Shown here: one piece after another, positions 1-32,250 of the stretch
How the letters are laid out: each line of letters opens with the position of its first letter
Position numbering within the stretch: the first letter of the stretch is position 1
Assembly (NCBI GenBank): GCA_024277195.1
Contig: JAJRVS010000177.1
Coordinates: 1 to 32,250 of the forward strand
Source of the DNA: Verrucomicrobiota bacterium
Lineage (GTDB): Bacteria; Verrucomicrobiota; Verrucomicrobiia; Verrucomicrobiales; DEV007
DNA: 32,250 bases
Direction of reading: 5' to 3'
Position numbers and translations under genes: made by a program
The notes under the pieces: model-generated
What the model was told of the DNA's origin: nothing
Seen by the model: the letters and a program-made list of their open reading frames with translations, nothing else
The model's database searches: none

Positions 1-2
1 CT

Positions 3-986
3 ATTGTGATCGGTGGCACTTCGGCCGAGACGACGATGAAAACGGTGAAGCTGGCTTCGACCAAGTATTACGATGAGTTGCCGACGGAAGGCAATGAACA
101 TGGTCAGGCTTTCCGCGATAAGGAGCTGGAACAAAAGCTGCTCGATTACACTCGCTGCATGGGATACGGGGCGCAGTTTGGAGGTAAGTATTTTGCTTTG
201 GACGTGCGGGTGATTCGTCTACCTCGTCATGGGGCTTCTTGTCCGGTGGGGATCGGGGTTTCTTGTTCTGCTGACCGCAATGTGAAAGCCCGTATCGATA
301 AAGAGGGCGTGTGGTTGGAGCAACTGGAGCAGAATCCAGGTAGGTTCGTTCCTGATGATGCGGAGTTGAGTAAACCTAAGGGAGTGGTGAAGGTCGATCT
401 GAATCGTCCGATGGCGGATATCCTTGCTGAGCTGAGTGAGTATCCGGTGACCACGCCGCTGGCGCTTTCGGGAACCATCGTGGTGGCTCGTGATATCGCT
501 CATGCTAAGCTGCAAGAGCGTATTGATCGCGGTGAAGGCTTGCCGGATTATATAAAAAATCATCCGGTGTATTATGCTGGGCCGGCGAAGACTCCTGCGG
601 GGAAACCTTCGGGTTCATTTGGTCCCACCACGGCGGGGCGGATGGATTCTTATGTCGCTCCCTTTCAGGCGGAAGGCGGTTCGCTGATCATGTTGGCGAA
701 GGGTAATCGTTCGCAACAGGTGACGGATGCTTGTCAGAAATACGGTGGGTTCTATCTCGGTTCGATTGGTGGGCCGGCGGCTTTGTTGGCTGAGTATAAT
801 ATCAAGAAAGTGGAGGTGCTCGAATACCCAGAGTTGGGGATGGAGGCGGTGTGGAAAATCGAGGTCGAAGATTTCCCTGCTTATATTTTGGTGGATGATA
901 AAGGCAATGACTTTTTTGCCGGTATCCGTGAGACTTGTTCGAAGTGCGCGGTGCAGGCTTTTGAAAATGCGAAGGGGAGAAGTTAG
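3..986 (+). CDS. fumA: Fumarate hydratase class I (C-terminal part, cut by window edge)
   Basis: Class I iron-sulfur fumarases interconvert fumarate and malate in the citric acid cycle in the cytoplasm. The reading frame is open from the first bases, so the gene begins outside the window and only about 327 residues are present. The sequence closely follows the FumA/FumB family: the Cys-containing stretch [18 protein letters not shown], then [59 protein letters not shown] and a C-terminal [17 protein letters not shown] block with VDDKGNDFF. The last two form the Fumerase_C beta domain. The frame ends at a TAG and is followed by a repeat-rich spacer. It could also be called fumB; the family call is secure but the paralogue is not. 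Confidence 0.93.
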
Positions 987-1011
987 CGGTGCATGCGGTA
1001 AGAAATGTAAC

Positions 1012-1206
1012 CACTGATGACACTGATTAGCACTGATAAGAAGGAGGAATTTACATGGATGAAGAGGATGGGCAGGATGAAGAAGGGGGGATCGAGAGGT
1101 AGGAGGGGTAACCGCAGATGTCGCAACCGGAGTGAAGCGGTGATAGTCGGAGGAAGTTGCCCGAAGGTAAATGGTATTATTCCCTCTCGTCACTGATTGA
1201 TTAGCA
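1012..1206. repeat. Degenerate short tandem repeats between genes
   Basis: Three near-identical 9-10 base units beginning CACTGAT lie head to tail at 1012-1040. Three 9-base units of the form GGATGAAGA / GGATGGGCA follow at 1057-1083. A further related CACTGATTGATTAGCA stretch is at 1192-1206. This is the whole 233-bp space between the fumarase and vapC-like stops. From memory, similar CAGAT/CACTGAT and GGAT-rich degenerate repeats are common between genes in Verrucomicrobiota and other large environmental genomes. I see no gene here. Confidence 0.55.
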
Positions 1207-1220
1207 GGTTCTTGTTGGGA

Positions 1221-1655
1221 TCATTTGTAGTTGATGATTTCAAAAACTCCCAAAACTTTATAGTCACGACCGTTGTTAGTGATGATTTTCGTGACCTTTG
1301 CATTGCGGAAGGTGGCAGCTAAAAGGGTGTCCAGTAGCCGTTTGCGTCCGAGTTGATGCTGTCGCAACCACGCGAAAAAATCTGTGACCCCGTGGCCGTC
1401 AGGAAAAATACGTATAACCTCCTTTGAGTGCCACCACAACTCGGAGCGTGTGATCGCGTCGGTCATCGCCAAGGGGGCGGGCATTCTACGGGCATCCGTA
1501 ACGATGTGGATAAACTCCGCAAGCGTCTGTGGAGTCAGAGCGAAGTTGTGATCCTCGGCGAGCAATGTTTGCAACAGGGCATCTGCCTGCTTGTGGAAAG
1601 GGTGATCTACGATTTCAATCGCCACAAGGAAGTCTGTATCAATTCCGTAAGTCAT
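1221..1655 (-). CDS. PIN-domain toxin, VapC-like
   Basis: A 144-residue PIN-domain protein, the expected size for VapC toxins, which are Mg-dependent ribonucleases that usually cut tRNA or rRNA. Visible acidic residues fit the PIN active site: D6 in the opening YGIDTDFLV, E48 in TLAEFIHIV, D109 in RLLDTLLAAT, and D131 in TNNGRDYKVLG. The gene starts three bases after the stop of the ribbon-helix-helix antitoxin gene, the standard antitoxin-first order, so the two are almost surely co-transcribed. The usual Asn after the first DT motif is Asp here (DTD), a mild variation. Function is inferred from family and pairing. Confidence 0.85.
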   Translation of the reverse strand: MTYGIDTDFLVAIEIVDHPFHKQADALLQTLLAEDHNFALTPQTLAEFIHIVTDARRMPAPLAMTDAITRSELWWHSKEVIRIFPDGHGVTDFFAWLRQHQLGRKRLLDTLLAATFRNAKVTKIITNNGRDYKVLGVFEIINYK

Positions 1656-1658
1656 GGT

Positions 1659-1898
1659 TCAATCAGTATCGGACAACATTTCACCAAGCAGATCGTCATC
1701 GGCAGTGATGGCTTCAATCGGTCCACCAACAGAGGTGGGTTTGCGATTATGGAGACTGGTTTGACGCTGTATGTGCTGTTGACGATATTCTTCCATCGCT
1801 TCGCGGATTAACTCGGAAGTTTTGCGATCCCGTTTCAATGCATAGGATTGAAATTCCTCGTATACTGGGGTAGATACATTGACTGTAATGGTCTTCAT
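1659..1898 (-). CDS. Ribbon-helix-helix antitoxin, VapB/CopG-like
   Basis: A 79-residue protein. The N-terminus MKTITVNVSTPVYEEFQSYA followed by KRDRKTSELIREAMEEY is a typical ribbon-helix-helix DNA-binding fold (one beta strand, then two helices). The acidic C-terminus (ADDDLLGEMLSDTD) would wrap and block the toxin. It should bind its own promoter as a dimer and neutralise the PIN toxin encoded immediately downstream. No clear Shine-Dalgarno precedes the ATG. A 22-bp near-perfect palindrome overlaps the start codon and is the likely operator. Confidence 0.82.
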   Translation of the reverse strand: MKTITVNVSTPVYEEFQSYALKRDRKTSELIREAMEEYRQQHIQRQTSLHNRKPTSVGGPIEAITADDDLLGEMLSDTD

Positions 1899-1917
1899 GC
1901 ATTAAATTTAATGTATG
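1896..1917. promoter_or_regulatory. Palindrome over the antitoxin start codon, probable operator
   Basis: The perfect 14-base palindrome CATTAAATTTAATG sits at 1900-1913. It extends outward to 22 bases (1896-1917) with only one mismatched pair. It overlaps the antitoxin ATG (1898-1896 on the minus strand). Ribbon-helix-helix antitoxins typically repress their own operon through such palindromes. The operator role is inferred from position and symmetry. Confidence 0.55.
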
Positions 1918-2149
1918 CTAAGGCTTACTGCAAGAGTGAATCTATGTATCACCGAGAAACAAAGTCATGGGCGTTTGCCAGAGGGTGTGCCGGAAGTTGG
2001 CTTGGTTTGATGGATTCGATCATTTTCTAGGTGATCTAGCAGGTGATTTAATTTAAACTTGTGACATTGTTATCGATTGAGAGTAGCCAGTTACGGAGCA
2101 TTGGGAGGTGAGAGTTATTTGCTTTCATGATTCAAATAGGAACAAAAAA

Positions 2150-5100
2150 ATGAGCAGGCGCATACAGGGGGAAACTATCGGTCAAAATGAATCTCGGTGC
2201 AGCCGTCTCCGAGGTCTAATAGACCGCTACCCTGAAGATTCTGGTATTTTGAAAGAACTGATTCAGAATGCAGACGATGGTCAGGCAAAAGAGATCAAGA
2301 TCATTCTCGATAGCTTCTCATATAAACCATCGTCCGGCCCTGCAGAATCATTAGGGCAAATCTGTGGGCCTGCAGTAATCGCCTGGAACGACAAACCCTT
2401 TGAAGAGCGAGATTTCGAAAATCTTTCAAGACTTGCTAATAGTTCTAAAATTGAAGACGCCTTTAAAACAGGCAGGTTTGGTCTTGGTTTCAATTCGGTT
2501 TATAACATCACAGATTATCCGGTTTTGCTATCAGGAACTAGATTGTGGTGCCTCGACCCTTGTGAAACGCTTTTAAAAAATCGAGAAGGTGGTGAACGTT
2601 GGGAACTGGAGGATTTGATTGAAAAACAAGCAGATGGATTTTTGAATTTATTCGAATCCGTTGGTTACTCTGGAGGTGATTCCGAATTTCCCTTCACAGC
2701 TTTCAGATTGCCCCTTAGAACGAAGGAGCATGCTGAGACTAATAAAGATCCTGAGCGCGCGGGCAATTCTCTCATATCATCTAAAACTTTTGGAGAAGAA
2801 GATTTCGACAGCCTTGTCGCAGGGCTTTCAGCAATTGCCCATGAGCTTTTACTTTTCCTGAAAAATATTGAGTCAATTACCTGTTCTCAGAGAGGTTCTG
2901 ACGGAAAAATTAAGCATCTTCTTGAAATCCGAATCAAGAATCCGGAAGTAGTTCGAGCTGGGCGAGAAGCCTTAAATACAAAACTGCGCGATGGTTTGGA
3001 AGTATCTATCGAAGCTTGCAAAAAATCGAGTGGGCACAAAGTCGAGACTTCATTCCAAGCCCAGATTGAGGTTATTACAAATGGGAATTGTAAAGAATTT
3101 TCATCATGGCAGATTGTTTCAGGTCTTTACGCTGGAGAAGGAAACATACTGATAGAAGCGTCTCAACGAATTCATAGACTTGGGGAAAGAGGGCTGCCAC
3201 ATGCGGGCGTTGCCGTCTGTCTTGAAAAGGACGGTGAATTATTACCAAAAATAGATAGCAAGTTATTTTGCTATCTGCCAGTGGCGGGAAGTGAATACTC
3301 AGATAATTTTCCTGTGCATATTCATGGAGCATTCAGCTTGGATGATTCTCGAACTACATTGAGTGGACACCGTGACGATGAACATGGAAAAGGGGCTGCG
3401 CTCGCAGAGTGGAATGACTTGTTGCTTGAGCATGGAGTGGCTCAAGCCTATGCAAGCGCGGTTCATAAAATTATCACGTCGTCCGAAAAAAATGAAGACC
3501 AGTTTGAGCTGGCAAGTTCAATATTTCGTATATTTCCTTCCTTAGAAAAAGAGTGGGGGGCTCACCATCGGATTCTGGCAATAGCCGCGCTTCAAACGCT
3601 GGCGGGAACTCCTATTTTTCTTGATGCGACACAACAATGGAAGAAGCTTGATGATTTACTTGAGCCTCCGACTGACTCTGATTTGAGGGAGAGCCTTATT
3701 AAAGAGGCCTTCCCAATTCCGAACCCGCAGTTGCCTTCACGGATTGTAAAAGACTTTAAAAAAGCAGATATCAATCATCCTCTGTTATCGAGTAATGACA
3801 TCTTGCAGCACTTCAAACTGGAGATGGATGGTGCATGGTTTCTTGCCGAGGTGCCTTTCCCCGGACTTCGCACTGAAGCTGAAGTTAAGGCGGTGACACG
3901 ATTTCTAGTGAAGGAGCAAGAGTTTGACTGGTCTCATTTACCACTAGCCCTATGTTGCGATGAAAAACTGCGGACATTCCCTGAGGAGAGTGGCGCCCCG
4001 CTTTTTATTGGATCTGAGAGGCAGAGAGATGTGTATCGTGAATTTCCTAAATGGTTCTTAACTCCAGACTTTGTAGAGGCATGTGGGTTATCAAGGCTTT
4101 CCTCAAAGTGCTTTCATTCGATGGGAATTGAAGATTTTCTTGGGGGACTTGGACGGATAATCTCTTGTCCTAATTCGGAAACCGCTAATTGGGACCCCAA
4201 AGCGGAAAGTCCTCCTAATGCAGTTTGGCTTGTGACGGTGTTGGAGGAGATCAATAGCTATGATAATGAAAAAAAAGAGTTTGAAGCGACTTTAAAGAAA
4301 GCTGCAATTATACCTGGTGATGACGGGTGTTTGCATTTTCCTGGTCCGTTCTCAAGCCCTCTTCAGGTAAACCCAGCTGAGGCTAAACTTAGCGAGATAT
4401 TCGAGCAGCTGGACATTCGCTATTGGGTCCTGATTACTAATGATCCATTGACGAAACCTCTAAAAGTTTTCCGAGATAAATACGAGTATATCTACCCCCT
4501 TACCCCAGCTGATTTATTGGATAGCTTGGGTGAGAAAAAAGATAGTTTGCTATCGTCAGTAGAAAACTGGCAGACGAAAGATGTTGTGAATCGGTTGTTA
4601 GGTTTCCTGAGTGAAGGAATAGAAAATGAGAGCTTCACTGAAGCGCGTATTAAAATCCTCCAAGGCCTCCCACTTTTTCTAGATGCATCAGGAAAATTTG
4701 GACCAATCGATGAGAATACTTATTTAACGGGATCTTTTGATATCCCTAAAGTATCTATGCCAGCTCGCCTGCTTTCCGGCGAAGATCACATTGGACTCTT
4801 AAAGAAGTTAGGGGTAACAGAGCTCACTAGGCGCAAATTGCTCGAAAAATGTGTGGTCCCATTTTTCGAAGGTTTTTCAGATTCTGCGCTTGTAGGTGTG
4901 ATGGAATGGGTGCGTTATGAGTGGAGTCGCCTTGTTGATGACTATGGAAATGAATCGGATCTTAAGGGCGTGTTCAAATTAGCGAAATGCATTATATCCG
5001 AGGATGGTAAGCGACGGTCACCTCAGAAGCTTTATCACCCTGAAGTGAGAGAGGTAGTGGAAAAAGTTCTCGGCAAAAACGCCCACTTCCCAAACACTTT

Positions 5101-7870
5101 AGCTTACGCTGAAAAGAAAGAGTGGAACAAACTTTTCACGAACCTTGACTTGGCGATGTTGCCTTTGGCTCAAGATCTCGTCAACTTTATTGAAAATACG
5201 ATCGAGCAAATTGAGGTAGATGGAGATATCAATGCTGAGCAAGAGTCATCATTGTTTGCAGTGCTAAAAAGTATTCAGGAAAAATGGGAAAAACTTGAAG
5301 ATAAAGATGTGATTATGCGGTCTGGTCAAGACTGCAAATTTCACGAGTTTTTATCAGATGTTAGATGGATCGTGCCAGCTAGAGTTGAGGGCGATGAGAG
5401 CAAATACTTGTCTTGGATCGATCCAGAAAAACGATTATACCAACCTCGTGAACTCCTGCATATCAAGCAGGCTTTTCGTGCCGCGTCGATTCGTTGTTTT
5501 TTGCCTAGGGGAATCAATAGGTTCTCTTCCCCTGCTCAGAAAAAACTAGGAATGGAACGTATCCCTAGCCCACAGAATATTTGTGCTCACTTACAAAAAG
5601 TTGTCGCTCACCTTGGTGAAGGCCCTTTTGAGGAAGATCAGATTGAAAATATTAAAGAAAATCTAGGTGCAATTTATCGAGGGCTTGGAGAGCACTACAA
5701 AATAACGAATGGTAATGAAGACGAACGGGAGCATCTTGAATCAACCTGCAAAACCTTGCGCAATACCCCCTGTATTTTTGTTACTTCTGAAAAACGCTTT
5801 CGCTGCCCTCGTGATGTATATCGCAGTGAATCAGCCAAACTCAGCCCTTTAAAGTCGGTCTATTTCACTAAAGATGAGCAGGTAGAGGTTGGTTTAAAAC
5901 TTCTCGGTCGCTTAGAAAAACCCACAATCACCGATTTAGCAGAAAGCCTTGTCGATCTCTCAGAAAATCAGGAAGAGCCCATTAATGAGGAATTACTTCT
6001 CGCTACGGTAGCTAGCCTCAAAGAGATACGCAGGCTGGTTGATGAGAAAGAAGAACGACCGGACACTGATATTGATATCAGAGTTCCAAATGCTAGTGGG
6101 TTTCTGGTTAAACACAACGAAGTGTTTTTCGATAATGACCCTGTATTGTCGAGACAACTTAAACCAAGTTTAGATCAAGTTCTTTACAATCAAGCTCCCT
6201 TTCACATTCATGATATTTACAAAACAGTAAGATTGTCAGAAGCAAAAGCAAAGCCTACCGGAACATTGCCAAACTCGGCTCATTCTGAATTTACCCAAAA
6301 ATGCAGCAATCTTGAAAAGGTAATTCGCAATTTATTTTTTTCTGAGGGTATATGCCGGATTTTTAAGAATGAAGGGAGGGAACCTCAATTAGCAGATTTC
6401 AGATGGCTTCAAAAGGTAACCGTGGAACCCTACGAATCGCTATATTGCAATTTTACTATTGAATTAGGAAGTGGATCGTTAGATCTGGGGGATGCAGTCG
6501 TCGATGTCGCATACGACAAGAGTAAAGGGGGTGGAGGGGCTTTCTTAGTTAGCGAGGCCTCCGGATCATTGCTGTATGAGCAATTTGCTCAAGAGTTAGC
6601 AAGAACTCTAGATAATCCATTGAAAGATAAGGTTCCACTAGTCGCTATTCTTGGAATTGATCCTAGTGAAATACATGACATCCTAGATCGTCTAAGCATC
6701 AGCTCTCTAGGAGAACCCATGGATAATGACGATGAGGAAACAATCGAGCCGGTAGCTGACTCATTGCCAGAAGAAGAGGAAATGGATGGGATTGAGTCGT
6801 CTGAAGGTGATCAAGAAAAAAAATCCTCTCATGAAAAATCGGAAGGTGGAGAAGGTGGAGAAGGTGGAGAAGGTGGAGATATAGACAAGGGCAAAACAGC
6901 AGTTAATAAGAAGGGTGACGGCAGAACGCCAGGAAATGTTGAAACCAGCAGTGGGCACGTCTCAGGTTCAAACGTCAATGGAGAAAAGGAGCAGCAAACG
7001 AAGCAAGGTGCTGGAGAGGCCTCATCTGATAGTGAAGAAGGAAATTGCGATAATAACAATGAGAATAGCTCACAAGAAGAAGAACTCCATGGTAAGCGTA
7101 AGCGCATGCTCAAAGGCGTGAGGGATAAAGATAACAAAAACAAAAAAACTAACGATAAACGAAAATCGGATTCAAAAAATGGTCAAAAAGACCTTTTGAT
7201 TTCTCGACCTCAAACTCCCAAGCAAACTAAGGAATCAAAGCAGAAAAATGAGACAAGTGATGAGGGAGGACGTCTTAGTCATTTGATTGGAGACGCTGCA
7301 GTTGGTTGGGTGCTTCAATACGAACGACGGGAAGGTCGGAAACCTACTAATATGGCTCAGGGAAACCCTGGCTATGATATTGAATCATGCAAAGGTCAAG
7401 TTGTTGAGCGATTTATAGAGGTGAAGGGAATTAATTGTGAGTGGGGTAGGAACGGAGTCTCTCTATCAGATTTGCAATTTTTTAAATTTCAAGGTCTGGT
7501 TGATGAGGGTAATCCTGAAGGTGCCAAAATAGGAGATAAATTCTGGCTCTACGTGGTCGAGAATGCGCTAGAACCTGAAAAGGTCAAAATCCACATGATA
7601 CAGAATCCATCAGCCAGAACTACTCAGTTTCGGTTTGATCATGGATGGAAGGAGGCCGGTGAAGAGGCAAGTGAGTTTAACGCGCTAACCCCGAGAACGG
7701 GCTTAATCATTTATATTGATGATGACAAAGGAGGTCAAGACGAAGGGGTTATTCAATCTGTAGATCCCAGCGGCGACACGACTTATCTTGATGTTTCTTT
7801 CGAAGGACGACCAGGTGCTTCTGTTGTTTACGATTCCACGTATATGCATTTGGAAGTGGTCGAGGAATGA
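2150..7870 (+). CDS. Giant sacsin-like GHKL ATPase fused to DUF3883/PD-(D/E)XK nuclease-like domain
   Basis: A protein of about 1906 residues, much larger than its neighbours. Residues about 15-125 match the sacsin/NOV type of GHKL (Hsp90-like) ATPase: the N-box helix ILKELIQNADDG (E36, N40, D43), the AWNDKPF strand, and the glycine-rich lid GRFGLGFNSVYNITD (from about residue 108). Residues about 365-405 (LFCYLPV, then FPVHIHGAFSLDDSRTTLSG) match the second half of a sacsin repeat. A long middle part is unrecognised. Residues about 1540-1715 form a charged, Gly/Glu/Lys/Ser-rich linker. The C-terminus resembles DUF3883, with GYDIE (D1743) and FIEVKG (E1757, K1759) forming a PD-(D/E)XK signature. 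The ATG at 2150 has AGGA eight bases upstream; an in-frame GTG at 2108 is the alternative. The gene is visibly more AT-rich than its surroundings. A defence role is inferred. Confidence 0.85.
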   Translation: MSRRIQGETIGQNESRCSRLRGLIDRYPEDSGILKELIQNADDGQAKEIKIILDSFSYKPSSGPAESLGQICGPAVIAWNDKPFEERDFENLSRLANSSKIEDAFKTGRFGLGFNSVYNITDYPVLLSGTRLWCLDPCETLLKNREGGERWELEDLIEKQADGFLNLFESVGYSGGDSEFPFTAFRLPLRTKEHAETNKDPERAGNSLISSKTFGEEDFDSLVAGLSAIAHELLLFLKNIESITCSQRGSDGKIKHLLEIRIKNPEVVRAGREALNTKLRDGLEVSIEACKKSSGHKVETSFQAQIEVITNGNCKEFSSWQIVSGLYAGEGNILIEASQRIHRLGERGLPHAGVAVCLEKDGELLPKIDSKLFCYLPVAGSEYSDNFPVHIHGAFSLDDSRTTLSGHRDDEHGKGAALAEWNDLLLEHGVAQAYASAVHKIITSSEKNEDQFELASSIFRIFPSLEKEWGAHHRILAIAALQTLAGTPIFLDATQQWKKLDDLLEPPTDSDLRESLIKEAFPIPNPQLPSRIVKDFKKADINHPLLSSNDILQHFKLEMDGAWFLAEVPFPGLRTEAEVKAVTRFLVKEQEFDWSHLPLALCCDEKLRTFPEESGAPLFIGSERQRDVYREFPKWFLTPDFVEACGLSRLSSKCFHSMGIEDFLGGLGRIISCPNSETANWDPKAESPPNAVWLVTVLEEINSYDNEKKEFEATLKKAAIIPGDDGCLHFPGPFSSPLQVNPAEAKLSEIFEQLDIRYWVLITNDPLTKPLKVFRDKYEYIYPLTPADLLDSLGEKKDSLLSSVENWQTKDVVNRLLGFLSEGIENESFTEARIKILQGLPLFLDASGKFGPIDENTYLTGSFDIPKVSMPARLLSGEDHIGLLKKLGVTELTRRKLLEKCVVPFFEGFSDSALVGVMEWVRYEWSRLVDDYGNESDLKGVFKLAKCIISEDGKRRSPQKLYHPEVREVVEKVLGKNAHFPNTLAYAEKKEWNKLFTNLDLAMLPLAQDLVNFIENTIEQIEVDGDINAEQESSLFAVLKSIQEKWEKLEDKDVIMRSGQDCKFHEFLSDVRWIVPARVEGDESKYLSWIDPEKRLYQPRELLHIKQAFRAASIRCFLPRGINRFSSPAQKKLGMERIPSPQNICAHLQKVVAHLGEGPFEEDQIENIKENLGAIYRGLGEHYKITNGNEDEREHLESTCKTLRNTPCIFVTSEKRFRCPRDVYRSESAKLSPLKSVYFTKDEQVEVGLKLLGRLEKPTITDLAESLVDLSENQEEPINEELLLATVASLKEIRRLVDEKEERPDTDIDIRVPNASGFLVKHNEVFFDNDPVLSRQLKPSLDQVLYNQAPFHIHDIYKTVRLSEAKAKPTGTLPNSAHSEFTQKCSNLEKVIRNLFFSEGICRIFKNEGREPQLADFRWLQKVTVEPYESLYCNFTIELGSGSLDLGDAVVDVAYDKSKGGGGAFLVSEASGSLLYEQFAQELARTLDNPLKDKVPLVAILGIDPSEIHDILDRLSISSLGEPMDNDDEETIEPVADSLPEEEEMDGIESSEGDQEKKSSHEKSEGGEGGEGGEGGDIDKGKTAVNKKGDGRTPGNVETSSGHVSGSNVNGEKEQQTKQGAGEASSDSEEGNCDNNNENSSQEEELHGKRKRMLKGVRDKDNKNKKTNDKRKSDSKNGQKDLLISRPQTPKQTKESKQKNETSDEGGRLSHLIGDAAVGWVLQYERREGRKPTNMAQGNPGYDIESCKGQVVERFIEVKGINCEWGRNGVSLSDLQFFKFQGLVDEGNPEGAKIGDKFWLYVVENALEPEKVKIHMIQNPSARTTQFRFDHGWKEAGEEASEFNALTPRTGLIIYIDDDKGGQDEGVIQSVDPSGDTTYLDVSFEGRPGASVVYDSTYMHLEVVEE
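6845..6880 (+). repeat. Four tandem 9-bp units inside the linker of the giant ATPase gene
   Basis: Three exact copies of GGTGGAGAA and a fourth ending in T encode Gly-Gly-Glu repeats at about residues 1566-1577. The unit length is a multiple of three, so copy-number change would alter linker length without breaking the frame. Confidence 0.9.
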
Positions 7871-8087
7871 ATGGCGCGGTTGTCGTGATTCGATGAAGTA
7901 TGAGGTTTTTGGAAGTTTGCTATAGTAGAGGATGCTGTTGATTTACTTAGGGCGAATTTCCAGCGCGAATCAAGCTTGTTGAAAGATTGGTGGTGCAGTA
8001 CGGGAGTTCAAGTTCTTAATTGATCCAAATCTGCAAATGGACAGGTGCTTTCACTGAAATGGGCAAAGAGCAAAGAGTGGGAGCATA
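7871..8087. other. Spacer between convergent genes, holding one copy of a dispersed repeat
   Basis: No gene is supported here. Bases 7972-7995 contain AAGCTTG followed by the 17-base string TTGAAAGATTGGTGGTG. The same string recurs exactly at 23335-23351, also just after AAGCTTG. No clear terminator hairpin was seen between the two convergent genes. Confidence 0.5.
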
Positions 8088-9149
8088 TTACTTTTTCCTC
8101 CACCGCTCGGTGAGCACATCCCAGCTGGGGTCTTTTACCGGGCTTGGCATTTCTTGGAGGTGTTCTTGTTGTTCGACGATGTTTTCGAACAGGTCAGCGA
8201 TGGCTTCGCCCATTTCCCACAGGGTGTGACGGAAGTTGGCTTGATCGGCGGCGGCGATCATTTCCTGGTAAGCGAGGCCGCCGGTTTTGGCGCTGAGTTC
8301 CGCACTGCATTTGAGTTGGCCTTTGCTGTCCTTGGTAAGAGCGAGATCTTTGATGATGCCAGAAGTTCGAGTGGCTTCGAATTGGCGGTTTTTGGTGAGC
8401 ACGATTTGTAGCAGCTTGTTTTTGTCTGGATCCCATCCGTCGGGGAAGTGGGCGCCGAGGCGTCCGCCTTTTTTGACACAGCGCATGTAGTGAGCTTGGA
8501 TCGGTTCAACCGGGGTATGAGCCAGATCGTGTAGTAGCGAAGCCCAGTCGAGCCCTAGTTCTTTGACGCCTATTTCGTGAAAGGTAACCAGATCCTGGAT
8601 CGGGCGGTTTTTGGCGGTGTATTGACCATCGAGCAAGTGTAGGTGCAGGCCGGGGTGGACGGATTTGATCAGGCTGTCACCGATCACGTGGGTGGCCCAA
8701 CCAAAAATGTAAGCCAGTTGGCGTCGCCCGGGGCCAAAGAGTTCGATGGCGTCACCGACAACCGAAGCGATGTATTCAGGGATGTCATCCCAGGCGATGG
8801 CATGGCGTTTGTCTTCGCCCCGCCAGCCAAATACGATATGGGCACGGCCGTAAAATAAAGTGTGGATGTCTCGGGGGCGGTAGGATTTGCCATCGAGCTC
8901 AATTTTCCAGGGACGAACGGGGCCGCCGGTGAGAGGGCTTTTTTCGACGGGTACCGTTCCATAACCGACTTCCTGTCCAGTGTCGATACAGATCGCCTCG
9001 GGCAGGGTTTGGATGTCGGAGCCCAGATAGGAACCTGCCAGGTAAGAGGCGAAGTTCTGTTGGATGATCGGAGCGATCGGAAGCTGGCGCTGGGCAGCTG
9101 CTTTGGCCGCCAGCATGGCGTAGGTGGTGTGTCCGATGAGGCCACTCAT
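8088..9149 (-). CDS. Probable zinc-dependent phospholipase C-like protein
   Basis: A 353-residue protein with no obvious signal peptide. Histidine- and aspartate-containing segments are laid out as in the zinc-dependent phospholipase C family: GHTTYAML at the N-terminus (H7), SYLAGSYLGSDI, then GRAHIVFGW, IFGWATHVIGDSLIKSVHPG and LVTFHEIGVKELG. I recognise the family by pattern only. The ATG at 9149 overlaps the TGA of the upstream hydrolase gene (ATGA, 9146-9149), so it is probably translationally coupled as the last gene of a three-gene unit. The same frame stays open further upstream, but that part only shadows the hydrolase gene. Substrate unknown. Confidence 0.62.
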   Translation of the reverse strand: MSGLIGHTTYAMLAAKAAAQRQLPIAPIIQQNFASYLAGSYLGSDIQTLPEAICIDTGQEVGYGTVPVEKSPLTGGPVRPWKIELDGKSYRPRDIHTLFYGRAHIVFGWRGEDKRHAIAWDDIPEYIASVVGDAIELFGPGRRQLAYIFGWATHVIGDSLIKSVHPGLHLHLLDGQYTAKNRPIQDLVTFHEIGVKELGLDWASLLHDLAHTPVEPIQAHYMRCVKKGGRLGAHFPDGWDPDKNKLLQIVLTKNRQFEATRTSGIIKDLALTKDSKGQLKCSAELSAKTGGLAYQEMIAAADQANFRHTLWEMGEAIADLFENIVEQQEHLQEMPSPVKDPSWDVLTERWRKK

Positions 9150-10804
9150 TTCACTGTGATCACGGGTGCGATGATGTGGGAGGCACGATTTTTTTCGTGA
9201 TGAATGCTGTTGGTCGCGGTGACGGGATTGGCGGGATACTCGATGGTCTGTGGTCCGCCGGTTTGCGGGTTGGGTTCGTAGAGCGGGGCTCCGGTGCTGG
9301 CGATGGTGATGCGGATACGGTGCCCCTTGTTGAAAATGATACTGGTGCGTCCGATGTCGTAAGCCACTTTGACAGGTTCGCCGGGTTTCATTAGAACCTG
9401 TTGATCGAAGCCGTCGCGGTAGCGCAAGCGGCGGGGGTAGTCCATGATTAACATCGAACGTCCGTCGGGGTAAACATCGCTGATCCGGACGATGACGTCG
9501 GTGTCCTTGGCACTGGAGGAAAACCACAGCACCACTTTGACCAGGCCGGTCCATTCCGTTGCCGACTTCAGAACTTCAGAGGTGAAAGTGCGCACTTCTT
9601 TTTGCTGTTCGAATTTACGTGCGTCACGCGCGCCGGGAAAACCGCGGCCGGGGATCTGCATCGGGTGCAGTGGGTCGCTTTGGTAATCGGTGGTGGATTT
9701 TTCCGCGGTGGGCAGCTTGGTATTGAGTTTGCCTTCGGCGTGCAGGTAATAAGGGGTTTGGTTGCTTGCCGGTGGCCAGTCGTTGGTCTCTCTCCACAGG
9801 TTGCCTTTGGCATTGGCTTCTCCTGCCGCTCCGATGACATAATAACGAACGGCGGGATCTTTTTCGATGCCGTTGTCGACGCCTTTCAGGTAGTGGTCAA
9901 ACCAGCGGGTCATGTGGTCTTTTTCCGGCCAAGTGGCGTTCTCTGGAAAGGTGAGTTCGGCGGTTTTGTTATTTTTATTCAGACGGCCGTGCAGCCAGGG
10001 GCCGAGTAGGAGTTGTTGCTGCCCTTTGGACTTGGCACCGCCACGGTATTGCCTGCCTTGAAAGCTCATCACCGATCCTTGGTTCATAAAATCATACCAA
10101 GAGCCGATGGTGAAACAGGGCACGTTCATTTTGTCAAAATGCAGCGAGCAATCTTCGTCTTTCCAGTAGTTATCGTAGTTCGGGTGACTGAACCATTCTT
10201 TCATCAGCTTTTGATTGTCGGCGGGATCACGGCAGACTTTGTCCATGCCTTTGAAACGGCCAGGGCGGGTGACTCCGCCGATGCGGTAACCTTCCTGGAA
10301 CAGGCTGAGGCCGGTGTCCACCATGTATTGGCAGACCAGATGGGGTGGTGCGGATACCGCGAGGAAATTCTGGGCAAAACCACCCTGAGAACTGCCGAAG
10401 GTGCCGATTTTGCCAGTGCACCATTTTTGTTTGGCGAGCCATTCGCAGGTGTCGTAGCCATCTTGCAGCTCGCCCCAAGCCAAGGCGCGGTAGCCGACCC
10501 ATTGGCCTTCGGATTTTTGCGCTCCGCGGAAGTTGACGATCGCTACGACATAACCTTTGGCGGCTTGTTCGGCGGAATTGAGTTTGGTGCGTTTGCCTTC
10601 AATGGAGGCGTAGCGTTGTTCGAAAATGGCAGGCCAGGGACCGTCGCCTTTGGGGAAGTAGAGCCAGGCGGAGAGGTGTTTGCCGTCCCGCATCGGGATC
10701 ATGATGTGTTCTTCACGAACGTCACCAAGGTCGAGAGTTTTGTCCTGGGCGTGGGTCAGGCTGGTGGCTGTTAGGCAGAGTAGGGCGGAGAGGAGGAATT
10801 TCAT
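9146..10804 (-). CDS. Secreted CocE/NonD-family alpha/beta hydrolase
   Basis: About 552 residues. A Sec signal peptide (MKFLLSALLCLTATSLTHA) is followed by an alpha/beta hydrolase of the CocE/X-prolyl dipeptidyl-peptidase type. Visible features are IPMRDGKHLSAWLYFP, the oxyanion-side VNFRGAQKSEG, and the nucleophile elbow GTFGSSQGGFAQN (the Ser before QGG, about residue 139). A C-terminal jelly-roll-like PepX_C part includes DTDVIVRISDVYPDGRSMLI and GHRIRITIAS. Members hydrolyse esters or amides such as cocaine, glutaryl-7-ACA or acyl-prolyl bonds; the substrate here is unknown. The ATG at 10804 overlaps the upstream lipoprotein stop (ATGA), which favours it over the ATG three codons earlier. 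The product is likely periplasmic or exported. Confidence 0.87.
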   Translation of the reverse strand: MKFLLSALLCLTATSLTHAQDKTLDLGDVREEHIMIPMRDGKHLSAWLYFPKGDGPWPAIFEQRYASIEGKRTKLNSAEQAAKGYVVAIVNFRGAQKSEGQWVGYRALAWGELQDGYDTCEWLAKQKWCTGKIGTFGSSQGGFAQNFLAVSAPPHLVCQYMVDTGLSLFQEGYRIGGVTRPGRFKGMDKVCRDPADNQKLMKEWFSHPNYDNYWKDEDCSLHFDKMNVPCFTIGSWYDFMNQGSVMSFQGRQYRGGAKSKGQQQLLLGPWLHGRLNKNNKTAELTFPENATWPEKDHMTRWFDHYLKGVDNGIEKDPAVRYYVIGAAGEANAKGNLWRETNDWPPASNQTPYYLHAEGKLNTKLPTAEKSTTDYQSDPLHPMQIPGRGFPGARDARKFEQQKEVRTFTSEVLKSATEWTGLVKVVLWFSSSAKDTDVIVRISDVYPDGRSMLIMDYPRRLRYRDGFDQQVLMKPGEPVKVAYDIGRTSIIFNKGHRIRITIASTGAPLYEPNPQTGGPQTIEYPANPVTATNSIHHEKNRASHIIAPVITVK

Positions 10805-11406
10805 GGGGGGCATGAAGCTTGAAGGAGGAAGTTTGAAAGGTGAAAAATGAGTGAGCGGCGCATGGCGCGGGTGCGGGGGGTGAGAGGGGGGAAGGTGTTG
10901 GCCCAGTAGCGTTCCCAGGGTTCGAAGACGTAACCGGGTTTGGCGTCGATTTGTTCAAAACGGGAGAGTTTGAACTCGGGCAGCATCAAGTTGGAATTGG
11001 GATCGTAAATGGTGTCACCGGTGAAGTGCCCCCAGAGTTGGTATTGGTAGTTGTGGTCAAAGCCGTTGGAATTGCCTGAGCCTCCGGCTTCGGGCAAGCG
11101 GTCGGGGGCGAGCTTTTGGGTTTCGTTGAGCATCACCAGCTTGGCTTGTGACCAAGGTTGGTGGGGGCGGCGCACGTAACCCCAGAAGCGGGTGCCTTTG
11201 GTGTACCAGCGGCGCCCGACCCAGAAGTCACCGCTTGCTTCCGTGGCGATGCGGGATTCGCGTTCCAGTCGGGCGATGCGGATCTGGTCTTCGCTCATCC
11301 GGCGACGACCAGAGCTGGTGCCGGTCGAAGTGGTGACACAGGAAGTCAGGGTGCTGGCGGCAAGTGCCAGCGCAATGAGCATGGGAATGTGGATCGATAT
11401 TTTCAA
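10801..11406 (-). CDS. Putative lipoprotein of unknown function
   Basis: With a TTG start at 11406 the product is about 201 residues. It opens with a lipoprotein signal: MKIS, a hydrophobic run, then LTSC with the lipidated Cys at about residue 23. An ATG at 11382 is a shorter alternative, and the frame stays open up to 11520. The body (GDFWVGRRWYTKGTRFWGYVRRPHQPW, YQYQLWGHFTGDTIYDPNSN, FEQIDAKPGYVFEPWERYW) is rich in aromatic residues and matches no family I know. The last 15 or so codons run through a dispersed intergenic repeat, so the C-terminus may be a late extension. It is the first gene of a three-gene minus-strand unit. A weak promoter (TTGCCG, 18 bases, TATTAC) lies at 11450-11421. 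Confidence 0.62.
   Translation of the reverse strand: MKISIHIPMLIALALAASTLTSCVTTSTGTSSGRRRMSEDQIRIARLERESRIATEASGDFWVGRRWYTKGTRFWGYVRRPHQPWSQAKLVMLNETQKLAPDRLPEAGGSGNSNGFDHNYQYQLWGHFTGDTIYDPNSNLMLPEFKLSRFEQIDAKPGYVFEPWERYWANTFPPLTPRTRAMRRSLIFHLSNFLLQASCPP
10813..10845. repeat. Copy of the AAGCTTGAA...TTTGAAAG dispersed repeat
   Basis: GAAGCTTGAA is followed by an 8-base insertion (GGAGGAAG) and TTTGAAAGGTGAAAAATG. The copy at 23322-23351 has the same elements without the insertion, and a shorter relative is at 7972-7995. This copy overlaps the 3' end of the lipoprotein gene. Confidence 0.5.
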
Positions 11407-11542
11407 AGTGATCTTTTTGAGTAATAAGCGCGATGAACGGCAATCGGCAAGTCTAATGATGGGGCGAATGGATCGTTGTGCCCATGATCTGGGGCGAACA
11501 AGCTGAAAATTGCCAGGCATTTAGAAATCGGGGGGATCGGGC

Positions 11543-11571
11543 TTGACGATAGAAATATCCCGTGCTCTAAT
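11543..11571 (+). promoter_or_regulatory. Near-consensus sigma-70-type promoter
   Basis: TTGACG at 11543-11548 (five of six consensus), a 17-base spacer, and TCTAAT at 11566-11571 (five of six). It lies between divergent genes and points at the downstream membrane-protein pair. It also shows that the longest open frame, which would start with this TTG, is not the true start of that gene. Confidence 0.6.
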
Positions 11572-11656
11572 CAGCGGAAATGAACCGGATTCACCCTTTC
11601 TCCCCTTTGACCCCTTCCAGCCTTGGTTGGGCAGTGGTACCTCCTTCGCCGAGGCT

Positions 11657-12265
11657 ATGGCGGGCGAAAGGGCAGGGCAGGTGAAAAAGCAAATTCCCAG
11701 CAGTAGCAGCGATCAACTCAGTGCGACTTCGTCTGAGGCGCGGGCTTTTTCCTCCAGTGAAAAAAAAGGCAGGTGGGCGTGGTTTCATACACTCCGGCGT
11801 CACCCGATTTTTCCAGTGCTGGTTTTCATTCTGGCTTCGAAGATAATTGGTGAATTTTATCCGATTTCGCCGTTTTCGATGTATTCAAACCCAACGAGCC
11901 GACCTCTTCGTTACTGCTATGTCGCTGATGGTTCAGGCAAGGCTATTCCTATTCATTTTCATACCAGCATTTCTCCGTCACGTATCACAAAGATGCAGCG
12001 ACACAACCGTACGGAAGTTGAAGAAGCTCGAGAATTGGTAATGAAGAAGGGGGAAGTTGATACGCCTTTGACTGATGCTGAAATCCGCCGGCAGGCGGGT
12101 CTCATTGTGTTGAATTATCTGGTGGATCGCTCGGTGAAAAAAAAGAAGGAGGAAAAACTTCTCACCGGAAAAGATCTCCAGTTGGTTGAAGTTGCGATCA
12201 GCGTTGAGGATGGGAAACTGATTGAAACCCCGGTTGTTGTAGCCGAATTGCCCGCATCAAAATAA
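11657..12265 (+). CDS. Single-span membrane protein of unknown function
   Basis: About 202 residues from the ATG at 11657. I chose this start because an upstream TTG in the same frame is part of a promoter. A Ser-rich N-terminal tail precedes one membrane segment (FPVLVFILASKIIGEF). A soluble domain of about 135 residues follows (PFSMYSNPTSRPLRYCYVAD, then a basic KKKKEE patch) and would lie outside the membrane. The sequence matches no family I recognise. It ends eight bases before the next gene, a polytopic membrane protein, so the two probably work together in the envelope. Confidence 0.6.
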   Translation: MAGERAGQVKKQIPSSSSDQLSATSSEARAFSSSEKKGRWAWFHTLRRHPIFPVLVFILASKIIGEFYPISPFSMYSNPTSRPLRYCYVADGSGKAIPIHFHTSISPSRITKMQRHNRTEVEEARELVMKKGEVDTPLTDAEIRRQAGLIVLNYLVDRSVKKKKEEKLLTGKDLQLVEVAISVEDGKLIETPVVVAELPASK

Positions 12266-12273
12266 GCAGTTTT

Positions 12274-13254
12274 ATGAGTGATTCTAGCCCAGTTGAGAGC
12301 CGATTTAAAAAGGGGAAAGTATGGCTTTTTGATTGGTTGAAAGTGGGTTTTGTGCCTGGACGGGTATTGAATTGGGAGTGGTTGTTGATGCGGATTTTTT
12401 TTTCAGGCATCATCATTCGCCATCTCTTTGATGCAGATCCATTCCGTTATGACTCGCAGCCTTCACCTAACGGGGTGGCAAAAATCATCGACTTGTCATG
12501 GATGGGTGAGGATTGGGTGCATCCGTTGTTTAAAATATTAACGATTTTCTGCGTTCTTCTGTATGTGTTTGGCAGGGGTTATGTGATCGCTTTGCCATTG
12601 CTCGCAGTGATGAGCACCTTGGCCGGAACCATTGAGAATTCACAGGGCGCATTCAAGCATTCCCACAATCTCATAACTCAGGTTCTTATTATCCAGGCGA
12701 TAGTGGCTGTCTGGCCCTGGGTGCATCGCGTTCGCCAGGGCAAGGCATTAGCTCTTGCTGAAAAACTGAGCATGGCCAGTTACTATTTGTATTACACGCA
12801 GGCGATGATTGCAGGCTCCTATGTCATAGCGGCTTTGAGCAAGTTTCTCAATTCGAAGGGACTGTGGGTTTGGAATTCACCTTACATAGCTCTGGATCTG
12901 GTGAAAAGTCAGCGCCAGGCCTATTACCGGTATATCGATGATCCTTCACTGGTGGAAAGTGCGCTGGCGGCTGAATGGGTGGTGAATCATCCGTGGTTTT
13001 CACGCATGGGCTTTGGCGGGGCTTTTTTTCTCGAAGCGTTCGCTCTCATTGCCCTTAAAAACAGGCCGTGGGCTTTTTTTATAGGGCTTAGCCTAATAGC
13101 TATGCATCGAGGCATCTTTTATCTGATGCACCTTCATTTTGGCTACAATGAGCTTATATTATTGATCTTTTTCTGTAACCTTCCGTATTGGATGTGGCGC
13201 TTGGGAAATAAACCCAGTGGCTTGCAGCCTTTAAGATGGCAGGCCGCGCAGTGA
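12274..13254 (+). CDS. Polytopic integral membrane protein (HTTM-like)
   Basis: A 326-residue protein with about six to seven hydrophobic segments, including ILTIFCVLLYVFGRGYVIALPLL, NLITQVLIIQAIVAVWPWV, YYLYYTQAMIAGSYVIAAL, AFFIGLSLIAMH and LILLIFFCNLPYWMW. Overall topology and residues such as H-rich MHRGIFYLMHLHFGYNE resemble HTTM/vitamin-K-dependent-carboxylase-like membrane proteins, but I cannot confirm this by eye. It starts eight bases after the preceding gene and should share its promoter at 11543. Function unknown. Confidence 0.68.
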   Translation: MSDSSPVESRFKKGKVWLFDWLKVGFVPGRVLNWEWLLMRIFFSGIIIRHLFDADPFRYDSQPSPNGVAKIIDLSWMGEDWVHPLFKILTIFCVLLYVFGRGYVIALPLLAVMSTLAGTIENSQGAFKHSHNLITQVLIIQAIVAVWPWVHRVRQGKALALAEKLSMASYYLYYTQAMIAGSYVIAALSKFLNSKGLWVWNSPYIALDLVKSQRQAYYRYIDDPSLVESALAAEWVVNHPWFSRMGFGGAFFLEAFALIALKNRPWAFFIGLSLIAMHRGIFYLMHLHFGYNELILLIFFCNLPYWMWRLGNKPSGLQPLRWQAAQ

Positions 13255-13286
13255 TTTCTGGAGCGAGCGAAGGAGGAAGTAGTTTA

Positions 13287-13321
13287 GGGTATTTTATTTT
13301 TGCCGCAGCCCTAATAGGAGT
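13287..13321. repeat. Intergenic repeat with TTGCCGCAGCCC core, copy 1
   Basis: Core TTGCCGCAGCCC at 13300-13311, preceded by GGGTATT and followed by TAATAGGAGT. A second copy with the same order of elements is at 23224-23259. The core begins about 46 bases after the stop of the membrane protein gene, and copy 2 begins about 45 bases after the rex stop. The rest of the 284-bp gap (13255-13538) holds only a weak 73-codon frame from a GTG at 13328, which I do not trust as a gene. Confidence 0.5.
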
Positions 13322-13538
13322 GCCGAGGTGATTGATCAGGTGAGGATCCTCAGAGAATTGAATGCGCAGGGTGCTTCTTTTTTCCGTTGGGAAAAACTGG
13401 AGCAATGGGTCGATCCTCTGAAAAAAGATGTCTATCAAAAGTGGTCGAAATCCCGTAGTGAAACGGGTAGGAGTATGGTGAGCGGTTATTTAATTTTAAA
13501 GTCAGGCTTATCTTTAGTGGGTAACCGAAGCGGCCGCC

Positions 13539-14516
13539 CTACAGATTGATGATGGCTTGGTAGGTGCTTGCGTCCACATTGCCGCCGGAGAGGATGAGGC
13601 CGATGCGCTTGCCGCTTGATTGGTCTTTTTCCTTCAACAGGGCGGCGAGGGGCAGGGCGGCGGCGCCTTCGGCGACTTGATGGCTGCCGGTGAAATAATG
13701 CAGCATGGCGGTTTTGATTTGCTCTTCTGACACTTCGACGATGCGCGATACGTTGGCATTGATCACTTCGACGGCGCGTGGATCGGGGATGCGGCAGGAT
13801 ACGCCATCGGCGATGGTATGGGCGGAATCGGTTTCGACAGGCTGACCTGCGGCGAATGATTGGGCGTAGGCATTGGCTTGGGCGGCAACGATACCTACGA
13901 TTTCTGTTTTTTCCTCTAGGCCTAGTGCCTTGCGGGCAGCGATCATGCCGCAGATGCCGGATCCTAAACCGATAGGGACGTAGATGGTATCAAGATGTTT
14001 GATCGCACGTAAAAATTCGAGTCCGGCGGTGCCGACTCCATGCACCAGTTTCCAGTCAAAGGAGGGCACGAAGTGGAGGTTTTTTTCTACTGCGATGTTT
14101 TGGGCGTGGTCGAAAGCATCGGCAAAGTCGTGGCCGTGTTCGATCAGTTCAGCGCCGTAGGCTTGCATCGCGCGATTTTTTTCAACGCTGTTGTCATGCG
14201 GCACGACGACGCTTGCGTTCAAGCCTTTGGCGGCTGCGGCAAAAGCCACACTTTGCCCGTGGTTGCCACGAGTCGCGGCGATCACCCCCTTTACTTCGGG
14301 ATGGGCAGAGCTCAGCCAGTCCATATAAACCAGGCCTCCGCGAACTTTGAAAGCTCCGGTGGGCAGGTGGTTTTCGTGTTTCACCCAGACCTCGCAACCA
14401 CAGCGTTGACTTAATAGTGGCCATGAAATAGCGGAGGAGGTGGTGGGCAGGGTGCGCTGGATCACTTGGGCGGCGGTTTCCAGATCCTCGAGAGTTACAG
14501 GCCATTGATCGTTCAT
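13539..14516 (-). CDS. PLP-dependent threonine/serine dehydratase
   Basis: A 325-residue fold-type II PLP enzyme that would deaminate threonine or serine to the 2-oxo acid and ammonia. The PLP-binding lysine is K57 in NHLPTGAFKVRGG. The substrate loop is TRGNHGQS, the phosphate-binding glycine loop is PIGLGSGICGM, and the C-terminal Ser-Gly-Gly motif is ILSGGNVD. The length fits catabolic (TdcB-like) or threo-3-hydroxyaspartate-type dehydratases. It lacks the C-terminal ACT-like regulatory domains of biosynthetic IlvA. It is divergent from the Hsp33-like gene, with a gap of about 100 bases. The exact substrate cannot be fixed from sequence. Confidence 0.88.
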   Translation of the reverse strand: MNDQWPVTLEDLETAAQVIQRTLPTTSSAISWPLLSQRCGCEVWVKHENHLPTGAFKVRGGLVYMDWLSSAHPEVKGVIAATRGNHGQSVAFAAAAKGLNASVVVPHDNSVEKNRAMQAYGAELIEHGHDFADAFDHAQNIAVEKNLHFVPSFDWKLVHGVGTAGLEFLRAIKHLDTIYVPIGLGSGICGMIAARKALGLEEKTEIVGIVAAQANAYAQSFAAGQPVETDSAHTIADGVSCRIPDPRAVEVINANVSRIVEVSEEQIKTAMLHYFTGSHQVAEGAAALPLAALLKEKDQSSGKRIGLILSGGNVDASTYQAIINL

Positions 14517-14614
14517 GAGTCATGAATAGAAACACAGTTTTGGATTCGATACAGTGAGAATCTGCTTTTTTGAACATTGCGTGATTCATTAAAATCCTGT
14601 AACGATGAAATATC

Positions 14615-15421
14615 ATGAGTTCTTTACCTGATTCCGATCCTGCTGCTGACAATGCAGCTATTGAAGTGCGCTGCTATTTTGTAAGAGAGCGCAATGCGTT
14701 GCTCTGCCGAGCGGAGTTTTCCGAATTGTTTACCGATCACTATCTGCATTTGATGGAAAATGAGATTCGCCATAACCCGGAGAATGATCAATTACTCAAG
14801 GATGCTCTGGCGGCGATCACTCTGCATCTGGCATCCCGCCCGAGAAATGAAACCACCGCGTGGACGATGAATTTCAAGGAACCGGCGGTTAATATATTTG
14901 CGGTGGGCAGCAGCAAGTCGGGTAACGTGATCGCCCGACTTTCGTCCGAGGATGTCAAGGTGGGAGGAAGTAATATGTTTTATTGCCAGGTGGTGAGGGA
15001 GGAGGAATCTACCCGGCAGAGCACTGTGGCATTTGAAGATTACGATGTATTTAACGCGGTGGAGAGTTATTACTTGCAAAGTGAGCAGCGGCCGGCCGCT
15101 TATTTTCATGTGGAAGCGGAAGACATTGTGATGGTTACGGCTCAACCGGATTGTGATCTGGAATGGTTTGTGAATCTGGATGATGAAAAGCTCAAAACCA
15201 TCGATCAGGATGAGGATTTGAGTTTGTTGGAAACCCGGGTTTACCACTACGGTTGTGGCTGCAGCTTGGATCGGATTTATCCTATCATCTCGAGTATGTC
15301 CGAAGATGCTTTGAGCGATGTGTTTGCGGGTGAGGAGACGGCTAATGCCAGTTGTCCACGCTGCGGGGCGCGTTATCGGATCACTCGGGAAGGTTTGGAG
15401 GCATTTATCAGTTCTCAATAG
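14615..15421 (+). CDS. hslO: Hsp33-family redox-regulated chaperone
   Basis: A 268-residue protein. Its C-terminus carries the Hsp33 zinc-binding redox switch: CGC at 214-216 followed by SLDRIYPIISSMSEDALSDVF and CPRC at 247-250, the CxC...CxxC spacing of the family. In Hsp33 these cysteines bind zinc when reduced and form disulfides under oxidative stress, which turns on holdase activity. The N-terminal part is diverged, but the overall length is close to the usual 290. A TAAAAT box at 14590-14595 could be the -10 element. It stands alone between the dehydratase and the DUF1501 cluster. Confidence 0.82.
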   Translation: MSSLPDSDPAADNAAIEVRCYFVRERNALLCRAEFSELFTDHYLHLMENEIRHNPENDQLLKDALAAITLHLASRPRNETTAWTMNFKEPAVNIFAVGSSKSGNVIARLSSEDVKVGGSNMFYCQVVREEESTRQSTVAFEDYDVFNAVESYYLQSEQRPAAYFHVEAEDIVMVTAQPDCDLEWFVNLDDEKLKTIDQDEDLSLLETRVYHYGCGCSLDRIYPIISSMSEDALSDVFAGEETANASCPRCGARYRITREGLEAFISSQ

Positions 15422-15453
15422 AGCCTGGTTTGCATGCGCAAATTATACCAAAA

Positions 15454-15469
15454 GTAAACGACTGTTTAC
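15454..15469. other. Perfect hairpin 33 bases after the hslO stop
   Basis: GTAAAC-GACT-GTTTAC forms a perfect 6-bp stem with a 4-base loop. It is not followed by a T-run, so it is at best a weak terminator or a binding site. The rest of the 251-bp gap before the DUF1501 gene holds nothing I recognise. Confidence 0.35.
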
Positions 15470-15672
15470 AAGACCCTGAAGCTTGGCAGAGGCAACTTAA
15501 TCATGTCAATTTCCTGCTTTGATTGCTGCTGTGGGTAATAACGCTACTGAATAAGGGCATTATTGCTATTGTGGTCGCAGGGGATCGGCCTGTTAATAAT
15601 ACAGTGAGAGTGATGAGGAGAAGTGAAATTTTCCCAAAACTCGGATTCCAGTTCTAGCCCCCCTATACGATT

Positions 15673-17055
15673 ATGTTTGATTTTCTTGCTGAAGGCAAAG
15701 CCCCTATCTGCGGACCCGGTCGTTCGCGCCGTGAGTTTTTACAAATCGGAGCGCTGGGTGCGATTGGTTTGTCACTGCCACAATATTTGGCAGCCAAGCA
15801 GGCAGGCGGGGTAAAAAAGGGTAATGACAACAAGGCCTGCATTCTGATTTTTAACCTGGGTGGTCCCAGTCAATTGGATCTGTGGGATATGAAACCAGAT
15901 GCGCCGAGCGAGATTCGCGGACCGTTCAAGCCGATTCGGACCAAGTCGGACGATATTGATATTTCGGAGATCCTGCCTTTGCACGCCAAGGTGGCGGATA
16001 AATTTTCATTGGTGCGTTCTTGCCAGCACAGTGGTGCGGCGGTTCATGATGCGGGTTGGCAGATGATGCAGACCGGACGGCGTTTCACCGGTGGGGTGGA
16101 AACTCCCCACATGGGTGCGGTGATGAGTTATCTGCGTGGACGCAAAACGGACCTGCCTCCTTTTGTGGTATTGCCGGAATTGATGGGACGCGGTGGAGGT
16201 AATTTGCCCAATGGCCAGGCGGGTGGATTTTTAGGTAAAGCCCATGATCCTTTTGCCTTAATGGCGGATCCGTCGAAACCGGATTTCAAGGTGCCGGATC
16301 TATTGCCGCCCGATCAATTTGGCGCCAGTCGGCTGGAGCGTCGCCGCAGCATGAGGGAAATTGTGGATCAAACGGTGAAAAATTTTGAGTCCAGCGAGGA
16401 CGCCCGTTTGATGGATGAAAATTTTCAGTCGGCCTATCGTATCATGACCAGTGTGGAAGCGCGCAGTGCTTTTGATTTGTCCAAGGAACCGGAAAAAGTT
16501 CGTGAGCGTTATGGCATGAACCGGGTGGGGCAGTGTTTTTTACTGGCGCGCAGATTGGTGGAGAGCGGGGTGCGTTTTGTGACGGTGAATACCTTCCTGA
16601 CGGTGTTTAATGAACTGTCGTGGGACATTCATGGTTCGAAGCCTTTTGTATCGGTGGCGCAGATGAAGGACATGATCGCGCCGATGTATGACAAGGCCTA
16701 TTCGGCACTGATCGAAGATCTTTTCCAGCGTGGCATGCTCGACGATACGATGGTGGCAGGTCTGGCGGAATTTGGCCGTACGCCGAAGGTCAATCCGGCG
16801 GGCGGGCGTGACCATTGGCCGCAGTGTTTCACGGTTTCTTTTGCCGGCGGTGGGGTGCAGGGCGGCCGAGTGGTGGGGGCGAGTGACCCGATGGGGGGTT
16901 ACCCGGCCGAGCGTCCGGTGGATCCGGGTGATATTGTGGCGACTATTTTCAAAGGCCTGGGGCTTAATCATGAAAGTCATCTGCCGGGTCCGGCAGGGCG
17001 TCCTTTTCCCCTGGTGGATTTTGGTAAGGAGCCCATTCGCGAACTGTTTGTTTGA
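15673..17055 (+). CDS. DUF1501 protein with Tat-type signal
   Basis: A 460-residue DUF1501 protein, a sulfatase/alkaline-phosphatase-superfamily-like family abundant in Planctomycetota and Verrucomicrobiota. A twin-arginine motif (SRREFLQIG, R19-R20) and hydrophobic stretch near the N-terminus predict Tat export of a folded protein. Typical motifs follow: ILIFNLGGPSQLDLWDMKP, SLVRSCQHSG, PELMGRGGGNLPNGQAGGFLG, FGRTPKVNPAGGRDHWPQCF and a late PVDPGDIVATIFKGLG. The role of the family is not established. It is the first gene of a plus-strand cluster, 18 bases before the DUF1549 cytochrome gene. No Shine-Dalgarno is evident before the ATG. Confidence 0.9.
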   Translation: MFDFLAEGKAPICGPGRSRREFLQIGALGAIGLSLPQYLAAKQAGGVKKGNDNKACILIFNLGGPSQLDLWDMKPDAPSEIRGPFKPIRTKSDDIDISEILPLHAKVADKFSLVRSCQHSGAAVHDAGWQMMQTGRRFTGGVETPHMGAVMSYLRGRKTDLPPFVVLPELMGRGGGNLPNGQAGGFLGKAHDPFALMADPSKPDFKVPDLLPPDQFGASRLERRRSMREIVDQTVKNFESSEDARLMDENFQSAYRIMTSVEARSAFDLSKEPEKVRERYGMNRVGQCFLLARRLVESGVRFVTVNTFLTVFNELSWDIHGSKPFVSVAQMKDMIAPMYDKAYSALIEDLFQRGMLDDTMVAGLAEFGRTPKVNPAGGRDHWPQCFTVSFAGGGVQGGRVVGASDPMGGYPAERPVDPGDIVATIFKGLGLNHESHLPGPAGRPFPLVDFGKEPIRELFV

Positions 17056-17073
17056 GTTTTAAAATTTATCAGG

Positions 17074-19596
17074 ATGAGTGATTTTAACAAGAGGAAGAGG
17101 AGTTGGTCAAGCAGGTTGGTGCTGGGGCTGTGTGTATTGATTATCATGCCGTTGTGGGCAAGGGGGGCAGAGCAGCAAGCCGATGGAATCGTGGTATTGC
17201 CGGCAGGCAGTGTGCTTAGCGGGGTGGAGTCATCCCAACGATTGATTGTTTTGCACCGCTTGGGGGATCAATTGATGGGCGAGGCGCGGCAGGTGAGTTA
17301 TTCATCATCCAACAAGGAGGTGGCGGTGGTGGATGGTGGTGTGGTGCGACCTGGAAAAAATGGCAAAACCACGATCACAGTGACAGCGGCGGACGGCCGT
17401 TCGGCGACTGCTGAAATCGAGGTGAAGGGGATGGAGCAAGCCAGTGAGTGGAGTTTCCGCACCCATGTGATTCCGGTTTTATCCAGACAGGGGTGTAATA
17501 TGGGAGCTTGCCACGGAGCGATCGCTGGTAAGGGTGGCTTTCGCTTGAGTTTGCGCGGTTATGATCCTGAGACAGATTTTAACCGCATCACCAAGGAAGC
17601 TCTGGGGCGCCGGATCGAGTTGAGTGATCCGGGGCGCAGCTTGTTGCTGACCAAGGCAACTACGGCTTTGAAACATACTGGAGGCAAACATATCAAGGAG
17701 GGCTCGCGGGATTACCGGGTGATTTCCGAATGGATTGCAGCTGGAGCGAAAGCGCCTGAGAAGGATGATGCGCGTTTGCTGGGTTTGGAAATATTTCCTG
17801 AGTTATCAACTTTGAAAGTGGGGGATTTTCAGAATATCCTGGTCAGGGCGAAATACAGTGATGGGCGACAGGAGGATGTGACTGAGTGGGCGAAGTTTAC
17901 TTCATCAAATGAAGCGGTGGCGACGACCGATGAAAATGGTCGGGTCACTATCGTTGGTAATGGAGAGGGAGCGGTGACGGCTTGGTTTTCGAGTCAGATT
18001 GTATTGGCACGTTTTTCATCGCCTTTCCCCAACGACATTCCGGACGAGGTGTTTACCCAGGCTCCGCGTCGGAATTTTATCGACGACCTGGTATTAGAGC
18101 AATTGCAACGTTTGCGTTTGAAACCCTCTCCACGCTCGACAGATGCGGAATTCATTCGTCGAGTGTTCATTGATACCGCAGGTATTCTACCGACTCCGGA
18201 TGAAACCCGGGACTTTCTCGCTGACAAGTCGGTGGATAAAAGGGATCGTTTGATTGATCAACTGCTGGCGCGCAAAGAAACAGTCGATTATTGGGCTTAC
18301 CGTTGGTCGGATATGTTGTTGGTGAATGGGCGGCGCCTGCGTCCGGAGTCAGTCAAAGCTTATTATAAGTGGATAAGAGAGCGGGTGGCGAAAAATATGT
18401 CTTGGGATCAGATTGTGCGTGAAGTGGTCACTGCCAAGGGAGAAAACGATGTGAACGGGGCGACCAACTTTTTTGGAGTGCATCAGGATCCAGAGACCAT
18501 GGCAGAGAATGTGTCACAGGCGTTCATGAGTTTGTCACTGGCTTGCGCCAAGTGTCACGATCATCCGATGGATAAGTGGACCAATGATCAATATTACGCT
18601 TTTGCCAATATGTTTGCCCGGGTGCGGGCCAAAGGCTGGGGTGGGGACGCGCGCAATGGAGACGGCAAACGAACGATCTACGTCGAGCCGAGGGGGGATT
18701 TGATCCAACCGCGTACCGGGAAACCTCAACCTGCCGCTGCTTTGGATGCGCCACCTTTGGATCAGAACGAGCCAGGGGATCGGCGGGTGCATCTGGCCAA
18801 GTGGTTGACCTCGCCGGACAATACTCATTTCAGTCGTTCGATCACCAATCGCATTTGGGCGAATTATTTTGGCCGGGGCTTGGTCGATCCGGTGGACGAT
18901 TTGAGGTCTTCCAATCCTGCCAGTAACGAGGATTTGCTGGCGGCAGCCGCTGCTTATTTAGTGGAACAGAAGTTTGATCAGAAATCCCTGATGCGTTTGA
19001 TATTGCAGAGCGAGACCTATCAGCGCAGCAGCGTGGCTTTGTATGAAAACCGGGATGAAGACCGGTTTTTCTCACGCCAATACCCACGCCGCCTGATGGC
19101 GGAGGTGCTGCACGACGCGGTGGTGACAGTGACCGAGGTGCCGAGTGATTTTACTGCCATCGCTTTACGCGATGGTAGCACTCAGAAGACGGATTTTTAT
19201 CCCAAGGGAACCCGGGCCCTGGAGCTTTATGACTCGGCAGTGGATTCGTATTTCCTGAAAACCTTTGGCCGCAATGAACGGGAGCTGGCTTGTGAATGTG
19301 AACGTTCGAATCAACCGAGTTTGATTCAGGTGCTGCATGTATCAAACGGAAATACCATCAATGACAAGTTGAGCGACAAAAGCAGTGTGGTGGAGCGTTT
19401 GTTGAAGAAAAAATTAAGTGATGCGAAGCTGGTGGAGGAAGCCTACTTACGATGTTTGTCGCGTTTGCCGGACAAACGGGAGACGGATGACTTCATCAAG
19501 GTGTTATCAAAGAGTGAAAATGGAGAAAAAAAGGAAGCCGTGGAGGATTTGTTCTGGGCGCTGATGACCAGTCGTGAATTTTTGTTTCAGCATTAA
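17074..19596 (+). CDS. DUF1549/DUF1553 protein with Big_2 domain and cytochrome-type motifs
   Basis: An exported 840-residue protein (signal segment about residues 14-31). An Ig-like Big_2 domain covers about 38-120. A cytochrome-like segment follows with CNMGACH (C141, C146, H147; CX4CH rather than CXXCH). Another bacterial Ig-like domain lies around 235-310, then DUF1549 (APRRNFIDDLVLEQLQRL onward) with a true CXXCH motif (CAKCH, C491-H495, followed by DHPMDKW), then DUF1553 (HFSRSITNRIWANYFGRGLVDPVDD). In PVC bacteria these are periplasmic cytochrome proteins nearly always next to DUF1501 genes. The biochemical role is unknown, though links to polysaccharide use have been proposed. It lies 11 bases before the WD40 cytochrome gene. 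Confidence 0.9.
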   Translation: MSDFNKRKRSWSSRLVLGLCVLIIMPLWARGAEQQADGIVVLPAGSVLSGVESSQRLIVLHRLGDQLMGEARQVSYSSSNKEVAVVDGGVVRPGKNGKTTITVTAADGRSATAEIEVKGMEQASEWSFRTHVIPVLSRQGCNMGACHGAIAGKGGFRLSLRGYDPETDFNRITKEALGRRIELSDPGRSLLLTKATTALKHTGGKHIKEGSRDYRVISEWIAAGAKAPEKDDARLLGLEIFPELSTLKVGDFQNILVRAKYSDGRQEDVTEWAKFTSSNEAVATTDENGRVTIVGNGEGAVTAWFSSQIVLARFSSPFPNDIPDEVFTQAPRRNFIDDLVLEQLQRLRLKPSPRSTDAEFIRRVFIDTAGILPTPDETRDFLADKSVDKRDRLIDQLLARKETVDYWAYRWSDMLLVNGRRLRPESVKAYYKWIRERVAKNMSWDQIVREVVTAKGENDVNGATNFFGVHQDPETMAENVSQAFMSLSLACAKCHDHPMDKWTNDQYYAFANMFARVRAKGWGGDARNGDGKRTIYVEPRGDLIQPRTGKPQPAAALDAPPLDQNEPGDRRVHLAKWLTSPDNTHFSRSITNRIWANYFGRGLVDPVDDLRSSNPASNEDLLAAAAAYLVEQKFDQKSLMRLILQSETYQRSSVALYENRDEDRFFSRQYPRRLMAEVLHDAVVTVTEVPSDFTAIALRDGSTQKTDFYPKGTRALELYDSAVDSYFLKTFGRNERELACECERSNQPSLIQVLHVSNGNTINDKLSDKSSVVERLLKKKLSDAKLVEEAYLRCLSRLPDKRETDDFIKVLSKSENGEKKEAVEDLFWALMTSREFLFQH

Positions 19597-19607
19597 GGGA
19601 GAGATTT

Positions 19608-22037
19608 ATGATGAATTTGGGATCACATAAAAAACGTCGTATATATCAATTTTCAGCGAGTCTTGTTGTTGCCATGGGGCTGACGCCTTCGTTGCGGGCC
19701 GATGTGGATTTTCAAAAAGAAGTCGCTCCCTTGATGCGTCAGTACTGCGCGGGTTGTCATAACGACGATGATTTTGAAGGCGATTTTTCGATCGAGCGTT
19801 ACGCCGACATGGTGGAAGGCGGCTCCAAGGGCTCGCTGTTGAAAGCCGGCGATGCCGAGGGCAGTCGTTTGATCAAAATGATGACTGGCGGGATGAAGTT
19901 GCAGATGCCTCCGCGTGATGATCCGCAGCCTTCACTGCAGGAAAAAGAGTTGCTGAAAAACTGGATCACTGCGGGAGCGAAGGGGCCTGAGGGGGATTTG
20001 GATGTGTCTATTTTATCGACCTTGATGGTTCCTAGCATTGTCGCGGCCAAAGGGGCCAAACCGGTGACCGCGATGGAGGTTTCACCCGATGGCAAACAGG
20101 TGGCCATGGCTCATTTTGGTGAGGTGGATATCGTTCTTATGTCGGATAAAAATCAGGTGTTGAAACGTTTGGCCGGCTTGGCAGGGAAGGTCAATGCGCT
20201 GCACTTCAGTCCGGATGGAAAACGTTTGTTAACCGCCTCGGGCATAGCGGGATTGAAGGGGGTGGCGACTTTGTGGGATTTGAAAAGCGGAAAAGTCATT
20301 GCCGAGTTTGGAGAGGGTTTTCATCGTGATGTGCTTTACGACGCGGAATTGTCTCCCGATGGCAAGTTGCTGGTCACCGCAGGTTATGATACCAAGATTG
20401 CTTTTTGGGACATTGTCTCGGGCAAGCGTTTGCGTTCGATTGATATTCATAATGGGGCGGTTTATGATCTGGCTTTTAGCCCGGACGGTAAAGTGCTAGC
20501 CAGTGCCAGTGCGGATCAGACGGTGAAGTTGTGGCGGGTGGATAGTGGGCAGCGCTTGGATACTTTGAACCAACCTCAGGGCGAGCAGTTAGCAGTGTTG
20601 TTCACTGCGGATGGAAAAAATATCCTGGCGGCTGGAGCGGATAACCGGATTCGCCTGTGGCGCTTTATTTCGCGAGACAAAGCTAAAATTAATCCACTGT
20701 TGCAGTCGCGCTTTGCCCATGAGGGTGATGTGGTGAAAATGGTTTTATCCGCAGACGGCAAGACTTTGATTTCATCCGGTGACGACCGTTCGGTGAAGTT
20801 GTGGTCTCTACCGGATTTGAAACAGCTCAAAGCCTGGGGGAATCAGTCTGATGTGGCGGGTGCTTTGGCGGTGGGTGGTGATGGATTTTTGGCGGCGAGG
20901 ATGGATGGCAGTGTGGGGGATTTTTCTTTGAAGGGCTTGAAGCGTTCGCCAAAGAAAAAATTACAGAAGGCGGGGAAGGTCAAGAAGGCAATGGCCGGGG
21001 GAGCTGACAAGAGTCATGTCGCGGTGAAAAAGATAACAGAGAAAGAAGGTTCGGATACCGGGCTGTCAGTTCCGCCGTTGGAGTTCAGTGGGGTGATCGG
21101 GATGAAGGGGGATGAAGATGAAGTGCTTTTTTCAGCCAAGGCAGGTGAGTCGTGGGTGATCGAAGTGGATGCAGCGCGTTCCAAGTCGCCGCTTGATTCG
21201 AGGATTGTTATTTTAGATGCTAAGGGTGAGCTGGTGGAGAGAGTGCGCTTGCAGGCGGTGCGGGATTCGTGGTTCACCTTTCGTGGGAAAAACTCGGATA
21301 CCGCGAATGACTTTCGGGTACACAACTGGCGTGAGATGGAGCTGAACGAATACCTTTACGCTAACGGAGAAGTAGTGAAGCTGTGGTTGTATCCACGTGG
21401 TCCGGACTCAGGTTTCAAAGTGTATCCTGGTTTTGGCAAACGTCAGGGTTATTTTGGAACGACGGCGCTTGCCCACCCGTTGGGGGAGCCTTGTTACATC
21501 GTGAAAGAGATCCCTGCGGGAGTGGACCCTGTCCCTAATGGTCTGCCTCTCTATAAAATTTATTATGAAAATGATGATGATCCTGCACGCCTTATGGGTA
21601 AGGATTCGCAGGTGGTTTTTACTGCGCCCAAGGCTGGTGAGTACCGGGCACGCATCACGGATGTGAGGGGTTTTGGTGGTAAGGATTATCGTTATACGAT
21701 GAAGATTCGTGCGCTCAAGCCGGATTTCAAGGTGACGATTGATCGGACCAAGGAACTGGTGTTTGTGCCGGGCAGTGGGCGGGAATTCGAGCTGACAGCA
21801 GTGAGGCAAGACGGTTTTGAGGGGGAAATCCGTTTGGATATCAGTGATTTGCCCGAAGGGTTTTCGGCCAGCACGCCGGTCATCATCCAAGCGGGCCAGC
21901 ACAGGGCGGCGGCTGTAGTTAATGTGGCGGATGGGGTCAAGATTTTGGATAAAGGGAAATTTACCATCAAGGCGAGCGCGGAGATCGGCGGGCAGAAGGT
22001 GGAGAAAAATTTGGTGGGGCCTAAAACATCAAAGTGA
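19608..22037 (+). CDS. Cytochrome c / WD40 propeller protein (frame broken near its 3' end)
   Basis: A secreted 809-residue protein (signal about residues 10-31). It has an N-terminal class I-type c haem site (YCAGCH, C47-C50-H51) in a planctomycete-type cytochrome domain. WD40 repeats then run from about 145 to 445 (repeated SPDGK followed by LWD/LWR/LWS endings). A beta-rich part contains FTAPKAGEYRARITDVRGFGGKDYRYTMKI, and an Ig-like domain ends the frame. It stops at TGA 22035-22037, but the expected C-terminal domain continues in the -1 frame from 22034. One extra A in the AAAA run at 22023-22026 would restore a continuous reading (GPKNIKVTAKPK). This is either a real frameshift, a sequencing indel, or coupled re-initiation at the overlapping GTGA. 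Confidence 0.87.
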   Translation: MMNLGSHKKRRIYQFSASLVVAMGLTPSLRADVDFQKEVAPLMRQYCAGCHNDDDFEGDFSIERYADMVEGGSKGSLLKAGDAEGSRLIKMMTGGMKLQMPPRDDPQPSLQEKELLKNWITAGAKGPEGDLDVSILSTLMVPSIVAAKGAKPVTAMEVSPDGKQVAMAHFGEVDIVLMSDKNQVLKRLAGLAGKVNALHFSPDGKRLLTASGIAGLKGVATLWDLKSGKVIAEFGEGFHRDVLYDAELSPDGKLLVTAGYDTKIAFWDIVSGKRLRSIDIHNGAVYDLAFSPDGKVLASASADQTVKLWRVDSGQRLDTLNQPQGEQLAVLFTADGKNILAAGADNRIRLWRFISRDKAKINPLLQSRFAHEGDVVKMVLSADGKTLISSGDDRSVKLWSLPDLKQLKAWGNQSDVAGALAVGGDGFLAARMDGSVGDFSLKGLKRSPKKKLQKAGKVKKAMAGGADKSHVAVKKITEKEGSDTGLSVPPLEFSGVIGMKGDEDEVLFSAKAGESWVIEVDAARSKSPLDSRIVILDAKGELVERVRLQAVRDSWFTFRGKNSDTANDFRVHNWREMELNEYLYANGEVVKLWLYPRGPDSGFKVYPGFGKRQGYFGTTALAHPLGEPCYIVKEIPAGVDPVPNGLPLYKIYYENDDDPARLMGKDSQVVFTAPKAGEYRARITDVRGFGGKDYRYTMKIRALKPDFKVTIDRTKELVFVPGSGREFELTAVRQDGFEGEIRLDISDLPEGFSASTPVIIQAGQHRAAAVVNVADGVKILDKGKFTIKASAEIGGQKVEKNLVGPKTSK

Positions 22038-22438
22038 CAGCCAAGCCCAAATTGTGGCTCAAGATTGCGGCGGATGGCAAGTCTGGCAATCCACAGATGG
22101 AGCAGGGCAAACCGATGGAGTTGACGATTCATCCGGGAGAAACCATCACGGCTTTGGTGATTGCGGATCGTAAGGATTTTAAAGATCGTATTGATTTTGG
22201 CAGAGATGAGTCCGGCAGGAATTTGGCGCATGGTTTGATCATTGATAACATTGGACTGAATGGTTTGATGATCCCCAAGGGGAAAGACCAGCAGCGGTTT
22301 TTTATCACTGCGGCGAAGTGGGTGCCGGAATCGACGCGTTATTTTTACCTGCGCACCAAAGCGGCGGGCGGCAATGCGACCTTGCCGATTTTGTTGCATG
22401 TGAAAGCGAAGAGAAAACCGGGATTGGTGGGGAGGTGA
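22034..22438 (+). pseudogene. Displaced C-terminal piece of the cytochrome/WD40 protein
   Basis: A 134-codon frame that overlaps the stop of the upstream gene (GTGA). It encodes the usual end of these large PVC cytochrome proteins: PGETITALVIADRK, DFGRDESGRNLAHGLIIDNIGLNGLMIPKGKDQQRFFITAAKWVPE and a terminal beta strand. It has no signal peptide, so it would be functionless in the periplasm if made alone. I read it as the 3' part of the preceding gene separated by a one-base indel. Independent translation by re-initiation at GTG 22034 is the alternative. Confidence 0.6.
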
Positions 22439-22490
22439 GGCTTAACCAGCGGATTCGAAGTTTTGTGAAAAGGGAATTCGCCTAAATTTG

Positions 22491-22499
22491 TGCTAGAAT
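22491..22499 (+). promoter_or_regulatory. Possible extended -10 promoter upstream of rex
   Basis: TGCTAGAAT matches the extended -10 pattern (TG, one base, TATAAT with one mismatch), 70 bases before the rex start. No good -35 hexamer is present at 17 bases, as is common for extended -10 promoters. Confidence 0.35.
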
Positions 22500-22554
22500 G
22501 GCCTGGAGTGTGGTCTATTAGTTAGGATTAACTATTGACTTATTGTTTTTTTTT

Positions 22555-22566
22555 GCGAAATTTCAC
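22555..22566. promoter_or_regulatory. Palindrome at the rex start, possible Rex operator
   Basis: GCGAAATTTCAC is a 12-base palindrome with one mismatched pair. It sits two bases before the GTG start. Its half-sites resemble the GTGAA/TTCAC arms of Rex operators, but the two-base gap is shorter than usual. It would suit autorepression; this is inference. Confidence 0.3.
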
Positions 22567-22568
22567 TT

Positions 22569-23192
22569 GTGGATAAAGTAGAGATTCCTAGAAAAACAGT
22601 TTACCGGCTTTCGGTGTATCAGCGTTGTTTGTTGCGTTTGGGTGAAAACGGGGTGGAGACCGTGTCGTCGGAGGCACTGGCAAAAGCGGCAGGGGTGAAG
22701 TCGCCGCAGTTGCGTAAGGATCTGGGTTTTGTGGGGCAGTTTGGCACCCGTGGTCTGGGTTACAAGGTGGACGTGTTATCGGCAGCGATCACCGTGGCGC
22801 TGGGGATGACGAGCTTGCAGCCGGTGATTCTGGTGGGAGTGGGTAATCTGGGGGCGGCGTTGTTGCGCTACGGGGGGTTCCACCGTGAGGGGTTTGAGAT
22901 TGTCGCGGCTTTTGATTTGTATCCGGAAAATGTGCGTCTGAAGGCGGACAGCAAGGTGGCACTTAAGGGCATGGACGAGATGCGGGACTTTGTTCGGCTC
23001 AAGCATGTGAAAATGGCCATTATGGCGGTGCCTGCAAGTTCGGCGCAGCCGGTGACCAATGATTTGGTCGAGGAGGGGGTGCAGGCGATTTTAAACTTTT
23101 CACCGACGGTGCTGCAGGTGCCGGAGCAGGTGGTGGTGAATAATGTTGATCTGGCGCTGGAGTTGGAGAGTCTGAGTTATTTTGTGCGTTGA
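22569..23192 (+). CDS. rex: Redox-sensing transcriptional repressor Rex
   Basis: 207 residues, the usual Rex length. The N-terminal winged helix is clear (IPRKTVYRLSVYQRCLLRL, then VSSEALAKAAGVKSPQLRKDLGFVGQFGTRGLGY). It is followed by a Rossmann fold with the NAD(H)-binding loop GVGNLGAALLRY (90-101), the acidic end of strand two AFDLYPE, and a domain-swap helix at the C-terminus (VNNVDLALELESLSYF). Rex senses the NADH/NAD+ ratio and represses fermentation or respiration genes when NADH is low. The GTG start fits the family because the IPRKT motif normally begins within five residues. It has no Shine-Dalgarno. Confidence 0.95.
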   Translation: MDKVEIPRKTVYRLSVYQRCLLRLGENGVETVSSEALAKAAGVKSPQLRKDLGFVGQFGTRGLGYKVDVLSAAITVALGMTSLQPVILVGVGNLGAALLRYGGFHREGFEIVAAFDLYPENVRLKADSKVALKGMDEMRDFVRLKHVKMAIMAVPASSAQPVTNDLVEEGVQAILNFSPTVLQVPEQVVVNNVDLALELESLSYFVR

Positions 23193-23223
23193 GCAGGTTC
23201 GCTATCAAATTCGACGCATTTTG

Positions 23224-23259
23224 GGGTATTCATTAATTGCCGCAGCCCTTAATAGGGGT
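23224..23259. repeat. Intergenic repeat with TTGCCGCAGCCC core, copy 2
   Basis: Core TTGCCGCAGCCC at 23237-23248, preceded by GGGTATT and followed by TTAATAGGGGT. The segment CCCTTAATAGGG can form a short CCCT/AGGG stem. It shares the order of elements and the distance from the upstream stop codon with copy 1 at 13287-13321. Confidence 0.5.
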
Positions 23260-23321
23260 ATTTTAAGGCTTTGATGGCTTGTTTGGTGGGGATGACGGAT
23301 CTGTTGAATGGGGTTCAACCC

Positions 23322-23351
23322 TGAAGCTTGAAATTTGAAAGATTGGTGGTG
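23322..23351. repeat. Copy of the AAGCTTGAA...TTTGAAAG dispersed repeat
   Basis: Contains GAAGCTTGAAATTTGAAAG and runs into TTGAAAGATTGGTGGTG, which is identical over 17 bases to 7979-7995. It ends directly against the ATG of the TonB-like gene and so supplies its 5' untranslated region. Confidence 0.55.
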
Positions 23352-23352
23352 G

Positions 23353-24573
23353 ATGTCTGAGAACCAGAAAGTTTTGTTATCGGTGGTGGGGGCTGTGGCA
23401 GCGCATGTGTTGCTGTTGCTCGGCTTGGCTGCGTTTCTGGCCCTGGCCAGTGAGTATGGGCCGCAGCAGGCGGAAGCGGCGGCGGCTCCCGAGGAGGTGA
23501 CGATCATGCTGGAGGATTTGATCACGGAGGAGGTGGTGGAGCCAGAGCAACAGTATCTGAGGACTTCTGCGGATCAGCAGGCGGAAAAAGCACCCGAGCA
23601 AGCTCAATTTCATTCGGATCGAGATACTTTGGCAGCGACTGAGTTGGCTCCCCGTCCGGATGATCCCAAGGCGATGGCAGTGCCGACTTTGGATGGCAAG
23701 CGGGAAAAGGCGTGGCTGGAGATGAAAAAGCGAAAGTTTGTCGACGGGGAGTTTGATGAAAAATCGCTCAGCAGTCGTCCGGTGGTGCCGCGCAGTGCGA
23801 GCGGGGCGATGAAAAAATTCGAACCAACGCCGCAGCCGTTGGAGAAGCCGGTGGATTCGAATGAAAAGGTCAAACCGGATAAAGCGGAAAAGCTCACCCG
23901 TCGTCCGCAGGGGGAAATGGCGGATCAATCGCAGATGCAGAAGAGCCAACAGAGCTTTATCGATCCTGATTTGAACGAAGAAGGGATGCAGGTGGGGCCT
24001 ACAGAGGATGATGAGGATCAGCTCGCCAAGCGGGATCGAGAGGCTGAAAAAACGGACAAGATTGAGAACGAGCCGAAAAAAGTGATGATTGCAACGCCGA
24101 TCTCGGCAATGGCGATGGAGGCTCGTGAGCAGGCGGAAGCCCAGGCCGCCAGTGCGGATATTCCTCCCACGCCCAAACCTCCGTCGGACAAACCTTCGTT
24201 TACCCCGGAGACGGATATCAACAAAGTGGCGGGCACGATTTCCAATCGCGGAGTGGCGGCGATGGACGTGGAGGCGTCGGAGTTGGGCAAGTATAAAAAA
24301 AAGGTGACCCAGGCGATCGAGCGTAAGTGGCACCGCTACCGGGAACGCCATGCAGATTACGCGACTTTTGGCAGTTTGCGGATCAAGTTCAAGGTGAATG
24401 AAAAAGGGAAACCCGTCAATCTCAAGACGGTGCGCAACAACTCGAACACGGTGATGACGGAATTCACCCTGAGATCGATCCTCGATGCTGACATCCCGCC
24501 GATGCCAAGAAACATCAAAGAACTATTGCGCGGAAGGGGTCTGGAGATTACTTACGACGTGATTATTTATTAG
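23353..24573 (+). CDS. TonB/TolA-like energy transducer
   Basis: About 406 residues from the ATG at 23353; an in-frame TTG at 23335 lies inside a repeat and is less likely. One N-terminal membrane anchor (VLLSVVGAVAAHVLLLLGLAAFLALA) is followed by a long charged, Pro/Glu/Lys-rich periplasmic spacer (about 45-310). A C-terminal TonB-like domain closes it: KYKKKVTQAIERKWHRYRE, FGSLRIKFKVNEKGKPVNLKTVRNN and a final PPMPRNIKELL segment. It should span the periplasm and couple the ExbB-ExbD proton motor encoded just downstream to an outer-membrane receptor. TolA is the alternative name. Confidence 0.82.
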   Translation: MSENQKVLLSVVGAVAAHVLLLLGLAAFLALASEYGPQQAEAAAAPEEVTIMLEDLITEEVVEPEQQYLRTSADQQAEKAPEQAQFHSDRDTLAATELAPRPDDPKAMAVPTLDGKREKAWLEMKKRKFVDGEFDEKSLSSRPVVPRSASGAMKKFEPTPQPLEKPVDSNEKVKPDKAEKLTRRPQGEMADQSQMQKSQQSFIDPDLNEEGMQVGPTEDDEDQLAKRDREAEKTDKIENEPKKVMIATPISAMAMEAREQAEAQAASADIPPTPKPPSDKPSFTPETDINKVAGTISNRGVAAMDVEASELGKYKKKVTQAIERKWHRYRERHADYATFGSLRIKFKVNEKGKPVNLKTVRNNSNTVMTEFTLRSILDADIPPMPRNIKELLRGRGLEITYDVIIY

Positions 24574-24647
24574 TTCGGTAACCGTTATTAATCGTTTCAA
24601 GTGGATCGTATGCAGACTGGATCATTTTCATCATCGTTATTTCTGTT

Positions 24648-24662
24648 GGAGACTGAATCTCC
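24648..24662 (+). promoter_or_regulatory. Hairpin over the candidate ribosome-binding site of exbB
   Basis: GGAGA-CTGAA-TCTCC forms a perfect 5-bp stem that ends one base before the ATG at 24664. The GGAG arm is the only Shine-Dalgarno-like sequence here, so folding would hide it. A regulatory role is speculative. Confidence 0.35.
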
Positions 24663-24663
24663 G

Positions 24664-25383
24664 ATGAATCACCAGGTTTGGGAATTTCTACTCTCGGGTG
24701 GGATTTTCATGTTGTTCATTGTGATCTGTTCCTTCATTGCGGTTTCGGTGGTGATTCACCGTTTGCTGTCACTGCGCAAACAAGCGGTGTTGCCGAATGA
24801 CGTGATGGAGGCGATTGAGCAGGCAGACCGGCAATTCAGCCAAGGGGATTTCAGCAGTGCCACCTCGGTGATCAATAGAGATAATTCGGTGCTGGCGCGG
24901 GTGGCGCGGGTGGCTTTGTCTCCGGAACATGACAACCGGGAGGAAGCGAGCGAGGCGGTCGAGGCGGTGGCGCGGGAAGAAGTGCTGAAAATGCAGACGG
25001 GGCTGGCGGTGCTGGAGGTGGTGATAACGATTTCTCCCCTGCTTGGGCTATTGGGAACGGTGAGTGGTTTGGTCAGTGTGTTTGCTACTTTTGGTGATGC
25101 GGGAGCGGAGATTCCGGATCCGAGTATTTTGGCTGCGGGTATTGCCAAGGCTTTAAATACGACGATTGGAGGTTTGGCGGTGGCGGTGCCGACGGTGGTG
25201 GCGCACAGTTATTTGTCCAAGCGTATCGAGGGAATGGCGGTGAGGATGGAGGTGCTGATGGCGAGTTTGCTGCATGCGTACTATCGTTATGGCGGTGGTA
25301 GTTTCCAGATGGCGGCGGAGGACAAAGCAGAGGGTGGAAGTAAGGGAGAGAATAAAGGCAAAACAACGCAGGCAAGGGACTGA
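24664..25383 (+). CDS. exbB: ExbB/TolQ/MotA-family proton channel
   Basis: About 239 residues. One N-terminal membrane helix (GGIFMLFIVICSFIAVSVVI) precedes a cytoplasmic helical region. Two more helices follow, with the family signature LEVVITISPLLGLLGTVSGLVSVFATFG and IAKALNTTIGGLAVAVPTVVAHSYL. ExbB pentamers use the proton gradient to drive TonB or TolA. I prefer ATG 24664 because it places the first helix near the N-terminus; ATG 24610 and GTG 24601 remain open in frame. It lies between the TonB-like and ExbD genes. Confidence 0.88.
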   Translation: MNHQVWEFLLSGGIFMLFIVICSFIAVSVVIHRLLSLRKQAVLPNDVMEAIEQADRQFSQGDFSSATSVINRDNSVLARVARVALSPEHDNREEASEAVEAVAREEVLKMQTGLAVLEVVITISPLLGLLGTVSGLVSVFATFGDAGAEIPDPSILAAGIAKALNTTIGGLAVAVPTVVAHSYLSKRIEGMAVRMEVLMASLLHAYYRYGGGSFQMAAEDKAEGGSKGENKGKTTQARD

Positions 25384-25430
25384 TGGCGCGGTGAAAATTT
25401 TTGGTGTAAAAAACACGAGATAGTCAGCAG

Positions 25431-25853
25431 GTGAAATTTTATACTCACAAACGAGCACAGCCTACGGTGCCGATCATTTCCTTGATCGACATCCTGGCCA
25501 TTTTGTTGATATTTTTCATCGCCACCACTACTTTCAAACAGAAGGAGGCCCTGGTGAATGTGGCTCTGCCGAAATCGACTGAGATGGCATCGTCCACTGA
25601 GAAAAATTTACGCACGACTCTATCGGTGAGCAAGGACGAGCAGATCACCCTAGGGGAGCAACCGGTGACTTTGGAGACTTTGGCGCAAGCTTTGAGGGAT
25701 TTAAAAAAGAGACAACCCGAGCTGAAGTTACAGTTGAAGGTGGACAAGGGGGTTGAGTTGGGCATGGTGGTGAAGATCTGGGATGAGGCGCGCAAAGCAA
25801 AAATTGAAATATCGGATATCCCTTTGAGGATATTGACGGGTAAGAAAAAATAG
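25431..25853 (+). CDS. exbD: ExbD/TolR-family protein
   Basis: 140 residues. A short cytoplasmic N-terminus leads into one membrane helix, VPIISLIDILAILLIFFIATTTF. This carries the family's conserved intramembrane aspartate (D20), which is required for proton-driven function. A periplasmic TolR/ExbD domain follows (SVSKDEQITLGEQPVTLETLAQAL, LKLQLKVDKGVELGMVVKIWDEARKAKI). The GTG start fits the family's N-terminal length. It follows exbB by 47 bases and precedes def by 28, so tonB-like, exbB, exbD and def probably form one transcript. Confidence 0.88.
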   Translation: MKFYTHKRAQPTVPIISLIDILAILLIFFIATTTFKQKEALVNVALPKSTEMASSTEKNLRTTLSVSKDEQITLGEQPVTLETLAQALRDLKKRQPELKLQLKVDKGVELGMVVKIWDEARKAKIEISDIPLRILTGKKK

Positions 25854-25881
25854 CAGCCAAAATTTTAAAAAGACAAATAAT

Positions 25882-26436
25882 ATGGTTAGGGATATTGTGT
25901 TATGGGGAGATCCGGTTTTGCGGGAAAAAGGCAAGCTGGTTGGCGAGGTGACTGACAAAATCAGAACTTTGGCTGATGACATGTTGGAGACGATGCGCGA
26001 GGCGGAAGGGGTTGGGCTGGCGGCCCAACAAGTGGGGGAAGCGCTGCAGTTGGCGGTGATCGATGTGTCGCATGATGAAGAATGTGTGTCTTATCTGCGG
26101 GTGAATGGAGAGCCGTGTCAGTTGGCGGACATCATGCCGCTGGTTTTTGTGAATCCAGAACTTGAGATGGGTTCTTCGCGGGAAGTTGATAGCGAGGGTT
26201 GTCTGTCATTTCCCGAGTTACGTATCGACGTGAGGCGCCCATTGGATGTGACTGCCCGGGTGCAGACTTTGGATGGCGAAGAGTTGTTGATCGAGACGGA
26301 CGGTTTGTTTTCCCGTGCTTTGCAGCATGAAGTGGATCATCTTTTCGGGATCCTGTTCATTGATCGCCTGAGCACCGCACGCAAGATGTCGATGAAACGC
26401 CGTTTGAAGGAATTGCGTCAGATGTATAATGAGTGA
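25882..26436 (+). CDS. def: Peptide deformylase
   Basis: 184 residues. It removes the formyl group from the N-terminal methionine of new proteins. All three family motifs are intact: GVGLAAQQVG (43-52), EGCLSFPE (105-112, metal-ligand C107) and the zinc/iron-binding QHEVDHLFG with HEVDH at 149-153. It is the last gene of the tonB-exbB-exbD-def run; no formyltransferase gene is adjacent in this window. An insertion of about 10 residues lies before the second motif (EECVSYLRVNGEPCQLADIMP). Confidence 0.95.
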   Translation: MVRDIVLWGDPVLREKGKLVGEVTDKIRTLADDMLETMREAEGVGLAAQQVGEALQLAVIDVSHDEECVSYLRVNGEPCQLADIMPLVFVNPELEMGSSREVDSEGCLSFPELRIDVRRPLDVTARVQTLDGEELLIETDGLFSRALQHEVDHLFGILFIDRLSTARKMSMKRRLKELRQMYNE

Positions 26437-26531
26437 GCGGTAGTTTTTTTGATTGTGGGCTTGTCGAGAGCGGTGCTTGGCGATAGATTTGTCTTATTGC
26501 CCGTATGGGGTTGTGAGCTTCAAGCTAAGTG

Positions 26532-27659
26532 ATGATGAAAAAAAACTTCCTATCCCGAAAATTATTGCCCGGTGTTTTGTTTTATGGGTTTTGTCTGTTT
26601 CCTCCGCTTATGCCCAAGGGGCAGGCTCAAGAATTGACGCCTGATCAGATCGAACAAATCAGCGCACAATTAGCTGCCATTCGCAAAGTTCTGAAAGAGA
26701 AATCCAGTGATCGTAATCAAAATGCAGCGGATGTGTTTTTATCAGCATCGGGAAGCGGTAAAGCGGCATTGGCTCTGTATGTGCAGTGTTATAAGAAGGT
26801 GAATTTTGAGATGGAGGGGCGGGAGGATTCGGAATTCCGGGATTGGCGGGACAGGCAATCCGATCGCTTTCGCAATGATGCGTTCATCGAAGGGCTGCGG
26901 CTGCAGTTGAGGTATTTGGGGCTCAGCTGCAAAGCGGCCGAGGCGAAAAAACTTTCAGCTGTGTTTGGGGATTTGATTTCTTATGTGAATAGTCTGACTC
27001 AATTGAAAGAAATGCCAGGCAATGAAGCGATGCAGTCGATCAATGGAACGGTGTTCGCCAAGGCTTATGAATTGGACAAACAGTTAGCCAAAAATAAATC
27101 CTGGGAATCGGTGCCCTACAACATTGCCGGGATTTATGAAAAGACGATTTTGCCCTACCTGCGTGAAGAAAGTCCCGAACGTCTGGCCAGTGCCTGGGAC
27201 AAACGCATCGAGCAAGAGACCCAGGTGGTGGTGTTTTTGGAAAAAGAAAAAGCGAAACAACAGAAGGGCAGCCGTGATGATAAACGAGCGGTTCGCAACA
27301 AACAGGCGCAACGGCGCCAGGGCAATGGTGGGACGGTGTTGAGGACACATGACAAAGAATTTTTCATTCGTGAAACCCTGCCTGGGCTCAAGTGGGGCAA
27401 GCTGGTGGATTTGTTCAAATATGAAAATCGCCCCAAGGCGGCGATGGAAATGTTGAACTTCATCAAAGAGAATATCAAAAACCCCAAGGCTGAAGAGTGG
27501 ATGAGCGCGTTCACTGCTTTACTGTCAGAGCCAGCTGCGGGGACAGTGGCTCCTGTTGAGAATGCGCCGCCAGCGGTCACTCCAACGGTGGTTCCTAATA
27601 AAGCCAGTAATCCAGGAAGCTCGAAATCGGGCAAGGTTCCTGCAGGTTTTGATTCATAG
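26532..27659 (+). CDS. Secreted protein of unknown function
   Basis: About 375 residues. A signal peptide (KKNFLSRKLLPGVLFYGFCLFPPLMPKGQAQ) is followed by a mostly helical body: LTPDQIEQISAQLAAIRKVLKEK, LYVQCYKKVNFEMEGRE, KSWESVPYNIAGIYEKTILPYLRE. A basic, Gln-rich patch (KAKQQKGSRDDKRAVRNKQAQRRQG) and a low-complexity Pro/Ala/Val/Ser tail end the protein. I recognise no domain. Three start codons run together (GTG, ATG, ATG at 26529-26537); I chose the first ATG. It lies 95 bases after def. Confidence 0.72.
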   Translation: MMKKNFLSRKLLPGVLFYGFCLFPPLMPKGQAQELTPDQIEQISAQLAAIRKVLKEKSSDRNQNAADVFLSASGSGKAALALYVQCYKKVNFEMEGREDSEFRDWRDRQSDRFRNDAFIEGLRLQLRYLGLSCKAAEAKKLSAVFGDLISYVNSLTQLKEMPGNEAMQSINGTVFAKAYELDKQLAKNKSWESVPYNIAGIYEKTILPYLREESPERLASAWDKRIEQETQVVVFLEKEKAKQQKGSRDDKRAVRNKQAQRRQGNGGTVLRTHDKEFFIRETLPGLKWGKLVDLFKYENRPKAAMEMLNFIKENIKNPKAEEWMSAFTALLSEPAAGTVAPVENAPPAVTPTVVPNKASNPGSSKSGKVPAGFDS

Positions 27660-27775
27660 TTTGATTATCAGACTTAAACTTCTAATAGGCTGAATCGCTA
27701 GAGTCCGCTAACGAATGGTGTTGCTCTATTATTTAGTCTTGATTCATTGATAGGGAATAGCTAGGATTTTTTATC

Positions 27776-27959
27776 GTGTCACTGTTTGATCGTTATTTTA
27801 TTGGGTGGTTCTTATTACTGGTTTTTGTCTGCACAGGGCAGGTGGTATGAGGTGCTTAAAGAGAGTAAGGAAGAAAGACGTGTGACGCCGGAGTTAAAAA
27901 AGGTAAATGGTGAGATCAGCAATGTTCCGCTCAAGAAAATAAATAAATCAAAAAAATGA
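27776..27959 (+). other. Small ORF region coupled to the next gene, possibly frameshifted
   Basis: A GTG at 27776 with AGGA nine bases upstream opens a hydrophobic peptide (SLFDRYFIGWFLLLVFVCTGQ) that stops at 27850. The next frame, open from 27765, reads WYEVLKESKEERRVTPELKK and on through IPLKK-like residues to a TGA at 27957-27959, which overlaps the ATG of the following gene (ATGA). Either a small secreted or membrane protein of about 60 residues carries a frameshift near 27840, or a TTG at 27786 starts an intact one. The rest of the 27660-27955 gap holds nothing recognisable. Confidence 0.35.
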
Positions 27960-28792
27960 GCCGATTAGTTTTTAACATACGGGTGTTCATTTTTTTACTT
28001 TTTATTAATTTGTTTGTTCCTCCACTTTTCGGTGAAGACGATTGGATTGATGACTTCATCATTTTGCAATTTATGAATTGCAATGAAGTAGTTGAAATGT
28101 CTCGTTCTAATGGTCTTTCTTTTGAGGCTCTTAAAAAACAAGATTTACGGCAAGTTCGGGTAGAGGCTGGGCTCAGAAAAAAGAACGCGAGCGAACAAAA
28201 CGTAGATTTAAGTTTGTTCGAATATACAATTATTGGGCAGGATTATAGTAGTTACACGATCAAAGCAATTAATTTAGTTGGCGGACGAGGATACGTTTAT
28301 GATCCTCGATGGACTTGCGTAAGGCTTATTTTTTCATCAGATCATAAACGCAAGTTAATGGCTCCTTGGATTAGGAGCTACTACAATCAAAATCTCAATG
28401 TATTGGAGGAAAGGTTGCTGTTTTTGGCATTACCTTATTCTAACGGAATCACTCATCCTACTAAAACATCTGAGGATAAAGCTATGGTTATGCGCACTAT
28501 TGCGCAATATTTGGGAGATTTTCTAGATATTGAGGATATGCGGGAATTTGTTTATGACGTTGCGTTTAATCATAAAGATGTAACTACGCGGATGTTGTGC
28601 ATTAGCAGTATTTTAAGTGTTTTTGAATCATTGCCTGTAGAAGTTAGAAAGGAGCTGAAGGGCAGAGTAGAAAGACAGAAAGCAAAAATACAAACATCTC
28701 CTGAAACAGAGAGAGAGTTAAAATATTTAACATACCTGCATAAGAAATTAATTGTCGATAAGCCTATATTAGTTGTTCCGGAGGACAATTGA
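27956..28792 (+). CDS. AT-rich secreted protein of unknown function
   Basis: 278 residues with a clear signal peptide (FNIRVFIFLLFINLFVPPLFG). The mature protein opens with EDDWIDDFIILQFMNCNEVVEMS. It includes an aromatic stretch (YTIIGQDYSSYTIKAINLVGGRGYVYDP) and ends in a Lys/Glu-rich helix. No family is recognised. Its base composition is visibly lower in GC than the flanking genes, with many AAA, ATT and TTT codons, which suggests horizontal origin. The ATG overlaps the stop of a small upstream ORF, so translation may be coupled. Confidence 0.65.
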   Translation: MSRLVFNIRVFIFLLFINLFVPPLFGEDDWIDDFIILQFMNCNEVVEMSRSNGLSFEALKKQDLRQVRVEAGLRKKNASEQNVDLSLFEYTIIGQDYSSYTIKAINLVGGRGYVYDPRWTCVRLIFSSDHKRKLMAPWIRSYYNQNLNVLEERLLFLALPYSNGITHPTKTSEDKAMVMRTIAQYLGDFLDIEDMREFVYDVAFNHKDVTTRMLCISSILSVFESLPVEVRKELKGRVERQKAKIQTSPETERELKYLTYLHKKLIVDKPILVVPEDN

Positions 28793-28802
28793 ATCGAGGG
28801 CG

Positions 28803-28818
28803 GTCAGCAAATTCTGAC
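28803..28818. other. Hairpin just after the AT-rich gene
   Basis: GTCAG-CAAATT-CTGAC, 5-bp perfect stem, 10 bases after the stop codon. There is no T-run after it. A 9-base string ACAAATCTT occurs beside it (28817-28825) and again at 28855-28863. Confidence 0.3.
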
Positions 28819-28868
28819 AAATCTTCTAACTTGTTGTGCCTCCGGTGTCAGTCAACAAATCTTAACTA

Positions 28869-29121
28869 ATGGCGCGCACCCCAAAACCAAACGCTTCCGC
28901 TGAACTCGAACCACGCCGCCGCCGCTGTGGGCAGTTACGGTGAGAGGTTCAGCCCGGGCTACCTAGGCAGCTGGATCAAGCGCGCGTTGAGGAGCGTGGG
29001 CATCGAGCGAGAGGGGAGTTGCCATTTGTTGCGCCACACACATGCTGGAGAACGGGCGCACATAAGGTTTATCCAGCAGTTGCTCGGCCATGCCAGGGGC
29101 GACACCATCAGCATCTACTAG
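28869..29121 (+). pseudogene. Remnant of a tyrosine recombinase/integrase
   Basis: The frame at 28927-29121 encodes the catalytic end of a phage/Xer-type integrase: YLGSWIKRALRSVGIEREGSCHLLRHTHA with the HxxR motif, then IRFIQQLLGHARGDTISIY ending at the catalytic tyrosine. The core domain and first arginine are missing. In the THAGERAHIRF stretch the neighbouring frame reads MLENG, so small compensating indels have hit it. A stub from ATG 28869 (MARTPKPNASAELEPRRRR) may be the N-terminus of the same or another deleted gene. Confidence 0.7.
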
Positions 29122-29210
29122 GTGGGCATCCTACAGTTGAGGGCGGTACATGCGAAATGAACGACAAAAATGAATTGGAAAGGGTAGGGACAGTGGGTTA
29201 CACTGGACGC

Positions 29211-29474
29211 ATGACGATCACCCATCAAACGCTACTCGACGAGGAAGGGAAACCTACTGCGGCGGTCATCCCGTGGGACGAGTTCCGGGTGATCAGAGCG
29301 GAGCTTGAGGAAGTGGAAGGCGCCCCGCTTAGCCCGGAGTGGAAGGCTGAACTGGATCGTCGGATGCAGGGAATCAAAGACGGCACCACCAAGGGGATTC
29401 CCCATGACGAGGTCATGGATAATGTCAGGGGGCGTCTCGCCCAACTTCGCAAGGAAGCAAAACAGGGCGCATGA
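29211..29474 (+). CDS. Antitoxin of a RelE/ParE-type toxin-antitoxin pair
   Basis: About 87 residues from ATG 29211; ATG 29157 is an in-frame alternative adding 18 residues. The N-terminal part (THQTLLDEEGKPTAAVIPWDEFRVIRAEL) looks like the Phd/YefM-style DNA-binding antitoxin fold. The C-terminal part (SPEWKAELDRRMQGIKDGTTKGIPHDEVM) resembles the addiction-module component that wraps the toxin. Its stop overlaps the toxin start by four bases (ATGA, 29471-29474), the usual antitoxin-first coupling. The identification rests on pairing and pattern. Confidence 0.78.
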   Translation: MTITHQTLLDEEGKPTAAVIPWDEFRVIRAELEEVEGAPLSPEWKAELDRRMQGIKDGTTKGIPHDEVMDNVRGRLAQLRKEAKQGA

Positions 29475-29767
29475 ATTTAAGGTGGGACGATGAGGCTGAG
29501 CTTGAATTTTCCGAGGCCGCTGTTTATTATTATTTTGGAGAGCCGGGACTGGATGAACACTTTATCCGGAGCGTGGAGGAGGCCGTGGAAACTATCGTGC
29601 AAGACCCGTTGCGGGCGAGGGAGTTTGACGGGCGCTATCGCAAGCTCAATACGGAGATATTCCCCTACCAGGTGATCTATGCAATTGTAGATGACACCCT
29701 ATGGATAGTGGCTGTGATGCATCAAAGCCGGAAGCCGGGATATTGGAAAGGGCGGTTGAAAGACTGA
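29471..29767 (+). CDS. RelE/ParE-family toxin
   Basis: 98 residues, the normal size for this superfamily. It opens with LRWDDEAELEFSEAAVYY and ends with FPYQVIYAIVDDTLWIVAVMHQSRKPGYWKGRL, the family's strand pair with conserved Arg and aromatic residues (REFDGRYRKLN, HQSRKPGYW). RelE members cut mRNA on the ribosome, whereas ParE members poison gyrase; this sequence does not decide between them. It is translationally coupled to its antitoxin and lies just after an integrase remnant. Confidence 0.85.
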   Translation: MNLRWDDEAELEFSEAAVYYYFGEPGLDEHFIRSVEEAVETIVQDPLRAREFDGRYRKLNTEIFPYQVIYAIVDDTLWIVAVMHQSRKPGYWKGRLKD

Positions 29768-30176
29768 GTTCGATTTTTTGATTCGAGTTGCCACCTGCAA
29801 CTCTCACCTCTGTAAGCAGGGGCAGGGGGTAAAAAATTTCCGGTCCCAGAACAGCAGACATGGGGTGACCCTATTCTGATACCATTCTGAACTATCGCTG
29901 CAGATTATTAGAACTTTGCGTATTGGCTTCAATGTGTGGAATGGATTGGCAATTTGACTTCGGGTAGTTTCCTCCAGCTGTTTTCGCTTTGCTACGGCTG
30001 TGTATTCCCCTGCCTCCCCAAGACCCACGCAATACCATTACGTCCCACATCCAATACTGTCATCGCTTGAATTAATCCCGCGTTTAAAAATCACAAGTTT
30101 CATTTCAGTGAACTTCTGAGAAGCACTTTATGTCCGCTGAATAAGCTTGTGGGCGGGTGGGATCGTTGCATAGTGA
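29768..30176. other. Intergenic stretch of about 400 bases, no gene recognised
   Basis: Neither strand has a convincing gene; the longest minus-strand frame (74 codons, 29804-30028) has no recognisable content. A GGGGTGACCC palindrome lies at about 29854-29863, and CTTCTGAGAAG near 30112-30122 forms a small hairpin. It may be residue of the decayed mobile patch upstream. Confidence 0.4.
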
Positions 30177-32192
30177 ATGATGAAATTATGCGTTTTGATT
30201 TTGTTGTTGTTTGGCATGTTGTTCACTGCTTCGGCAGAGGTGACACGGATTCAGATTGAGCAGCGACGAGCTTTTGCCGACGGGGCTCACTTTGGCAATA
30301 CGGGGGCTTATGAGGCGATATCCGGTCGTCTGTTTTTTGCGGTGGATCCTGAAAATAAAGCGAACGGGCGCATCACTGATTTGGATTTGGCAAATCGCAA
30401 TGCCAATGGGCAGGTGGAGTTTTGGGCGGACTTTTTTTTGCTGCAACCCATCGATCCGGCGAAGGGCAGTGGGCGTTTGTTATATGATGTGCATAACCGG
30501 GGTAACAAGCTGGCTTTATGGACTTTCAATGAAGGGCTGAGAAGTAATGACCCGCTGACGATGGAACATGCGGGCAATGGGTTTTTGTTTCGTCAGGGGT
30601 ATTCGTTGTTGTGGACCGGTTGGAACGGGGATGTGGCGGAGGATGGAACGGGAAGGCTGTTGGCAGGGCTGCCCTTGGCGCGGCAGAAGGACGGAAAGCC
30701 TTTGACGGGGCGTAATTATGTTGAATTCTCGGTGGACGAGAAAACTTACAGTCGGGCTTTTTTTGAAAGTCCCTGGGGGAGTCCCAAGGCCTACCCTTCG
30801 GCATCGTTGGATAATGCCGAGGCGACATTGACGATGCGACCGGATCGAGCCACGGCGGCGGTAGAGGTGGCGCGTAAGGATTGGGCTTTTGCCGAGTTTA
30901 AAGAGGGGCGGGCGGTGGTTAATGCAACCAGCCTTTATCTGAAGACTGGTTTCAAACCTGGCTGGATTTATGAGTTGGTTTATACCGCAAGGGATCCGCG
31001 GGTTTCGGGTTTGGGTTTGGCGGGACTGCGTGATGCGGTGGCGTTTTTCCGTTATGGAGGCTCTGGCAATCCCGCGATGGGAAGGCTGCAGCAAGCGTAT
31101 ATCTTTGGCATATCTCAGTCGGGTCGGCTGGGCCATCATTTTTTCTACGAGGGGCTGAATTTGGATGAGAAAAAACAAAAGGTCTTTGATGGGGCGATCC
31201 TGCATGTGGCGGGAGCGGGCAAGGGTTTGTTCAATTACCGTTTTGCGATGGCGACGGTGTATGGCACCTATCGACGAGCTAATTTATCACCGGCAGATTT
31301 TTTTCCTTTTGCGGCGACGCTGCAGACAGATCCGCTTAGCGGAAAAAAAGGGGAATCTCTAGCTCGTTTGCGTAAGGGGGTGGGCATGCCGAAGATTTTT
31401 TTTGTGCAGACCGGCACTGAATACTGGTCACGGGCGGCGTCGCTTTTGCATACGGATGTGGAAGGGGAGAAGGATATCAAGATTGATGAAAATGTGCGCA
31501 TTTATTCGATCGCCGGGGCGCAGCATTTGGGCGGGGGCAAAACGGATAAGGGGATCTGTCAGTACCCACGCAGTCCGCTGAAACATCGTGGGCCGGTGTT
31601 GCGAGCCCTGTTGGTGGCGATGGACAATTGGGTGAGTGAGGGGGGAGAACCGCCTGCCAGTTGTTATCCCCGTATCGATGATGGCACCTTGGTGGATTTG
31701 GCAACCTTTGGTAAGCAGTTTCCTAAGATCTCCGGAGTGATGACGCCGGCGGTTAGATATCAGCCTTTACAATTGGATCCGGGGTCGCGTTGGCACAGCG
31801 AGGGCATAGCTGATAAGGTTCCGGCAGAGGCAGGGGAAGCTTATCGCACGTTGGTTCCTGCGGTGGATGTCGATGGTAATGAATTGGCGGGCATTCGCTT
31901 GCCGGAGGTGCGAGTGCCATTGGCAACTTACATGGGCTGGAATTTGAGAGATGAAAAATATGGTGCAGGAGGAGTGTTGGCGGGTTTGCATGGAGGCTAT
32001 CTGGCCTTACCCCTGCGACGGGTAGCGGGCGATCCTCGCCTGCCGATTCTTGAGCGTTATCCGACCCGCGAGAACTATTTGGGCAAATACACGGATGCGG
32101 TGTTGGACTTGCAGCAACAAGGTTATCTGTTGGATGAAGACGCGGTGCGCATGCTCAAACAAGCTGCCGGACAGGATCTTTGGGGGCAATAA
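30177..32192 (+). CDS. Secreted alpha/beta hydrolase-domain protein (Abhydrolase_10-like)
   Basis: 671 residues with a signal peptide (MMKLCVLILLLFGMLFTASAE). The start VTRIQIEQRRAFADGAHFGNTGAYEAISGRLFFAVDP and the LLYDVHNRGNK, GYSLLWTGWNGDV and YELVYTARDPRVSGLGLAGLRDAVAFFRYG segments match the large alpha/beta hydrolase-domain family. The nucleophile elbow is GISQSGRLGHHF (probable Ser 313). AQHLGG and the C-terminal MGWNLRDEKYGAGG, GSYLP-like LHGGYLALPL and ERYPTRENYL are also family traits. The substrate is unknown. There is no clear Shine-Dalgarno. A hairpin follows seven bases after the stop. Confidence 0.85.
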   Translation: MMKLCVLILLLFGMLFTASAEVTRIQIEQRRAFADGAHFGNTGAYEAISGRLFFAVDPENKANGRITDLDLANRNANGQVEFWADFFLLQPIDPAKGSGRLLYDVHNRGNKLALWTFNEGLRSNDPLTMEHAGNGFLFRQGYSLLWTGWNGDVAEDGTGRLLAGLPLARQKDGKPLTGRNYVEFSVDEKTYSRAFFESPWGSPKAYPSASLDNAEATLTMRPDRATAAVEVARKDWAFAEFKEGRAVVNATSLYLKTGFKPGWIYELVYTARDPRVSGLGLAGLRDAVAFFRYGGSGNPAMGRLQQAYIFGISQSGRLGHHFFYEGLNLDEKKQKVFDGAILHVAGAGKGLFNYRFAMATVYGTYRRANLSPADFFPFAATLQTDPLSGKKGESLARLRKGVGMPKIFFVQTGTEYWSRAASLLHTDVEGEKDIKIDENVRIYSIAGAQHLGGGKTDKGICQYPRSPLKHRGPVLRALLVAMDNWVSEGGEPPASCYPRIDDGTLVDLATFGKQFPKISGVMTPAVRYQPLQLDPGSRWHSEGIADKVPAEAGEAYRTLVPAVDVDGNELAGIRLPEVRVPLATYMGWNLRDEKYGAGGVLAGLHGGYLALPLRRVAGDPRLPILERYPTRENYLGKYTDAVLDLQQQGYLLDEDAVRMLKQAAGQDLWGQ

Positions 32193-32198
32193 AGGAGC

Positions 32199-32216
32199 GC
32201 GGACTTTTCAGTCCGC
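32199..32216. repeat. REP-like hairpin after the hydrolase gene
   Basis: GCGGACT-TTTC-AGTCCGC is a perfect 7-bp stem with a 4-base loop, embedded in GGAGCGCGGACT. No T-run follows, so it is not a classical terminator. The flank GGAGCGCGGACT looks like a dispersed palindromic element that I recall from other Verrucomicrobiota intergenic regions; no second copy lies in this window. Confidence 0.5.
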
Positions 32217-32250
32217 CGCGGCCAGCAAGTTTAAACCTTCGAAGTTGTCC

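Follow-up and report, generated by a model that had tools for sequence, protein, structure and literature searches.

The 32,250-nucleotide stretch of verrucomicrobial DNA analysed here (the window) contains one long gene that poses a simple question: is it, as an initial annotation proposed, an undescribed one-gene defence system in which a sacsin-like ATPase is fused to a PD-(D/E)XK nuclease-like domain, or does it belong to a family already named? The window comes from a genome assembly of 5.49 Mb in 422 contigs. The reading frame is intact, with no internal stop codons, and its ATG start (Table 1) is preferred to the alternative in-frame GTG at 2108 because the N-terminus of the closest homologue, a protein from the Chthoniobacteraceae (L041), aligns at the same place. 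A Pfam search of the whole protein placed two families, and no others, above cut-off: SACS (PF25794) near the N-terminus and NOV_C (PF13020), the former DUF3883, near the C-terminus. The motifs originally quoted are correct in the numbering of the 1906-residue protein (E36, N40 and D43; GRFGLGF; FPVHIHGAFSLDDSR, residues 387-401; GYDIE with D1743; E1757 and K1759), and they are not chance matches, since 14 to 29 relatives keep them with little or no variation. The gene is also AT-rich, as had been noted, with a GC content of 0.433 compared with 0.516 in the rest of the window once the variable segment described below is set aside, and a third-position GC content of 0.37 against 0.56-0.57 for two neighbouring genes.

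Table 1. Coordinates of the features discussed, in the window and in the loci of relatives
Feature	Sequence	Coordinates	Strand	Remarks
tmtA-like gene	window	2150..7870	+	1906 aa, ATG start; predicted divergent Tiamat-type SACS...NOV_C protein
Predicted SACS / sacsin SR1-type GHKL (Bergerat) ATPase, residues 13-262	window	2186..2935	+	E36, N40, D43, G108xxGxG113; PF25794 E 1.2e-55
Hsp90-middle/transducer-like domain, residues 263-460	window	2936..3529	+	candidate R401 in FPVHIHGAFSLDDSR; two-domain structural matches
Predicted divergent tandem repeats of ~120 residues, residues 470-1420	window	3557..6409	+	hhalign, unit against body
Charged low-complexity linker, residues ~1530-1700	window	6737..7249	+	visible in sequence
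NOV_C / DUF3883 domain, predicted PD-(D/E)XK nuclease fold, residues 1704-1823	window	7259..7618	+	E1725, D1743, E1757-V-K1759, Q1776; PF13020 E 1.1e-8
Putative Tudor/SH3-like domain of PcrA/UvrD type, residues 1847-1906	window	7688..7867	+	Foldseek, VIA
Variable segment	window	990..8087	.	7,098 bp here; 431 bp in congener G002; 2,461 bp with unrelated gene in congener G001
VapC-like PIN toxin gene	window	1221..1655	-	TIGR00028 59 bits, below 73.6 cut-off; acquired with or beside tmtA
79-aa small ORF upstream of vapC	window	1659..1898	-	likely VapB-type antitoxin, by position and sequence style
NERD-UvrD gene after tmtA-like gene	L046	14334-16124		~510-600 aa (this and the ten rows below)
NERD-UvrD gene	L049	13583-15367		
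NERD-UvrD gene	L050	5954-7696		
NERD-UvrD gene	L051	13655-15367		
NERD-UvrD gene	L055	13701-15419		
NERD-UvrD gene	L056	13625-15169		
NERD-UvrD gene	L057	8524-10239		
NERD-UvrD gene	L059	5138-6874		
NERD-UvrD gene	L062	13608-15341		
NERD-UvrD gene	L121	12655-14376		
NERD-UvrD gene	L039	9525-11228		
Nuclease-less cyanobacterial member	L042	8821-13632		
Nuclease-less cyanobacterial member	L044	8980-13660		
Nuclease-less cyanobacterial member	L045	6277-10948		
Nuclease-less cyanobacterial member	L047	6433-11589		

The N-terminal domain is predicted to adopt the Bergerat fold and carries the E-N-D and GxxGxG motifs of a GHKL ATPase of the sacsin type. This part of the initial annotation was borne out by the Pfam match and by human sacsin SR1, a solved domain, which aligns with residues 19-257 at 129 bits. 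An AlphaFold2 model of residues 1-1190, built from 15 sequences, had a mean pLDDT of 70, with most blocks between residues 30 and 500 above that value. Sacsin SR1 superposes on the ATPase domain of this model with a VIA Z score of 22.3 and an rmsd of 2.4 over 233 residues, at approximately 31% identity. The residues E36, N40, D43 and G108-x-x-G-x-G113 are kept in all or nearly all relatives and match the ATP-pocket residues of Hsp90 and sacsin (PMC9880540). The ATPase fold and these pocket residues are what the protein has in common with sacsin; it differs in having one ATPase rather than three and a nuclease-fold C-terminus, and Pfam finds no DnaJ, HEPN or ubiquitin-like domain in it.

The two-domain GHKL ATPases Hsp90, Topo VI-B, MutL, GyrB and MORC superpose on a longer region, from residue 13 to about residue 460, with VIA Z scores of 10-12. 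This refines what had been called a second sacsin-like block: the sequence is real, and the region that holds it corresponds to the Hsp90-middle or transducer part of such enzymes. The block ends in R401, which is invariant in 14 of 14 sequences. A catalytic-arginine role has been described for Arg380 of Hsp90 and Arg474 of sacsin (PMC9880540), and by analogy R401 is a candidate catalytic arginine, the equivalence being suggested by its placement. The resemblance to MORC, MutL and Hsp90 lies in the arrangement of ATPase and transducer over residues 13-460, while the sequence family and everything past residue 460 are different.

The approximately 1100 residues that had been left unassigned appear to consist largely of divergent tandem repeats of about 120 residues each, on the basis of profile self-comparison. 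Repeat units are supported at starts near residues 709, 830, 935, 1062 and 1196, more weakly at 482 and 592, and weakly at 1310. The best in-register non-self hhalign scores were 39-53 per unit, against maxima of 20.7 with column-shuffled bodies and 18.9 with reversed bodies for any unit tested. The unit at 935-1060, for example, matches in register 830-928, 1062-1182, 1196-1277 and 709-779 (scores 42-53), as well as 482-520 at 35, and two N-terminal segments used as queries gave no matches in the repeat body. The AlphaFold2 pLDDT is low at 590-780, and for residues ~500-1190 the Foldseek and VIA matches listed were ATPase matches, giving no fold assignment. Between the repeats and the C-terminal domain, the charged linker originally described can be seen directly in the sequence.

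The NOV_C domain is predicted to have the core alpha-beta-beta-beta-alpha-beta fold of PD-(D/E)XK enzymes with an intact catalytic motif. In an alignment of 29 sequences from two size classes, D1743, E1757 and K1759, which lie in the shared motifs G1741-x-D1743 and E1757-V-K1759, are invariant, and E1725 and Q1776 are nearly so. Residues 1688-1906, modelled with AlphaFold2 (mean pLDDT 83.7), gave VIA-align Z scores of 12.1 with the SPARDA nuclease and 11.1 with the archaeal Hjc resolvase, with other PD-(D/E)XK enzymes lower; NhoI and DpnI are further DNA nucleases near this fold. The Foldseek E-values for the same model are weak (best 2.7e-3), and the case for a nuclease fold therefore draws on the Z scores, the coverage and the motif together. 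The DUF3883-like PD-(D/E)XK end claimed at the outset is in this way corroborated by profile, predicted fold and conserved D1743, E1757 and K1759, structure prediction having returned a restriction-endonuclease-type fold at the C-terminus. What is shared with SPARDA and Hjc is the fold; sequence identity is 9-18%, and the window gene has neither an Argonaute nor a resolvase context. Plant NO VEIN and the DUF3883 helicase fusions likewise share a C-terminal NOV_C domain by Pfam domain assignment, and in the window protein this domain is fused to a sacsin ATPase and repeats rather than to an SNF2 helicase. A term search of the literature found no published link between NO VEIN and DUF3883.

Residues 1847-1906 probably form a separate Tudor domain of the PcrA/UvrD type. 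They match 5dma with a Foldseek TMt of 0.73 and a VIA Z score of 7.7, and 7egs_B with a TMt of 0.65. This assignment is weaker than that of the nuclease fold because small barrels match many things.

Searches with PADLOC profiles place the protein in a named family. It matches the profile PDLC03969 over its whole length (367 bits) and PDLC03965 in one stretch (330 bits; residues 20-1849 against 7-1355 of 1370), and the middle region alone still matches the two TmtA profiles (E 6.8e-37 and 8.5e-37). TmtA is, we take it, the PADLOC gene name for Tiamat. Three plasmid proteins that match PDLC03969 at 642 to 1284 bits, in comparison with the 367 bits of the window protein, have the same SACS...NOV_C order. 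The assignment is defined by profile bits, matched span and domain order, and is separate from PADLOC's own call cut-offs. With Tiamat the window protein shares the whole-length match, an arrangement that runs from the SACS ATPase through a long body to NOV_C, and a single large ORF; it differs in its identity of about 20-23% to three typical TmtA members, than which it is some 300-400 residues longer, and in its phylogenetic position. In a maximum-likelihood tree it pairs with its Chthoniobacteraceae homologue (support 100/100), and these two, one pseudomonadotal and five cyanobacterial proteins form a clade (100/100) apart from typical TmtA. Because the TmtA matches span the whole length and the architecture is the same, yet the scores are low and the clade is its own, the protein is, as judged from profiles and phylogeny, related to Tiamat but divergent and far from its typical members.

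The description 'undescribed' does not hold, since the protein falls in the Tiamat family and the nature of its nuclease-like end had been proposed earlier, a 2013 paper (PMC3710099) having described DUF3883 as 'a novel REase domain'. Reviews credit Tiamat to Millman et al. 2022. What is new is the divergent variant and its domain anatomy. A single-sequence scan of genome contigs and viral contigs for close relatives found none, an alignment query being needed to recover relatives; when 388 genomes of the phylum were searched by a BLAST-type method, three short single-domain matches were obtained besides the window; and phage records gave one weak, short match. PDLC03969 has matches in 31 genomes, most of which cover only its ATPase or its DUF3883 end, and those matches were rejected as evidence of Tiamat.

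The reading that we favour, with a probability of roughly 0.6, is that the gene specifies an anti-phage system of Tiamat (TmtA) type, divergent and made of a single protein, with an ATP-gated nuclease mechanism. As happens in Hsp90, MutL and MORC, the N-terminal domains would form a dimer that closes when ATP binds, and the repeat body would recognise a phage trigger, either a protein or a DNA state. R401 would help to couple trigger recognition to ATP hydrolysis. The closed state would then free or license the tethered nuclease, acting through the linker, and the licensed nuclease would cut either phage DNA or, suicidally, the host's own DNA. Like its counterpart in UvrD, the Tudor domain may tether the nuclease to DNA or to RNA polymerase.

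The relatives bear on which part of the protein does the work. A NERD-UvrD helicase gene lies directly downstream in 10 of 17 long NOV_C relatives and in one plasmid member (L039). As these homologous genes directly follow the tmtA-like genes in those loci, many Tiamats are suggested to be two-gene units with NERD-UvrD. No such gene lies beside the window gene or was found in its genome, the same query being positive in 6 of 15 genomes of relatives. The cyanobacterial members of the clade retain the ATPase and repeats with no recognisable NOV_C domain, for which reason the nuclease may be dispensable or an exchangeable effector; two of them (L044 and L045) encode it in two slightly overlapping ORFs of 1172 (or 1169) and 390 residues. 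Both observations, together with the sacsin/Hsp90 chaperone type of the ATPase, would fit a protein of Tiamat lineage whose working part is the ATPase and repeats, trapping or sensing phage proteins in the manner of a chaperone, with the nuclease-fold end serving as a DNA-binding or auxiliary module rather than as the killing effector. We regard this as unlikely, as the invariance or near-invariance of the PD-(D/E)XK motif residues in sequences of both size classes argues for catalysis.

Other combinations of these domains were also seen. Compact proteins of ~1,060-1,140 residues combine a SACS-like N-terminus with the NOV_C motif and are without most of the repeats (L065, L069, L074, L077, L078, L081, L084, L096, L109 and L113). 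Bacterial proteins of ~2,400-2,590 residues have a sacsin-type N-terminus (L073, L079, L090, L091, L093, L095, L100, L105 and L116), and in L100 and L105 there is a second SACS-like match near residue 1650. An IMG/VR contig classed as viral (L121) contains a full-length tmtA-like gene at 7893-12674 with a NERD-UvrD partner, and on account of this classification Tiamat may travel on phage or sit in prophages.

The closest homologue lies directly downstream of a complete set of NsnA, NsnB and NsnC (E 9e-117, 5e-102 and 6e-66) and upstream of a DpdA gene (E 6e-123) and a HerA-like gene. We take NsnABC to be Menshen. The DUF262 and OLD-type content described elsewhere is consistent with this (PMC10952713). 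The nearest homologue of the window gene is accordingly found in a defence island and not in a conserved housekeeping context. More broadly, at E<=1e-30 the genes around relatives hit 76 PADLOC families, among them restriction-modification of types I and III, SIR2-Argonaute and Gabija-like helicases. As a control, 125 proteins encoded elsewhere in five of these genomes hit 20 families, most of these being one kinase family; the control stretches include BREX-like genes, and profile redundancy inflates the counts on both sides. Proximity to restriction-modification genes and, in the closest relative, to DpdA would also suit a type IV-like restriction factor dependent on DNA modification, in which DNA would be scanned by the ATPase and repeats and, where modified or foreign, be cut directly by the nuclease; the resemblance of the GHKL ATPase to those of MORC and MutL, and of the nuclease fold to those of SPARDA, Hjc, NhoI and DpnI, points the same way. 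Pfam, however, finds no recognised modified-base reader in the protein and no methyltransferase adjoins the gene, and we consider this explanation rather improbable.

The genomic site indicates that the gene is accessory. The same flanking genes are found in two congeners at ~82% DNA identity, separated by a short gap in one (G002) and by an unrelated gene for a 755-residue protein in the other (G001), where the window has the VapBC-like pair and the tmtA-like gene in low-GC DNA. The claim of an adjacent toxin-antitoxin pair stands in outline: the toxin match falls short of the family cut-off, and the small ORF lies upstream of it. No integrase or tRNA was seen. The junction, which follows a class I fumarase gene (window 990-8087; L139 1625-4087; L140 2309-2741), may be an insertion hotspot, because it holds three different contents in three congeners. 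A second toxin-antitoxin pair is present at 29019-29767 of the window, where a gene for a ParE-type toxin (E 1.4e-10) comes after an Unstab_antitox gene (E 5.8e-8).

This variability tells against the suggestion that the protein takes no part in defence and is instead a chaperone for housekeeping or stress, comparable to sacsin or plant NO VEIN. Such a role would be in keeping with the sacsin-type ATPase and with a C-terminal domain named after NO VEIN, but the gene is absent from the 95 other relatives searched, its nearest homologue lies in an island and its TmtA match is whole-length, all of which make the suggestion very improbable. The anti-phage reading has against it that, besides the VapBC-like pair, no other defence genes adjoin the window gene, that the protein falls well short of typical TmtA scores and groups in a clade of its own, and that the NERD-UvrD gene of many long relatives is missing here. 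A defence role is nonetheless supported by context, namely the variable site, the low GC content and the island of the closest homologue, and the combination of sacsin-type ATPase, PD-(D/E)XK fold, variable site and defence-island homologue bears out part of the initial interpretation, in which the gating of cleavage by ATP is an inference.

Tiamat has been catalogued in many genomes as a defence system, its mechanism being listed as unknown (PMC10482375, PMC12926258), and no paper on that mechanism was found in the open-access literature searched. The anatomy described here, in which a predicted ATP clamp with R401 as its candidate catalytic arginine is followed by a body of tandem repeats, a PD-(D/E)XK end whose motif is intact and a probable Tudor tail, offers separate point mutations that can be tested. 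A bolder and doubtful proposal is that the clade of the window protein represents a Tiamat subtype of its own, whose ATP clamp, resembling those of Hsp90 and MutL, would read phage triggers via the ~120-residue repeats and switch on a tethered PD-(D/E)XK nuclease, with a body that could be coupled to other effectors, as in the nuclease-less cyanobacterial forms and those with NERD-UvrD partners, and that eukaryotic sacsin and NO VEIN would descend from this bacterial immune architecture. The sacsin-like ATPase itself ties a bacterial protein with a probable role in defence to a protein of human ataxia that is difficult to investigate biochemically.
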